DNA from: Flavobacterium ammonificans
Lineage (GTDB): Bacteria; Bacteroidota; Bacteroidia; Flavobacteriales; Flavobacteriaceae
Direction: 5' to 3'
Assembly (NCBI RefSeq): GCF_020886115.1
Contig: NZ_AP025185.1
Coordinates: 2,232,001 to 2,296,000 of the forward strand
Length of the DNA: 64,000 bases
In this document: positions 1 through 64,000 of the stretch, in pieces
How positions within the stretch are numbered: position 1 is the first letter of the stretch
Layout: every line of letters starts with the position of its first letter
The notes under the pieces: generated by a model
What the model was told of the DNA's origin: nothing
Seen by the model: the letters and a program-made list of their open reading frames with translations, nothing else
Databases searched by the model: none
Translations under genes and position numbers: made by a program

Positions 1-1
1 T

Positions 2-3000
2 GGTACTGAATATATATTTGTAAAAGGCCAAGGAACTGATGTTTTAGAGAGGGTACTTCTAATAGCTGATGCAGATAACACCGAAATATATGTCAACGGA
101 AACAATACATCTATAGCAACAATTCAGGCTGGTGAAAAATATATTTTAGATGGAAACCGATTTGTAAACAACAACTTATATATAAAAACTTCAAAAAATG
201 TATTTGCCTACCAAAGTATAGGTGCTAGAAATTCAAATGCCAATCAAAATTTATTTTTTGTACCACCTTTAAACTGCTCTACACCAAAAATTGTAGATTA
301 TATTCCTCAAATTAACTTAATTGGAAGTAGAAATTATGATGGTACAGTTAATATTGTGACAGAAGCAGATGCTAATGTTTTAATTAATGAAACTCCAATA
401 GGAGTAGCTCCTACACAAATTACAGGAAATCCAAAGTTTGTTTATTTCTCAATTACGGGACTTACTGGAAATGTGGCTATCAAATCAAGCAAACAAGTCT
501 ATGTTTCTTATTATGGAACAAATGTAAATGCTACTTATGGAGGATATTATTCTGGTTTTGACATCAAACCCGAACTTTCTATTGATAATTCAACATCTAC
601 TTCTGGAAATTGTATACCAAACGTTGTTCTTAAAACAGAACCTGATAGTGATTATACCTATCAATGGTTAAACAATGGGGTAGATATTAATGGCGAAACA
701 GGAAATACATTTAAACCGTTATCACCTGGTTATTATCAAGTGAAAAGAAGTATTCCAAGTTGCAATACAAGTACACTTTCAGATAAAATTCCTGTGAGTA
801 CTTGTCCTACAGATGGTGATGGAGATTCTGTTCCGGATGATGTTGATTTGGATTTCGATAATGATGGGATTACTAATTGCGAAGAGTCATTTGGGAGTGT
901 AGCAGTAGATCTTACAGGACCAAACCTTATAAAAAACACCTATTCTAATACTTATTCTACTAGCACTACATATGTGCCCACTACAAGTTCAGTTCTTTTA
1001 TCTGCTAAAAGCAATGGAGACTTTATAAGTGAAGTTCCTGCTGGAGTAAATAATTCTACAGAGTATAGAATTGCTTTTACCAATCCAATTGCGCTAACCT
1101 TAGAATATGTAGCTAATGGGAATTCAACTGATTTAACTAACTCGGATGGGGATTTTATTATAAAATCAGATAGCAATAAAACGGTAACAGTTTTGAATCC
1201 TACTAATCAATTGTTGATTGATACTAATGCTGACGGAATATACGAGAGTGGCGTTACACAACATTCTTCTTTTGAAATCCGTTTCAGACTCAATAGTACT
1301 ACTCCCCTTGCTGCTGGAACTGGAACCTTTAGTTTTCAATCTTATCTAACAACTTCACTTACATTTATTCATAAAAACTTATCAGAAAACACAAACAATA
1401 AAGCTTCTTTTTCAATTAAAGCAAAATGTATTCCTAGATACTCTGACTCGGATTCAACTCCTGATTATTTAGATCTAGACAGTGATAATGACCGAATTTT
1501 AGATGTAATTGAATCGCAAGCTAATACTCTAGTAGGGACTTCTGTAATAGATGCCAATAAAGATGGAATTTATGATGTTTTTGGAACCGGAACCATACCG
1601 CAAGATTCCGATCAAGATGGTATTCCTGATTATTTGGATTTAGATAGTGATAATGATGGTATCAAGGACGAATTAGAAACAGACCAAGACCAAGACAATG
1701 ATGGCATAAGAAACTATCGTGATCTAGATCGAGAAAATGACGGTTGTAACGATGTAATAGAAGCTGGATTTCCAGATGGTGATTTAGATGGAGAATATGG
1801 TGTCGCCCCTATAACGGTTAATTCTTTTGGATTAGTAAATAGCGCACCTTACTCAATTCCAAATACAGATTATAGCATTGCAGCACCCATAGTTATAACC
1901 ACACAACCTATAGCTCAACCAACTTGCGAATTGCAAAATACTTCTATTTTAATAACCGATAATGGTGGAAACACCTATCAATGGCAGTTATTTGATGGAA
2001 CAAACTGGAATAATTTATCAAATGACACTACCTATTCAGGAGTTACTTCAAGTAGTTTGAACATTAATCAAGTACGTAATTCAATGAATGATTACCGTTA
2101 CAGAGTAATATTACAAAAAACTGGAAATAGTTGTAGTCTGATTTCTGATGCTACAACATTAATAGTTTATGCATTACCCATACTTATTCCTTCAGTAGAT
2201 TTAAAACAATGCGATACCGATTCGGATAGGATTTCAGATTTTAATTTAACCGAAAAAAACAATGCAATTTCCACTAATTCTCTAGCAGAAACATTCACCT
2301 ACTATACTTCATTGGACGGAGCCAATACTAAAGATATTTCCTCATTAATTACTAATCCAACAGCATATAATTCAGGTTCAACTACTATTTGGGTTAGAGT
2401 GGAGAATGCAAACAATTGTTTTAGTGTTTCAAAATTAAATCTTATTGTATCTACAACTCAAATTCCAGCAAGTTTTAGTAAAAAATTTGAACTTTGTGAT
2501 GATTCAGTTAATGCAATTAGCACCGATACAGATGGAATAGCTGAATTTGATTTTAGTAGTGTTACTCAAGATATTAAAAATATTCTACCTCCACCAGATC
2601 CATTAAATCCTTATTCAATTAAATATTACAGAAATGAAGCTGACGCTTTAGCTGAAAATAATCCTATTAACAATAGTACCAACTATCGCAATATTGGCTA
2701 TCCAAATGAGCAAGATATTTGGGTCAGGGTAGAAAGTACTTTAGATAATTCATGTTTTGGGATAGGACCACGCATTAAATTAATTGTCAATCCTAAGCCC
2801 AGTATCGATACAAATGAAAACGGTGAAGAAGATAAATTAGTTTGTTCTAATTTGCCTGAATTTTATGTTGAATTGAATCCAGGAATAAATGACGGTAGTC
2901 CAGAATCCAATTACTTCTATTTTTGGACTAAAGACAATGAAATTTTGAGTTCTAATTCAATTTTAAATGTAAACCAGGAAGGTGTTTACACAGTTAAAGT

Positions 3001-3535
3001 GAATACGCCTAAAGGATGTTTTAGAAACCGAATTATCAAAGTTACCTCCTCTGATATAGCTAAAATTGAGAATATTGACATAGTGGATTTGTCTGTAAAT
3101 AATACAGTCACAATTACTATCTCAGGAAAAGGAAATTATGAGTTCAGCATAGATTTACCCAACGGACCGTTTCAAGAATCCAATTTCTTTGACAATGTTG
3201 CTTCCGGTATTCGTGATGTTTATGTTATTGATACTAAAGGATGTGGCACAGTTAAAAAAACAATAGCAGTGGTAGGCGTACCAAAATTTTTCACCCCTAA
3301 CCAAGACGGTTTTAATGATTTTTGGAATATAAAAGGAATCGATGCGACTTTTAATTCGAAATCAATAATTTATATTTTTGATCGTTATGGAAAATTATTG
3401 AAGCAAATGCTACCATCTAGCTTAGGTTGGGACGGCACTTTAAATGGCGATCCACTTCCTTCTGATGACTATTGGTTTACACTACTATTAGAAGATGGTC
3501 GGGAAGCTAAAGGGCATTTTAGCTTAAAAAGATAA
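2..3535 (+). CDS. Gliding motility-associated C-terminal domain (CHU_C) secreted protein, 5'-truncated
   Basis: The reading frame is open from base 2, so the true start lies outside the window; 1177 codons are visible. The first ~110 codons (GTEYIFVKGQG..., repeated short beta-strand pattern) look like an IgGFc-binding-type N-terminal domain. Then come an Ig/PKD-like stretch (TYQWLNNGVD), three Asp-rich thrombospondin type-3-like calcium repeats (DGDGDSVPDD at ~830, DSDSTPDYLDLD at ~1450, DSDQDGIPDYLD at ~1610), further Ig-like repeats, and a C-terminal sorting domain (FFTPNQDGFNDFWNIKG ... IYIFDRYGKLL ... GWDGTLNG). That terminal domain is the type B signal recognised by the type IX secretion system, so the product is inferred to be exported and surface-anchored or released. 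It is probably an adhesin. The family call is strong; the ligand cannot be read. Confidence 0.9.
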   Translation, partial: GTEYIFVKGQGTDVLERVLLIADADNTEIYVNGNNTSIATIQAGEKYILDGNRFVNNNLYIKTSKNVFAYQSIGARNSNANQNLFFVPPLNCSTPKIVDYIPQINLIGSRNYDGTVNIVTEADANVLINETPIGVAPTQITGNPKFVYFSITGLTGNVAIKSSKQVYVSYYGTNVNATYGGYYSGFDIKPELSIDNSTSTSGNCIPNVVLKTEPDSDYTYQWLNNGVDINGETGNTFKPLSPGYYQVKRSIPSCNTSTLSDKIPVSTCPTDGDGDSVPDDVDLDFDNDGITNCEESFGSVAVDLTGPNLIKNTYSNTYSTSTTYVPTTSSVLLSAKSNGDFISEVPAGVNNSTEYRIAFTNPIALTLEYVANGNSTDLTNSDGDFIIKSDSNKTVTVLNPTNQLLIDTNADGIYESGVTQHSSFEIRFRLNSTTPLAAGTGTFSFQSYLTTSLTFIHKNLSENTNNKASFSIKAKCIPRYSDSDSTPDYLDLDSDNDRILDVIESQANTLVGTSVIDANKDGIYDVFGTGTIPQDSDQDGIPDYLDLDSDNDGIKDELETDQDQDNDGIRNYRDLDRENDGCNDVIEAGFPDGDLDGEYGVAPITVNSFGLVNSAPYSIPNTDYSIAAPIVITTQPIAQPTCELQNTSILITDNGGNTYQWQLFDGTNWNNLSNDTTYSGVTSSSLNINQVRNSMNDYRYRVILQKTGNSCSLISDATTLIVYALPILIPSVDLKQCDTDSDRISDFNLTEKNNAISTNSLAETFTYYTSLDGANTKDISSLITNPTAYNSGSTTIWVRVENANNCFSVSKLNLIVSTTQIPASFSKKFELCDDSVNAISTDTDGIAEFDFSSVTQDIKNILPPPDPLNPYSIKYYRNEADALAENNPINNSTNYRNIGYPNEQDIWVRVESTLDNSCFGIGPRIKLIVNPKPSIDTNENGEEDKLVCSNLPEFYVELNPGINDGSPESNYFYFWTKDNEILSSNSILNVNQEGVYTVKVNTPKGCFRNRIIKVTSSDIAKIENIDIVDLSVNNTVTITISGKGNYEFSIDLPNGPFQESNFFDNVASGIRDVYVIDTKGCGTVKKTIAVVGVPKFFTPNQDGFNDFWNIKGIDATFNSKSIIYIFDRYGKLLKQMLPSSLGWDGTLNGDPLPSDDYWFTLLLEDGREAKGHFSLKR

Positions 3536-3543
3536 TTTGATAA

Positions 3544-3575
3544 AAAAAACCATCAACTTTCGCTGATGGTTTTTT
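3544..3575. terminator. Bidirectional intrinsic terminator between the CHU_C gene and typA
   Basis: Perfect 12-bp stem (AAAAAACCATCA / TGATGGTTTTTT) with an 8-nt loop. It has A-runs on the left and T-runs on the right, so it can stop both convergent transcripts. Confidence 0.85.
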
Positions 3576-3598
3576 ATTTAAGTAAGATACTTTAATCC

Positions 3599-5395
3599 TT
3601 AGATTTTGAATCTTTTTCTATCTGTTTCTGTCAAATAAATTTTTCTTAAACGAATACTTTTTGGAGTAACCTCAACGTATTCATCTTTTTGAATGTATTC
3701 CAACGCTTCTTCAAGAGAGAAAATGATTGGCGGAATAATTCTCGCTTTTTCATCATTACCTGAAGAACGAACGTTAGATTGTTTTTTCTCTTTGGTTACA
3801 TTGACACACATATCATCACCACGAGAATTTTCTCCAATTACCTGACCTTCGTATATTTCAGCATTTGGTTCTACAAAGAATTTACCACGATCCTGTAATT
3901 TATCGATAGAATAAGGAATTGCTTTTCCTTTTTCCATTGAAATTAAAGATCCTTTATTACGTCCAGAAATTTCTCCTTTGAAAGGTTCGTACCCTATAAA
4001 ACGATGTGACATAATTGCTTCACCTGCCGTAGCAGTTAACAATTGGTTACGCAATCCAATAATTCCACGAGATGGAATATTAAATTTTATAATCATACGT
4101 TCCCCCTTGGTTTCCATACTCAACATTTCCCCTTTACGTAAAGTTACAAACTCTACTGCTCTTCCTGAAAGTGATTCTGGTAAATCAATGGTTAATTCTT
4201 CAATAGGCTCACATTTTTTACCATCAATTTCTTTGATGATAACTTGTGGTTGACCGATTTGCAACTCATATCCTTCTCTTCTCATAGTTTCAATAAGAAC
4301 AGACAAGTGTAATACACCACGACCAAAAACCATAAATTTATCAGCTGAATCAGTTTCTCCTAACTTCATAGCTAAGTTTTTCTCTAATTCTTTAGTTAAT
4401 CTTTCACGGATATGACGAGATGTTACAAATTTTCCTTCTTTACCAAAAAATGGTGAGTCGTTAATTGTAAACAACATACTCATTGTAGGTTCATCAATCG
4501 CAATAGTTTGTAACGCTTCTGGATTTTCATTATCGGCGATTGTGTCACCAATTTCAAATCCTTCCACACCAATAATTGCGCAAATATCACCTGCTACAAC
4601 TTCAGTTACCTTTTTACGTCCAAGACCTTCAAAAGTATGTAATTCTTTAATTCTAGATTTTAATACTGAACCATCTCTTTTACATAAAGAAATTGGCATT
4701 CCTTCCTTTAAAACACCTCTTTCCAAACGACCAATAGCGATACGTCCTGTAAAAGAAGAGAAATCTAATGAAGTAATCAACATTTGTGGAGTTCCTTCAG
4801 AAACTTTTGGAGCTGGAACATTACTGATTACCATATCTAATAATGGTTCGATGTTTTCAGTTTGGTTTCTGAAATCATCAGACATCCAGTTATTTTTAGC
4901 TGATCCGTAAACGGTTGGGAAATCCAATTGTTCTTCGGTAGCACCTAGTTCAAACATTAAGTCGAAAACTTTCTCATGAACTTCTTCTGGAGTACAGTTT
5001 TCTTTGTCTACTTTATTAATAACCACACATGGTTTCAAACCTAAATCAATTGCTTTTTGCAAAACAAAACGCGTTTGTGGCATTGGTCCTTCAAAGGCAT
5101 CTACTAGTAAACAAACTCCGTCAGCCATATTTAATACACGCTCTACTTCACCACCAAAATCGGCGTGACCAGGAGTGTCAATAATATTGATTTTTGTTCC
5201 CTTGTATACAACAGAAACGTTTTTTGAAGTAATGGTAATACCTCTTTCACGTTCTAAGTCGTTGTTGTCAAGGATCAAGTCACCTGTGTTCTCGTTATCG
5301 CGAAATAACTGACAGTGATACATAATTTTATCAACCAAAGTGGTTTTACCGTGGTCAACGTGGGCAATAATTGCAATGTTTCTAATAGATTCCAT
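3599..5395 (-). CDS. typA: Ribosome-associated GTPase TypA/BipA
   Basis: 598 aa, the normal length of the family. GTPase motifs are in order: AHVDHGKT (11-18), ERGIT (50-54), DTPGH (73-77) and NKVDK (~127-131). EF-G-like domains follow, then the BipA-specific C-terminal domain ([31 protein letters not shown]). TypA is a translational GTPase that binds the 70S/50S ribosome and supports 50S assembly and stress growth. A minus-strand TACCTTTG (-7 type) sits at 5414-5421, 19 nt upstream of the ATG. It stands alone and shares a terminator with the convergent CHU_C gene. Confidence 0.97.
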
Positions 5396-5413
5396 CTGTG
5401 AATTTTAATGGCG

Positions 5414-5421
5414 CAAAGGTA
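5414..5421 (-). promoter_or_regulatory. Promoter -7 element of typA
   Basis: Minus strand TACCTTTG fits the Bacteroidota -7 consensus TAnnTTTG and lies 19 nt before the typA start codon. Confidence 0.6.
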
Positions 5422-5486
5422 CACTTTATTTCGAGATAAAAAATTGTTTCTTTTTAATAGTTAAAACCTAAAAATTATCCATAAAA

Positions 5487-5511
5487 AAAGCCTTTCAATA
5501 AGAAAGGCTTT
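5487..5511 (-). terminator. Terminator of rpsT
   Basis: 10-bp stem AAAGCCTTTC / GAAAGGCTTT with a 5-nt loop just downstream of rpsT. On the minus strand it is followed by a T-rich run. Confidence 0.8.
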
Positions 5512-5532
5512 AGAATATAAAATTGTATTTGA

Positions 5533-5784
5533 TTACAATTTAGCAACGTGTTTAGTTAACTTAGATTTCAAGTTAGATGCTTTATTATCATGAATGATAT
5601 TTTTCTTAGCTAACTTGTCAATCATAGAGATTACAGCAGATAATTTAGATGAAGCATCCGCTTTATCTGTAGCTAAACGAATTGCTTTAATAGCGTTACG
5701 AGTAGTTTTGTGTTGGTATCTGTTTAATACTCTTTTCTTTTCGTTACTTCTAATTCTTTTTAAAGCTGACTTATGATTTGCCAT
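5533..5784 (-). CDS. rpsT: 30S ribosomal protein S20
   Basis: 83 aa, Lys/Arg-rich and helical, beginning MANHKSALKRIRSNEKKRVLNRY and carrying the S20 hallmark of early basic helices. It binds 16S rRNA near its 5' domain in the small subunit. Monocistronic: own terminator downstream, two tRNA-Glu genes upstream. Confidence 0.97.
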   Translation of the reverse strand: MANHKSALKRIRSNEKKRVLNRYQHKTTRNAIKAIRLATDKADASSKLSAVISMIDKLAKKNIIHDNKASNLKSKLTKHVAKL

Positions 5785-5947
5785 TTGGTGTATATTTTAA
5801 AATGTAAATAACTAATTAATATATTAGAAATAAAATTAGAAAAACCTCCCACAATTAATTTTTAAATTAATCACTTCAGTTTTAACTAACAAAACAAACA
5901 AGGAGACACCATTATTTGTTTCATAAAACCATTTCAAAACTAATTTG

Positions 5948-6019
5948 TAGTCCGTGGGGGAATCGAACCCCCCTTACCAGGATGAAAACCTGGCGTCCTA
6001 ACCGATAGACGAACGGACC
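5948..6019 (-). tRNA. tRNA-Glu (anticodon TTC), copy 1
   Basis: 72 nt on the minus strand: acceptor GGTCCGT pairs with ACGGACT (G1-U72 wobble) before discriminator A. The anticodon loop in CCAGGTTTTCATCCTGG gives TTC, and the T-arm has GGTTCGATTCC. No CCA is encoded. Sequence-identical to the second copy 47 nt away. Confidence 0.96.
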
Positions 6020-6066
6020 ATTTTTCCTTCTAAGCTCAGGAGTGCTTTATCATTAAACAGATTTTG

Positions 6067-6138
6067 TAGTCCGTGGGGGAATCGAACCCCCCTTACCAGG
6101 ATGAAAACCTGGCGTCCTAACCGATAGACGAACGGACC
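6067..6138 (-). tRNA. tRNA-Glu (anticodon TTC), copy 2
   Basis: 72 nt on the minus strand, same sequence as the neighbouring copy (acceptor GGTCCGT/ACGGACT, anticodon TTC). The pair is a tandem duplication and is probably co-transcribed, since only a 47-nt spacer separates them. Confidence 0.96.
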
Positions 6139-6216
6139 TCATTTCTGTAATGCGGATGCAAAAATACAACTATTTTTTAGACGTACAATAGTAGAAACGA
6201 AAAAAAATATTTTTTT

Positions 6217-7695
6217 TTAATAGGCTTTCGCAAACAACACTCTACCAGCAGATTCCGAACCTGAGAACACGCACTTTCCTTGCTCCTCTACTCTATCTAA
6301 AGGGATACAACGGATAGTTGCTTTGGTTAAATCTTTGATTTTTTCTTCAGTTTCAGGAGTACCATCCCAATGCGCCGAAATAAAGCCGCCTTTACTTTCC
6401 AATACCTCTTTAAATTCTTCAAAAGAGTTTACTTCAGTAATATGATCTTTTCTATATTCTAATGCACGTTGGAATAAATCATTCTGAATTGTTTCTAATA
6501 AGTCGCTGATGTAATTTACGATTCCGTCTTTAGCAACTATTTCTTTACTCAAAGTATCTCTTCTCGCTACTTCAAAAGTTCCATTTTCTAGATCTTTAGG
6601 TCCAACAGCAATACGAACTGGAACCCCTTTTAATTCCCATTCAGCAAATTTAAATCCTGGCTTTTGAGTAGTTCTGTTATCAAATTTAACTGAGATGTTA
6701 AGTTTTTTAAACTGAGCCATTAAATCATTAACAACCAAAGTAATTTTATCTAATTCTTCATCTGACTTGTATATAGGAACAATTACCACTTGAATTGGTG
6801 CTAAGTTAGGTGGCAAAACTAATCCGTTGTCATCCGAATGCGTCATTACCAATGCTCCCATCAATCGAGTTGAAACTCCCCAAGAAGTTCCCCAAACGTA
6901 TTCTTGCTTTCCTTCAGCATTGGCAAACTTAACATCAAAAGCTTTGGCAAAATTTTGACCTAGAAAATGAGATGTTCCAGCCTGTAGTGCCTTTCCATCT
7001 TGCATTAATGCTTCAATACAGTACGTTTCATCTGCTCCTGCAAAACGTTCTGTCTCTGTTTTCAATCCTTTAACCACCGGAATTGCTAAGAAATTCTCAG
7101 CAAAATCAGCGTACACATTCATCATTCGTTCTGATTCTTCTATTGCCTCCTGACGAGTTGCGTGAGCCGTATGCCCTTCTTGCCATAAAAATTCAGCAGT
7201 TCTCAAAAACAAACGTGTTCTCATTTCCCATCGAACTACATTCGCCCATTGATTAATTAACAATGGCAAATCACGATACGATTGCACCCATCCTTTATAT
7301 GTAGACCATATAATTGCCTCACTAGTTGGACGAACAATTAATTCTTCTTCTAATTTAGCATTGGGATCAACCATCAATTTCCCAGGCTTATCCGGGTCGT
7401 TCTTCAACCTATAGTGAGTAACAATAGCACATTCTTTGGCAAAGCCTTCTGCATTTTTTTCTTCAGCCTCAAACATACTCTTCGGTACAAATAGAGGGAA
7501 ATAAGCATTACTATGCCCAGTCTCTTTAAACATTCGATCTAGCTCCCCTTGCATTTTTTCCCAAATAGCATAGCCGTAGGGTTTGATTACCATACAACCT
7601 CTAACTCCTGAATTTTCGGCTAAATCAGCTTTAACAACTAATTCATTATACCATTTTGAATAATCTTCTGATCGCGTAGTAAGGTTCTTACTCAT
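6217..7695 (-). CDS. proS: Prolyl-tRNA synthetase, archaeal/eukaryotic type (ProS type 3)
   Basis: 492 aa, the short form without the bacterial editing insertion. Class II motifs: [11 protein letters not shown], motif 2 [24 protein letters not shown], and motif 3-like [21 protein letters not shown]. An anticodon-binding domain follows ([12 protein letters not shown]), then the ProRS-specific C-terminal zinc-like domain ending FAKAY. It charges tRNA-Pro in the cytoplasm. This ProS type is usual in Bacteroidota. It lies convergently to nothing: the lipoprotein gene to its right is divergent, with ~75 nt between them. Confidence 0.96.
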
Positions 7696-7796
7696 ATATT
7701 TTATTTTGGCACAAATTTTGTTTCACAATTTATTAACTAAATAGTTCGACAAAACTAACTATTTTTGTAATGTACAACAATAAAAACCTACAGATT

Positions 7797-8780
7797 ATGA
7801 AAACTTATTGTGTTAATCTCCCAAAGCCCTCTCTTAAATCAATTTTTGGTTTTTTGAGTTTATTTTTTTTCGCTTCGTGCGGAACATATCAAAATAGTTC
7901 CTTTTATGACACCGATGGAATTTATGGTAGTTCAGATACTAGAGTTCGAAAACAAAAAACAAATGACGACTCAGGTATTGCCTACCAAAGCTATTTTAAT
8001 TCTTTACAACAAGAAAATGAAGTTTTCACAGACGTAGAAAATTACAATAGTTACGATGAAAATTCTAATTCAAATACTTTATCCGGAAACCCTGGTTGGG
8101 GCGGAAATTCTCAGGGAATAAACATTAATTACTTCCCAAATAATTTTGGGATGAATTGGGGCTTAGGTTGGGGAATGCCCTTCAATAATTGGGGTTGGGG
8201 AATGCCATTTAACAATTGGGGCTGGGGAATGCCTCTTGGATATTGGAACACAATGAATTTCGGCTGGGGTTTTGGTGGTTTCAGTGGTTTTTGGGGAAAT
8301 GGTTTTAATAACTGGGGTTGGGGAATGCCTTTTTATGGTACTTCCAATTTTAATTCAGGATATAATTACAATCCTACAAGAAGAGGTTCCAGTTTTTCTC
8401 AAAATAATCCCGATAGAAACAATATTGGCAGAAGCTCTTCTATAAATACTTCAGATAACTATAGAGGCAATTTTGATAGAAATAATGCATATGGTACTAA
8501 TCGAAGAAATAGCATCAACACAGAAACACGGACAAATTTTAACCAAAATTCGTTTCAAAATAGATCCAATTCAAATCAATCCAGTAGAGAAAATAATCCA
8601 ACACGAACCAATAGTGCTAGACCTACAAGGACTTCCTCTCCTAACAACAACGAAGGATACACTCCATCTCGTTCTATGATGGAAAGCAATTCTGGAAATT
8701 CAGGAGGAAGCTTTGGTGGTAGTAGCAGCGGTGGTGGTGGAAGATCATCAGGAGGCGGTGGAAGAAGAGGCGGAAGATAA
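7797..8780 (+). CDS. Trp/Gly/Asn-rich surface lipoprotein of unknown function
   Basis: The reading frame opens at 7770, but the ATG at 7797 is preferred because it gives a clean lipoprotein signal (KTYCVNLPKPSLKSIFGFLSLF then FFFASC, Cys28). The mature part has an Asp/Asn/Ser-rich stretch, then near-identical repeats NNWGWGMPF (three in tandem at ~8160-8235, one more at ~8305). An Asn/Arg/Ser-rich disordered region follows, and a Gly-rich, Arg-ending tail (SSGGGGRSSGGGGRRGGR). I see no enzyme motif. It is followed at 36 nt by an outer-membrane barrel gene, so a role at the outer membrane is plausible; the function is unknown. Confidence 0.8.
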   Translation: MKTYCVNLPKPSLKSIFGFLSLFFFASCGTYQNSSFYDTDGIYGSSDTRVRKQKTNDDSGIAYQSYFNSLQQENEVFTDVENYNSYDENSNSNTLSGNPGWGGNSQGININYFPNNFGMNWGLGWGMPFNNWGWGMPFNNWGWGMPLGYWNTMNFGWGFGGFSGFWGNGFNNWGWGMPFYGTSNFNSGYNYNPTRRGSSFSQNNPDRNNIGRSSSINTSDNYRGNFDRNNAYGTNRRNSINTETRTNFNQNSFQNRSNSNQSSRENNPTRTNSARPTRTSSPNNNEGYTPSRSMMESNSGNSGGSFGGSSSGGGGRSSGGGGRRGGR

Positions 8781-8816
8781 TTACTGGATTTAAAAATACA
8801 ATTAAATAGGACTACT

Positions 8817-10319
8817 ATGAAAAAATATATATTCATTCTAATTTTAGCACTTTCAATTACCAATTTGAATGCACAAGAGGTAAGAGATGCTGTTCGATAT
8901 GCACAAGACAATATAAATGGAACTGCTCGTTTTAGAGGAATGAGTGGAGCATTTGGTGCTCTTGGGGGAGACTTGTCTGCAATTAATGTTAATCCTGCAG
9001 GATCTGCTATTTTTTCGAATAATCAATTGAGTTTTTCGATAAACACCACTTCAATTAATAACAATTCAAATTATTTTGGCACACAATCAAATAAAAAAGA
9101 TAATTCATCTGATTTGAATCAAGCTGGTGGTGTCTTTGTGTTCAAAAATCAATCGCAATCCAGCAATTGGAAAAAGTTTTCTGTGGCTATCAACTATGAA
9201 AACACCAATAATCTTAACAATTCAACCTTTTCGGCTGGAGTAAATCCAACTAATTCTATTGATTCTTACTTTTTGAATTATGCAAACGGTGTCCCATTAA
9301 GCACACTTGAAGATTCTGATTACCAAGATTTAGGTCATGGCGCTCAACAAGCATTTTTGGGCTATCAAGCTTATGTCATTAATCCAGTAAACACTAATGC
9401 TAATAACAGAGCATATACATCGAATGTTCCAAGAGGTGGGAATTATTTTCAGGAAAACTCAGTAGTGAGTAATGGCTATAATGGTAAGCTTTCATTTAAC
9501 GCAGCAACATCTTATAAAGACAAATTGTTCATCGGATTGAACTTAAACTCTCATTTTACAGATTACAGACAGACTTCTCGATTTTACGAAGACAATAACG
9601 CTCCATTAACTTCTAGATACACCATTTCAAGATTACAATTTGATAACGAATTATATACTTATGGTACTGGATTTTCATTTCAATTAGGAGCTATTGCAAA
9701 AGTAACTAATGAATTACGATTAGGATTAGCTTATGAATCTTCGACATGGCACAGATTAAATGATGAGTTTAGCCAAAAATTAGTGGGTGTTAGTGCTAAC
9801 ACTACTGAAGAACTTGCACCAGATGTTGTCGATCCTAATATCACTAATTTTTACGAGCCATACCGACTACAAACTCCAAGTAAAATTACAGGAAGTCTTG
9901 CCTATATTTTTGGAAAGAAAGGTTTGCTTAGTGTGGATTGCTCCAGAAGAAATTATGGTAATACCCAATTTAAACCGGTTAATGACGCCTATTTTGCAGG
10001 GATAAACAATGCTATTTCGAACTTGCTAACTAGTGCAAATGAATTGCGAATTGGTGCGGAATATAGAATTCAAGCATGGAGTTTAAGAGGAGGTTACCGC
10101 TACGAACAAAGTCCTTATAAAAACAAAACCACAGTTGGAGATTTAACTGGCTATTCGACCGGTTTTGGATACAATTTTGGCGGTACTAAATTAGATTTAT
10201 CGTATGCCTCATTTAGTAGAAATAATCAACAAGGTTTTTTTGAACAAGGATTAACCGATGGAGCCAAAATCAATTCAAAAAACAATACGGTAACTTTAAC
10301 GCTGTTGTTTGAATTGTAA
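8817..10319 (+). CDS. OmpP1/FadL-family outer membrane transport protein
   Basis: 500 aa. Signal peptide of ~19 residues (MKKYIFILILALSITNLNAQ). The mature start ARFRGMSGAFGALGGDLSAINVNPAGSAIF is the conserved N-terminal hatch of the OmpP1/FadL/TodX barrels (hydrophobic substrate channel; often annotated hemin receptor in flavobacteria). It ends with alternating aromatic beta-strands and a terminal LFEL, a typical barrel end. It probably forms a unit with the preceding lipoprotein gene. The substrate cannot be inferred. Confidence 0.88.
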   Translation: MKKYIFILILALSITNLNAQEVRDAVRYAQDNINGTARFRGMSGAFGALGGDLSAINVNPAGSAIFSNNQLSFSINTTSINNNSNYFGTQSNKKDNSSDLNQAGGVFVFKNQSQSSNWKKFSVAINYENTNNLNNSTFSAGVNPTNSIDSYFLNYANGVPLSTLEDSDYQDLGHGAQQAFLGYQAYVINPVNTNANNRAYTSNVPRGGNYFQENSVVSNGYNGKLSFNAATSYKDKLFIGLNLNSHFTDYRQTSRFYEDNNAPLTSRYTISRLQFDNELYTYGTGFSFQLGAIAKVTNELRLGLAYESSTWHRLNDEFSQKLVGVSANTTEELAPDVVDPNITNFYEPYRLQTPSKITGSLAYIFGKKGLLSVDCSRRNYGNTQFKPVNDAYFAGINNAISNLLTSANELRIGAEYRIQAWSLRGGYRYEQSPYKNKTTVGDLTGYSTGFGYNFGGTKLDLSYASFSRNNQQGFFEQGLTDGAKINSKNNTVTLTLLFEL

Positions 10320-10340
10320 ACTTTAGATTGCAAAATTTTA

Positions 10341-10376
10341 AAAACATCTTGTACTGAAAAACAAGATGTTTTTTTT
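10341..10376 (+). terminator. Terminator of the OmpP1-like gene
   Basis: Perfect 12-bp stem AAAACATCTTGT / ACAAGATGTTTT, loop of 8, followed by a T-run. Confidence 0.88.
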
Positions 10377-10461
10377 AGCCCTGATGGAAGCGACATCCTT
10401 TTTATCTGTTGGCTGGAGCGCGGGAAGTTAACAGATAAAAAGATACAGCGTACAGCAGGAC
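10377..10461 (+). repeat. Dispersed structured element, copy 1
   Basis: Conserved ends AGCCCTGATGGAAGCGACAT and GATACAGCGTACAGCAGGAC flank a variable arm (CCTTTTTATCTGTT ... AACAGATAAAAAG). Two other copies are at 42031-42116 (reverse) and 54575-54665. The outer pair CCTG/CAGG is a compensated version of CCCG/CGGG in copy 2. Confidence 0.75.
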
Positions 10462-10486
10462 CATACGCCATAAAAACAGTAAAGAT

Positions 10487-10518
10487 TTGTGCTCCTAAAA
10501 ATAAAAAACGTAATTTTG
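10487..10518 (+). promoter_or_regulatory. Promoter of rimO
   Basis: TTG at 10487 and TAATTTTG at 10511-10518 with a 21-nt spacer, 33 nt before the rimO start. Matches the Bacteroidota -33/-7 pattern with slightly long spacing. Confidence 0.5.
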
Positions 10519-10550
10519 CCGACCTTTCAAGTTAATGAAAGCCTACCACT

Positions 10551-11864
10551 ATGAGAACAAAGTCTTTAAAGAAAAATAAAATCAATGTGATTACCCTGGG
10601 ATGTTCCAAAAACATCTATGATAGTGAAGTTTTAATGGGTCAACTTCGAGCTAGCGGCAAAGAAGTAGAACATGAAGCACCTGAAGCAGAAGAAGGTAAT
10701 ATTATTGTAATTAACACTTGTGGATTTATTGATAACGCAAAAGCTGAATCAGTAAATATGATTTTAGAATATGCCGATAAAAAAGAGCGCGGATTAGTAG
10801 ATAAAGTTTTTGTGACTGGATGTTTATCTGAACGTTATCGCCCTGATTTAGAAAAAGAAATTCCAAATATAGATCAGTTTTTTGGCACCACTGAATTACC
10901 TCAACTATTGAAGGCTTTAGGAGCTGATTATAAGCACGAATTATTAGGGGAACGTTTGACTACTACGCCAAAAAATTATGCCTATTTAAAAATTGCGGAA
11001 GGTTGTGACAGACCATGTAGTTTCTGTGCTATTCCATTAATGCGTGGAAAACACGTTTCGCAACCCATTGAAAAATTAGTTAAAGAAGCTGAAGGTTTAG
11101 CTCGTGATGGTGTAAAAGAATTAATTTTGATTGCTCAAGATTTAACCTATTATGGTCTTGACATTTACAAAAAAAGAAACTTAGCCGAACTATTAGAAGC
11201 TTTAGTTAAAGTAGAAGGAATTGAATGGATTCGATTGCATTATGCCTTCCCTACCGGTTTTCCAATGGACGTTTTGGAAATTATGAAACGTGAACCAAAA
11301 ATTTGTAATTATATCGATATTCCATTGCAACACATTTCTGATTCAATACTAAAATCCATGAAACGTGGGACAACTCAAGCTAAAACAACTCAATTATTGA
11401 AAGATTTTAGAGCAGCAGTTCCAGGAATGGCAATTAGAACCACCTTAATTGTTGGTTATCCTGGGGAAACTCAAGAAGATTTTGAAATCTTGAAAGATTT
11501 TGTTCAAGAAATGAAGTTTGACCGAATGGGATGTTTTGCCTACTCACACGAAGAAAACACTTCGGCATATTTGCTTGAAGATAATGTCCCAGATGATGTA
11601 AAAAAAGAGCGTGCCAACGAAATCATGGAACTGCAATCGCAAATTTCTTGGGATTTGAACCAAGAAAAAGTGGGTCAAACTTTTAAATGCATCATTGACA
11701 GAAAAGAAGGCGGACACTTTGTAGGGCGAACTGAATTTGATAGCCCTGATGTAGATAATGAAGTATTAATTGATGCGACCAAATATTATTTAAAAACTGG
11801 TGAGTTTGCTTCTATTAAAATTACAGAGGCTACCGAGTTTGATTTGTACGGCGAACCTGCATAA
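10551..11864 (+). CDS. rimO: Ribosomal protein S12 methylthiotransferase RimO
   Basis: 437 aa. N-terminal MTTase domain with three [4Fe-4S] cysteines (C18 in TLGCSKNIYDSE, C57 in NTCGFID, C91 in VTGCLSERY). Radical SAM core CDRPCSFC (C152, C156, C159), then a C-terminal TRAM domain. It methylthiolates the conserved Asp of ribosomal protein S12. TLGCSKN plus GFIDNAKAES and the absence of a MiaB-like TRAM tail favour RimO over MiaB. A 32-aa-coding gap separates it from the next small secreted protein. Confidence 0.95.
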   Translation: MRTKSLKKNKINVITLGCSKNIYDSEVLMGQLRASGKEVEHEAPEAEEGNIIVINTCGFIDNAKAESVNMILEYADKKERGLVDKVFVTGCLSERYRPDLEKEIPNIDQFFGTTELPQLLKALGADYKHELLGERLTTTPKNYAYLKIAEGCDRPCSFCAIPLMRGKHVSQPIEKLVKEAEGLARDGVKELILIAQDLTYYGLDIYKKRNLAELLEALVKVEGIEWIRLHYAFPTGFPMDVLEIMKREPKICNYIDIPLQHISDSILKSMKRGTTQAKTTQLLKDFRAAVPGMAIRTTLIVGYPGETQEDFEILKDFVQEMKFDRMGCFAYSHEENTSAYLLEDNVPDDVKKERANEIMELQSQISWDLNQEKVGQTFKCIIDRKEGGHFVGRTEFDSPDVDNEVLIDATKYYLKTGEFASIKITEATEFDLYGEPA

Positions 11865-11902
11865 TTTAATTTCTTTTTTTATATTTGATAAAACTATATA
11901 CT

Positions 11903-12397
11903 ATGAAGACACTATTTAAAATCGTTTATATATTGATTCTGATGCTTTCGTTTTCAACCGCAAATGCTCAATTTGGTTTTGGAGGAAATGGTATGGGAAA
12001 TGGTAGAATGAATCAAATGGGTGGAATGGGTAGAATGAATCAGCAACAACCTATGACTCCAGATAAACCAAAAGAAATTCCAGTTGAAGTAACTGTAGGT
12101 CAAATTATGGAGCGCTTAAAGCCTGATTTAGGCTTGGATGCACTTCAAGAAGTGGCAATTTCCAATATATTGACTCAAAGCATAAAAACGCAAACCGCTA
12201 TAATCAAGCAAGAAATTAGTCAGGATAGTAAAATCAAAGAAATCCAAACGCTTTCAGAAATTACAGATTCTAAAATAAAACAACTTTTATCGCAATCCCA
12301 AAAGGAGAAATATAAAATTATTCAAGAAGAGGCTAAAAATCCACCTAAAAAGAAAAAGAAAAAAAAGGAGGAAAAAGAAGAAAAAGAATCTAATTAG
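11903..12397 (+). CDS. Small secreted helical protein with Lys/Glu tail, unknown function
   Basis: The frame opens at 11885, but the ATG at 11903 starts a good signal peptide (MKTLFKIVYILILMLSFSTANAQ). The mature protein has a Gly/Met/Asn-rich segment (GGNGMGNGRMNQMGGMGRMNQ). A helical region follows with LSQSQKEKYKIIQEEAK, reminiscent of LTxxQ/Spy-like periplasmic helices. The tail is very basic then mixed (PPKKKKKKK, EEKEEKE). 164 aa. It sits 14 nt before the amidase gene, so the two may be co-transcribed. Family assignment is tentative. Confidence 0.72.
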   Translation: MKTLFKIVYILILMLSFSTANAQFGFGGNGMGNGRMNQMGGMGRMNQQQPMTPDKPKEIPVEVTVGQIMERLKPDLGLDALQEVAISNILTQSIKTQTAIIKQEISQDSKIKEIQTLSEITDSKIKQLLSQSQKEKYKIIQEEAKNPPKKKKKKKEEKEEKESN

Positions 12398-12411
12398 TCT
12401 AAGATAATGGT

Positions 12412-13215
12412 ATGAAAAAATTATTTATTTATTCATTATTTTTTGGTGTATTGGTATCATGCAAAAGCAACATTTATAGAAATGAAAGTGATAGCATACG
12501 AAAACAATTTAGAAAAGTAAAGAAAACAATCTTTCACAAGGAATCTGTCCCTCTATCGAATGGCAAAAATCCGGAATGGATCAATACGGTCAATTTCAAT
12601 TTACGAAAACCTAATTTTATAATCCTTCATCATACCGCTCAGAACTCTTTAGAACAAACCATAAGAACATTTACGCTATCTAGAACACAAGTAAGTGCGC
12701 ACTATGTAATTAGTGATGATGGGAAAGTAGTTCAAATGCTTAATGACTATTTAAGGGCTTGGCATGGCGGAAATGCAATATGGGGAAAAAACACCGATAT
12801 TAATTCAGCATCAATAGGAATTGAATTAGACAATAACGGTTCAGAACCATTTTCTGAAGAACAAATAAGTAGTTTAATCGCTTTACTTACTCGATTAAAA
12901 AAAGAATACAATATTCCAACAACAAATATAATTGCCCACTCTGATATAGCACCTTCAAGAAAATCAGACCCAAGTGCGTTTTTTCCATGGAAAAGACTAT
13001 CGGAATTAGGCTTTGGTATTTGGCCTGATGCCGCTATTGAAAATGCTCCTGAGAATTTTGATGCGATACTTGCTTTACGCATAATTGGTTATGATACTCG
13101 AAATTTATCAGCAGCCATAAGAGCATTTAAACTCCATTATATTCAAAATGAAGTGGACGATGTATTGAATGAAAAAACGATAAATACAATTTACTCTATT
13201 TACAAAAAGCAATAA
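12412..13215 (+). CDS. N-acetylmuramoyl-L-alanine amidase lipoprotein (Amidase_2, AmiD-like)
   Basis: 267 aa with lipoprotein signal FFGVLVSC (Cys17). The Amidase_2 fold shows FIILHHTAQNS (H73/H74 as zinc ligand region), AHYVISDDGKVVQMLNDYLRAWHGG, SIGIELDNNG, and AHSDIAPSRKSDPSAFFPW carrying the second zinc His and the Asp/Lys of the active site. It should cleave the amide between MurNAc and the stem peptide in periplasmic peptidoglycan or turnover products. A C-terminal helical extension resembles a peptidoglycan-binding-like domain. Confidence 0.92.
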   Translation: MKKLFIYSLFFGVLVSCKSNIYRNESDSIRKQFRKVKKTIFHKESVPLSNGKNPEWINTVNFNLRKPNFIILHHTAQNSLEQTIRTFTLSRTQVSAHYVISDDGKVVQMLNDYLRAWHGGNAIWGKNTDINSASIGIELDNNGSEPFSEEQISSLIALLTRLKKEYNIPTTNIIAHSDIAPSRKSDPSAFFPWKRLSELGFGIWPDAAIENAPENFDAILALRIIGYDTRNLSAAIRAFKLHYIQNEVDDVLNEKTINTIYSIYKKQ

Positions 13216-13216
13216 A

Positions 13217-13256
13217 AAAAACTGCTCAAAAACATGTTGTAATTGAGCAGTTATTC
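13217..13256. terminator. Shared terminator of amidase and BBP2 porin genes
   Basis: 9-bp stem ACTGCTCAA / TTGAGCAGT with a 13-nt loop between convergent genes, flanked by an A-run on the left. Confidence 0.7.
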
Positions 13257-13303
13257 ATATTTAAAACACTCCATTTAAAAACAAAAAAACTTTTGTTTAT
13301 ATT

Positions 13304-14293
13304 TTAAAAACCATATACCATTGCCAAAGCAAACTGAGAAGCTGATTTTGTAGGATTACCATTAGCCAAATAAAAATCTTTCTCAGAGGCACTGTCTAAT
13401 CGTATCTCAGGAATAAAAGTTAGCCCTCCTGATTTTAAGTTGGCTGACAAAGTGAATGCGGCAACAGAGGTATCGGTTGTCTTCGATTTAAAAGACTCAG
13501 CACGTAATCCTAAAGCAAAACTATCAGAAAGCGATAGAGAAGGATACAGTGCAATTCCAGAATACCCAGTTCCTGTTTCAACACCTGAATAATCTGCGCC
13601 ATTTAATCCTAATTTGAATTTTGGTGATAGTTGATATGCGGCAGTCAGATCCACTATAGTGCCGCTTTGAGAACCAGTCAACAAATTGAAATAAGCAGTG
13701 AATCCTTCGGCTGGCGTAACTGATAATTGTGCTCCAAAAGCATTCAAACCAAATTCTGGAATAGCCTTGTAAGCGTTCCATTGATCGTTGAACAAACCAA
13801 CCATAACTGAAACTTTACTTGAAACTACATAGTTTGCTTTAATTCCTGCATTTTGAAATGGACCTGATGTAAATAAATACGAAGTAGAGTAATGAAAATT
13901 AGATACTGGAGAAATTAACTCATAACCTATAAAAGTTCCCATGTAACCTGCGGTTAAACTTAACTTATCAGTTGCTGCATAGGTCGAATATAAATTTTGA
14001 ATATGAAAAGATTGTCCTTCAACATCTGGTATAGATTGTCCCGCGCCTCGAGGACCAAAAGAAACCTCTCCAACAAATGAAGTCTTTCCTGTTTTCTTTT
14101 TTAATACCAAGTCAATCATTCCTAATGATAATGAATTATGATCTGTTGCAAAACTTGTTTGAATATTTTCAGTTTTGGCGAAATCATATTTCCAATACGC
14201 ATCTACAGATCCTGAAAATTCAAGTGGAGTATCTTGAGCGAATAAATAACTACTTGTTAAAACTAAAACTAAAATGATAATTACTTTTTTCAT
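13304..14293 (-). CDS. Outer membrane beta-barrel protein, BBP2 porin-like
   Basis: 329 aa. Signal peptide MKKVIIILVLVLTSSYLFAQ, then LEFSGSVDAYWKYDF. A barrel pattern of alternating strands follows, with VGEVSFGPRGAGQ, SAGYMGTFIGYELISP-like and a terminal aromatic residue (ALAMVYGF). This matches the putative beta-barrel porin-2 (OmpL-like) group, which in flavobacteria is often linked to ammonium uptake genes; none is visible here. It is preceded by 440 nt of unusually AT-rich DNA with repeated AGGGGTAT motifs. Confidence 0.82.
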   Translation of the reverse strand: MKKVIIILVLVLTSSYLFAQDTPLEFSGSVDAYWKYDFAKTENIQTSFATDHNSLSLGMIDLVLKKKTGKTSFVGEVSFGPRGAGQSIPDVEGQSFHIQNLYSTYAATDKLSLTAGYMGTFIGYELISPVSNFHYSTSYLFTSGPFQNAGIKANYVVSSKVSVMVGLFNDQWNAYKAIPEFGLNAFGAQLSVTPAEGFTAYFNLLTGSQSGTIVDLTAAYQLSPKFKLGLNGADYSGVETGTGYSGIALYPSLSLSDSFALGLRAESFKSKTTDTSVAAFTLSANLKSGGLTFIPEIRLDSASEKDFYLANGNPTKSASQFALAMVYGF

Positions 14294-14688
14294 GTTGAAA
14301 GATTTTAATTTACTAATTCGTTTGTTTAAGAAAAAGAAATAATTTTCAAAAAATACTATCTAAAGTTATTTCCTTTATCCGAAGCAAAACTATCAACTTT
14401 TATCAACGAAAATGAAAAACAAGTAAATTAAATTCAATAAAATAGTCATTTTTATGAAATTAGAATTAAAATTCATAAAAAAAAGATATTTAAAGCTAAA
14501 AATAGCATTAAAATGCATTATTAATAACATTAAAATTTATTATACCCTTTTAATTTTAGGGGTATTTTATTTTTTTGCATAAAAAAACTGTAAATTACTC
14601 TAAAATTATAAGTTAAAAAATAATTTACCCCTAAAAAATAAGGGGTATCAATTTTAAATTGTTTAAAAATAAAATTATAACCCATAAA
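14294..14688. other. AT-rich intergenic region with G4/C4 inverted motifs
   Basis: No gene is visible. The region is nearly all A/T except two imperfect inverted repeats: ATACCC...AGGGGTAT (14542-14565) and TACCCCTA...TAAGGGGTA (14626-14647). They are candidates for operator or leader structures upstream of the BBP2 porin. Confidence 0.5.
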
Positions 14689-14714
14689 AAAACCACCTTA
14701 ATAAAGGTGGTTTT
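14689..14714 (-). terminator. Terminator of the acyl-CoA carboxylase operon
   Basis: 11-bp perfect stem AAAACCACCTT / AAGGTGGTTTT with loop AATA, 20 nt downstream of the carboxyltransferase stop codon. Confidence 0.88.
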
Positions 14715-14734
14715 AAAATTAGGCTTAAAAAATA

Positions 14735-16276
14735 CTATAAAGGAATGTTTCCATGTTTGCGTTTTGGCAATACACTTTCTTTATTTTCTAACATGCTAAA
14801 GGCTTTTATTAATTTTTTGCGTGTGTCTTGTGGTAAAATTACCTCATCAACAAAACCTCTCTGTGCAGCTGTATAAGGATTCGCAAACAAATCGGCATAT
14901 TCCGCTTCTTTCTCTAACAACTTAGCCGCAGGGTCGTTTGCTTCATTAATTTCTTTTTTAAAGATAATCTCACTAGCCCCTTTGGCACCCATTACTGCAA
15001 TTTCGGCTGTAGGCCAAGCAAAATTCATATCAGCACCAATGTGTTTGGAGTTCATTACATCATAAGCCCCTCCATATGCTTTTCGCGTAATCACGGTTAC
15101 TCTTGGTACCGTAGCCTCACTTAAAGCGTACAACAATTTAGCCCCGTGCACAATAATACCATTCCATTCTTGATCAGTTCCTGGTAAAAATCCCGGAACA
15201 TCTACTAATACTAATAAAGGAATATTAAAACAATCGCAAAAACGAGTAAATCGTGCTGCCTTGATCGATGAATTCACATCCAATACACCAGCTAAAATCA
15301 TAGGCTGATTAGCAATAATACCAACACTACGGCCGCCAATTCGTGAAAAACCTACAATAATATTCTCTGCAAAGTTTTTATGAATTTCAAAAAACGAATC
15401 TTCGTCAATAATACCCGAAATTACTTCGTGCATATCATACGGCTTATTTGGATTATCTGGAATTATAGTCAATAATTTTTCTCTTACTTCATCATTAAGC
15501 TCATAAGCAAGATTTTTAGGTTTTTCTTTATTGGATTGAGGTAAATAACTCAATAATCGCTTTACATCTTCTAAACATTCTACATCATTCGCCGACGTAC
15601 AATGTGCCACTCCAGATTTGGTTGAATGAGTACTTGCCCCTCCTAACTCTTCAGAAGTTACGGTTTCATTAGTTACAGTTTTAACTACATTAGGCCCTGT
15701 AACAAACATATAGCTGGTATCTTCCACCATCATCGTAAAATCTGTCATCGCAGGCGAATAAACCGCTCCCCCAGCACAAGGACCCATAATCGCTGAAATT
15801 TGCGGAATTATTCCAGAAGCTTGAACGTTTCTGTAAAAAATATCAGCATAACCACCTAATGAACGAACACCCTCTTGGATACGCGCACCACCTGAATCGT
15901 TTAAACCAATCATGGGCGCACCCACTTTTAGCGCCATATCCATTACTTTGCAAATTTTCTCGGCATGCGTTTCAGACAATGATCCTCCAAAAACAGTAAA
16001 ATCTTGCGCAAAGACATAAACTAGTCTACCATTAATATTTCCATATCCGGTAACCACTCCATCTCCTAAATACACCTCTTTCTCGATCCCGAAATCAGTT
16101 GTACGGTGTGTAACCAACATTCCGATTTCTTCAAATGTGCCTTCGTCCAACAAATAATCAATACGTTCTCTAGCCGTTAACTTTTTATTTGAATGTTGTT
16201 TAGCAATTCTGTTCTTTCCTCCGCCCAAATGAGCTTCAGCAATTTTATCTTGTACTATTTTTATTTTTGATTCCAT
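14735..16276 (-). CDS. Acyl-CoA carboxylase carboxyltransferase (beta) subunit, PccB/MmdA-type
   Basis: 513 aa, carboxyltransferase fold with acyl-CoA site [50 protein letters not shown] (oxyanion hole) and the biotin-side [15 protein letters not shown]. It transfers CO2 from carboxybiotin to acetyl- or propionyl-CoA. It is the last gene of a tight operon with accC-like and BCCP-like genes (3-nt gaps), so the enzyme is a three-part biotin carboxylase complex. Length and sequence fit propionyl-CoA carboxylase beta better than AccD; the substrate is not certain. Confidence 0.92.
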
Positions 16277-16279
16277 ACT

Positions 16280-17722
16280 TTATTGAATTGGTAAGCGTAC
16301 GATTTTTTGATCTTCAAAATACTGTTGCAAGGCTACCATAGCAGCGATTTGAGCTTCTTTTTGGGTTTGCTCTTTTAGCTTTTCAACGCTGTAATATTTT
16401 TTTACAAAATGCGTATCAAAGTTCCCCGAACGAAATGCCTCATGTTCAAAAACAAACTTTCCAAAAGGCAAAGTGGTCGAAACACCTTCTACTTTATAAT
16501 TATCAATGGCCTGAATCATCGTTTGAATCGCTTCTTCACGAGTTGCTCCGTAAGCAATCAATTTAGACAACATTGGATCGTAATAAATTGGAATGTCCAT
16601 TCCTTGTTCAAAACCATTATCAACACGAACTCCTTCTCCAACAGGTAACTGATATACATCCAAATGCCCCACACTTGGCAAGAAATCATTCAATGGATCT
16701 TCAGCATATACACGTAATTCAACAGCATGGCCTTTGATTTTTAAATCATCTTGTTGAAGTGGTAAAACTTCACCTCTAGCCACTCGGATTTGCAATTCTA
16801 CTAAATCTGTTCCGGTTATAATTTCGGTTACAGGATGTTCTACTTGCAAACGGGTATTCATTTCGAGGAAATAGAAATTATTGTTTTCGTCCAATAAAAA
16901 TTCTACAGTTCCCGCTCCTAAATAATCACATGATTTAGCAACCAAAACAGCCGCTTCTCCCATTTGCTTGCGCAATTCTAGCGTTAACACTGACGAAGGC
17001 GCTTCTTCAATAACTTTTTGATGGCGTCTTTGAACGCTACACTCTCTTTCAAAAAGATAGAGGATATTCCCATGACTATCCGCCATTACTTGAATTTCGA
17101 TATGCCTTGGGGATGCTACATATTTTTCAATAAAAACAGAACCATCTCCAAATGCAGCAATAGCTTCACTAATCGCTCTGTCCATTTGCGATTCAAAATC
17201 AGCCTCTTTCTCTACCACACGCATTCCTTTACCTCCACCTCCGGCAGAGGCTTTAATTAAAATTGGAAAACCTATTGAAGTAGCCACTTCTTTTGCTTTT
17301 TTTACATCTGTAATCGCTTGATCGTAACCAGGAACCATAGGGATATTGTAGTCTTTAACCGCATCTTTAGCGGCTAATTTACTTCCCATAATGCGGATTG
17401 CTTTCGATTTTGGTCCAATAAATATAATCCCGTTACGTTCAGCTTCCTCAGCAAAATCGGCATTTTCACTTAAGAAACCATAACCTGGATGAATCGCATC
17501 TGCTCCTAATGATTTAGCCACTTCAATGATTTTACTTCCCAGTAAATAGGACTGGTTTGAAGGTGCTTCACCAATACAAACTGCTTCATCTGCAAATTTT
17601 ACATGTGGGGCATTCCTGTCAATTGTAGAATACAACGCAACTGTCTTTATTCCCATTTTTCGAGCCGTTTTCATTACTCGTATGGCTATTTCGCCTCTAT
17701 TGGCAACTACTATCTTCTTCAT
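16280..17722 (-). CDS. accC: Biotin carboxylase subunit of acyl-CoA carboxylase
   Basis: 480 aa. ATP-grasp carboxylase with N-terminal VVANRGEIAIRVMKTARKMGI, glycine-rich KASAGGGGKGMRVV, FIEKYV, EIQVMADSHGNI, RECSVQRRHQKVIEEAPS and EMNTRLQVEHPVTE. It carboxylates biotin on the carrier protein using ATP and bicarbonate. It stands between the BCCP-like and carboxyltransferase genes with 3-nt spacers, so stoichiometric expression is likely. Whether it serves acetyl- or propionyl-CoA carboxylation is not resolved. Confidence 0.93.
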   Translation of the reverse strand: MKKIVVANRGEIAIRVMKTARKMGIKTVALYSTIDRNAPHVKFADEAVCIGEAPSNQSYLLGSKIIEVAKSLGADAIHPGYGFLSENADFAEEAERNGIIFIGPKSKAIRIMGSKLAAKDAVKDYNIPMVPGYDQAITDVKKAKEVATSIGFPILIKASAGGGGKGMRVVEKEADFESQMDRAISEAIAAFGDGSVFIEKYVASPRHIEIQVMADSHGNILYLFERECSVQRRHQKVIEEAPSSVLTLELRKQMGEAAVLVAKSCDYLGAGTVEFLLDENNNFYFLEMNTRLQVEHPVTEIITGTDLVELQIRVARGEVLPLQQDDLKIKGHAVELRVYAEDPLNDFLPSVGHLDVYQLPVGEGVRVDNGFEQGMDIPIYYDPMLSKLIAYGATREEAIQTMIQAIDNYKVEGVSTTLPFGKFVFEHEAFRSGNFDTHFVKKYYSVEKLKEQTQKEAQIAAMVALQQYFEDQKIVRLPIQ

Positions 17723-17725
17723 AAT

Positions 17726-18211
17726 TTACTCGAATTCAATTAATAATTGTCCTTTGTCTACAGCGTCTCCAACCGCTACCGAAATAGACTTAATTACGCC
17801 ATCACGAGGCGATAAAAAACTGTTTTCCATTTTCATGGCACCAAGAATAATTAAATTGTCGTTTTCTTTAACTTCCTGCCCTACTACTACACTAATTTCT
17901 AGAATTAATCCTGGCATAGGTGCCTTGATAGCATTAACTTGTTTAGCCAAACCGGTTTCAAATCCCATTTCTTTAATTAAAATATCTAAAGGATTTGAAA
18001 TAGCAACGGTATAACTATTCCCATTAACTAAGACAGTATACTTTTTTTGATTAAAATCAGCCTCAACAATAGCTGCTTTGAAAGAAGTGTTTTCGTGTAA
18101 AATATGAAACTGATTCAATTCTGCACGAACAGCATCGAGTTGCAAAACACTTTGCGAATCCATATCAAAATGGAAGGTGTCGTTTACATTTACTTTATAA
18201 CCAATACTCAT
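17726..18211 (-). CDS. Biotin carboxyl carrier subunit of acyl-CoA carboxylase
   Basis: 161 aa. The C-terminal biotinyl domain has the AMKMEN site (biotinylated Lys127) within KAPMPGLILEISVVVGQEV. The N-terminal ~75 residues are a non-catalytic linker or contact domain, not the usual Ala/Pro-rich AccB linker. First gene of the operon. It receives CO2 from the biotin carboxylase and passes it to the carboxyltransferase. PMPG followed by AMKMEN is diagnostic of the family. Confidence 0.92.
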   Translation of the reverse strand: MSIGYKVNVNDTFHFDMDSQSVLQLDAVRAELNQFHILHENTSFKAAIVEADFNQKKYTVLVNGNSYTVAISNPLDILIKEMGFETGLAKQVNAIKAPMPGLILEISVVVGQEVKENDNLIILGAMKMENSFLSPRDGVIKSISVAVGDAVDKGQLLIEFE

Positions 18212-18321
18212 AGGTGTATTTTTTAATTGGTAGTAAATGTATTTATTAATCTAAATTTAAAATGAAAAACGAGGTGTATATTTGCTAAATTACTATACTT
18301 TTTATCAAAAAAATAACAATT

Positions 18322-20520
18322 CTACAAAACTAAAAGACCGAAATCTTTTAACATTTTCATCGATTTTGAATACCAAAACAATTCAAAATCTTCCATTTCG
18401 CTTTCAAAATCAGCTTTCAGTTCTTGAAACTGGGTTGTTTTTGAATTGGAAACAGAAATTATATCTAGGGTTTTAACAAGCCATTCTCCTTCTTTTTGAT
18501 TGGCTTGAATGACAACTTTTTCTTTTTTATCATGAAACGTTAATTCCATCATTTCCCAAGAATTTCCTTTTTTAGTTTTAGTAAAACTTCTTACTGTTGG
18601 CTTACCGCCTAGCCAAACTACTTTAGCATTCGGTTTACTACTAAAATTAGTTTCCTCTTCAAGTGCATCAAAAATAAAATCGGGACGAATCGTTGTTTTT
18701 GGTATCTTAAAATCGAACCATTCTTGCAAATCGTAATCCAAACAAATTCCGTGCATAAAGTTGAATAAGGATTTTTTTAGACCAAAACTAAATTGTTCGT
18801 GATCAATTCCTGTACTGTCTATATAATTGAGGTCATTATTTGCAAAAGTACCAACTATATCTGTTTCTTTAGTTACACCAAATTTTTCCGGATACATTCC
18901 CACTGGGCTGTGTGCCGTCATTGCAAATTGGTGCCAAAATCCAGATTGTAACACGCCAGCTTCAAACAATTGGCGTACCATTTCTAAACTATCTACCGTT
19001 TCTTGAATAGTTTGCGTAGGATAACCATACATTAAATAAGCGTGTACCATAACTCCTGCTTCAGTAAAATTGCGCGTTACTTTGGCTACTTGTTCTACCG
19101 TGACTCCTTTGTCAATCAATCGTAATAATCGGTCAGAAGCTACTTCTAGTCCGCCTGAAACGGCAATACAACCTGAAGCTTTTAACAACAAACACAAATC
19201 TTTGGTAAAGCTTTTTTCAAAACGAATATTCGTCCACCACGTAACAGCTAATTTTCTGCGTGAAATTTCTAACGCCAGTTCACGCATCAAAGCTGGTGGA
19301 GCGGCTTCGTCTACAAAATGAAAGCCAGTTTCGCCAGTTTGAGCTATCATTTCTTCCATTCGGTCGCACAAAATTCCGGCAGCAATGGGTTCGTAGATTT
19401 TAATGTAATCTAACGAAATATCGCAAAAAGTACATTTCCCCCAATAACAACCGTGGGCCATAGTTAACTTATTCCATCGACCATCACTCCACATACGGTG
19501 CATTGGATTCACAATTTCAATTACTGAAATGTATTTATCCAAAAGTAAATCTGAATAATCGGGCGTTCCTACTTGAGCTTGTTTGTAGTCGTGGCGAGAA
19601 GAGTTATTTTTATAGACTACTTTGCCATTCTCCAACAAAAAAGTACGCTTGAATTCCGCATTTATTCCTGATTCAATATTTTCAATAATTAATTCAAGTG
19701 GCAATTCGCCATCATCCAAACTAATAAAATCAAAAAACTCAAAAACCCGTTCGTCTGAAAGGGAACGTAATTCCGTATTCGCAAACCCGCCTCCCATCAA
19801 AATTTTGATTTCGGGATGGTACTTTTTCAACCATTGCGCAGAGCGAAAGGCAGCATATAAATTCCCAGGAAAAGGGACTGAAATTAAAAAAATAGTAGGT
19901 TGAATGATTTCTATTTTATCTTTCAGTATTGAAAATAAAATAGTATCAATATAAGTAGGTTGCTTTTGCAAGGCTTCGTACAACCCATCAAACGAATTGG
20001 CAGATCGTCCTAAACGTTCAGCATAACGACTGAATCCAAAATTAGGATCCACGCATTCTACAATAAAATCTGAAATATCTTCAAGATACAAAGTCGCCAA
20101 ATGCTTCGCCTTATCTTGGGTTCCCATAGTTCCAAATGCCCAATCCAACTCTTCTAACTGTGCAAATCGTGAGGCTTCTGGCAAGAAATCTTCTTGACAA
20201 ATTTGGAGTGCCAAAGTAGGATTTTTTCCTTGCAAGAAAGCTATAACGGAATCAATGGTTTTGATGTATTCGTCTTGTAATGCAAAAATTCGTTGGGCAT
20301 TCTCTAAAAGTTCCTCCTTTGGAAATTTGGAACTAGAAAATTCAAACAAATTTTGCAATCCTTTTTTTGAAAACAAAGCTAAAATAACTTCTATCCCCAG
20401 ATCAGCTTGTACCGAACTTCTATTTTTGGTATTCAAAAACCCTTTAATATAAGCCGTTGCTGGATACGGAGTATTCAGTTGAGTAAATGGTGGCGTTACA
20501 AGGAATAGTTTTGTTTTCAA
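18322..20520 (-). CDS. B12-binding domain radical SAM protein
   Basis: An upstream-extended frame begins at 20550, but the promoter-like TATTTTTG lies inside that extension. The TTG at 20520 gives the natural start KTKLFLVTPPFTQLNTPYPA and 732 aa. N-terminal cobalamin-binding-like domain (PTIFLISVPFPGNLYAAF, ILMGGGFANTELRS). Radical SAM domain with HGCYWGKCTFCDI, so spacing is C-x4-C-x2-C instead of C-x3-C-x2-C, then SGGLEVASDRLLRLIDKGV and MVHAYLMYGYPTQT. Such enzymes act as methylases or in tailoring reactions; the substrate is unknown. The genes on both sides are unrelated. Confidence 0.85.
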   Translation of the reverse strand: MKTKLFLVTPPFTQLNTPYPATAYIKGFLNTKNRSSVQADLGIEVILALFSKKGLQNLFEFSSSKFPKEELLENAQRIFALQDEYIKTIDSVIAFLQGKNPTLALQICQEDFLPEASRFAQLEELDWAFGTMGTQDKAKHLATLYLEDISDFIVECVDPNFGFSRYAERLGRSANSFDGLYEALQKQPTYIDTILFSILKDKIEIIQPTIFLISVPFPGNLYAAFRSAQWLKKYHPEIKILMGGGFANTELRSLSDERVFEFFDFISLDDGELPLELIIENIESGINAEFKRTFLLENGKVVYKNNSSRHDYKQAQVGTPDYSDLLLDKYISVIEIVNPMHRMWSDGRWNKLTMAHGCYWGKCTFCDISLDYIKIYEPIAAGILCDRMEEMIAQTGETGFHFVDEAAPPALMRELALEISRRKLAVTWWTNIRFEKSFTKDLCLLLKASGCIAVSGGLEVASDRLLRLIDKGVTVEQVAKVTRNFTEAGVMVHAYLMYGYPTQTIQETVDSLEMVRQLFEAGVLQSGFWHQFAMTAHSPVGMYPEKFGVTKETDIVGTFANNDLNYIDSTGIDHEQFSFGLKKSLFNFMHGICLDYDLQEWFDFKIPKTTIRPDFIFDALEEETNFSSKPNAKVVWLGGKPTVRSFTKTKKGNSWEMMELTFHDKKEKVVIQANQKEGEWLVKTLDIISVSNSKTTQFQELKADFESEMEDFELFWYSKSMKMLKDFGLLVL

Positions 20521-20530
20521 AAGGATAGTT

Positions 20531-20538
20531 TTATGCAA
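20531..20538 (-). promoter_or_regulatory. Promoter -7 element deciding the radical SAM start
   Basis: Minus strand TATTTTTG fits TAnnTTTG and lies ~10 nt upstream of the TTG at 20520, inside the longer alternative reading frame. This suggests a nearly leaderless mRNA and excludes the upstream start. Confidence 0.5.
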
Positions 20539-20581
20539 AAATAACTGCAAAAAATAACTTTATCGTTTTTATCTTAAAAAA

Positions 20582-21238
20582 CTATTGATTTGATTTTTTC
20601 AATTTTTTAAAAATAAGATAAGAATAAACAATCGGTACAATTGTAATGATTGCTGTAGTGGTTATAAACAAGTAAAAATTGATATCCTCTGGAACAACTA
20701 AACTAAAAATTACAATTAATAACCCACCAACAATCCATAATTTCCCTGCTAAAATATGGGTTAGTTTCCAAACTTCTTCACTCTCTAATGTCCAAGGAGT
20801 TTTTATTCCAAGAAAATAATTTTGCTTTATAACTTTAAAGTAATTACCCAAAGCCATAAATAATAATCCTATCAGAACTAAAACAATACTCGGGCTTGAA
20901 AGCGTTAGACTGTTAGAAGAATGTATTATATAAATTGCCAAAACCGACATAAAACCAACCAAAAAAAATTTAATTTGGTAATACTTCCCTCCCATTAATT
21001 CGATTCGCTTTATGGGATCAATTTTTGGTATAACAAGCATTAAAACATAAGTCAGAACAGGCAATAAAAAGAGGATTCCAATTAAAGAGTTTTTAGAACC
21101 CCAATCGTCAATTTCTCCTTTAAAATTCCAATGAATTGGAACTTTTTCTGGTAAACTATTCCACAAATAAGCCAAATAAATAAAAGGTAATAACACAAAT
21201 CCAATAATTGGAAGTTCTTTTTTTAAAGTTTCATTCAT
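20582..21238 (-). CDS. SdpI-family membrane protein (DUF1648/SdpI)
   Basis: 218 aa, about six predicted membrane helices. It starts with a DUF1648-type motif (LPEKVPIHWNFKGEIDDWGSKNSL) and contains the SdpI signature ALGNYFKVIKQNYFLGIKTPWTLESEEVWKLTH. In Bacillus, SdpI is an immunity protein against the SdpC toxin and also a receptor for the repressor SdpR. Here it follows an ArsR-type regulator gene with a 4-nt gap, the same arrangement. No sdpC-like toxin gene is visible, so immunity is only an analogy. Confidence 0.88.
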   Translation of the reverse strand: MNETLKKELPIIGFVLLPFIYLAYLWNSLPEKVPIHWNFKGEIDDWGSKNSLIGILFLLPVLTYVLMLVIPKIDPIKRIELMGGKYYQIKFFLVGFMSVLAIYIIHSSNSLTLSSPSIVLVLIGLLFMALGNYFKVIKQNYFLGIKTPWTLESEEVWKLTHILAGKLWIVGGLLIVIFSLVVPEDINFYLFITTTAIITIVPIVYSYLIFKKLKKSNQ

Positions 21239-21242
21239 TATT

Positions 21243-21497
21243 TTATTTTTTAAAAGTTAAAATCCATTGTAAAACGTCCTCCATAATAGTAGTGTTTAAA
21301 GAGTAAATAATAAATTGCCCTTTTTTTTCGGAAGAAATTAAATCGGCACGTTTCAAAATATCCAAATGATGTGAAATACTAGGTTTCGAAATATTAAAAT
21401 AATCTGCAATTTCACCAGCAGATAAATCTTTAACTTTCAAAAGATCCAGAATCTCCCTTCTAGTTTCATCATTCAATGCTTTGAAAATGGAATTCAT
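21243..21497 (-). CDS. ArsR-family winged-helix repressor (SdpR-like autorepressor)
   Basis: 84 aa, single winged-helix domain: FKALNDETRREILDLLKVKDLSAGEIADYF, recognition helix SKPSISHHLDILKRADLI, then wing SEKKGQFIIYSLN. No metal-binding cysteines are visible, in line with SdpR instead of ArsR metal sensors. Immediately upstream of the SdpI-family gene. Inferred to repress its own operon and to be titrated by the membrane protein. Confidence 0.88.
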   Translation of the reverse strand: MNSIFKALNDETRREILDLLKVKDLSAGEIADYFNISKPSISHHLDILKRADLISSEKKGQFIIYSLNTTIMEDVLQWILTFKK

Positions 21498-21575
21498 AAT
21501 TCATTTATATATTTAGACAAATATCTAAATACTTTTTAAATAAACAAATTGAAAAGGAAATAATTTATATAAATA

Positions 21576-22853
21576 TTAAAACTGATGTTCTTTTTTACTA
21601 ATTACCAAAAGAGAAATTACTGAAATAACGGCAGCAGCAGAAAGATAATATCCTACAAAGTTCAAACCATAGTTAGTGGCAATCCATATAGCAATCATGG
21701 GAGCAAATGCAGCCCCAATAATACCCGCTAGATTAAAAGTCAATGATGCTCCTGAATACCGAACTGTTGTTGGAAACAACTCTGAAAGAAAAGTACCTAA
21801 AGGACCATAAGTAAATCCAATTAAAGTCATACCAATGCACAAAAAGAAAGTAACTTGAATACTGCTTCCGGAATTTAAAAATGGAGCAAAAAACAAACCG
21901 AAAACTGCAATTGTCAATGAGGCATAAATTAACATTTTTCTTCGTCCTATTTTATCTGCAATTAAAGCTGAAATCGGAATAAAACCTGCAAAAAACAAAA
22001 CCGAAAACAACTGAATCAAAAGTGCTTCTTGGTTTGAAAGTTGCAGCTCGTTCGTATTCCAATTCAACATAAAAACGGTCATCAAATAGAAAATTACAAA
22101 TGTAGTTACTGCGGCAAAAGTTCCGAAAAACAATTCTTTTCGATAGGACTTTAATAAAGTAACAAATGGCAGCTTCACTTCTTCTTGCTCTTTTTTAGCA
22201 TTTTCAAATGCTGATGTTTCGGTTATTTTTAAACGGATATAAAAACCTACCAAAACCAATAACGAACTAGCAATAAAAGGTATTCGCCAACCATAGTCTA
22301 AAAAATCTTGGGAATTCATACAATTAGTCAATAACAAAAAGGTACCTCCAGAAAGAATTAAACCGATTGGCGCTCCTAACTGCGGAAACATTCCGTACCA
22401 AGCACGCTTATGAGGCGGTGCATTTTCAATAGCTAATAGTACCGCTCCTCCCCATTCGCCTCCAAGGCCAACACCTTGACCAAAACGGCACAACATCAAC
22501 AAGATAGGCGCCGCAATCCCAATACTTGTATAACTAGGTAAAAAACCAATACAAACCGTTGAAATACCCATCGTCAGTAAAGCCACAACTAATGTGGTTT
22601 TACGACCGATTTTATCTCCATAATGCCCAAAAACTGCCGAACCTATTGGACGTGCAAAAAAAGCAATAGAAAAAGTTGCTAAAGATTGTAAAACGGATGT
22701 GGTACTATCCGTTCCAGGAAAAAATAATTGAGGAAAAACCAATACGGCTGCATTCGCATAGATATAAAAATCAAAAAACTCAATCGTAGTTCCAATTAAA
22801 CTTCCGAAAAGAACGTGGCGTAACGAATTTTGTGTTGGTACTTTTGAGCTCAT
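21576..22853 (-). CDS. MFS transporter, metabolite:H+ symporter (MHS) family
   Basis: 425 aa, 12 hydrophobic segments. MHS features: GTTIEFFDFYIYANAAVLVFPQLFFP near the N-terminus, GHYGDKIGRKTTLV (MFS loop 2-3 motif), RFGQGVGLGGEWGGAVLLAIENAP and ADKIGRRKMLIY in the second half. Related to ProP, ShiA and KgtP, which import osmolytes or organic acids with protons. The substrate is not readable. Monocistronic, divergent from bshC. Confidence 0.9.
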   Translation of the reverse strand: MSSKVPTQNSLRHVLFGSLIGTTIEFFDFYIYANAAVLVFPQLFFPGTDSTTSVLQSLATFSIAFFARPIGSAVFGHYGDKIGRKTTLVVALLTMGISTVCIGFLPSYTSIGIAAPILLMLCRFGQGVGLGGEWGGAVLLAIENAPPHKRAWYGMFPQLGAPIGLILSGGTFLLLTNCMNSQDFLDYGWRIPFIASSLLVLVGFYIRLKITETSAFENAKKEQEEVKLPFVTLLKSYRKELFFGTFAAVTTFVIFYLMTVFMLNWNTNELQLSNQEALLIQLFSVLFFAGFIPISALIADKIGRRKMLIYASLTIAVFGLFFAPFLNSGSSIQVTFFLCIGMTLIGFTYGPLGTFLSELFPTTVRYSGASLTFNLAGIIGAAFAPMIAIWIATNYGLNFVGYYLSAAAVISVISLLVISKKEHQF

Positions 22854-22967
22854 ATACTTTGGTTTGTTGTTGTATCAATTGAGTATAAAAATGCTATTAT
22901 TTTTCGAAAGCCACAACTATTTAGTTCCAATATTTTTTTAGTATTTTTACTCCAAACAAAACCCAAT

Positions 22968-24557
22968 ATGCCAACTGACTGTATACGCTATCAAAATTCA
23001 GGCTATTTCTCTTCTTTAATCGTAGACTATTTAGATCAAAAATCCAGTCTAAATTCCCTATACAATCGGTTTCCAACCATTGAAAACTTTGAAGCGCAAA
23101 TCACTGAAAAAGCAGCCAACTACAATCAGGAGAATCGAAAACTATTGGTTACTGCTTTGCAAAAACAATATCAAAATAGCACTATTTCTGAAGCTACTGA
23201 AAATAATATTTTAGCTTTAGAACAAGCCAATACGTTTACTATTACAACGGGACATCAATTGAATTTGTTTAGCGGACCCTTGTATTTTTTATACAAAATC
23301 ATTTCTACTATCAATTTAGCTTCCGAGTTAAAAACGAAGTATCCTAAGTCGAACTTTGTACCCATTTATTGGATGGCAACAGAGGACCACGATTTTGAAG
23401 AAATCAATTATTTCAATTTCAAAGGCAAAAAATTTCGTTGGAACAAAGAAAGTACAGGGCCGGTTGGTCGATTATCTACTGATGGATTGGATGCTGTTTT
23501 TGAGGTTTTTGCAAATGAATTAAGCTCTAGTACAAACGCTCAAAAAATCAAAGAATTATTCCAAAAATCGTATTTAGAACACTCCAATTTGGCAGAAGCC
23601 ACTCGATTTTTAGCGAATGAACTTTTTGGTCATTACGGTTTAGTAATATTAGATGCCGATTCTGCAGAACTAAAACTAACTTTTATTCCGTACATCAAAG
23701 ACGAACTAGAAAACCAAACTTCGTTCAAGGAAGTTGCTGCAACTATTGAAAAACTAAACGACTACACTATTCAAGTTAACCCACGTGAAATCAATTTATT
23801 TTACATAGAAAACAACTTAAGAGAGCGAATTATTTTTGAAAGTGGAACTTATAAAGTAAACCATACCAACTTATCTTTTTCTAAGGAAGATCTATTTCGA
23901 TTGGCAGAAACCAATCCAGAAAAGTTCAGTCCAAACGTTATGCTACGTCCTTTGTACCAAGAGGTGCTTTTGCCAAATCTATGCTACATTGGTGGCGGTG
24001 GCGAAATTGCCTATTGGTTAGAATTACAGTCTTTTTTCAATGCAGCAAAAGTAAGTTTTCCAATGTTATTGATTCGTAACTCCGTTGTATTGACCACTGA
24101 AAAGCAAATCAAAAAAGCAGACGCTTTACAGCTTTCTTGGGCTGATTTGTTTAGCAAGCAAAAAGATTTAGTCAACAACAAAACTAAAGCGCTTTCTGAA
24201 ATCAATTTGGATTTGTCAAATCTAAAAATGCAACTAAATAAACAGTTTGAGGAATTGTATAGCATTGCAAATCAAACTGACAATTCCTTTATTGGCGCTC
24301 TAAAAGCGCAAGAAATCAAACAAATCAAAGGAATCGATCACTTGGAAAAACGATTACTCAAAGCGCAAAAAAGAAATTTGCGAGATGTTTTAAACCGGAT
24401 TATTCATTTGCAAAACGAATTGTTTCCGAATCAAAGTTTACAAGAACGACAAAATAATTTCTCTGAGTTTTATGAAGAAAATGGAGAGTTGTTAATTCAA
24501 ACGTTAATAGAAAAACTACAACCTTTGGAGCAACGTTTTGAAATAGTTCAATTATAG
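22968..24557 (+). CDS. bshC: Bacillithiol biosynthesis cysteine-adding enzyme BshC
   Basis: 529 aa, full family length. BshC hallmarks: TGHQLNLFSGPLYFLYKIIS, VPIYWMATEDHDFEEINYF, NVMLRPLYQEVLLPNLCYIGGGGEIAYWLELQ, and a C-terminal coiled coil (LLKAQKRNLRDVLNRIIHLQNELFPNQSLQER). It couples cysteine to GlcN-malate to make the low-molecular-weight thiol bacillithiol. The bshA and bshB genes are not in the window. It stands alone between the MFS gene and an ABC pair. Confidence 0.95.
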   Translation: MPTDCIRYQNSGYFSSLIVDYLDQKSSLNSLYNRFPTIENFEAQITEKAANYNQENRKLLVTALQKQYQNSTISEATENNILALEQANTFTITTGHQLNLFSGPLYFLYKIISTINLASELKTKYPKSNFVPIYWMATEDHDFEEINYFNFKGKKFRWNKESTGPVGRLSTDGLDAVFEVFANELSSSTNAQKIKELFQKSYLEHSNLAEATRFLANELFGHYGLVILDADSAELKLTFIPYIKDELENQTSFKEVAATIEKLNDYTIQVNPREINLFYIENNLRERIIFESGTYKVNHTNLSFSKEDLFRLAETNPEKFSPNVMLRPLYQEVLLPNLCYIGGGGEIAYWLELQSFFNAAKVSFPMLLIRNSVVLTTEKQIKKADALQLSWADLFSKQKDLVNNKTKALSEINLDLSNLKMQLNKQFEELYSIANQTDNSFIGALKAQEIKQIKGIDHLEKRLLKAQKRNLRDVLNRIIHLQNELFPNQSLQERQNNFSEFYEENGELLIQTLIEKLQPLEQRFEIVQL

Positions 24558-24641
24558 TTATTTTTAGATTAGAGTAACATTTTATTCAATTTAAGACTAA
24601 TTATTTCTTATGGATACATATATAATTGATTAGTATATAAA

Positions 24642-25559
24642 ATGAAAAAGTATTTTACCCTACAATTTAAAATATTGAACAGACAACTAGCCGAGTGGGG
24701 AATTGAACCTATAGTAGGTTATACTTTAGGTTTATTTATATTTAGCATACTGTCTTTTCAATTATTTAATAAAACAAAATATGCAGATGTTATCTATATT
24801 GGGATTGCATTTAGTCAAATAATAAAATCAAATGAAGTAGTACGAAATAATTTTCTTAAACTGACCTATTCTACTATTGATTATTTAAAACTGCGAATTA
24901 TTGAAAATTGGATTATCTCCTCGCCGTTTGTTATATTTTTAGTTTATAAAGAAAATTATTTATTTGCTATTTCATTATTAGTTTTTTGTGGGTTTTCTGT
25001 ATTGTTTGTTCTGAAAAGTAAATCTAATTTTTACCTCCCCACTCCTTTCTTCAAATATCCTTTTGAATTTACAATAGGTTTTAGAACTAATTTTATCCTC
25101 TATATATTTGCTTATTTCTTGACAATTATGTCCATCGTTGTTTCTAATTTTAACTTAGGTGTGTTTTCTTTAATAGTAACTATAATGGGTTGTGCAGCCT
25201 ATTTTACAAATTCTGAAAACAAATTTTATATTTGGATATATTCATTAAATCCAAAAGAATTTCTTTATACTAAAACAAAAATGATTGTGCTATATACAAC
25301 CATTTTATGCTCACCAATACTCATTAGTTTATCCATATTCTATTCCAATAAAATTGACATTATTTTAGGCATACAATGTCTTGGATATTTGTTTATCTAT
25401 ATGACTATGCTTGCAAAATATTCGATTTATCCTGAGAAATTAAATATTCGATTTGGAATTGTAATAGCCTTAACTATATGGCTTCCTCCAATCCTAATTT
25501 TAATAATTCCATATCTATATATCGAGTCTACTAAAAAATTAAAAGAGATATTACAATGA
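24642..25559 (+). CDS. Hydrophobic membrane protein, probable ABC exporter permease
   Basis: 305 aa with about eight to ten hydrophobic segments and few charges. No recognisable domain by eye. Its stop codon overlaps the start of the following ABC ATPase gene by 4 nt (ATGA), so the two are translationally coupled. By context this is the permease of a two-component ABC-2-like exporter. The sequence GIEPIVGYTLGLFIFSILSF near the N-terminus starts the membrane part. The substrate is unknown. Confidence 0.7.
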   Translation: MKKYFTLQFKILNRQLAEWGIEPIVGYTLGLFIFSILSFQLFNKTKYADVIYIGIAFSQIIKSNEVVRNNFLKLTYSTIDYLKLRIIENWIISSPFVIFLVYKENYLFAISLLVFCGFSVLFVLKSKSNFYLPTPFFKYPFEFTIGFRTNFILYIFAYFLTIMSIVVSNFNLGVFSLIVTIMGCAAYFTNSENKFYIWIYSLNPKEFLYTKTKMIVLYTTILCSPILISLSIFYSNKIDIILGIQCLGYLFIYMTMLAKYSIYPEKLNIRFGIVIALTIWLPPILILIIPYLYIESTKKLKEILQ

Positions 25560-26236
25560 TTACTATTGAAAATTTATCCAAATCATATGGAGATAAAATT
25601 GTATTAGAAAATATAACATTGAATCTCAAAAAAGGTAAAGTATATGGAATTGTTGGCGAAAATGGCGCGGGTAAAACTACTTTATTCAACTGTATTTCAG
25701 GATTAGAAAAACATAGCGGAACAATTAGTTGCGAATATGGAAATCCTAAAATAAGTCTTGGCTATTTACAAACTGAGCCCTATTATTTTTCAAAAATAAC
25801 CGGTATGGAATATTTGAGTTTATTATGTAACGCTAGAAATATTCAACCAATAAATAGTGTAGAAAAAAACATATTTGATTTGCCTTTAAACGAATATGCT
25901 AATAACTATTCTACTGGTATGAAAAAAAAGTTAGCGATTACTGCTTTACTTCTTCAAGAAAATAAATTTTTCATTTTAGACGAACCATTTAACGGAGTTG
26001 ATATTCATAGTAACATGATTATTACAGAAATCATTCAACAACTTAAACGATTAGAAAAAACTATTCTCATTTCTTCCCATATTTTTTCAACTTTAAACGA
26101 AACATGCGATGAAATTTTTCTTTTGAAAAACAAAACAATTAATATGCGAGTTAAAAAAGATGAATTTGGTATCTTAGAAAATGAATTGAAGGAATTTTCG
26201 ATTGGAAACAGAATTTCAAAATTAAATCTAAAATAA
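25556..26236 (+). CDS. ABC transporter ATP-binding protein
   Basis: 226 aa. Walker A GENGAGKTT, Q-loop LQTEPYYFSK, degenerate signature YSTGMKKKLAI (instead of LSGGQ), Walker B FFILDEPFNGVD and H-loop SSHIF. Typical of small ABC-2 type exporters. Starts inside the last codon of the permease gene (4-nt overlap), so the pair works as one transporter. Confidence 0.9.
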   Translation: MITIENLSKSYGDKIVLENITLNLKKGKVYGIVGENGAGKTTLFNCISGLEKHSGTISCEYGNPKISLGYLQTEPYYFSKITGMEYLSLLCNARNIQPINSVEKNIFDLPLNEYANNYSTGMKKKLAITALLLQENKFFILDEPFNGVDIHSNMIITEIIQQLKRLEKTILISSHIFSTLNETCDEIFLLKNKTINMRVKKDEFGILENELKEFSIGNRISKLNLK

Positions 26237-26299
26237 TTTAACGCTTTATAAAATTATCGATTTTATTCTATTTCATTAATGAAATATCAAATAAAGCAG

Positions 26300-26307
26300 T
26301 ATTTTTG
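26300..26307 (+). promoter_or_regulatory. Promoter -7 element of ndk
   Basis: TATTTTTG fits TAnnTTTG and lies 28 nt before the ndk ATG; a -33 TTG is not clear. Confidence 0.5.
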
Positions 26308-26335
26308 CATTCTAAATTTATAATTACACAAAAAA

Positions 26336-26755
26336 ATGGCAACAAACAGAACTTTTACTATGATTAAACCCGATGCGGTTAAAAATGGTCATATTGGAAA
26401 CATACTTGCAATGATTAACAATGCTGGTTTCAAAATTGTTTCTTTAAAACTTACACAATTAACAGTGGCTGATGCACAGGCTTTTTATGCAGTACACAGC
26501 GCACGTCCTTTTTACGGAGAATTAGTTGAATTTATGTCAAGTGGGCCGATTGTTGCTGCTATTTTAGAGAAAGAGAATGCAGTAAACGATTTCAGAACTT
26601 TGATTGGTGCTACCAACCCAGCTGAAGCTGCAGAAGGTACCATTCGTAAATTATACGCTACTTCTTTAGGGGAAAATGCAGTTCATGGTTCAGATAGTGA
26701 TGAAAATGCCGCAATTGAAGGTGCTTTTCACTTTGCAGGAAGAGAGCAATTTTAA
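26336..26755 (+). CDS. ndk: Nucleoside diphosphate kinase
   Basis: 139 aa. N-terminal [38 protein letters not shown], and the active-site [13 protein letters not shown] with phospho-His117. It transfers gamma-phosphate from ATP to NDPs, balancing nucleotide pools. Monocistronic with its own promoter and terminator. Confidence 0.97.
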
Positions 26756-26756
26756 T

Positions 26757-26915
26757 CTAGATAGTTAGATTTATTAGACTTCTTAGATTTCTTAGATTTC
26801 TAAATTTTTAAAAAGAAACCCATTTCGATTGAAATGGGTTTCTTTTTATCTCTAACTTTCTAACTTTCTAAAAAAATCTAACAATCTAACAATCTAGAAA
26901 TCTAAAAATCTAAAT
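26757..26915. repeat. Symmetric TTAGATT/AATCTAA arrays around the ndk terminator
   Basis: The left side carries repeats of TTAGATTT and TTAGACTT. The right side carries their complement (ATCTAACA, ATCTAGAA, ATCTAAAA). The centre is a hairpin GAAACCCATTTC / GAAATGGGTTTC (26814-26844) followed by a T-run, a good terminator for ndk. Confidence 0.7.
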
Positions 26916-26917
26916 GT

Positions 26918-27214
26918 TTATCGCAAAACTACATCCTTAATTACCTCCCGTTGCAATTCTTCGTTAATCATGGCTATAATCTTTGATTTTCCGTGACTTA
27001 ATTCTTCTCGTAAAACGGATGAACTTAACTCCACATACAAAGTACTACCTCGCAATACAACATTTTTAGTATAACTATTAACTCCATTACCCATAAGATT
27101 TTTCCAAGCCTCTTTCACATCAATCTGATCCATTCCTGGTTGCAATTTGTTGACTTGAATAATTTGCTTTAAAACATCGCCAACCGTACTTTGATTACTT
27201 AGTCTTTTTGCCAT
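26918..27214 (-). CDS. DUF721 (DciA-like) protein
   Basis: 98 aa: VGDVLKQIIQVNKLQPGMDQIDVKEAWKNLMG, NVVLRGSTLYVELSSSVLREELSHGKSKIIAMINEEL. This is the DUF721 pattern shared with the replicative helicase loader DciA. It probably binds nucleic acid or DnaB; function in Bacteroidota is not established. Its start overlaps the end of the upstream lipoprotein gene by 20 nt, so it is translationally coupled. Confidence 0.85.
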   Translation of the reverse strand: MAKRLSNQSTVGDVLKQIIQVNKLQPGMDQIDVKEAWKNLMGNGVNSYTKNVVLRGSTLYVELSSSVLREELSHGKSKIIAMINEELQREVIKDVVLR

Positions 27215-27638
27215 CGCCCAAAATATTTATAGCCGTAGCTTTTTTGTAATGGAACTCTTTATTTTGCGCATTAGTTATGACTAATTCGTCAGCGGTCAAT
27301 TCAATTACTTCTTCCGAATACTTCATATAAGATGTGGAATAATCTAAATACACTTTTTCGTCTTGAAAACGAACACTAACATTCTCATAAGTGTCGTTTA
27401 CCAAAAAAGTTCCGTTTAACTGAGGCGCTACTTTTTTTCGAATTCCTTTATTGTCGGACTCAATTTGAAAGTAATCATAATTTTGATTGGCTCCATATTC
27501 TTTATCTTCACCTTCATCAAAAACTACTTTTTCAATTTCCCAATAGCCGTTAATTTTAGCAATGTCAGCAGGTTTGATTTGCTGTTTACAACTAGTAAAA
27601 AGCATAGAAAGCAGTACAATAGTAATCAAGTTCTTCAT
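27195..27638 (-). CDS. Lipoprotein of about 147 aa, lipocalin-like
   Basis: Signal LLSMLFTSC (Cys17) marks a lipoprotein. The mature part (INGYWEIEKVVFDEGEDKEYG ... YFQIE ... KVYLDYSTSYMKYSEEVIELTADELVIT) has the GxWxI pattern and alternating strands of lipocalin-like DUF families in Bacteroidota. No partner or ligand is evident. It lies between a 58-aa membrane protein and the DUF721 gene in one minus-strand cluster. Confidence 0.8.
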   Translation of the reverse strand: MKNLITIVLLSMLFTSCKQQIKPADIAKINGYWEIEKVVFDEGEDKEYGANQNYDYFQIESDNKGIRKKVAPQLNGTFLVNDTYENVSVRFQDEKVYLDYSTSYMKYSEEVIELTADELVITNAQNKEFHYKKATAINILGDGKKTK

Positions 27639-27639
27639 A

Positions 27640-27816
27640 TTACTCTTTTTTAGTTTTCACTCTTTTATACAATCCTAAGAAGAAAAAAACCAAACCTACT
27701 ACTACAGCTATATAATAGATCGTCAAATTTTGTTCCCGAATCACATTTGCCAAAACAAAACAAATTACACTTATAAAATAAAAAGCCATCGGGCTTAATT
27801 TTCCAAAAGAACTCAT
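27640..27816 (-). CDS. 58-aa membrane protein
   Basis: A gene shorter than usual ORF cutoffs: ATG at 27814-27816, stop at 27640-27642. The product has two hydrophobic segments (PMAFYFISVICFVLANVI and IYYIAVVVGLVFFFLGLY) and a basic tail KRVKTKKE. Start lies 6 nt downstream of the ftsY stop; its stop lies 1 nt before the lipoprotein ATG. This spacing and the clear two-helix design support it as a real gene in the ftsY cluster. Function is unknown. Confidence 0.75.
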   Translation of the reverse strand: MSSFGKLSPMAFYFISVICFVLANVIREQNLTIYYIAVVVGLVFFFLGLYKRVKTKKE

Positions 27817-27822
27817 AGTATA

Positions 27823-28803
27823 TTATTTAAAAAAACTGTCTACAAACTCCAATTTATTGAACACTTGTAAATCTTCAATTCCTTCTCCTACTCCGATATA
27901 TTTAACTGGAATTTGAAACTGATCTGAGATTCCAATTACCACACCGCCTTTGGCAGTTCCGTCTAATTTAGTTACAGCCAACGAAGTCACCTCTGTAGCT
28001 GCTGTAAACTGCTTGGCTTGTTCAAAAGCATTTTGACCTGTAGATCCGTCCAAAACTAATAAAACATCGTGTGGAGCGTCTCCTACTACTTTTTGCATTA
28101 CGCGTTTTACTTTGGTCAATTCGTTCATCAAATTGACTTTGTTATGCAAACGTCCTGCTGTATCAATAATTACGATATCGGCATCTTGTGCCACTGCTGA
28201 TTGCAAGGTATCAAACGCCACTGAAGCAGGGTCGCTTCCCATATTTTGTTTTACAATAGGGACTCCAACTCGATCGGCCCATATTTGCAATTGATCAATA
28301 GCCGCTGCACGAAAAGTATCTGCTGCACCCAAAACTACTTTGTGTCCCGCTTTTTTAAATTGGTATGCCAATTTTCCAATTGTGGTTGTTTTTCCTACTC
28401 CATTCACACCTACCACCATTAAAACATAAGGCTTGGTTTGTACTGGTGCCACAAATTCTGTTGCCTCACCTGAATTGGTCTCAGAAAGTAAACTTGCTAT
28501 TTCTTCACGAAGAATCTGATTCAATTCGCCCACGCCTAAATACTTATCAGATGCCACACGCGCTTCGATACGTTGTATAATTTTTAATGTGGTGTTCACC
28601 CCTACATCAGAAGAAATAAGAATGTCTTCTAAATTATCTAGAACTTCATCATCTACTTTTGATTTTCCAGCCACCGCTTTGGATAACTTGGAAAAAAAAG
28701 TTGTCTTTGATTTTTCTAGGCCTTTGTCCAAGGATTGTTTCTCCTGTTCGTTTAGACTTTCGTCTTTTTTATCCGAAGAAAATATTCTTTTAAAAAAACT
28801 CAT
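27823..28803 (-). CDS. ftsY: Signal recognition particle receptor FtsY
   Basis: 326 aa. Short acidic N-terminus, then the NG domain: GVNGVGKTTTIGKLAYQF (G1), DTFRAAAIDQL (SRP-GTPase insertion box), DTAGRLHNK, TKLDGTAKGG and GVGEGIEDLQVF at the end. It docks the SRP-ribosome complex at the inner membrane. Downstream small genes follow closely. The short A-domain is normal for this phylum. Confidence 0.97.
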   Translation of the reverse strand: MSFFKRIFSSDKKDESLNEQEKQSLDKGLEKSKTTFFSKLSKAVAGKSKVDDEVLDNLEDILISSDVGVNTTLKIIQRIEARVASDKYLGVGELNQILREEIASLLSETNSGEATEFVAPVQTKPYVLMVVGVNGVGKTTTIGKLAYQFKKAGHKVVLGAADTFRAAAIDQLQIWADRVGVPIVKQNMGSDPASVAFDTLQSAVAQDADIVIIDTAGRLHNKVNLMNELTKVKRVMQKVVGDAPHDVLLVLDGSTGQNAFEQAKQFTAATEVTSLAVTKLDGTAKGGVVIGISDQFQIPVKYIGVGEGIEDLQVFNKLEFVDSFFK

Positions 28804-28880
28804 AGTGTTAAAGTATTAAATACGAATGTTGTAGTCTAAGAAAACTAATTCACTTTTATAATGGTAAATATAGAAAATAA

Positions 28881-28910
28881 AAAAGCTACTTCCGACTGAA
28901 AGTAGCTTTT
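28881..28910 (-). terminator. Terminator after the rpmB-rpmG-DUF4295 unit
   Basis: 11-bp stem AAAAGCTACTT / AAGTAGCTTTT, 8-nt loop, between the DUF4295 gene and ftsY. Confidence 0.82.
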
Positions 28911-28931
28911 CTATATACTGTTTAGAGTAAA

Positions 28932-29084
28932 TTATTTCTTTTTCAAGAACTCATCAACTGCTTCAGGAGCCATAATAGATTCTACGAATGTATATGCGCC
29001 AGTTTTTGGAGATTTCACCATTTTAATGGCTTTTGATAATCTTTTAGAAGCGGTTTGTAACGATGCTACGGTTTTCTTTGCCAT
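28932..29084 (-). CDS. DUF4295 protein, 50 aa
   Basis: Short basic protein beginning MAKKTVASLQTASKRLSKAIKM and ending VDEFLKKK; start at 29082-29084, stop at 28932. It occupies the third place of the rpmB-rpmG-DUF4295 cluster, a gene order conserved in Bacteroidota. It may therefore be a small ribosome-associated protein. Function is inferred only. Confidence 0.9.
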   Translation of the reverse strand: MAKKTVASLQTASKRLSKAIKMVKSPKTGAYTFVESIMAPEAVDEFLKKK

Positions 29085-29155
29085 GATTCAAATGTTATTT
29101 GAAATTAATACAACCTACAAATGGATACATCAGAGGTTAATTAAATTTCTAATTA

Positions 29156-29338
29156 TTATTTAATTTCTTTGTGAACTGTTACTCTCTTCAAGATTGGATT
29201 AAATTTTTTAATTTCTAATCTATCTGGAGTATTTTTTTTGTTCTTAGTTGTAATATATCTTGAAGTACCTGCAACACCAGTTGTTTTGTGCTCAGTACAT
29301 TCTAAAATCACTTGGATTCTGTTACCTTTCTTTGCCAT
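29156..29338 (-). CDS. rpmG: 50S ribosomal protein L33
   Basis: 60 aa: [18 protein letters not shown] ... [34 protein letters not shown]. No zinc-cysteine pairs beyond a single Cys, so it is the C-minus form, independent of zinc. Located 27 nt downstream of rpmB. Confidence 0.96.
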
Positions 29339-29365
29339 CTTGCTATCTATTTATTTAGGAAACGA

Positions 29366-29602
29366 TTATTTGATAAATCCTTGCGCTTGTGCTTTTTTCA
29401 AAACAGCAGCAATCCCATTTTTATTAATTGTTTTTACTGTAGATGCAGCTACTCTAAGAGTAATCCATCTATCTTCTTCTGGAAGATAAAAACGCTTTTT
29501 AACTAAGTTCACAGAAAATTTTCTCTTAGTCTTGTTCATAGCGTGAGAAACGTTATTTCCTACCATCGCTCTTTTACCTGTAAGGACACAAACTCTTGAC
29601 AT
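29366..29602 (-). CDS. rpmB: 50S ribosomal protein L28
   Basis: 78 aa: MSRVCVLTGKRAMVGNNVSHAMNKTKRKFSVNLVKKRFY, typical L28 start; basic throughout. First gene of the rpmB-rpmG-DUF4295 operon; binds 23S rRNA near the exit-site region. Confidence 0.97.
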   Translation of the reverse strand: MSRVCVLTGKRAMVGNNVSHAMNKTKRKFSVNLVKKRFYLPEEDRWITLRVAASTVKTINKNGIAAVLKKAQAQGFIK

Positions 29603-29675
29603 TATTCTTTATCTTTTATCGTTATTCAAAATCAGGGTGCAAAGAAAAGAAAAATAAACGGATCAAACAAAAAAA

Positions 29676-30929
29676 TTAAAGCACATTTTTTAAAATTTCT
29701 TTTTGAAGCATTTCTAAACTCTTAATCACCGCTCTATCAATGACTTTTTCTCGGGGTTGTCCAAAATTAAACTCCTCAACCACAATACCTTTTGGTGTTG
29801 CTAAAGCAATACATACAGTTCCTACTTCAGCATCAGCTTCTCCTTTCGTTGGACCAGCATTTCCCGTAGTCGCAATAGCATAATCGGTTTGCATCATTTT
29901 TTGAACATTCATAACCATAGCTGAAGCGACTTCTTTACTAACCACTGTGCAAGCATCAATCAATTCTTTAGATACGCCCAAGACATTGATTTTGGCTTCA
30001 GTAGCGTATGAAACAACACTTCCTTTAAAATAAGCCGAAGCACCAGGAACAGAAGTAAGTAGTTGTGCTATTTTACCACCTGTACAACTTTCTGCAGTAG
30101 CCAGTGTAAGCTGTTTATTCTTTAAAATTCGACCAAGAACCACTTCAATTGTATCTTCTTCTTCAAATCCTACTATAATATCGTGAATGATGATATCCAA
30201 TGATTTGACATTGGCTGCAATCGCTTCTTCTAATAGTTGTTTATCTTTTCCTCTAGCCGTTAAACGCAAACGTACACGACCTGGACTTGGCAAATAAGCC
30301 AACTTAATGCATTCGGGTAATTGGTTTTCCCAATCTTCAATTCGTTCTGCAACATGACTTTCTCCTTGACCGTAGGTCAAAATGGTTTTATGAACTATAT
30401 AAGGTCTTTGGTATTCGTGAACCAATTTAGGAATGACTTGATTTTCTATCAAATACTTCATTTCGTATGGCACACCTGGAAGCGAGATAAAAACAGTATT
30501 TTCTTTTTTAATCCACATCCCAGGCGCAGTACCCACTTGATTGTGAAGCACCGTACACTTTGAAGGAACTAAGGCTTGGTCTTTATTAATTTGAGAAGCT
30601 GATTTACCCAAGGCACGCTCAATTAGTGCAATGACATGAAGTTCAACTTCAGCGTTTCTAACCAAAGTATCTCCAAAATATTCACACAATGTATGTTTGG
30701 TAATATCGTCTTTTGTTGGTCCTAAACCTCCGGTAATAAGTACTACTTCTACTTTATTTTGAAGCGATGCAAACGTATCTAAAATATGTTGTTTATCATC
30801 TGAGATAGACAGCATCTCGCGAGTTTCAATTCCAATTTTATCCAACGACTTGGCTATAAAACCCGAATTAGTATCTACGATTTGACCAATTAATATTTCG
30901 TCTCCGATAGTAACAACAGCTGCTTTCAT
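29676..30929 (-). CDS. cinA: CinA-like protein (NMN deamidase family)
   Basis: 417 aa, two-domain form. MoCF-like N-terminus ([60 protein letters not shown]). C-terminal CinA/PncC domain ([65 protein letters not shown]). The C-terminal domain deamidates nicotinamide mononucleotide in pyridine nucleotide recycling; the N-terminal one is linked to ADP-ribose hydrolysis. Followed after 12 nt upstream by an Hpt gene. Confidence 0.95.
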
Positions 30930-30941
30930 TATAGTTTTGAA

Positions 30942-31286
30942 TTACAAATTGAAATCTTTTTTAATTTCTTTTATCGCATCTTTCACCTGCGATTTAACGC
31001 TCTTATAGGTTTCTTTAATGTTTTTTGTATTTCCTTCAGCTTTTGCCCAAGCCTCTATCAACACCATTTCTTCAAATGCCACATGCATTCCTAACAAATC
31101 AAGTGTAGGTTTGATTTTATGAGCATAAGCAAATACTTCTTTATGTAATTCTGAATAGATTCCAGTCTTTATTTCTAATAAATCCTTTGGAATTTCATTT
31201 ACAAATAAAACTAGAATTTGATTTACAAATTCAGAATCGTTATCTGAAAGTTGGTACACTTTAGATAAATTATAGTGTAGTGCCAT
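30942..31286 (-). CDS. Hpt phosphotransfer domain protein
   Basis: 114 aa, four-helix Hpt domain: FVNQILVLFVNEIPKDLLEIKTGIYSELHKEVFAYAHKIKPTLDLLGM, with His56 in AHKIKPTLDLLG as the phospho-acceptor. It relays phosphate in a hybrid histidine kinase pathway, but no kinase or receiver gene is present nearby. Its ATG overlaps the stop codon of the FAH gene by one base (TAATG), so the two are coupled. Confidence 0.88.
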   Translation of the reverse strand: MALHYNLSKVYQLSDNDSEFVNQILVLFVNEIPKDLLEIKTGIYSELHKEVFAYAHKIKPTLDLLGMHVAFEEMVLIEAWAKAEGNTKNIKETYKSVKSQVKDAIKEIKKDFNL

Positions 31287-31897
31287 TATTTTACTTGTAT
31301 TCTAAATAGTTGTTGTCCTTCTAAGTATCCTTCTAACACATCATTTGGATTTACCGCAGCTACTCCTTCAGGTGTACCAGTAAATATAATATCTCCTATT
31401 TTCAAAGTAAAAAACTGAGAAACATATGCCACCAATTCGTCTATTTTCCACAACATCAAACTGGAATTTCCTTTTTGAGCAATTTCACCGTTTTTGAGCA
31501 ATTCAAAATTAACATCTTCTAACGAAGCAAATTGATCTTTGGGAATAAATTCGCCTATTACTGCCGAACCGTCAAAAGCTTTTGCTTTTTCCCAAGGCAA
31601 TCCTTTTGCTTTCAATTGATCTTGTAAATCGCGAGCAGTAAAGTCGATTCCAACACTAATTTCGTCGTAGTATTTATGTGCAAATTTAGGTTCGATGTAC
31701 TTTCCTACCTTATTAATTTTTACAATCAATTCAATTTCATGATGCACATCATTTGAAAACTCAGGAAGTACAAAAGGATGCTGCTTCAACAACACCGCCG
31801 AATCCGGTTTCATAAAAACTACCGGCTCAGTCGGGCGTTCGTTTTTTAATTCCGCTATATGGTTGGTATAATTTCTACCGATACAAATTATTTTCAT
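31286..31897 (-). CDS. Fumarylacetoacetate hydrolase (FAH) family protein
   Basis: 203 aa, the short FAHD1-like form: MKIICIGRNYTNHIAELKN, VVFMKPDSAVL, HHEIELIVKI (metal ligands Glu/Glu), VGIDFTARDLQDQLKAKGLPWEKAKAFDGSAVIG and GDIIFTGTPEGVA. Members hydrolyse acylpyruvates or decarboxylate oxaloacetate. Co-transcribed with the Hpt and exonuclease genes, but that gives no functional link. Confidence 0.93.
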   Translation of the reverse strand: MKIICIGRNYTNHIAELKNERPTEPVVFMKPDSAVLLKQHPFVLPEFSNDVHHEIELIVKINKVGKYIEPKFAHKYYDEISVGIDFTARDLQDQLKAKGLPWEKAKAFDGSAVIGEFIPKDQFASLEDVNFELLKNGEIAQKGNSSLMLWKIDELVAYVSQFFTLKIGDIIFTGTPEGVAAVNPNDVLEGYLEGQQLFRIQVK

Positions 31898-31915
31898 TTC
31901 CTTAAAGTAATTACT

Positions 31916-32686
31916 TTATTTAGTATTTAATTTTCTCAATTTAATTGCAGTCAATACTTTTTTAGTATACAAAGGGAAATCAGCATTTTGAATCCAACTG
32001 AAATAACCTGGCTCCGTTTCCAATACCTTTTCCACTTTAGCTCCTTTGTGTTTTCCAAAAGTAAAAATTTCTTCTCCGTCTTTGTCAAATGCTATCATTC
32101 CTGCAAAATCAGCAATCTTTTTTCGAGTGGTAAATTCAGAAAGCGCTTTCATATCGTTTTCCAATTCAGGATATCGGTCCAACTGCGCTTTTAATATCTC
32201 ATAGGTTGCCATAGTATCTGCTTCAGCTGAATGAGCGTTTTCTAAATTTTTACCACAATAAAATTTAAGGGCAGCGCTCAATGTTCTTTCTTCCATTTTA
32301 TGGAAAACCGTTTGCACATCAACCGAGACTCTGTTTTTCATATCAAAATCAACGCCAGCACGCAACATCTCTTCCGCCAACAACGGAATATCAAAACGAT
32401 CCGAATTGTATCCTGCCAAATCGCTATCCTTAATCATGTTTTGAATTTGACTTGCCAATTGCGCAAAGGTCGGTTCATTAGCTACTTTAGCATCATCAAT
32501 TCCATGAACCGCGGTTGTTTGTGGAGGAATTGGAATAGTAGGATTTACTAACCAGGTTTTGCTTTCTTTATTCCCATTTGGGAATACTTTAAAAATTGAA
32601 ATTTCAACAATTCGGTCCTTGCCTATATCGATTCCGGTAGTTTCAAGGTCAAAAAAGCAAATTGGTCTATTAAGTTTAAGTTCCAT
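31916..32686 (-). CDS. 3'-5' exonuclease (DEDDh, DnaQ/ExoX-like)
   Basis: 256 aa. Exo I FFDLETTGIDIGKDRIVE (D13, E15), exo II GYNSDRFDIPLL, exo III HSAEADTMATYEIL. C-terminal ~50-residue module FGKHKGAKVEKVLETEPGYFSWIQNADFP is the ExoX-like C-terminal domain. It is a DNA proofreading or repair exonuclease, not the polymerase III epsilon subunit by domain make-up. Confidence 0.93.
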   Translation of the reverse strand: MELKLNRPICFFDLETTGIDIGKDRIVEISIFKVFPNGNKESKTWLVNPTIPIPPQTTAVHGIDDAKVANEPTFAQLASQIQNMIKDSDLAGYNSDRFDIPLLAEEMLRAGVDFDMKNRVSVDVQTVFHKMEERTLSAALKFYCGKNLENAHSAEADTMATYEILKAQLDRYPELENDMKALSEFTTRKKIADFAGMIAFDKDGEEIFTFGKHKGAKVEKVLETEPGYFSWIQNADFPLYTKKVLTAIKLRKLNTK

Positions 32687-32745
32687 CTATTAATTTATAA
32701 GATTACAAATATATCAATTTGTAATGAATGAGCTTTAAAAAAGAA

Positions 32746-32776
32746 AACCCTTTCAAAGTCAAACTTTGAAAGGGTT
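32746..32776 (-). terminator. Terminator of the 2-oxoacid dehydrogenase E2 gene
   Basis: 14-bp perfect stem AACCCTTTCAAAGT / ACTTTGAAAGGGTT, 3-nt loop, immediately after the E2 coding region on the minus strand. Confidence 0.88.
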
Positions 32777-32798
32777 AATCATCTATTTACAAATTGGA

Positions 32799-34094
32799 TT
32801 AAATATCCGTATTGATATCAAAAGCCTCTAAATAATCGGCTACTCGTTTAACAAAACTACCCCCAAGAGCGCCATCTACAACTCTATGATCGTAGCTGTG
32901 AGATAGAAACATTTTTTGGCGAATACCAATAAAATCGCCTTCTGGTGTTTCGATTACTGCAGGCACTTTTCGAATAGCACCTAAAGCTAATATTCCGACT
33001 TGAGGTTGGTTAATAATTGGGGTTCCGAAAACACTTCCAAAAGTCCCCACATTAGTTACTGTATATGTACCACCTTGAGTATCATCTGGTTTTAATTTGC
33101 CATTTTTAGCTCGGTTACCTAAATCATTTACAGCTTTAGCCATTCCGACTAGATTTAATTGATCCGCGTTTTTAATCACTGGAACAATTAAATTTCCGTT
33201 AGGCAAAGCGGCTGCCATACCTAAATTAATATTTCTCTTTTTTATAATATATTCACCCTCAACAGAAATATTCATTCCCGGAAAATCTTTCAAAGCCTTA
33301 GCTACAGCTTGCATAAATATTGGAGTAAAAGTCAATTTCTCTCCTTCTCGTTTTTCAAAAGTATTTTTTACTTTGTCTCTCCACTTAACAATATTGGTTA
33401 CATCAACCTCTATGAAAGACTGCACATGAGCTGAAGTTTGCAAAGAAGCCGTCATATAACCCGAAATCAACTTTCGCATTCGATCCATCTCTACAATTTC
33501 ATCTTCGCCATTAACCGATACCGGTACTGCTTGAGTACTAGTATTACTTATTGGAGTTGGTGCAGATGTATTGGCAACAGGCGATTTTTGTCTTCCTGCC
33601 ACATAGGCTAAAATATCTTCTTTAGTCACACGACCTTCTTTACCTGAGCCAGAAATACTTTCTAATTCAGCAACAGAAACTCCTTCTTGTTTGGCAATAT
33701 TTTTAACCAATGGGGAAAGGAATTTTTCAGTCACTTTAAAATCTACCGCCGGAGCAACAATAGCTTGGGCTACTTCAACTGATTTTTCTATTTCAACAAC
33801 AGCTTCAGGAATTGCCACATCTTCTGTTGTCGTAGTTGTATTATCTGATGAGGAATCAGTTTCAATAATAGCAATAGTTTGTCCTACTTGAACTAAATCG
33901 TCTTTGCCAAATAATTGTTCGACCAAAACACCTGCAACTTCACTTGGGACTTCGCTATCTACTTTATCTGTTGCAATTTCAAGAACTGCGTCATCTATTT
34001 CGATTGTATCTCCAACTTGCTTTAACCAATTAGTTATAGTTGCCTCAGCTACACTCTCTCCCATCTTTGGAAGTTTTAATTCAAATCTTGCCAT
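32799..34094 (-). CDS. Dihydrolipoamide acyltransferase (E2) of a 2-oxo acid dehydrogenase complex
   Basis: 431 aa. Lipoyl domain with EIATDKVDSEVPSE (lipoyl-Lys44), an Ala/Pro/Thr linker, a peripheral-subunit-binding domain (SPLVKNIAKQEGVSVAELESISGSGKEGRVTKEDILAYV), then the catalytic domain with SHSYDHRVVDGALGG (catalytic His/Asp). E1 and E3 genes are not here. EVPSEVAG and the single lipoyl domain suggest a branched-chain or general 2-oxoacid complex; the substrate is not fixed by sequence. Minus-strand TAATTTTG at 34132-34139 fits a promoter. Confidence 0.92.
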   Translation of the reverse strand: MARFELKLPKMGESVAEATITNWLKQVGDTIEIDDAVLEIATDKVDSEVPSEVAGVLVEQLFGKDDLVQVGQTIAIIETDSSSDNTTTTTEDVAIPEAVVEIEKSVEVAQAIVAPAVDFKVTEKFLSPLVKNIAKQEGVSVAELESISGSGKEGRVTKEDILAYVAGRQKSPVANTSAPTPISNTSTQAVPVSVNGEDEIVEMDRMRKLISGYMTASLQTSAHVQSFIEVDVTNIVKWRDKVKNTFEKREGEKLTFTPIFMQAVAKALKDFPGMNISVEGEYIIKKRNINLGMAAALPNGNLIVPVIKNADQLNLVGMAKAVNDLGNRAKNGKLKPDDTQGGTYTVTNVGTFGSVFGTPIINQPQVGILALGAIRKVPAVIETPEGDFIGIRQKMFLSHSYDHRVVDGALGGSFVKRVADYLEAFDINTDI

Positions 34095-34248
34095 AATCTT
34101 AACGTAAAACGTGATTTTGATTTTATGATTGCAAAATTAGGAAATATTTTTAGTTTTTGATACGATTAAATCAAAATTCCATGTTTACGAAAACGTTTTT
34201 TATGTCCTCTAAAATCAAATTGAAAATGATTGTTTCATTTCAAAAGAG

Positions 34249-34256
34249 TACTTTTG
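34249..34256 (+). promoter_or_regulatory. Promoter -7 element of the ABC-F gene
   Basis: TACTTTTG fits TAnnTTTG and lies inside the N-terminal extension of the longest open frame, so translation should begin downstream at GTG 34272. Confidence 0.55.
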
Positions 34257-34271
34257 CAAAAAACTATAGTT

Positions 34272-36134
34272 GTGAATTATTTATCTGTTGAAAATATCTC
34301 CAAATCTTTTGGAGAACGCACCCTTTTTGAAAATATTTCTTTTGGCATCAACAAAGACCAAAAAATCGCTTTTATTGCTAAAAACGGTTCTGGAAAAACT
34401 TGCATTATGAAAATAATCAATGGCGAAGACGAACCGGATTCTGGGCAGGTTATTCTGCGAAAAGAAATCAAAATGGCGTTTTTGTCACAAGATCATAATT
34501 TACAAGATGAATTGACTATTGAAGAAAGTATTTTTGCATCAGACAATGAAATTCTCAAAGTTATTGAAGAATACGAAAAAGCCCTAGAAAATCCAGAAAA
34601 CGAAGAAGCCTATCAAAAAGCATTCGATAAAATGGATCAACATAATGCTTGGGATTTTGAAACCCAATACAAACAAATTCTATTCAAATTAAAATTAGAA
34701 GACTTCAAACTGAAAGTAAAAAACCTTTCAGGAGGGCAGAAAAAACGTTTGTCGTTAGCCATTATTTTAATTAATCGTCCCGATTTATTGATTCTGGACG
34801 AACCTACCAATCACTTGGATTTAGAAATGATTGAATGGTTGGAAAGTTATTTTGCTAAAGAAAATATTACCTTATTTATGGTAACGCACGACCGTTTCTT
34901 TTTGGAACGTGTTTGCAACGAAATCATTGAATTAGATAATGGTAAATTATACCAATACAAAGGAAATTATTCCTATTATTTAGAGAAAAAAGAAGAACGA
35001 ATTGCGTCTGAAAACGCTAGTGTAGACAAAGCACAAAATTTATTCGTAAAAGAATTGGAATGGATGCGCCGCCAGCCCAAAGCAAGAACGACCAAATCCA
35101 AATCGCGTCAAGATGATTTTTACGTCATCAAAGAAAAAGCGCAAAATAGACGTCGAGAAAATAAAGTGGAACTCGAAATCAATATGGAGCGAATGGGTAG
35201 TAAGATTATCGAACTGCACAAAATCTCTAAAAAATTCAAAGATCACGTTATCTTAGACAATTTCAGTTTCGATTTTCAACGTGGAGAGCGCATTGGGATT
35301 ATTGGTAAAAACGGAACTGGAAAATCGACTTTTCTGAATCTATTGACAGGTACTTTGCCTTTGGATAGCGGAAAAGTAATTAAAGGAGATACCATCAAAA
35401 TAGGGTATTACACCCAAAGTGGTATCAATCCAAAACCGGGTCAGAAAGTAATTGACATCATCAAAGAATATGGCGAATACATTCCACTTGCAAAAGGGAA
35501 AATCATTTCGGCAGGACAATTATTGGAACGTTTCCTTTTCGACAGAAAAAAGCAGCACGATTATGTAGAGAAATTGAGCGGTGGCGAATTGAAGCGTTTG
35601 TATTTATGTACCCTTTTGATTCAAAATCCGAACTTTTTGATTTTGGATGAGCCTACCAATGACTTGGATATCGTTACCTTAAATGTATTGGAAAGTTTTC
35701 TCTTGGACTATCCGGGTTGTTTGCTAGTAGTTTCGCACGACAGGTATTTTATGGACAAAATTGTAGACCATTTATTTGTGTTTAGAGGCGATGGCGTTAT
35801 CGAGGATTTTCCGGGTAACTACTCCGATTTTAGAGCCTATGAAGACAGTGCAGATGTAGCTCAAAAAGAGGAAAATAAAGCCGAGAAAAAAGATTGGAAA
35901 CAAAACAATCCAACGGGTAATTTAAGCTTTAATGAGCAAAAAGAATATCAAAAAATCGAAAAAGAAATCAAAGAGTTGGAGAGTCAAAAAGTCGCTATCG
36001 AACAATTGTTTTCTGATGGAAAAGTTGCCGATGAAGATATTGAGAAAAAAGCAAAAGACTTGGAAGAAATCATCCAAAAAATAGAAACAAAAGAAGAACG
36101 TTGGTTTGAACTTTCAGCCAAAATTGAATCGTAA
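34272..36134 (+). CDS. ABC-F family ATPase (ribosome-associated)
   Basis: The longest frame begins at 34230, but GTG at 34272 is chosen because a promoter element lies before it and NYLSVENISKSFGERTLFENISF is the natural N-terminus. 620 aa with two ABC cassettes: Walker A AKNGSGKT and GKNGTGKS, signatures LSGGQKKR and LSGGELKR, Walker B LLILDEPTNHLD and FLILDEPTNDLD. An inter-domain linker and a C-terminal coiled coil (KEIKELESQKVAIEQLF) are present; there are no membrane helices. Such proteins act on the ribosome (Uup/EttA-like). Confidence 0.93.
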   Translation: MNYLSVENISKSFGERTLFENISFGINKDQKIAFIAKNGSGKTCIMKIINGEDEPDSGQVILRKEIKMAFLSQDHNLQDELTIEESIFASDNEILKVIEEYEKALENPENEEAYQKAFDKMDQHNAWDFETQYKQILFKLKLEDFKLKVKNLSGGQKKRLSLAIILINRPDLLILDEPTNHLDLEMIEWLESYFAKENITLFMVTHDRFFLERVCNEIIELDNGKLYQYKGNYSYYLEKKEERIASENASVDKAQNLFVKELEWMRRQPKARTTKSKSRQDDFYVIKEKAQNRRRENKVELEINMERMGSKIIELHKISKKFKDHVILDNFSFDFQRGERIGIIGKNGTGKSTFLNLLTGTLPLDSGKVIKGDTIKIGYYTQSGINPKPGQKVIDIIKEYGEYIPLAKGKIISAGQLLERFLFDRKKQHDYVEKLSGGELKRLYLCTLLIQNPNFLILDEPTNDLDIVTLNVLESFLLDYPGCLLVVSHDRYFMDKIVDHLFVFRGDGVIEDFPGNYSDFRAYEDSADVAQKEENKAEKKDWKQNNPTGNLSFNEQKEYQKIEKEIKELESQKVAIEQLFSDGKVADEDIEKKAKDLEEIIQKIETKEERWFELSAKIES

Positions 36135-36146
36135 TTATAGCAAAAA

Positions 36147-36698
36147 ATGTTATTCCGCATCCAATCGTATTTACAATTCCTTTGGCACTCCAAAAACGAA
36201 CACGGAGTCCACTCCCCTTTTATATTTCTTTTGTTGACGCAAGGTTTATATAACAAGAAAATCAAATTACCAGTTGCCGCTTTATCTACCTATAAAGGAG
36301 TAAATTCGAAAAAGAGTCGATTTCTGTTCAAAATTGTTCGCTATTTCAGTCCAAAATCCATTTTGATTGTGGGAGATACTACTTTCGAAAAAGAAGTTAT
36401 TGCGTTAGCAAATCCAAAATCAAATATTGATATAGAAAGCGCTATTTACAACTGTATTTATTTCAGTTCCATTCCAACAAATTCAATAACCAACAAAACA
36501 GTTGAACAACTTGTATTGACAGTTGAAAATGATAGTTTTTGGATTTTAGAAGACATTCACGCAAATCCTGCTGCAGAAGCACTTTGGCAAACCCTAAAAC
36601 AAAATCCGAAAGTAACTGTAACCATCGATACTTATCATTTTGGTTTGGTCTTTTTTAGAAGAGAACAAGCCAAAGAGCATTTCATCATTAGAGCTTAA
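36147..36698 (+). CDS. Short SAM-methyltransferase-like protein, possibly degenerate
   Basis: 183 aa: LQFLWHSKNEHGVHSPFIFLLLTQGLYNKK at the N-terminus is the start seen in a Bacteroidota group of class I methyltransferases (~240 aa). ILIVGDTTFEKEVIAL stands where the Gly-rich SAM loop should be (normally VELGTxxG), and the middle is short. FWILEDIHANPAAEALWQTLKQNPKVTVTIDTYHFGLVFFRREQAKEHF matches the C-terminus. It may have lost SAM binding. Starts 12 nt after the ABC-F stop. Confidence 0.65.
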   Translation: MLFRIQSYLQFLWHSKNEHGVHSPFIFLLLTQGLYNKKIKLPVAALSTYKGVNSKKSRFLFKIVRYFSPKSILIVGDTTFEKEVIALANPKSNIDIESAIYNCIYFSSIPTNSITNKTVEQLVLTVENDSFWILEDIHANPAAEALWQTLKQNPKVTVTIDTYHFGLVFFRREQAKEHFIIRA

Positions 36699-36807
36699 TT
36701 ACATTTGTATGTAACAAAATTCATTTTCCTACTACTTATGGATTTATTCAAAAGTCTTTCGTACTTTTAAATCCGAATTCAACGAATTTTTAATTCCAAC
36801 AGCAACA

Positions 36808-37494
36808 ATGGCAAATCCATTAATTAAAATAACTAACATCAAACGTGATTTCGTTCTTGGTAACGAAATTGTTTATGTTTTAAAAGGCATTGATTTACAA
36901 ATCAATAAAGGAGAATATGTAGCGTTAATGGGACCTTCAGGTTCAGGAAAATCTACCTTAATGAATCTTTTAGGCTGTTTGGACACGCCTACTTCTGGAA
37001 CTTATATTTTGAATGGAAAAGATGTTAGCCAAATGCAGGACGATGAATTAGCCGAAATTCGCAATAAAGAAATCGGTTTTGTTTTTCAAACGTTCAACCT
37101 TTTACCAAGAACAACTGCTTTAGATAATGTAGCCTTGCCTATGATTTACGCTGGCTATTCCAAATCAGAACGAAACGAAAGAGCAACCGAAGTATTGAAA
37201 CAAGTCAATCTTGCCGATAGAATGGACCACCAACCCAACCAACTTTCGGGAGGTCAAAGACAACGTGTTGCCGTAGCAAGAGCATTGGTTAACAAACCTT
37301 CGATAATTTTGGCTGATGAACCAACAGGAAACTTAGACAGTAAAACGTCTGTGGAGATTATGAAATTGTTTGGCGACATTCACGCCAGTGGTAATACCGT
37401 TATTTTAGTTACACACGAAGAAGAAATTGCCGCTTATGCCAATCGAATCATTCGTTTGAGAGACGGATTAATTGAAAGCGACACCTCAAAATAA
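36808..37494 (+). CDS. LolD/MacB-type ABC transporter ATP-binding protein
   Basis: 228 aa. Walker [11 protein letters not shown]-loop [10 protein letters not shown], signature LSGGQRQR, Walker [17 protein letters not shown]-loop VTHEEE. The [12 protein letters not shown] and GNLDS features place it in the LolD/MacB/FtsE-like clade serving extracytoplasmic-loop permeases. The permease is not adjacent, so it may serve one encoded elsewhere. Followed after 15 nt by the adenosyltransferase gene. Confidence 0.92.
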
Positions 37495-37509
37495 ATTACA
37501 ATAACGCTA

Positions 37510-38079
37510 ATGAAGATATATACGAAGACAGGAGACGGAGGAATTACAGCGCTTTTTGGAGGAACAAGAGTTCCAAAAGACCATGCAAGAATTGAAAGCT
37601 ACGGGACTGTAGACGAATTAAACTCTTACATTGGTTTAATCAGAGATCAAGAAATTGATGCACATTACAAAACCATCTTGATTGAAATACAAGATAGGTT
37701 ATTTACTGTGGGTGCTATTTTAGCGACTCCGCCTGAAAAAGAAGTGCTCAAAAATGGAGAGCTTCGATTGAAAAATTTAGGTATAGTTGCTACAGATATT
37801 GAATTCTTAGAAAATGAAATTGACAGTATGGAAGAATCGCTTCCGCCAATGACACATTTTATTTTACCTGGGGGGCATCCTACCGTGTCACATTGTCATA
37901 TTGCGCGATGTATTTGCCGAAGAGCCGAACGTCTTGCGGTGCATTTAAGCCACAACGAGCCCGTTTCTGAAATTGCAATCCAATATTTAAACCGACTTTC
38001 TGACTATCTTTTTGTCTTGGCACGAAAGTTGTCTAAAGATTTAAACGCTGAGGAAATACAATGGATTCCTAGGAAATAA
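37510..38079 (+). CDS. ATP:cob(I)alamin adenosyltransferase (PduO type)
   Basis: 189 aa. MKIYTKTGDGGITALFGGTRVPKDHARIESYGTVDELNSYIGL at the N-terminus holds the ATP-binding TKTGDxG motif. FILPGGHPTVSHCHIARCICRRAERLAVHL contains the conserved RxxxRRAER helix. It makes adenosylcobalamin from cob(I)alamin. No B12 riboswitch is visible upstream. Confidence 0.95.
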   Translation: MKIYTKTGDGGITALFGGTRVPKDHARIESYGTVDELNSYIGLIRDQEIDAHYKTILIEIQDRLFTVGAILATPPEKEVLKNGELRLKNLGIVATDIEFLENEIDSMEESLPPMTHFILPGGHPTVSHCHIARCICRRAERLAVHLSHNEPVSEIAIQYLNRLSDYLFVLARKLSKDLNAEEIQWIPRK

Positions 38080-38175
38080 CCCCTTAGATTCTGTTATTTT
38101 TTCTTGGTCAAAATAAATTAACAAAACAGACAAAAAAACGTTCTTAACTTTTAATAAAAATAAATCATTTTTTAC

Positions 38176-38205
38176 TTGCCTTTTTCAGTAAAAAATTTAT
38201 TTTTG
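38176..38205 (+). promoter_or_regulatory. Promoter before the DUF2795 gene and secA
   Basis: TTG at 38176-38178, 19-nt spacer, TATTTTTG at 38198-38205, 22 nt before the DUF2795 start. A full match to TTG-N19-TAnnTTTG. Confidence 0.8.
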
Positions 38206-38227
38206 CACTAAACTAAATCGACAAAAG

Positions 38228-38449
38228 ATGTATTGGACATTAGAATTAGCATCTTATTTAAGCGATGCGCCGTGGCCTGCTAACAAAGACGAACTTATTG
38301 ACTACGCTATTAGAGCAGGAGCTCCATTAGAAGTAGTAGAAAACCTTCAATCTATTGAAGACGAAGGTGAAATATATGAATCAATGGAAGAAATTTGGCC
38401 AGATTATCCTACAGACGAAGATTACCTTTGGAATGAGGATGAATATTAA
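38228..38449 (+). CDS. DUF2795 family protein
   Basis: 73 aa, strongly acidic: MYWTLELASYLSDAPWPANKDELIDYAIRAGAPLEVVENLQSIED, ending in an Asp/Glu/Tyr tail. Conserved near the start of secA in flavobacteria. Small helical protein with no catalytic motif; function unknown. Confidence 0.9.
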   Translation: MYWTLELASYLSDAPWPANKDELIDYAIRAGAPLEVVENLQSIEDEGEIYESMEEIWPDYPTDEDYLWNEDEY

Positions 38450-38463
38450 AAAATAAACCAAAG

Positions 38464-38489
38464 AAAAAGTCTCAAAAGAGGCTTTTTTT
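38464..38489 (+). terminator. Terminator of the DUF2795 gene
   Basis: Stem AAAAAGTCTC / GAGGCTTTTT with loop AAAA and T-run. It overlaps the upstream extension of the secA frame, showing secA starts at the later ATG. Confidence 0.7.
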
Positions 38490-38537
38490 TTGGTTAAATT
38501 AGACTTTTACAAAAAATACCGAAATACAAACAATATT

Positions 38538-41500
38538 ATGAGTTTCATAAATAGCATTATTAAAATCTTTGTTGGTGATAAATCCCAAAATGACGTTAAA
38601 GCATTACAACCTTATCTGACGAAAATCAAAGGATTCGAGAGTAGCTTAATGACATTATCGAACGACGAATTAAGAGCTCGTACCACTTATTTTAAAGATA
38701 GAATCAAGCAAGCACGCGCTGATAAAGATGCTAAAATTGCATCCCTACAACAAGAAGTAGAAACTATTCAAGACATCGATCAAAGAGAAGATATCTATGT
38801 GGCTATTGATGCTTTGGAAAAAGAAGCTTACGATATTTCGGAGAAAACTTTAATGGAAATTTTGCCTGAAGCTTTTGCAGTAGTAAAAGAAACAGCAAGA
38901 CGTTTCAAAGACAATACGCAAATTGAAGTTACTGCCACTCCAAAAGACAGAGAGTTCTCTGCTACCAAAACCTACGTTACCATAGAAGGAGAAAAAGCCG
39001 TTTGGGCTAATTCATGGAATGCCGCTGGTAAACAAATTACTTGGGACATGATTCACTACGACGTACAGTTGATTGGTGGAATGGTGTTGCACGAAGGAAA
39101 AGTAGCCGAAATGCAAACAGGAGAAGGAAAAACATTAGTTGCTACCCTTCCTATTTACTTGAATGCCTTAACTGGAAACGGTGTGCACTTAGTAACGGTA
39201 AATGATTACTTGGCAAAACGTGATAGTACCTGGAAAGCGCCATTGTTTGAATTCCACGGAATGACAGTGGAATGTATTGACAATTACCAACCAAGTTCAG
39301 AAGAAAGAAAAAGAGCCTACGATGCTGATATTACGTACGGAACCAATAACGAATTTGGTTTTGACTACCTAAGAGATAATATGGCGCATTCGCCAGAAGA
39401 TTTGGTACAACGCAAACACAACTATGCGATTGTCGATGAGGTGGATTCTGTTTTGATTGATGATGCTAGAACACCATTGATTATATCAGGACCAGTTCCG
39501 CAAGGAGACCGTCACGAATTCAATGAGTTAAAACCAAAAATTGAGAACTTAGTTAGTTTACAACGTCAATTAGCCAACGGATTTTTGGCAGAAGCCAAAA
39601 AATTAATCAAAGAAGGAAACACTAAAGACGGAGGATTCCAATTATTGAGAGCCTACAGAAGTTTACCAAAGAACAAAGCTTTAATCAAATTCCTTTCTGA
39701 AGAAGGCGTAAAACAATTGCTTCAAAAAACCGAAAACCAATACATTCAAGACAACAAACGCGAAATGCATTTGGTTGACGAAGCTTTGTATTTTGTAATT
39801 GAAGAAAAAAACAACCAAGTAGAATTGACCGATAACGGAATCCAATTCTTATCTGGAGATACTGATGCTGATTTCTTTGTCCTTCCAGATATTGGAACTG
39901 AAATTGCTGCTATCGAAAAACAAAAATTAGACGCCGATGCAGAAGCGGAAGCTAAAGAACGTTTGTTCCAAGATTTCGGAGTAAAAAGCGAACGTATCCA
40001 TACCTTAACTCAGCTTTTAAAAGCCTACACTTTATTCGAAAAAGATGTAGAATATGTGATTATGGATAACAAAATCCTGATTGTAGATGAACAAACAGGT
40101 CGTATTATGGACGGACGTCGTTATTCTGACGGATTGCACCAAGCCATTGAAGCGAAAGAAAATGTAAAAATTGAAGCGGCAACGCAAACTTTTGCTACCG
40201 TTACCTTACAAAACTACTTCAGAATGTACAACAAACTGAGTGGTATGACAGGAACTGCGGTGACTGAAGCGGGCGAACTTTGGCAAATTTATAAATTAGA
40301 CGTAGTTGAAATTCCGACTAATAGAGGAATAGCAAGAATTGATAAAGATGATTTCATCTATAAAACTACTCGTGAAAAATTCAACGCGGTTATCGAAGAT
40401 GTAACGGAATTATCAAAAGCTGGAAGACCCGTTTTAATTGGAACTACCTCAGTTGAAATCTCCGAATTATTAAGCCGAATGTTGAAAATGAGAGGCATCA
40501 CACACAATGTGTTGAATGCTAAAATGCACAAGCAAGAAGCGCAAATCGTTGAAGAAGCAGGTAAACCAGGAGTAGTAACTATTGCTACCAATATGGCAGG
40601 TCGTGGAACAGATATTAAATTATCTCCTGAAGTAAAAGCTGCAGGTGGTTTGGCCATCGTAGGTACAGAGCGTCATGATTCACGTCGTGTAGACCGTCAG
40701 TTAAGAGGTCGTGCAGGACGTCAAGGAGATCCAGGAAGTTCTCAATTCTACGTTTCGTTAGAAGACAACTTGATGCGTTTATTTGGTTCCGAAAGAGTAG
40801 CCAAAGTAATGGACAGAATGGGATTAGAAGAAGGAGAAGTGATTCAACATTCAATGATGACCAAATCCATTGAACGTGCGCAGAAAAAAGTAGAAGAAAA
40901 CAACTTTGGAGTGCGTAAACGTTTATTGGAATATGATGATGTCATGAACGCACAACGTGAAGTCGTGTACAAACGTCGTCGCCATGCCTTGTTTGGAGAA
41001 CGTCTAAAATTAGACATTGCCAATATGCTTTATGATACTTGCGAACTAATTGTATCCGAAAACAAAGTCGTTAATGATTTCAAAAACTTTGAATTCGAAT
41101 TAATTCGTTATTTCTCGATTACATCACCAGTAACTGAAGCGGAGTTTGCTAAATTATCAGACGTCGAATTAACGGGTAAAATTTACAAAGCCACTTTAGA
41201 ATTCTATACGGAGAAAACAGAACGAAGTGCCAGAGAAGCCTTCCCTATTATCAAAGGAGTTTACGAAGACAAAAACAATCAGTTTGAGCGCATCGTAGTG
41301 CCTTTTACAGACGGAATCAAAACCTTGAACGTAGTAACCGACTTGAAGAAAGCCTACGAGACACAAGGAGCGCAATTAGTGGCTGATTTTGAAAAGAACA
41401 TCACTTTATCTATTGTGGATGAAGCTTGGAAAAAACACTTGCGTAAAATGGACGAATTGAAACAATCCGTTCAATTAGCGGTTCACGAACAAAAAGATCC

Positions 41501-41882
41501 GTTGCTAATTTACAAATTAGAAGCCTTCAACTTGTTCAGAGCCATGCTTGACAATGTGAATAAAGACGTGATTTCGTTTTTATTCAAAGGCGATATACCA
41601 GCGCAACAAGCACCAAAGATTGAAGAAGCCAAAGAAGTTCGTCAAAAAGAAAACTATAAATTAAGTAAAGACGAAATTCCAAACAGTGAAAACCTAAACC
41701 ACGAGGCGGCGGACACGCAACAACGTCAAGTAACCGAAACCATCGTGAGAGACATGCCAAAAATCAATCGTAACGATACCGTAACGATTCAGGAAGTCGC
41801 TACTGGAAAAACAGAAACCATGAAGTACAAAAAAGCCGAAAGTTTAGTAACTTCAGGTCAATGGGTCATTGTGAACGACTAA
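38538..41882 (+). CDS. secA: Protein translocase ATPase SecA
   Basis: The ATG at 38538 is chosen over the frame opening at 38490 because a terminator hairpin occupies that leader. 1114 aa: Walker [15 protein letters not shown]-like [20 protein letters not shown]2 [17 protein letters not shown] and [14 protein letters not shown], then the C-terminal helical domains ([30 protein letters not shown]). It ends GQWVIVND with no CxCx8C zinc motif, so the SecB-binding metal domain seen in proteobacterial SecA is missing. ATP motor of the Sec translocon. Confidence 0.96.
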
Positions 41883-41908
41883 TCGTTTCACTGTTCTATA
41901 CATACTGG

Positions 41909-41985
41909 GTGTCTAAAAAGTTTTTATTTGTCATGCTGAACTTGTTTCAGCAGCTATAAATAACTTTTTAGACACTTTTTTTTTT
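41909..41985 (+). terminator. secA terminator carrying a REP half-palindrome in its loop
   Basis: 14-bp perfect stem GTGTCTAAAAAGTT (41909-41922) / AACTTTTTAGACAC (41962-41975) and a T9 run. The ~40-nt loop contains GTCATGCTGAACTTGTTTCAGC (inner hairpin GCTGAAC/GTTTCAGC), the same half-palindrome found inside the restriction enzyme gene at 47419. Confidence 0.85.
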
Positions 41986-42030
41986 ACTTTACTTTTTAGT
42001 AGCAGCTATTCTACTTCCTGAACACGACTT

Positions 42031-42116
42031 GTCCCGCTATCCGCTGTATCTTTTTAGGCTTCCAGCCTTTAAAAGGCTGGAAGCCTAAAAAGGATGCCGC
42101 TTCTATCGGGGCTAGC
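42031..42116 (-). repeat. Dispersed structured element, copy 2 (reverse)
   Basis: On the minus strand: AGCCCCGATAGAAGCGGCAT ... GATACAGCGGATAGCGGGAC, with a perfect 20-bp arm (TTTTTAGGCTTCCAGCCTTT and its complement, 42051-42091). Basal pair CCCG/CGGG. Same family as 10377-10461 and 54575-54665. Confidence 0.85.
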
Positions 42117-42139
42117 ATACCCTTTTATTTTTCAAAACT

Positions 42140-42222
42140 TATATTTGGATTACAAACAAATTTTCCTACATTTGAAGTACCCTGTAACTGCACTCGACCC
42201 CAAATCGTTTTCCCTTTACAGA
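42140..42222 (+). repeat. Promoter-containing direct repeat, left copy
   Basis: TTG at 42145-42147, N19, TACATTTG at 42167-42174. Then a conserved core CCCTGTAACTGCACTCGACC through CCCTTTACAGA, with hairpin ends CTGTAA (42182) / TTACAG (42216). Near-identical to 43048-43129; differs there by one indel and one substitution. Confidence 0.85.
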
Positions 42223-42294
42223 CTGGCTTTTTAATTTTATTAAAAAAAATTGGCTCAATAGAGAATTAATTTAACTAATAAGTTTCACTAAAGG

Positions 42295-42313
42295 ACAACT
42301 TGTTGTACATTTG
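42295..42313 (+). promoter_or_regulatory. higBA promoter and candidate operator
   Basis: TACATTTG at 42306-42313 directly precedes the toxin ATG at 42316. The palindrome ACAAC-TT-GTTGT (42295-42306) overlaps it, a likely binding site for the HigA antitoxin. Confidence 0.5.
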
Positions 42314-42315
42314 CA

Positions 42316-42660
42316 ATGAATACAAATCCCAAAATCAGAACTGTAGTATTCTATAAAGACTACTTTAAAGCATTTTTTAGTAATCAACGAGAAAAGGTAC
42401 AAAAGAAAATCATTTGGACTTTAGAGCTCATTCAAGAATTAGCTAAAGTCACTGAAACCTATTTAAAACATCTTGAAAATACTGATGGTCTATATGAAAT
42501 TAGAATACAACAAGGAAACGATATTTTTAGACTTTTTTGTTTTTTTGATAAAGGAAAACTGATTGTTATAGCCAACGGTTTTCAAAAGAAAACACAAAAA
42601 ACACCTAAAAAGGAAATTGAAAAAGCATTACAAATTAAAGCCGAATATGAAAACAAATAA
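42316..42660 (+). CDS. HigB-like RelE-family toxin
   Basis: 114 aa. KIRTVVFYKDYFKAFF, YLKHLENTDGLYEIRIQQGNDIFRLFCFFDKGKLIVIANGFQKKTQKTPKKEIEKALQIKAEY. The end GFQKKTQKTPKKEI (88-101) is the signature of Gp49/HigB endoribonucleases, which cut mRNA on the ribosome. It overlaps the antitoxin gene by 14 nt (toxin first, HigBA order). Flanked by the 60-nt direct repeats. ATG lies 2 nt after a TACATTTG -7 element, so the mRNA may be leaderless. Confidence 0.9.
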   Translation: MNTNPKIRTVVFYKDYFKAFFSNQREKVQKKIIWTLELIQELAKVTETYLKHLENTDGLYEIRIQQGNDIFRLFCFFDKGKLIVIANGFQKKTQKTPKKEIEKALQIKAEYENK

Positions 42661-42946
42661 GCTACAAACACTTTCTGAATTTAAAGACGATTTCTATGGA
42701 AAAATAGGAACTGAAAAACGCACAGCCATAGAAAAAGGCTATCAAGAATTCAAATTAGGCGCTTTAATTCATGAAGCCCGAATTGAAAAAGGATTAACCC
42801 AAGAACAATTGGCTGAGAAATGTGGCACAACCAAATCTTATATTTCCAAAATTGAAAATAACATCAAAGAAGTTCGCTTCTCTACCCTTCAAAAAATTGT
42901 GGAATGCGGATTGGGTGGAAAATTAGAATTGAACATTAAATTGTAA
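42647..42946 (+). CDS. HigA-like Xre-family antitoxin
   Basis: The frame opens at 42617, but ATG at 42647 is preferred: it starts MKTNKLQTLSEFKDDFYGKIGTEKR and leaves a 14-nt overlap with the toxin. 99 aa with a HTH_3 motif (IHEARIEKGLTQEQLAEKCGTTKSYISKIENNIKEVRFSTLQKIVE). It should neutralise HigB and repress the operon. Acidic/basic balance and small size are normal. Confidence 0.9.
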   Translation: MKTNKLQTLSEFKDDFYGKIGTEKRTAIEKGYQEFKLGALIHEARIEKGLTQEQLAEKCGTTKSYISKIENNIKEVRFSTLQKIVECGLGGKLELNIKL

Positions 42947-43047
42947 TTGATAAGCCACTGATTCCAAAGATTAAACGGATTGGATCCATGCACCAATTAC
43001 TACATTGATTCCTTTTCAAATTTTCAAATTGAACAATTTTCAAATTG

Positions 43048-43129
43048 TATATTTGTTACATTATAAAAATTTCCTACATTTGAAAACCCTGTAACTGCAC
43101 TCGACCCCAAATCGTTTTCCCTTTACAGA
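43048..43129 (+). repeat. Promoter-containing direct repeat, right copy
   Basis: TTG at 43053-43055, N19, TACATTTG at 43075-43082. Then CCCTGTAACTGCACTCGACC ... CCCTTTACAGA, hairpin ends CTGTAA (43089) / TTACAG (43123). Together with 42140-42222 it brackets HigBA. The 42947-43263 spacer holds nothing else besides the 15-nt inverted motif at 43200-43214. Confidence 0.85.
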
Positions 43130-43199
43130 AATTTTATTAATTGTAATCCTTTGTGAATGTTAGTAACCATTTATATAGGGAACTTGCGTATATATAAAA

Positions 43200-43214
43200 G
43201 TTAGTGGCAATTTT
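43200..43214. repeat. 15-nt inverted motif, left end of the TAC module
   Basis: GTTAGTGGCAATTTT; its complement matches 44621-44635 at 13 of 15 positions. It lies in a small GTTAG...CTAAC inverted structure (43200-43235). Confidence 0.6.
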
Positions 43215-43263
43215 ACCGCAGCCTAAGAATCTAACGCAATTTTTATAAAATAGAAATTAGGTA

Positions 43264-43713
43264 TTATTTTACCTCTTTAGCTTTCATAAAATCTCTAGTA
43301 TCAATCAATGGAAATATCTCATTTTGAAGAATAGTTCCACGTAATTTTTCGTGTAATATTCCTCGAATTGTTCCTGCAACAATATTTAATAAATTTAACA
43401 TTAATGCATCTGGAACCTGAAATCCGCTTCTTTCTTTTTTTATTACAGTTTCAAAAGGTGTAATATGAAATTTCATCAAAACTTTTAACTCTCCAAAATA
43501 ACTATCCAACTCCTGTACTTTAAGTTTTACTGTTGTTTCAACAGCGAGTTCACTTGATTCTTCTAAAACTTTAACATTAAAATCTGATTGATACTCAATC
43601 ACATCAATTTTATTAGTGTCAAATTCTCCAATATCGTACTGAGAAAATCTCAGTACATTTATTGAAGATATTCGCATTTGAAACTGAATTTCTTTTTCTT
43701 TATTATCTACCAT
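43264..43713 (-). CDS. SecB-like chaperone of a toxin-antitoxin-chaperone (TAC) system
   Basis: 149 aa, SecB-like fold pattern: N-terminal strand region FQMRISSINVLRFSQYDI, strands VKVLEESSELAVETTVKLKVQ and ELKVLMKFHITPFETV. Then VPDALMLNLLNIVAGTIRGILHEKLRGT and a proline/Ile end FPLIDTRDF (residues 100-142), the core helix and C-terminal strand of SecB proteins. It is the last gene of a three-gene operon with an Xre antitoxin (2-nt gap) and a small toxin. In known TAC systems the SecB-like partner folds and stabilises the antitoxin. By eye only; the assignment is good but not proven. Confidence 0.78.
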   Translation of the reverse strand: MVDNKEKEIQFQMRISSINVLRFSQYDIGEFDTNKIDVIEYQSDFNVKVLEESSELAVETTVKLKVQELDSYFGELKVLMKFHITPFETVIKKERSGFQVPDALMLNLLNIVAGTIRGILHEKLRGTILQNEIFPLIDTRDFMKAKEVK

Positions 43714-43715
43714 GA

Positions 43716-44153
43716 CTATAATGATTCATACTCAACGTCTGTAACGTTGAACATTGATTTACTATTTTTTGTAAATGAAAAATTAGATTGATTCTCATTT
43801 ACATAAAACATATTTAAGTTAATAGTTAAATTAAATTGAACTCTTTCATCCAATTTATGAAGATAAACATCTTCTTTTTTTATATAAATTTTGAAATCAA
43901 ATTTTGCATCAAAGCACTTTTCAAACTTATTTATGAATGAAACATTCATATTTTTTACGCCAGACATTAATTGACTAACGTAAGACTCTGAATATCCTAA
44001 CTTTGTTGCTAAATCTTTATTACTTAATTTTTCATAATCTAAGAATTTATCAACCTCTTTCATTACTCGTAAGCTAACTAAAGACTCATCAATTTTCTCT
44101 CTATTATTATCTACATAAGACTGAATAGAAAATCTTTTTGTTACTTCGTTCAT
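43716..44153 (-). CDS. Xre-family antitoxin with chaperone-addiction tail
   Basis: 145 aa. HTH at residues 43-84 (LSNKDLATKLGYSESYVSQLMSGVKNMNVSFINKFEKCF). The C-terminal segment 105-145 (VQFNLTINLNMFYVNENQSNFSFTKN) is aromatic- and Asn-rich, strand-prone and without HTH features. That is the position and character of a chaperone-addiction (ChAD) segment in TAC antitoxins. It overlaps the upstream toxin gene by 4 nt and is followed at 2 nt by the SecB-like gene, so the three are one unit. Confidence 0.8.
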   Translation of the reverse strand: MNEVTKRFSIQSYVDNNREKIDESLVSLRVMKEVDKFLDYEKLSNKDLATKLGYSESYVSQLMSGVKNMNVSFINKFEKCFDAKFDFKIYIKKEDVYLHKLDERVQFNLTINLNMFYVNENQSNFSFTKNSKSMFNVTDVEYESL

Positions 44154-44536
44154 AAGTTTATTTTTTCGATTTGTATGTTTTCAATTGTATTTATCGTTGT
44201 TGTCAATTTTTTTGTGTTTTCTTGACTTTCTTTTTTACCATATCTATAAATAAAAAGCTCCCGATAACCATTATTTATAGCTTGAAGAGTGTAAAATCTA
44301 TGCGAATCTACTTTTATTGCATAAACTGAACCAAATGTAAAATCTGCTTCCCAATTATATTGAGTTTTATTTTCAGTTTTATTTTTAACAGCTTCTATAA
44401 CTAATACAAATTTTCTTGTCAATTTTTCATTTCTATTAATTTCAGTGAATTTCTTAGTCAAATCAGAATTACTATGATTTAGATAAACTCTGAATCTATT
44501 CTGGTGACATTCACAAATTATATAAAAATTCTCCAA
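44150..44536 (-). CDS. Putative RelE/HigB-fold toxin of the TAC system
   Basis: 128 aa, no family recognised outright. Comparing it with the HigB in this window, VYAIKVDSHRFYTLQAINN GYRELFIYRYGKKESQENTKKL (residues 71-111) aligns with LYEIRIQQ ... KLIVIANGFQKKTQKTPKKEI. It shares the strand order and the Lys-rich end that define the RelE fold. It is first in the operon, followed by an HTH antitoxin and a SecB-like chaperone. I infer an RNase-type toxin. A promoter TTG-N20-TACTTTTG (44589-44559, minus) lies just upstream. Confidence 0.62.
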   Translation of the reverse strand: MENFYIICECHQNRFRVYLNHSNSDLTKKFTEINRNEKLTRKFVLVIEAVKNKTENKTQYNWEADFTFGSVYAIKVDSHRFYTLQAINNGYRELFIYRYGKKESQENTKKLTTTINTIENIQIEKINL

Positions 44537-44558
44537 GACTTAACTTATTAGTAAAGCG

Positions 44559-44589
44559 CAAAAGTAAAACAAACATTTTGAATTAACAA
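44559..44589 (-). promoter_or_regulatory. Promoter of the TAC operon
   Basis: Minus-strand TTG (44587-44589), 20-nt spacer, TACTTTTG (44559-44566), 22 nt before the toxin ATG. The downstream leader holds an ACT-TATT-AGT palindrome, a possible operator. Confidence 0.65.
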
Positions 44590-44620
44590 ACAATAATTAA
44601 GCAATAGGTTAATTTTAACA

Positions 44621-44635
44621 AAAACTGCCACCAAC
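44621..44635. repeat. 15-nt inverted motif, right end of the TAC module
   Basis: AAAACTGCCACCAAC, complement of GTTGGTGGCAGTTTT, which matches the left-end motif at 43200-43214 in 13 of 15 positions. It continues into CAGCGGTTT, an imperfect palindrome AAACTGCC/AGCGGTTT. The rest of 44537-44849 holds a promoter-like TATATTTG (44708-44715) for the restriction gene. Confidence 0.55.
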
Positions 44636-44707
44636 AGCGGTTTCAAGAAATGGCGAGGCAAGGGATTTATCAGAAATAGGAAAGGTTTTTTAATTTAAAG
44701 TTTTAGT

Positions 44708-44715
44708 TATATTTG
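44708..44715 (+). promoter_or_regulatory. Candidate promoter of the restriction-modification gene
   Basis: TATATTTG fits TAnnTTTG, 134 nt upstream of the ATG; no clear TTG at the proper spacing. Confidence 0.35.
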
Positions 44716-44849
44716 TAAAGGCTTGGTCTTGGTTCATGGCCAACTTCTTGTAGCTGCGACATGTTAGACAAACACAAAAACCCCAACACACCTTCCAAAA
44801 CTCAACAGAAAAAACTAACTTTGGATGGTACACTTTGACACCAGCATAA

Positions 44850-47800
44850 ATGACTTTAGAACAGTATATCGACAACATCAATAAACGCTACCAATTGGGT
44901 AATGCGACTGAGCATACTTTTCGTGGCGACTTGCAGCAACTTTTAGAAAGCTTAGTGCCTGACATTAGAGCGACGAACGAACCCAAAAGACAATCCTGCG
45001 GTGCACCCGATTATATTCTGACTAAAGGAGATATTCCTGTTGGTTTTATTGAAGCAAAAGACATTGGCGACAAAGACTTGGAAGGAGCCAAAAAAACAGG
45101 CAACAAAGAACAGTTTGACCGCTACAAAGCGTCGCTGAACAACTTAATTTTTACCGACTATTTAGATTTTCATTTATATATTGACGGTGTTTTTATTACT
45201 AAAATTGCCATTGCTTCCATACATAACGGAGCTATCGTTCCATTGCCTGAAAACTTTGCCACCTTTACCAATCTGATTAAGGACTTTGCTTCACACCTTG
45301 GGCAAACCATCAAAAGCAGTAAAAAATTAGCCGAAATGATGGCGGGCAAAGCCCGACTGTTATCCGATGTAATTGAAAAAGCATTGACCACTGATGTAAG
45401 CAATCAGGAAGATAGCACCTTAAAGGATCAAATGGTAGCTTTCAAAGAAATCCTAATTCACGACATTACGCCCAAAGGATTTGCAGACGTCTATGCACAA
45501 ACCATTGCTTACGGAATGTTTGCAGCGCGTTTGCATGATGCTACTTTGCCTACTTTTAGCCGACAAGAAGCGGCAGAATTAATTCCGAAATCCAATCCGT
45601 TTTTACGCAAACTCTTTGGCTACATTGCGGGACCCGATATTGACGACCGTATCAAATGGATTGTAGACAGTTTGGTCGATATTTTCTTGGCGTGCAATGT
45701 AGAGGAAATTTTAAAGAACTACGGAAAGTCCACCAAAATGGAAGATCCGATCATCCATTTTTATGAAACTTTCCTGAGCGAATACGACCCAAAATTGCGA
45801 AAAGCGCGTGGCGTTTGGTACACACCGGCACCTGTTGTTAATTTTATCGTTCGTGCTGTGGACGACATTTTAAAAACCGAATTTGATTTGCCGCAAGGTT
45901 TGGCTGACACCAGCAAAACCAAAATCAAAGTGGATCTACAAGGCAAAAAAGTAGAACAAGAAGTGCACAAAGTCCAAATTTTGGATCCAGCCACAGGAAC
46001 AGGCACCTTCCTAGCCGAAACCATCAAACACATACATAAAAAATTTGAAGGACAACAAGGCATTTGGAGCAATTATGTAGAAACCCATTTATTGCCTCGC
46101 CTTAATGGTTTTGAGTTACTCATGGCAAGTTATGCCATGGCACATTTAAAATTGGATTTGCTTTTAACCGAAACCGGTTTCAAACCCACCAGCAACCAAC
46201 GATTAAGAGTGTACCTAACCAACAGTTTAGAAGAAAGCCACCCCGATACAGGAACCTTGTTTGCCAATTGGCTCAGTAGCGAAGCCAACGAGGCCAATCA
46301 CATCAAAAGAGATTCGCCAGTGATGTGTATTATTGGGAACCCGCCGTATAGTGGAGAAAGTTCCAATAATGGTAAATGGATTATGAACCTGATGGAAGAT
46401 TACAAAAAAGAACCTGGAGGTATAGAAAAACTAAAAGAAAGAAATCCAAAATGGATAAACGATGACTATGTTAAGTTTTTGCGTTACGGACAGCATTTTA
46501 TAGAGAAAAATGGCAGTGGTGTTTTAGCTTTTATTAACCCACACGGATTTTTAGACAATCCTACTTTTCGTGGAATGCGTTGGAACTTGCTAAAAACCTA
46601 CGATAAAATTTATACCATAGATTTACACGGTAACAGTAATAAACAAGAGAAATCACCTGATGGAAGTGTAGATGTAAACGTTTTTGATATACAGCAAGGT
46701 GTTTCAATAAATTTGTTTATTAAGACTGGAAAGAAAAAAGTTAATGAATTAGGTAAAGTATTTCATTTTGATTTATATGGTAAAAGAGAAATGAAATATG
46801 ATTTTCTTACTGAAAATACATTAAAGGATATTGTTTTTAATCAACTTGATATTTCAAAACCAAATTATTTTTTCGTTTCAAGAAATATTAAAAAACAAAA
46901 TATTTATGAAAAAGGAATTTCTGTATCTGAATTATTTACAATAAACAGTATTGGAATTGTCACTTCAAAAGATGAGATTTTAATTAATAGTTCAAAAGAG
47001 GAACTAATAAAAAATGTTAGTGAATATTACTCAATAAATGCAGATATTAATTTAATAAAAAAAATTTCTTACAGACCATTTGATAGTAAATTCATTTATT
47101 ATGATGTGAAAATTATTGAAAGAGCAAGATATAAAGTGATGAAACATTTTCTTGAAGGTAATAATTTTGGTTTAGTAACTGCTAGAAGTAATAAATCAAA
47201 TACCTGTGATCATTTTTATATTTCAAACAATTTAATGGAAACTAAATGTGGAGAAAGAACGACACAGTCCGCAATATTACCTCTTTACATATACCCAGAT
47301 AATAAAGGACAACAAACCATTGACCAAACCACAGAACGAACGCCCAATTTAAACCCTGAAATTGTCAAGCAAATAGCAGCGCAATTGGGATTGAATTTTG
47401 TGCCAGACCACGAGCTTTGTCATGCTGAACTTGTTTCAGCATCTCAACAGACCCTGAAACGAGTTCAGGGTGACGAGACAGTTTTTACTCCTTTAGACCT
47501 ATTAGATTACATCTATGCGGTTTTACACTCTCCAACCTATAGAGAAAAATACAAAGAGTTTTTAAAAATAGATTTTCCAAGAGTGCCGTATCCAAAAGAT
47601 ACCGCCACGTTTTGGCAACTAGTCAAACTAGGGGAGCAAATTAGACAAATCCATTTATTAGAAAGCCCAATTGTAGAAAAATACATCACAGGCTATCCCG
47701 AAGATGGTGATAACGTAGTTGTAAAACCCCGCTTTGTCATTGCGAACGATAGTGAAGCAATCCCAACAAATGAGACTGCTTCGTGCCTCGCAGTGACAGG

Positions 47801-48017
47801 CAGCGTATACATCAACGACACTCAATACTTTTCAAATGTCCCAGAGGTAGCATGGAATTTCTACATAGGCGGTTATCAACCGGCTCAAAAATGGCTCAAA
47901 GACAGAAAAGACCGTAAATTAGAGTTTGACGATATTTTACACTATCAAAAGATCATTGTCGCCTTATCTGAAACAGATCGATTGATGAAGGAGATTGATA
48001 CCATTGAGATAGAGTAA
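44850..48017 (+). CDS. Single-chain restriction-modification enzyme (type ISP/IIG-like)
   Basis: 1055 aa. N-terminal PD-(D/E)xK nuclease: APD (D54) followed by GFIEAKD (E68, K70). An alpha-helical connector (SDVIEKAL...) precedes a gamma-class N6-adenine methyltransferase with FxGxG-like DPATGTGTF (~376) and catalytic NPPYSGESS (~496). A target-recognition region follows (SRNIKKQN ... SYRPFDSKFIYYDVK). The C-terminus has LDYIYAVLHSPTYREKYKEFLKIDFPRVPYP and WNFYIGGYQPAQKWLKDRKDRKL. No helicase motifs, unlike LlaGI. Two palindromic repeats are translated at ~857-875 and ~963-983. Confidence 0.85.
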   Translation: MTLEQYIDNINKRYQLGNATEHTFRGDLQQLLESLVPDIRATNEPKRQSCGAPDYILTKGDIPVGFIEAKDIGDKDLEGAKKTGNKEQFDRYKASLNNLIFTDYLDFHLYIDGVFITKIAIASIHNGAIVPLPENFATFTNLIKDFASHLGQTIKSSKKLAEMMAGKARLLSDVIEKALTTDVSNQEDSTLKDQMVAFKEILIHDITPKGFADVYAQTIAYGMFAARLHDATLPTFSRQEAAELIPKSNPFLRKLFGYIAGPDIDDRIKWIVDSLVDIFLACNVEEILKNYGKSTKMEDPIIHFYETFLSEYDPKLRKARGVWYTPAPVVNFIVRAVDDILKTEFDLPQGLADTSKTKIKVDLQGKKVEQEVHKVQILDPATGTGTFLAETIKHIHKKFEGQQGIWSNYVETHLLPRLNGFELLMASYAMAHLKLDLLLTETGFKPTSNQRLRVYLTNSLEESHPDTGTLFANWLSSEANEANHIKRDSPVMCIIGNPPYSGESSNNGKWIMNLMEDYKKEPGGIEKLKERNPKWINDDYVKFLRYGQHFIEKNGSGVLAFINPHGFLDNPTFRGMRWNLLKTYDKIYTIDLHGNSNKQEKSPDGSVDVNVFDIQQGVSINLFIKTGKKKVNELGKVFHFDLYGKREMKYDFLTENTLKDIVFNQLDISKPNYFFVSRNIKKQNIYEKGISVSELFTINSIGIVTSKDEILINSSKEELIKNVSEYYSINADINLIKKISYRPFDSKFIYYDVKIIERARYKVMKHFLEGNNFGLVTARSNKSNTCDHFYISNNLMETKCGERTTQSAILPLYIYPDNKGQQTIDQTTERTPNLNPEIVKQIAAQLGLNFVPDHELCHAELVSASQQTLKRVQGDETVFTPLDLLDYIYAVLHSPTYREKYKEFLKIDFPRVPYPKDTATFWQLVKLGEQIRQIHLLESPIVEKYITGYPEDGDNVVVKPRFVIANDSEAIPTNETASCLAVTGSVYINDTQYFSNVPEVAWNFYIGGYQPAQKWLKDRKDRKLEFDDILHYQKIIVALSETDRLMKEIDTIEIE
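47419..47474. repeat. REP-type palindrome inside the restriction enzyme gene (first)
   Basis: GTCATGCTGAACTTGTTTCA ... GAAACGAGTTCAGGGTGAC with outer ends GTCA/TGAC and two inner hairpins (CTGAACTTGTTTCAG, CCCTGAAACGAGTTCAGGG). Translated as CHAELVSASQQTLKRVQGDE. The left half recurs at 41930 and, reversed, at 48421. Confidence 0.85.
47737..47798. repeat. REP-type palindrome inside the restriction enzyme gene (second, different family)
   Basis: GTCATTGCGAACGATAGTGA ... GCTTCGTGCCTCGCAGTGAC, 62 nt, ends GTCA/TGAC and inner GAAGCAATC/GACTGCTTC. Translated as VIANDSEAIPTNETASCLAV. No second copy is visible in the window. Confidence 0.8.
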
Positions 48018-48032
48018 ATACATCAAGAGATG

Positions 48033-48074
48033 AAAAAAGTGGTAAGTTCCACTATGGAAATTACCACTTTTTTA
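48033..48074 (+). terminator. Terminator of the restriction-modification gene
   Basis: 13-bp stem AAAAAAGTGGTAA / TTACCACTTTTTT, 15-nt loop, 16 nt after the stop codon. Confidence 0.85.
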
Positions 48075-48139
48075 TTGCTTACATAAGACGATTACTTTGT
48101 TCGTACGTTAAGTAACTTAAAAAATTCAACAAACTATAA

Positions 48140-48303
48140 TACCGTCCCTACGGGACTTCTTCTCTTTATTTTCTATGGGTTTTTACCAAAATGCAACTCC
48201 TAGCGGAGTTAATAAAAAGATAGTATAGCATCAACCTATTACGAAGAGATTCAATAGTGGTAAACCTGACTTAAATCCCGTAGGGATGAAATTTTGGTAA
48301 AAA
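48140..48303. repeat. Mosaic of palindromic repeat fragments
   Basis: No gene. TCCCTACGGGA palindrome (~48145), CTCCTAGCGGAG, AATCCCGTAGGGAT, and the 13-nt inverted pair TTTTTACCAAAAT (48180-48192) / ATTTTGGTAAAAA (48291-48303). It looks like a decayed dispersed repeat in two opposite copies. Confidence 0.65.
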
Positions 48304-48382
48304 ACTTTTGATCTTGATTCCTATTAATCCCGTAGATTTGAGATTAAGAGGAGGAAGCCCGGTGGGCTTCAGGTATAAACAA

Positions 48383-48413
48383 AAAACCCCGTTTCGTTAG
48401 AAACAGGGTTTTT
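48383..48413 (-). terminator. Second terminator of the rRNA operon
   Basis: Stem AAAACCCCGTTTC / GAAACAGGGTTTT (one mismatch), loop GTTA, about 120 nt beyond the 5S end. Confidence 0.65.
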
Positions 48414-48417
48414 AAAG

Positions 48418-48480
48418 AATCTGAAACAAGTTCAGATTAAAGAAAAGCGACGAACCGAGCCCTTTAGGGCGAACACGTCG
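48418..48480. repeat. REP half-palindrome and nested hairpin between rRNA terminators
   Basis: AATCTGAAACAAGTTCAGATT (48418-48438, palindromic) is the reverse complement of the CTGAACTTGTTTCAG core found at 41935 and 47425. Next to it, CGACG(48448)-GCCC(48459)-TTTA-GGGC-CGTCG(48480) forms a two-step hairpin. Confidence 0.65.
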
Positions 48481-48495
48481 ATCCTATAAACAAAA

Positions 48496-48523
48496 AAACT
48501 CCAACTTTTTCAAGTTGGAGTTT
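48496..48523 (-). terminator. Primary terminator of the rRNA operon
   Basis: 12-bp perfect stem AAACTCCAACTT / AAGTTGGAGTTT, loop TTTC, 8 nt past the 5S 3' end, T-run on the minus strand. Confidence 0.88.
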
Positions 48524-48530
48524 CATAAAG

Positions 48531-48639
48531 AAAGGCGACGACATACTCTCCCACATAACTGCAGTACCATCTGCGCAGGCGGGCTTAACTACTCTGTTCG
48601 GGATGGGAAGAGGTGAGCCCCGCCGCAATAACCACCTTA
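48531..48639 (-). rRNA. rrf: 5S rRNA
   Basis: Minus strand ~109 nt: TGCGGCGGGGCTCACC, CCCATCCCGAACAGAG, GTTAAGCCCGCC and GATGGTACTGCAGTTATGTG are the conserved 5S helices and loops. Terminal helix AAGGTGG with TCGCCTTT. Follows 23S after a ~180-nt spacer (48640-48821), which contains a CCCTCC/GGAGGG processing-stem-like inverted repeat and no gene. Confidence 0.93.
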
Positions 48640-48821
48640 AGATTATTGTTTAAGGTTTCAAGTTTTTTTAGTTTAAGGTTGTAACCTTGAACTTTAAACA
48701 TTGAACTTCAAACGCAGCTTCGCTGCAAATATCTTAACATACTGAGATAAAGAAAAGTAATTAGAAAATTTCTCCCCTCCTTCCCCTGAGGTGACTCGAA
48801 GGGAGGAGGGAAAACGTACAT

Positions 48822-51697
<2,876 letters not shown>

Positions 51698-51883
51698 ACC
51701 AACTTATTAATTAAAATAAGCCGTTTCTTTTACTTGTCTAATGATAAACAAGCAAAAATGTTTTCTACTTTATTATTTTCTTATCTCAATATGTCAATGA
51801 ACGTTAAACTAGTGTGCAGTATTCAGATTTTAGTATTCAGTTACTACTGATAACTAAGTCCTGTGGACTGTCCACTGTTTTTG
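51698..51883. other. 16S-23S spacer, part between 23S and tRNA-Ala
   Basis: No gene. Contains repeated TCAGT-AT-TCAG-like words near 51830-51850 and the complementary GGACTGTCCACTG; probably rRNA processing sequence. Confidence 0.5.
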
Positions 51884-51957
51884 TGGAGAATAACGGAGTC
51901 GAACCGTTGACCTCCTGCGTGCAAGGCAGGCGCTCTAGCCAGCTGAGCTAATCCCCC
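51884..51957 (-). tRNA. tRNA-Ala (anticodon TGC)
   Basis: 74 nt in the 16S-23S spacer: acceptor GGGGGAT, D-arm AGCTCAGCTGGCTAGAGC, anticodon loop CCTGCCTTGCACGCAGG giving TGC, T-arm GGTTCGACTCC, discriminator A. Co-transcribed with the rRNAs. Confidence 0.96.
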
Positions 51958-52060
51958 GTGTTTTAGTTGTCAGTTATCAGTCGTCTGTTGACAGTATAAT
52001 GATAAAGACAACATCCATCGGATGACTCAACTTCTAAAATTTCCATAAGTTAAAAAATAG

Positions 52061-52134
52061 TAGTCCCGCCCAGACTCGAACTGGGGACCCCTACATTATC
52101 AGTGTAGTACTCTAACCAGCTGAGCTACGAGACT
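52061..52134 (-). tRNA. tRNA-Ile (anticodon GAT)
   Basis: 74 nt: acceptor AGTCTCG pairs CGGGACT, D-arm AGCTCAGCTGGTTAGAGT, anticodon loop CTACACTGATAATGTAG giving GAT, T-arm GTTCGAGTC. First of the two spacer tRNAs in the 16S-Ile-Ala-23S order. Confidence 0.96.
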
Positions 52135-52262
52135 CTGTTTTTTACTTATTTGTATTATTTGAACTAACAGCAAGAGTAATATTATCATGAAATTCAATCC
52201 CATGTCGATCTATCGTCTTCTTTCTTGAAAGTGTTACCAAGGCAACTAACATTCAAGCTCTA

Positions 52263-53776
<1,514 letters not shown>

Positions 53777-53957
53777 TATATTATGCGAAGCAAATAAATT
53801 TACTTCTATGTATTATGACAATGATCTAATGGTCTTTTTCGAATCTTACGATTCTATTACTCTTTAATTTGTTTTGAAATCTCTTTCAAAACGGCTGTCA
53901 ATTCAATATGTCTAGGAACGTGTCTTAATTTTTGTCGCTTATCTCTCAAAGCGGGTG

Positions 53958-53987
53958 CAAAAGTACAACTTCTTTTTTATCTCGCAA
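53958..53987 (-). promoter_or_regulatory. rRNA promoter P1
   Basis: Minus strand TTG (53985-53987), N19, TACTTTTG (53958-53965), ~180 nt upstream of the 16S start. Confidence 0.85.
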
Positions 53988-54086
53988 GTATTATTAAAAG
54001 TTTTTTAAAGAAAAATTACTTTGGTTTTACTTACTCAATATATTCAAGAACTTGTCCCCTTTTCGGGCCCCGAATTAATCGGGAGG

Positions 54087-54116
54087 CAAAGATAATTACT
54101 TTTTTATCTCTAGCAA
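54087..54116 (-). promoter_or_regulatory. rRNA promoter P2
   Basis: Minus strand TTG (54114-54116), N19, TATCTTTG (54087-54094). Confidence 0.82.
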
Positions 54117-54197
54117 ATTTTTTAAAGTAAAATTTCTTTTATCTTGTTTGGTTTGCTTTTCAATATTGAAGTAAGAACGTCTGCTTTATTGCGGGGG

Positions 54198-54227
54198 CAA
54201 AAGTACAACCTAAATCCGCTCTCACAA
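54198..54227 (-). promoter_or_regulatory. rRNA promoter P3
   Basis: Minus strand TTG (54225-54227), N19, TACTTTTG (54198-54205). Confidence 0.82.
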
Positions 54228-54574
54228 GCTTTTCTATACTTTATTTTTGTTCTTTTTCTTAACTCGCTGATTTAAAGTTTTGTAAATAGTAAATTTTTTT
54301 TGAATTCAATTGTTGTAAAGTGGTATTATTGAAATTTACCCAAGATTCGCAGGTTTTTTAACCATATAAGTCATAGAAGTTTGTGAACCATTAAGAAATT
54401 AAGGAACATGAAGGAAATTGAATATTGAAATTGTTATAGATATTGCTATTTCTTTTGAACCATATAAGAAATGTAAGGAAATATAAGGTTTTGTGAAATT
54501 TGATATTGTTATTGAACTTGGAAAGTTGAACAACGAATGTTGAATTTTGAAATTGAAATTGTTATTGAGATTGT

Positions 54575-54665
54575 ACCCGCGTTAGGGATAGAAGCGGCAT
54601 CCTTTTTAAAAGGAGACTGAGGAACTCGAAGTCCACTTTTAAAAAGATACAGCGGATAGCCCGAC
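54575..54665 (+). repeat. Dispersed structured element, copy 3
   Basis: GATAGAAGCGGCATCCTTTTT ... is followed by arm AAAAG(G) / CTTTT, then AAAAAGATACAGCGGATAGC. The base of the helix is GGG/CCC, again compensated relative to the other copies. Confidence 0.75.
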
Positions 54666-54721
54666 CTGAAAGGGAACGCCCCAATTCGACAAGCTTAATT
54701 TGAAGTGAATGAATTAATAAA

Positions 54722-55846
54722 CTAAACAGCAGCCAAAACCTCAATCAAATAATCAACATCTTCCTTAGTATTATAATGACTAAAAGAAATGCGCAAACTT
54801 GGCTTTGCCAAATCATCTGACGAAAGTATTTCTGTTAAGACGTGAGAAGCACTAGTACTCCCCGACTGACAAGCACTTCCGCGCGACACAGCTATCCCTT
54901 TCATATCTAAATGAAACAACAACATAGCTGCCTTGTCTTCCGGAAGCGGCAGAACAACATTAATAATATTATAAAAACCATTTTCTGAACCAATAACTTT
55001 AGAATCAGGAAATACTTGGGCTAATTGACTAACACAATAGCGCTTTAAATCTAAAATAGCCGCTCTTTCGACCTCTAAACTTGCATACGCCATCTCTAAA
55101 GCTTTTGCCATTCCCGCAATTTGGTAAACCGATTCGGTACCTCCACGCATTCCTTTTTCTTGTTCACCACCTAAAAGCAAGGGCTGTAATCCAGAGTTTT
55201 TACGAATGAAAGCAAATCCAATTCCTTTTGGACCATGAAACTTATGAGCACTAGCAGAAATAAAATCAATAGGCAAAGCTTTTAAATCAATTTCCGTCTT
55301 ACCAACAGATTGAACGGTATCCGAATGAAAAAGGGCATTGTGTTCTTTACAGATAGTTACAACTCGTTCTAGATCCAAAACCACTCCTACTTCATTATTC
55401 ACATGCATCAAACTCACTAAAGTTTTTACTTCTTGAGAAAGCAATTCGGCTAAATGCGTCATATCAATGCTGCCATCCGATTTAATGTTTACAAAATCAA
55501 CTTGGATGCCAAATTCATTTTGCAAAGCCAAAACAGGATACAATACTGCATGATGTTCTATTTTAGTGGTAATAATTCGCTTAACCTGTAAATCTCTTAC
55601 CGCTGAACGTAAAATCCAGTTGTTGGCTTCAGTTCCTGAAGATGTAAAAAAGATTTCTGAACCTACCACATTAAGTTGTTTTGCAATTGACTTACGAGCA
55701 AGTTCCAAAGCACTTTTGGCATTCCGCCCAAAACTATGTGTTGAGGAAGGATTTCCGTAATCTTCAGTCATTAATCTTGTAATCTCTTGAATTACTTCGG
55801 GGCGAATTGCAGTGGTTGATGCGTTGTCTAAATATACTTTCTTCAT
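54722..55846 (-). CDS. Cysteine desulfurase (NifS/IscS-like)
   Basis: The frame opens at 55894 but the ATG at 55846 (MKKVYLDNASTTAIRPEV) is the family start. Residue order: PLP-Lys202 in SASAHKFHGPKG, catalytic Cys326 in SRGSACQSGS, GNPSSTHSFGR. 374 aa. Transfers sulfur from cysteine for Fe-S clusters or tRNA modification; the gene is alone, with no iscU nearby. Minus-strand TAAATTTG at 55852-55859 ends 5 nt before the ATG, so the mRNA appears leaderless. Confidence 0.92.
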   Translation of the reverse strand: MKKVYLDNASTTAIRPEVIQEITRLMTEDYGNPSSTHSFGRNAKSALELARKSIAKQLNVVGSEIFFTSSGTEANNWILRSAVRDLQVKRIITTKIEHHAVLYPVLALQNEFGIQVDFVNIKSDGSIDMTHLAELLSQEVKTLVSLMHVNNEVGVVLDLERVVTICKEHNALFHSDTVQSVGKTEIDLKALPIDFISASAHKFHGPKGIGFAFIRKNSGLQPLLLGGEQEKGMRGGTESVYQIAGMAKALEMAYASLEVERAAILDLKRYCVSQLAQVFPDSKVIGSENGFYNIINVVLPLPEDKAAMLLFHLDMKGIAVSRGSACQSGSTSASHVLTEILSSDDLAKPSLRISFSHYNTKEDVDYLIEVLAAV

Positions 55847-55938
55847 GAAGGCAAATTTATAAAATATCTTTATAAATAGTACGAAGGCAATCATTAAATA
55901 TCGATTTTTTGACTAATTTTGAACCAAATTTTTGAATA

Positions 55939-56901
55939 ATGAAAAAAATATGGTCTGGGATTTTAATCGCTCTTCTGTTTAGTAATTGCAGCGATGGAGA
56001 TTTATCTCAAGAGGTAATTAGTTTTGATTCTGTTGCGACTCAGAGTTGTACAAATAATGGAATTATATACAAAATAAAAGGACAAGAGGCTTTATTGATT
56101 CAAATTCCATCTACCTCTTTCACAAATGAACCTACTGCGACAGGAAGCCCAACAATTATAGATATCAATAGTACAAATCGTGTGGTATACCGCTTTTATA
56201 ATGGCGCTATTTCAAGTAGTATGTTTTGCGAAACAATTCCACCTTCTTCCCCAACAGTTAGTGACGAATGGATTGCTACTGCAGGAAAAATCCATATAAC
56301 TACTACCGCTGTAAAAACTACCAATGCCACTACAGGTCGAACATCAATTACTGGTTACAACCATAATATAGTATTTAAAAACATCACATTTGCCAAACAA
56401 AACGGGACCCAAGTTTATGAAACTTTTGCGTTTGGAGATTACGGCCAGGTAATAAGTCCATTGACTATAGGTTTCGATGAAACTCTAGAACAATGCACAA
56501 CTACAAAACAAATCTACAATTATAATAGCGGAGAAGCCATTACACTTGATAATATAGACTCTAATTTGATTCAAAATCAAATTACTCCACTTAACAGTCC
56601 GCGAACTGCACTTCTTGGAACCACAAACAATAAACTAACCTATCGTTTATATACTAACGGAGTATTAACCCCAAGCTATTTTTGTACACCCACTCTACCA
56701 ACAGTTCCGGCTATTAGTCAAGAATGGATTGCAGAGGCTGGCGTTGCCAATGTGAAAGGAATAATAGAGGTGACAACTACCAATGTATTAAATTCTTTCA
56801 CCCATCGTATCGTTTTAAAGAAAGCAACTCTTGTAAAAGGACGTAATAATTTTACCCTTGGCGACAGCCACCTATTAGGAGAATTAATTACCACCAATTA
56901 A
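55939..56901 (+). CDS. Lipoprotein with internal duplication, unknown function
   Basis: 320 aa. Signal GILIALLFSNC marks a lipoprotein. Two related halves follow: SCTNNGIIYKIKGQEALLIQIP ... RVVYRFYNGAISSSMFCETIPPSSPTVSDEWIATAGKIHITTT, and QCTTTKQIYNYNSGEAITLDNI ... KLTYRLYTNGVLTPSYFCTPTLPTVPAISQEWIAEAGVANVKG. Each has YR(F/L)Y-G, FC-PT-P and EWIA-AG and paired cysteines. No known family recognised. Divergent from the cysteine desulfurase. Confidence 0.82.
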   Translation: MKKIWSGILIALLFSNCSDGDLSQEVISFDSVATQSCTNNGIIYKIKGQEALLIQIPSTSFTNEPTATGSPTIIDINSTNRVVYRFYNGAISSSMFCETIPPSSPTVSDEWIATAGKIHITTTAVKTTNATTGRTSITGYNHNIVFKNITFAKQNGTQVYETFAFGDYGQVISPLTIGFDETLEQCTTTKQIYNYNSGEAITLDNIDSNLIQNQITPLNSPRTALLGTTNNKLTYRLYTNGVLTPSYFCTPTLPTVPAISQEWIAEAGVANVKGIIEVTTTNVLNSFTHRIVLKKATLVKGRNNFTLGDSHLLGELITTN

Positions 56902-56931
56902 GACCTTTATATACATCTAAAGTAACATAAA

Positions 56932-56969
56932 AAAAACGCCTGTATTTTAATCAAAATACAGGCGTTTTT
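56932..56969. terminator. Shared terminator of the duplicated lipoprotein and Smr genes
   Basis: 17-bp perfect stem AAAAACGCCTGTATTTT / AAAATACAGGCGTTTTT, loop AATC, with T-runs usable on both strands. Confidence 0.9.
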
Positions 56970-56999
56970 CGTTAGTAATTGAAAACTAAAAACCTTAGA

Positions 57000-57554
57000 T
57001 TATTGTTTCGTATTTTGTTTTATATACACCTCTGTTGCACCCAAACCATATTTTTGATAATTGGCATCTTGGAACAAAATGTTATCATATCGCCCTAACA
57101 AAAAATCCAATTCTGCTTTCAAAACTCCTTCACCTACACCATGTATAAAAACGATTTTTGGTATTCTATTTCGAATAGCAAATTCAAGATGTCGCTTGGC
57201 AGTTTCTGATTGCAACGTTAAGATGTCATAATTAGACATTCCGCGTTTATTAGGAACCAATTTTTCGATGTGTAAATCGAATTCCGGAACGCCAACTTCT
57301 CGTTTTTCTTTACGCTCTTTTACAAAACTTCGTGGTTTTGGTATCTCTTTTTCTTTTTTTATCTCACCTGAATTAAAACTTCTAATAGAATTCATTAAGT
57401 TACTGGAATTGTTTATCTTAATTAATTCATTGACAAAAAATGTCATCACAAATCCGTCTGTAGATTCAATAGTAACTTGACCCCCATTGACTGACAACAC
57501 TACTCCATTTACAGCTTCGTCTAAAACTGAAACTTCATCTCCTTTACTGAACAT
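57000..57554 (-). CDS. DUF2027/Smr domain protein
   Basis: The frame opens at 57596 but MFSKGDEVSVLDEAVNGVV (ATG at 57554) is the usual start; 184 aa. N-terminal KOW/SH3-like DUF2027 part, then a C-terminal Smr domain (FDLHIEKL, ELDFLLGR, VFIHGVGEGVLKAELD with the HGxGxG motif). Smr domains nick DNA or cleave RNA, for example in MutS2 and ribosome rescue. Overlaps by 11 nt the 62-aa membrane protein gene upstream. Confidence 0.88.
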   Translation of the reverse strand: MFSKGDEVSVLDEAVNGVVLSVNGGQVTIESTDGFVMTFFVNELIKINNSSNLMNSIRSFNSGEIKKEKEIPKPRSFVKERKEKREVGVPEFDLHIEKLVPNKRGMSNYDILTLQSETAKRHLEFAIRNRIPKIVFIHGVGEGVLKAELDFLLGRYDNILFQDANYQKYGLGATEVYIKQNTKQ

Positions 57555-57732
57555 TTTCTTCGTTTTTATCTTGACTTTTACTTGGCGTTTTAGCACTCAC
57601 ACGCATCATCCCATACATAAAAATAACGATGGCTCCAGCCATAATATAGACATTTCCATCTGTCTTTTGTTGCTCAAAAAAGGCAATCAAAATGGCAACA
57701 AGCATCATCGGAATAATAATTTTCTTCATCAT
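57544..57732 (-). CDS. 62-aa membrane protein
   Basis: MMKKIIIPMMLVAILIAFF and VYIMAGAIVIFMYGMMRV are two membrane helices; tail SKSQDKNEENVQ is cytoplasmic-like. Overlaps the Smr gene start by 11 nt, so it is translationally coupled. Function unknown. Confidence 0.75.
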   Translation of the reverse strand: MMKKIIIPMMLVAILIAFFEQQKTDGNVYIMAGAIVIFMYGMMRVSAKTPSKSQDKNEENVQ

Positions 57733-57832
57733 AAATAATTTGGCTATTCAAAAGTAAACAATTTAAAATAGCATCAAATTATTTCCTCAAGCATTGTGTT
57801 TTTTTTTGTAAAATTGTAAAAACAAATTTGCT

Positions 57833-58114
57833 TTGGATATAGAAAATTTAATGATTCCGTGTATCAGTAAAACACTCTTTGGAATAGAGTGTTTGGGCTG
57901 TGGTTTTCAGCGTGGACTATTACTTCTTGTTCAAGGAAATTATAGAGCGGCATTTGAAATGTATCCAGCTATTTACTCTTCACTTATTCTTATATTCTTA
58001 ATTGGATTACACTACATTGATACAAAGAGAAATTATAAATCAGTACTACTAACATTTGCTATAATAACTATTCTATTTATGATTGGAGGTTATTACTACA
58101 AGCACTTTTATTAA
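57833..58114 (+). CDS. DUF2752 membrane protein
   Basis: 93 aa. IPCISKTLFGIECLGCGFQRGLLLLVQGNYRAAFEMYPAIY contains the DUF2752 signature (CxxCG, QR, followed by Y-AAF-MYP) and two membrane helices. Starts with TTG (57833) in the longest frame; an ATG lies at 57851 but would cut the conserved N-terminus to IPC. Function unknown. Confidence 0.8.
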   Translation: MDIENLMIPCISKTLFGIECLGCGFQRGLLLLVQGNYRAAFEMYPAIYSSLILIFLIGLHYIDTKRNYKSVLLTFAIITILFMIGGYYYKHFY

Positions 58115-58275
58115 TAACGTTACTAAAAATTACGTTTTGCCAACTAAACTCTAAATCAATTTTAGAACTAATCCATAAAAAATCACAATTACTCCAATAA
58201 AGCAGTAGAAATTATTCAATATTCTTTAGTAAAACAACTACTTTTACATCACAATAACAGAATCCATTATTAGTT

Positions 58276-59067
58276 GTGATACACAATCAGATTATACAAA
58301 ACATACAGCTGTTGAAAAATGATTTTTCAACTAGCTATAGTATTAAAACGAAAACAGAGATTTTCACAGAAAAGCTATTTTACACCTTGTTTGATGGCAA
58401 CGCTTCGCTTGAAGAAAGTATTGCTGAACTTGAAATTCTATTCAAAGAAATCTCTTCAATAGCTTGTCATAAACCAAATGATTTGTGTGATAGCATTTGG
58501 GAAAAATACCTTGCAACCTTGCCATCTGTTCTTGAAAAGTTGAATCAAGATGCGCGCTATATTTTGGAAAATGATCCTGCTTCAAATAGTTTGGAAGAAG
58601 TATATTTGGCCTATCCAGGCTTTTATGCTATTGCAATTTATAGATTAAGTCATGAATTGTATGCATTAGACTTACTATTGTTTTCGCGCTTAATGAGTGA
58701 ATATGCACACCGAATTACAGGAACTGATATTCATGCAGGCGCGACAATAGCATCGCCTTTCTTTATAGATCATGCAACTGGAATTGTGATTGGAGAAACC
58801 ACAGTAATTGAAAAAAATGTTAAGATTTACCAAGGAGTAACACTTGGTGCATTGAGCATAACGAAAGAAATGAAAAATTCAAAGCGACATCCTACTGTCG
58901 AAGAAGACGTTTGCATTTATGCTAATGCCACTATTTTAGGCGGTACTACAATTATTGGAAAAGGGAGTATCATTGGAGGAAATTCATGGGTAACCAAGTC
59001 TATTCCAGCAAATTCAATTGTGACCAATACCACTACCACAGAAGTTAAAGTTAAAGAGAAAAAATAA
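58276..59067 (+). CDS. cysE: Serine O-acetyltransferase
   Basis: 263 aa from GTG 58276. An N-terminal helical domain and C-terminal hexapeptide repeat (HAGATIASPFFIDHATGIVIGETTVIEKNVKIYQGVTLGALS) with the CysE active-site region EYAHRITGTDIHAG. Makes O-acetylserine for cysteine synthesis. Stop and the next gene's ATG are 1 nt apart, so it is coupled with cysM. Confidence 0.94.
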   Translation: MIHNQIIQNIQLLKNDFSTSYSIKTKTEIFTEKLFYTLFDGNASLEESIAELEILFKEISSIACHKPNDLCDSIWEKYLATLPSVLEKLNQDARYILENDPASNSLEEVYLAYPGFYAIAIYRLSHELYALDLLLFSRLMSEYAHRITGTDIHAGATIASPFFIDHATGIVIGETTVIEKNVKIYQGVTLGALSITKEMKNSKRHPTVEEDVCIYANATILGGTTIIGKGSIIGGNSWVTKSIPANSIVTNTTTTEVKVKEKK

Positions 59068-59068
59068 T

Positions 59069-59956
59069 ATGGAACCAAAGCAACTTATCGAATTAATTGG
59101 TAACACTCCTTTAGTTATTAGTAGAAATTTGATCCAAAATCCCAATGTACAGTTACTATTAAAACTTGAAGGAAATAATCCTGGCGGGAGTGTAAAAGAT
59201 CGCGCTGCCTACAATATGATAGCTTCGGCAATAGAGCGTGGTGAAATAAAAAAAGGAGACAAATTAATCGAAGCAACTAGTGGTAATACGGGAATTGCCT
59301 TAGCTATGATTGCTCAACTTTTTGACATAGAAATCGAATTGGTTTTACCTGAGAATTCGACTAAAGAGCGCACTCAAACCATGTTAGCTTACGGGGCTAA
59401 AGTGACTCAAACACCCGCTAGTACTGGAATCATTGGTTCGCGAGATTACGCACTAAAAAAAATGGAAGAAGGTGGCTATGTTATGCTCAATCAGTTTGCC
59501 AATGACGACAATTGGAAAGCACATTATAAAACGACTGGTCCAGAAATTTGGAGAGATACTAATAAAACCGTAACTCATTTTGTAGCTACAATGGGAACCA
59601 CCGGAACCATTATGGGTACTTCAACTTATTTAAAAGAACAAAATAACAACATTCAAATTATTGGTGTTCAGCCAAGTGAAGGTTCGCAAATTCCCGGTAT
59701 TAGAAAGTGGCCGCAAGAGTATTTACCAAAAATTTATGACGCCTCAAAAGTGGATACCATAATGGAAGTAAGCGAATTGGAAGCCCGAGAAATGACTCAA
59801 CGTCTTGCCAAAGAAGAAGGTATTTTTGCAGGAATGAGTAGCGGAGGATCTGTTGCTACAGCAATTAAAATTGCCAATCAATTAGAATCCGGTGTTGTAG
59901 TAGCAATAATTTGTGACCGTGGCGATCGTTATTTATCATCCGATTTATTTGATTAA
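59069..59956 (+). CDS. cysM: Cysteine synthase B
   Basis: 295 aa, PLP-dependent. LIELIGNTPLVISRNLIQNPNVQLLLKLEGNNPGGSVKDRAAYN with PLP-Lys43, EATSGNTGIALAM, GTTGTIMGTSTYL, and SGGS at the end. Short form typical of CysM. Forms cysteine from O-acetylserine and sulfide or thiosulfate, taking the product of the upstream cysE. Confidence 0.95.
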   Translation: MEPKQLIELIGNTPLVISRNLIQNPNVQLLLKLEGNNPGGSVKDRAAYNMIASAIERGEIKKGDKLIEATSGNTGIALAMIAQLFDIEIELVLPENSTKERTQTMLAYGAKVTQTPASTGIIGSRDYALKKMEEGGYVMLNQFANDDNWKAHYKTTGPEIWRDTNKTVTHFVATMGTTGTIMGTSTYLKEQNNNIQIIGVQPSEGSQIPGIRKWPQEYLPKIYDASKVDTIMEVSELEAREMTQRLAKEEGIFAGMSSGGSVATAIKIANQLESGVVVAIICDRGDRYLSSDLFD

Positions 59957-59969
59957 CTTTTGAAAGCAA

Positions 59970-60668
59970 ATGAAAATTAAAAAATTAGTTTCACATTATT
60001 TACTTCTTTTATTACTAATTGGTATGACAGAAAAATCAATCGCTCAAGATTGGGCCAACTTATCCAAATACGAATCAGAAAACAAAAGTTTACAACCAAA
60101 GAAATCTGGAGAAAAAAGGATTGTTCTGATGGGGGATTCAATTACAGAATTTTGGTTGAAAATTCAGTCTGATTTTTTTAGTAACAAACCTTATTATATT
60201 GGTAGAGGTATTAGTGGACAAACTACACCGCAGATGTTGGTTCGTTTTAGGCAAGATGTCATCAATTTACAACCCGATGTGGTGGTAATCTTAGCTGGGG
60301 TAAATGATATTGCTGGAAATACAGGACCTACAACCAATGAAAAAATTGTGGGAAATATTATTTCGATGATTGAATTAGCTCATGCCAATAAAATAAAAGT
60401 AATCCTTTGTTCTGTTTTACCTGCAGCTAATTTTAATTGGAGACCTAATGACAAAGCGGCACAAACCATAGTGGAATTGAACCAGCTTATTGCTAATTAT
60501 GCCAATACAAATACTATTCCTTATGTTGATTACCATACCATTATGGCTGACACTCAAAATGGCCTTCCAAAAGAATATTCTGAGGATGGTGTTCATCCTA
60601 ATTTGAAGGGCTACCAAACGATGTCGCCTTTGTTAGAAAAAGCAATAAATGATGTTTTAAAAAGTTAA
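59970..60668 (+). CDS. Secreted SGNH/GDSL hydrolase
   Basis: 232 aa with signal peptide (KKLVSHYLLLLLLIGMTEKSIAQ). Blocks: I VLMGDSITEFW (Ser57), II GRGISGQTTPQML, III GVNDIAGN, V DGVHPNLKGY (Asp, His). Esterase or lipase of the periplasm or surface. It is 14 nt after cysM; likely shared transcription, no pathway link seen. Confidence 0.92.
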   Translation: MKIKKLVSHYLLLLLLIGMTEKSIAQDWANLSKYESENKSLQPKKSGEKRIVLMGDSITEFWLKIQSDFFSNKPYYIGRGISGQTTPQMLVRFRQDVINLQPDVVVILAGVNDIAGNTGPTTNEKIVGNIISMIELAHANKIKVILCSVLPAANFNWRPNDKAAQTIVELNQLIANYANTNTIPYVDYHTIMADTQNGLPKEYSEDGVHPNLKGYQTMSPLLEKAINDVLKS

Positions 60669-60694
60669 TTTCAGTATAATATTAAATTTATATT

Positions 60695-60727
60695 AAAAAA
60701 GCGAAATTTTAAAGTTTCGCTTTTTTC
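60695..60727 (+). terminator. Terminator after the SGNH hydrolase gene
   Basis: Stem AAAAAAGCGAAA / TTTCGCTTTTTT with an 8-nt loop and T-run; ends the cysE-cysM-hydrolase unit. Confidence 0.85.
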
Positions 60728-60743
60728 TTTATTCGAACCTTGT

Positions 60744-60787
60744 GTAACAAATGTTACTGTAGCTGTTTACAACAAATTCTATATTTG
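60744..60787 (+). promoter_or_regulatory. Rhodanese promoter with Crp/Fnr-like palindrome
   Basis: GTAACA-AA-TGTTAC (60744-60757) is a perfect palindrome with the GTAAC-N4-GTTAC layout of a Crp/Fnr-family site. TATATTTG (60780-60787) is the -7 element, 37 nt before the ATG. The 60669-60824 spacer holds no gene. Confidence 0.5.
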
Positions 60788-60824
60788 CATTAAAATTAAA
60801 ATTACTTTATTTAAGTTTAATAGC

Positions 60825-61103
60825 ATGACTTTGGAGAAAATCATTAAAGAGACGAATTGCACTATTGTAGATGTGCGCTCTCACGAAGAATTTATGGGTG
60901 GACATGTTGCTAATTCAATCAACATTCCGTTACAAACGATACCGGCACGAATCGAAGAATTGAAAGGTTTAAATGCTCCTTTAGTACTATGTTGTGCCTC
61001 AGGAAACAGAAGTGGTCAAGCGCAATATTTTCTTTCTCAACATGGGCTAGATTGCCATAATGGAGGTTCTTGGCTCGAAGTAAATTACTATCAATCAAAA
61101 TAA
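60825..61103 (+). CDS. Single-domain rhodanese, first of a pair
   Basis: 92 aa. IVDVRSHEEFMGGHVANSINIPLQTIP and active loop LCCASGNRSG (catalytic Cys57, CASGNR). Thiosulfate or polysulfide sulfurtransferase or sulfur carrier. Followed by a second rhodanese 5 nt later. Confidence 0.93.
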   Translation: MTLEKIIKETNCTIVDVRSHEEFMGGHVANSINIPLQTIPARIEELKGLNAPLVLCCASGNRSGQAQYFLSQHGLDCHNGGSWLEVNYYQSK

Positions 61104-61108
61104 GAAAT

Positions 61109-61423
61109 ATGATCTCATTATTAAAAAAGATTTTCGGATTAGGACCAACTGTAAATTATGCTGAGTTGGTACAACAAGGTGCTATTATTATAGACGTACG
61201 TTCAAAAGCTGAGTTTACAGGCGGACATATTAAAGGTGCAATCAATATTCCAGTAAATGTTTTGAGCAATCAACTAGGTCAATTGAAAGACAAAAACAAA
61301 ACGATTATCACCTGTTGTGCTTCTGGTATGAGAAGTGCATCTGCAAAAAGCATTTTAAAGTCGAACGGATTTACATCGGTTCATAACGGTGGCGGTTGGT
61401 CTAGTTTACAATCTAAATTGTAA
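61109..61423 (+). CDS. Single-domain rhodanese, second of a pair
   Basis: The frame opens at 61070 but the ATG at 61109 leaves 5 nt after the previous stop. 104 aa: a short hydrophobic/basic N-terminus (ISLLKKIFGLG), IIDVRSKAEFTGGHIKGAINIPVNVL, and TCCASGMRSASA with Cys70. A tandem duplication of the neighbouring rhodanese. Confidence 0.92.
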   Translation: MISLLKKIFGLGPTVNYAELVQQGAIIIDVRSKAEFTGGHIKGAINIPVNVLSNQLGQLKDKNKTIITCCASGMRSASAKSILKSNGFTSVHNGGGWSSLQSKL

Positions 61424-61442
61424 CCCCTACTTTTCAAAAATT

Positions 61443-61471
61443 AAAGCTTTCCAAATTGGGAGGCTTTTTTT
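61443..61471 (+). terminator. Terminator after the rhodanese pair
   Basis: Imperfect stem AAAGC(TTTCC)/(GGGAG)GCTTT followed by a T-run. Confidence 0.55.
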
Positions 61472-61551
61472 GTTTTTAATATACAATTAGATTTTTGTTG
61501 ATAATTAACCATTATTCTTGATAAAACAAGGTGAACAATTCATAAAAACGT

Positions 61552-61582
61552 TTGTAGCAACCCTAAATTAAAATTACATTTG
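61552..61582 (+). promoter_or_regulatory. Promoter of the transketolase operon
   Basis: TTG at 61552-61554, N20, TACATTTG at 61575-61582, 25 nt before the start codon. Confidence 0.65.
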
Positions 61583-61607
61583 CAATAGTTTAACTTTTAC
61601 ACTTAAA

Positions 61608-62456
61608 ATGAAGCCTAACACACAACAATTAAACGATTTAACTATCCAAGTTAGAAGAGATATTCTTCGAATGGTACACGCTGTCAATTCAGGTCATCCT
61701 GGAGGATCTTTAGGTTGTACTGAATTTTTAGTAGCCTTGTACCAAAATTTAATGGAACGAAAAGAAGGTTTTAATATGGACGGAATTGGAGAAGATCTTT
61801 TCTTCCTTTCTAACGGACATATTTCTCCTGTTTTTTATAGCGTTTTAGCTAGAAGTGGATATTTCCCTGTAGCTGAATTAGCTACTTTCCGTTTAATCAA
61901 TTGCAGATTGCAAGGTCACCCAACCACTCATGATGGCTTACCTGGTATTCGCATGGCATCTGGCTCTCTTGGACAAGGATTATCAGTTGGTATTGGTGCG
62001 GCTCAGGCCAAAAAACTTAACAATGACAAACATCTTGTTTACACACTGCACGGAGATGGTGAATTACAAGAAGGCCAAAACTGGGAGGCAATCATGTATG
62101 CTTCTGCTAAAAAAGTAGATAACCTTATTGCTACCATTGACGTTAATGGAAAACAGATTGACGGTACTACTGACGAAGTGTTGTGTATGGGTAGTTTGAA
62201 AGCTAAATTTGAAGCTTTTGATTGGGATGTACTAGAAATCAAAGAAGGAAATAATCTAGAAGCAATTATTGCGGGTATGAATGATGCAAAATCTAGAACT
62301 GGAAAAGGAAAACCAGTTTGTGTTTTATTGCATACCGAAATGGGGAATGGCGTTGATTTTATGATGCATACACATGCTTGGCATGGAAAAGCTCCAAATG
62401 ATGCCCAATTAGAGCAAGCATTAGCTCAAAATACTTCAACACTAGCTGATTACTAA
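61608..62456 (+). CDS. Transketolase, N-terminal (TPP-binding) subunit
   Basis: 282 aa. HAVNSGHPGGSLGCTEFLVALY, ASGSLGQGLSVGIGAAQAKKL, and the TPP/Mg motif GDGELQEGQNWEAIMYA. It is half a transketolase; the C-terminal half is the next gene 14 nt on, a split arrangement common in flavobacteria. Transfers two-carbon units in the pentose phosphate pathway. Confidence 0.95.
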   Translation: MKPNTQQLNDLTIQVRRDILRMVHAVNSGHPGGSLGCTEFLVALYQNLMERKEGFNMDGIGEDLFFLSNGHISPVFYSVLARSGYFPVAELATFRLINCRLQGHPTTHDGLPGIRMASGSLGQGLSVGIGAAQAKKLNNDKHLVYTLHGDGELQEGQNWEAIMYASAKKVDNLIATIDVNGKQIDGTTDEVLCMGSLKAKFEAFDWDVLEIKEGNNLEAIIAGMNDAKSRTGKGKPVCVLLHTEMGNGVDFMMHTHAWHGKAPNDAQLEQALAQNTSTLADY

Positions 62457-62470
62457 TAACTACACAACAA

Positions 62471-63424
62471 ATGAAGAAATATACAAATACAGGAAGTAAA
62501 GATACTCGTTCAGGTTTTGGAGCGGGAATGACTGAACTAGGTCAAAAAAATGAAAATGTTGTGGCACTTTGTGCTGACTTAATTGGATCATTAAAATTTG
62601 ACGATTTCAAAAAGAATCATCCAGAACGTTTTTTCCAAATTGGAATTGCAGAAGCCAATATGATTGGAATTGCAGCGGGATTAACCATTGGAGGTAAAAT
62701 TCCTTTTACAGGAACTTTCGCTAGTTTCTCTACAGGACGTGTTTACGATCAAATTCGTCAATCAGTAGCGTATGCAGATAAAAATGTGAAAATTTGTGCT
62801 TCACATGCTGGATTAACTCTTGGGGAAGATGGTGCAACTCACCAAATATTAGAAGATATTGGATTAATGAAAATGTTGCCTGGAATGACCGTAATCAACA
62901 CTTGTGATTACAACCAAACGAAAGCAGCTACATTAGCTTTAGCCGATCATCATGGTCCTGCTTACTTGCGTTTTGGACGTCCAGTAGTACCTAATTTTAC
63001 TCCTGCTGACGAACCATTTGTTATTGGCAAAGCTATACTTTTAAATGAAGGTACAGATGTAACTATTGTTGCAACAGGTCACTTAGTTTGGGAAGCATTA
63101 GTTGCAGCTGAGGCTTTAGAAGCTAAAGGAATTTCTGCCGAAGTAATCAACATTCATACAATTAAACCATTAGATGAAGAAGCGATTTTGAAATCATTGG
63201 CAAAAACAAAATGTATCGTTACTGCTGAAGAGCATAATATTTTAGGAGGTTTAGGCGAAAGTGTTTCTAGAGTCTTAGCCTTACACCACCCTGCTCCTCA
63301 AGAATTTGTTGCAGTAAATGATAGTTTTGGAGAATCAGGAACTCCTGAGCAATTAATGGAAAAATACAAGCTAAACAATCAAGCTATTGTTGCTGCTGTT
63401 GAGAAAGTGATCAAGAGAAAATAA
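62471..63424 (+). CDS. Transketolase, C-terminal subunit
   Basis: 317 aa. FQIGIAEANMIGIAAGLTIGGKIPFTGTFASFSTGRVYDQIRQSVAYA, HAGLTLGEDGATHQILEDI, and the C-terminal VTAEEHNILGGLGESV. Covers the pyrimidine-binding and C-terminal domains. Co-transcribed with the N-terminal subunit to form the active enzyme. Confidence 0.95.
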   Translation: MKKYTNTGSKDTRSGFGAGMTELGQKNENVVALCADLIGSLKFDDFKKNHPERFFQIGIAEANMIGIAAGLTIGGKIPFTGTFASFSTGRVYDQIRQSVAYADKNVKICASHAGLTLGEDGATHQILEDIGLMKMLPGMTVINTCDYNQTKAATLALADHHGPAYLRFGRPVVPNFTPADEPFVIGKAILLNEGTDVTIVATGHLVWEALVAAEALEAKGISAEVINIHTIKPLDEEAILKSLAKTKCIVTAEEHNILGGLGESVSRVLALHHPAPQEFVAVNDSFGESGTPEQLMEKYKLNNQAIVAAVEKVIKRK

Positions 63425-63443
63425 ATCAATCCTATTTATATTT

Positions 63444-63476
63444 AAATCCCTAGTTAAATCAACTAGGGATTTTTTT
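63444..63476 (+). terminator. Terminator of the transketolase operon
   Basis: 12-bp stem AAATCCCTAGTT / AACTAGGGATTT, loop AAATC, then T-run. Confidence 0.88.
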
Positions 63477-63504
63477 TGTATTTTTAATTACAAATAATTT
63501 TAAA

Positions 63505-64000
63505 ATGAAACTCGAACTTTACCAAATAGATGCTTTTACCAATCAAATTTTCGGTGGAAATCCAGCCTGTGTAGTCCCCTTACAAGAATGGTTACCTGAT
63601 GCCGTTTTGTTGCAAATTGCAAAAGAGAATGCGGTGGCTGAAACTGCTTTTTTTATTCCGAAAGACAACCAATTTCAATTACGTTGGTTTACTCCTGATA
63701 TCGAAATGGATTTGTGTGGACACGCTACTTTGGCAACTGCCCATGCATTGAAAACTATTTTAAATCATAAAGAGAATAGCATTGTATTTGAGACATTAAG
63801 TGGAGACTTAACAGTAACGGTTGAAGGAGAGTTTTACACCTTAGATTTCCCCTCCAGAATGCCTATACCTGATGAATTACCACAAATCATTTCTCAATCA
63901 TTGAGTATACAACCTAAGGAAGTTTTAAAATCAAGAGATTATGTATTAGTGTTTGAGTCGGAAGAGGATATTAAAAACATCCATATCAATCGTTCCATTA
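63505..64000 (+). CDS. PhzF-family isomerase/epimerase-like protein, 3'-truncated
   Basis: The start (ATG at 63505) is in the window and the frame stays open to the right edge, 165 codons seen. MKLELYQIDAFTNQIFGGNPACVVPLQEWL is the PhzF N-terminus with catalytic Glu region (ENAVAETAFFI) and LRWFTPDIEMDLCGHATLATAHAL. PhzF-like enzymes act as isomerases or epimerases; most of this type are not phenazine enzymes. Substrate unknown. Confidence 0.92.
   Translation, partial: MKLELYQIDAFTNQIFGGNPACVVPLQEWLPDAVLLQIAKENAVAETAFFIPKDNQFQLRWFTPDIEMDLCGHATLATAHALKTILNHKENSIVFETLSGDLTVTVEGEFYTLDFPSRMPIPDELPQIISQSLSIQPKEVLKSRDYVLVFESEEDIKNIHINRSI

Follow-up and report, generated by a model that had tools for sequence, protein, structure and literature searches.

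Does the block of three short minus-strand genes in this 64,000-nucleotide stretch of DNA (the window) form a toxin-antitoxin-chaperone (TAC) system, and what kind of toxin would it carry? The first-pass annotation had read it as a Bacteroidota TAC with a divergent toxin. This reading is supported by a predicted SecB fold, a predicted RelE/HigB fold and the conservation of the genes together. As a whole, the block is probably a HigBAC-like TAC operon, in which an antitoxin (A) would restrain a RelE-fold toxin (T), a chaperone (C) would guard the tail of A, and a client protein would trigger the release of T.

The locus, its conservation and its neighbors

The triad runs in the order T, A, C from 44536 to 43264 (table 1). 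The reading frames of T and A share 4 nt (ATGA) and A is spaced from C by 2 nt, so that the ORF coordinates agree with the overlap and the gap annotated earlier. Homologues were found for each of the three ORFs, which are therefore genuine genes. In detail, a set of 5.8 billion proteins gave, with the window's own proteins counted, 113 homologues of T (from 116 candidates; 48–100% identity), 59 of A (from 67) and 33 of C (from 40).

Table 1. Features of the TAC triad and of its closest neighbors (positions in the window)
Feature	Position	Strand	Description
Toxin T	44150..44536	(-)	128 aa, TTG start, RelE/HigB fold (predicted) plus an additional beta hairpin at the N-terminus
Antitoxin A	43716..44153	(-)	145 aa, ATG start, HTH at residues ~13-90 and variable C-terminal tail at ~96-145
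Chaperone C	43264..43713	(-)	149 aa, ATG start, predicted SecB fold
Candidate -7 box	44559..44566	(-)	TACTTTTG, Bacteroidota TAnnTTTG type
Candidate operator	44539..44556	(-)	imperfect inverted repeat CTTTACT-AATA-AGTTAAG, 6/7 pairs
Gp49/HTH pair	42316-42946	(+)	higBA type, complete
Type ISP restriction-modification gene	44850-48017	(+)	

The scan of 84,980 genomes provided 55 stretches fitting the pattern, seven of which were confirmed as loci. The first-pass annotation had suggested looking for the three genes together in other genomes, and T, A and C are all present in the same order in 8/8 loci (the window and these seven). The frame of A is interrupted in a single case, locus L003 (6384-6823), where it is lost at the border of the HTH and the tail, with T and C open. 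Assembly error, decay or frame switching may be its cause; a broken A beside an open T would be hard to tolerate if T is fully toxic, unless the assembly is in error. The antitoxin homologue P0178 likewise stops at the HTH/tail border.

T is rare, since only its own genome (2.41 Mb, single contig) carries it among 40 relatives and among 395 genomes of the order. A tyrosine recombinase adjoins L002 and an AAA protein adjoins L006, and these neighbors hint at mobile elements. Carriage of the triad by phages or plasmids was also considered, and nothing was found: IMG/VR viral contigs contained no relative of T or C, the plasmid and phage records searched none of T, and the plasmid records searched none of C.

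In the window, the Gp49/HTH pair lies ~0.3 kb from the triad on the opposite strand, and the type ISP gene follows on the higher-coordinate side. Flanking the block are secA and an rRNA operon, identified from sequence; the operon was deduced from a tRNA-Ala/tRNA-Ile pair. The secA gene was matched in 40/41 genomes. Its neighbor here is absent from all 19 other genus genomes in which ~1.5 kb after secA was read by eye (L072-L090), and several of these 19 have a different gene in common at this position. Two in-frame stretches of the type ISP gene, at 47418-47477 (CHAELVSAS...RVQGDE) and 47736-47801 (VIANDSEAIP...CLAVTG), resemble repetitive-element insertions kept in frame within the coding sequence.

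Predicted folds of T and C, and features of A

The T of the window had no matches in Pfam, NCBIfam or PADLOC (the last at E <= 1), none below E 0.4 among PDB sequences, and two weak ones in PHROGs (E 0.044 and 0.11). When all 113 T rows were used against Pfam, 53 scattered families appeared, the commonest being Zn_ribbon_13 (17/113, best E 0.0015), and they were taken as chance. The alignment of the second half of T with the nearby HigB, claimed in the first-pass annotation, was not recovered: BLASTP gave none and the profile-profile comparison with Gp49/HigB (hhalign) a probability of 0.1%. The Gp49/HigB profile (PF05973) gave no match to T at an E limit of 10, filters dropping most matches above 0.1.

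The predicted model of T shows a RelE-type alpha/beta fold, as had been expected for the 128-aa protein. Its highest structural matches (VIA) are the S. pneumoniae TA toxin 6af3, which we take to be a HigB, the mycobacterial TAC HigB1 and a RelE. Plain Foldseek against the PDB found none at E <= 0.001 (best E 0.093), with a top 50 mixed with unrelated folds, and a weak match to the MqsR-MqsA entry 3hi2 (probability 0.28). The model argues against an ADP-ribosyltransferase identity for T, a match list being unable to exclude a fold. Among predicted viral proteins, the model came closest in structure to an unnamed one of 127 aa (BFVD A0A345KZC1; E 0.0022, TM 0.62).

T would most likely act as a ribosome-dependent mRNA interferase. 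A toxin of RelE/ParE fold which does not cleave mRNA and hits DNA gyrase, like ParE, or some other target seems unlikely, and with it the operon would still be a TAC. ParE structures are indeed among the VIA matches (Z 4.8-6.0, one 'YoeB/ParE' toxin reaching 6.8) and no sequence-level link from T to an mRNA interferase was found, but the ParE matches have lower Z than the three top ones. Furthermore, the invariant residues of T (K75, R80, R98, K102, N107 and K109) resemble the basic pocket of HigB/RelE, as far as it is described in the available text of PMC9098466. The first four of them are in plausible places as candidate counterparts of RelE K54/R61/R81.

C was reached by fold only. Its predicted model has the SecB fold, which bears out the SecB-like character first assigned to the 149-aa protein; the Foldseek TM-scores were modest (0.28-0.50, ranks 1-23), and the sequence searches, Pfam and PDB sequences among them, did not reach SecB. 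C matches the PADLOC model PDLC04763 (PDC-M64C) at E 6.6e-8. That C is a stand-in export SecB, located by chance downstream of a two-gene TA pair, is very improbable. The export role would be vacant, as 38/40 genomes searched, including its own, have no Pfam SecB match, but C occurs with T in 8/8 loci and T is rare (1/395), unlike what is expected from a housekeeping chaperone. In addition, the PDC-M64C loci of 12 of 49 match rows (11 distinct) likewise looked on inspection like units of three genes, with differing first genes.

A matches Pfam HTH_3 just below the cut-off (E 8.9e-5; 22.9 bits against 23) and PADLOC PDLC04758 (PDC-M64B) with E 1.5e-9 over residues 5-103. In an alignment of 39 sequences (32 of the 59 homologues, six loci and the window), the 16 invariant columns all fall within residues 13-78. 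In 24 A-C pairs, the mean pairwise identity falls from 0.68 in residues 1-95 to 0.40 in the tail. Seven of these pairs come from loci (window, L002, L004-L008) and 17 were joined only by equal-sized parent contigs; L003 was left out owing to its broken antitoxin frame. The tail had been called aromatic/Asn-rich, of which the Asn part holds, as Asn is about doubled (8 N in the 50 residues 96-145 vs 7 in residues 1-95), while the aromatics are only slightly raised (8 F/Y vs 12).

The tail of A tracks C given the HTH (partial r 0.77), a value reached by 0/2000 permutations, which ignore phylogeny. In 14 triples (seven from loci, seven joined only by equal-sized parent contigs), the tail tracks both C (0.69) and T (0.53) once the 40 HTH columns of highest variability are accounted for. 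The covariation of tail and chaperone, strong initially, was thus weakened by the control with T and is not specific. By its conservation pattern only, the tail is compatible with a chaperone-addiction segment.

Expression signals and related TAC systems

T starts with TTG in 8/8 loci, and A and C with ATG in 8/8. In six of the eight loci this TTG is the first start after the preceding in-frame stop, with additional upstream TTG/GTG in L005 and L007, and in 5/8 the rest of T is free of in-frame ATG and GTG. As a single base change would yield ATG, the TTG is probably kept by selection.

Upstream of T, TAnnTTTG, which we take to be the Bacteroidota -7 consensus, is present as TAnnTTTGC at the matching place in 6/8 loci and missing in L005 and L007; chance matches to TAnnTTTG are frequent (120 observed in the window vs 95 expected). 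Between TAnnTTTGC and the T start lies an inverted repeat of the type ACTTAAC-N6-GTTAAGT. Its 7-bp arms are perfect in five of the eight loci (L002, L004, L005, L006 and L008), imperfect in the window and L007, and reduced to 5 bp in L003. Shuffled 30-nt stretches produced a perfect repeat in 19-59 of 3000 per locus.

The triad shares with HigBAC (the Rv1955-1957 type and E. coli C496 HigBAC) the order toxin-antitoxin-SecB-like chaperone, the predicted RelE/HigB-fold toxin and an HTH antitoxin with a variable C-terminal extension. On the contrary, T has no sequence-detectable similarity to Gp49/HigB, and it differs in its N-terminal hairpin and constant TTG. According to the available parts of PMC11618068 and PMC9519451, CmdTAC (PD-T4-9) also has three genes including a SecB-like chaperone; its toxin CmdT, however, is an ADP-ribosyltransferase, whereas T is predicted to be of RelE fold. 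Similarly, MqsRAC and the HicAB-type TACs combine a TA pair with a SecB-like chaperone (PMC5105189 and PMC9519451, as far as available) but belong to other TA families.

The triad is also related to PDC-M64 of PADLOC, through the matches of A and C. T differs in matching none of PDLC04752-04756, the models hit by several PDC-M64 first genes. A PDC-M64C match was present in 43/198 genomes of the phylum, including its own. First genes were drawn by motif from 28 of 42 loci (L010-L051), giving 23 distinct ones that fall into two groups, one of 15 and one of eight members, with a mutual hhalign match of 97%. Gp49/HigB toxins are matched by the larger group (95%; reversed controls <1%) and not by the smaller (9.4%). 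The match of the larger group is an indication that PDC-M64 is probably a HigB-type TAC. T was also compared with these groups as a possible relative, and this was dropped (hhalign 0.6% with the larger, 17.5% with the smaller, E 0.0014 over 12 columns). In L014, L019 and L020, HTH genes and short first genes of a different sort come before the SecB-like chaperones, and the first genes of L019 and L020 matched nothing in PADLOC or Pfam.

Of the 15 first genes of the larger group (within L010-L049), 14 lack an in-frame ATG ahead of codon 38 and therefore probably start with GTG or TTG. In the smaller group 5/8 start with ATG, and over both groups 16/23 are without an ATG ahead of codon 38. Many of these genomes are of one genus and so not independent. 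Bacteroidota TACs may often have weak toxin starts.

The locus had also been put forward as an undescribed system. This stands for the T family, unmatched in the libraries searched, and not for the system as a whole, as TAC systems are known and A and C match PDC-M64. The 2024 Cell Host Microbe paper on HigBAC and phage may already include the T family in its account of TAC diversity. In the open-licence literature no paper on the name PDC-M64 was found, nor, among the best matches, a Bacteroidota TAC study or a catalytic, binding or phage experiment on the T family. In the part of PMC10440598 available, TAC appears in the discussion and one reference only.

Proposed mode of action and its meaning

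In the published TAC model, as given in the available parts of PMC5105189, PMC6377645, PMC11980606 and PMC11618068, the chaperone guards the tail of the antitoxin, the antitoxin both neutralizes the toxin and acts as repressor of the operon, and the toxin is freed by a competitor for the chaperone. This competitor is the T4 capsid protein for E. coli CmdTAC and the lambda major tail protein for E. coli HigBAC. By analogy, the folded part of A would bind T, and its HTH would repress the operon at the inverted repeat just upstream of T. C, of SecB fold and by analogy a tetramer, would hold the tail so that A folds and escapes degradation. Given the weak TTG of T and the ATG of A and C, T should stay below A. 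C would be drawn off the tail by a client, for which a phage structural protein present in abundance is plausible; A would then be degraded and T would stop translation. In this way the triad may block phages.

Alternatively, the operon could be a general stress or stabilization (addiction) module without an anti-phage role, a real though lesser possibility. The absence from the viral, plasmid and phage records described above is in its favor, as is the stress-induced transcription of the mycobacterial TAC (PMC5105189, in the text available). Against it, the triad has a TA pair of Gp49 type and a type ISP gene as neighbors, at a post-secA site differing in 19 genus genomes, A and C match a phage-defence candidate (PDC-M64), and E. 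coli CmdTAC, HigBAC and MqsRAC are anti-phage in the sources as available.

A further-reaching idea can be put forward, which we regard as rather doubtful. T would found a separate RelE-fold family of translation toxins of Bacteroidota TACs, with a deliberately weak start. The fast-changing tails of A would be decoys imitating the chaperone-gripped part of Bacteroidota phage structural proteins, each tail-chaperone pair being a tuned phage sensor.

TACs are a known kind of self-controlled switch, some of which stop viruses, and here the toxin is too divergent for the family libraries. Few have been tested so far, those in the literature drawn on, as far as available, being from Mycobacterium, Escherichia, Vibrio, Methylomonas and Geobacter. 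Judging from the loci gathered here, Bacteroidota seem to have many TACs with poorly annotated toxins. The triad is a small and well-conserved set that can be tested in E. coli K-12: its toxin escapes the libraries, its weak toxin start is constant and a candidate operator is present. Setting the variable tails against their chaperones could reveal what determines the choice of trigger.
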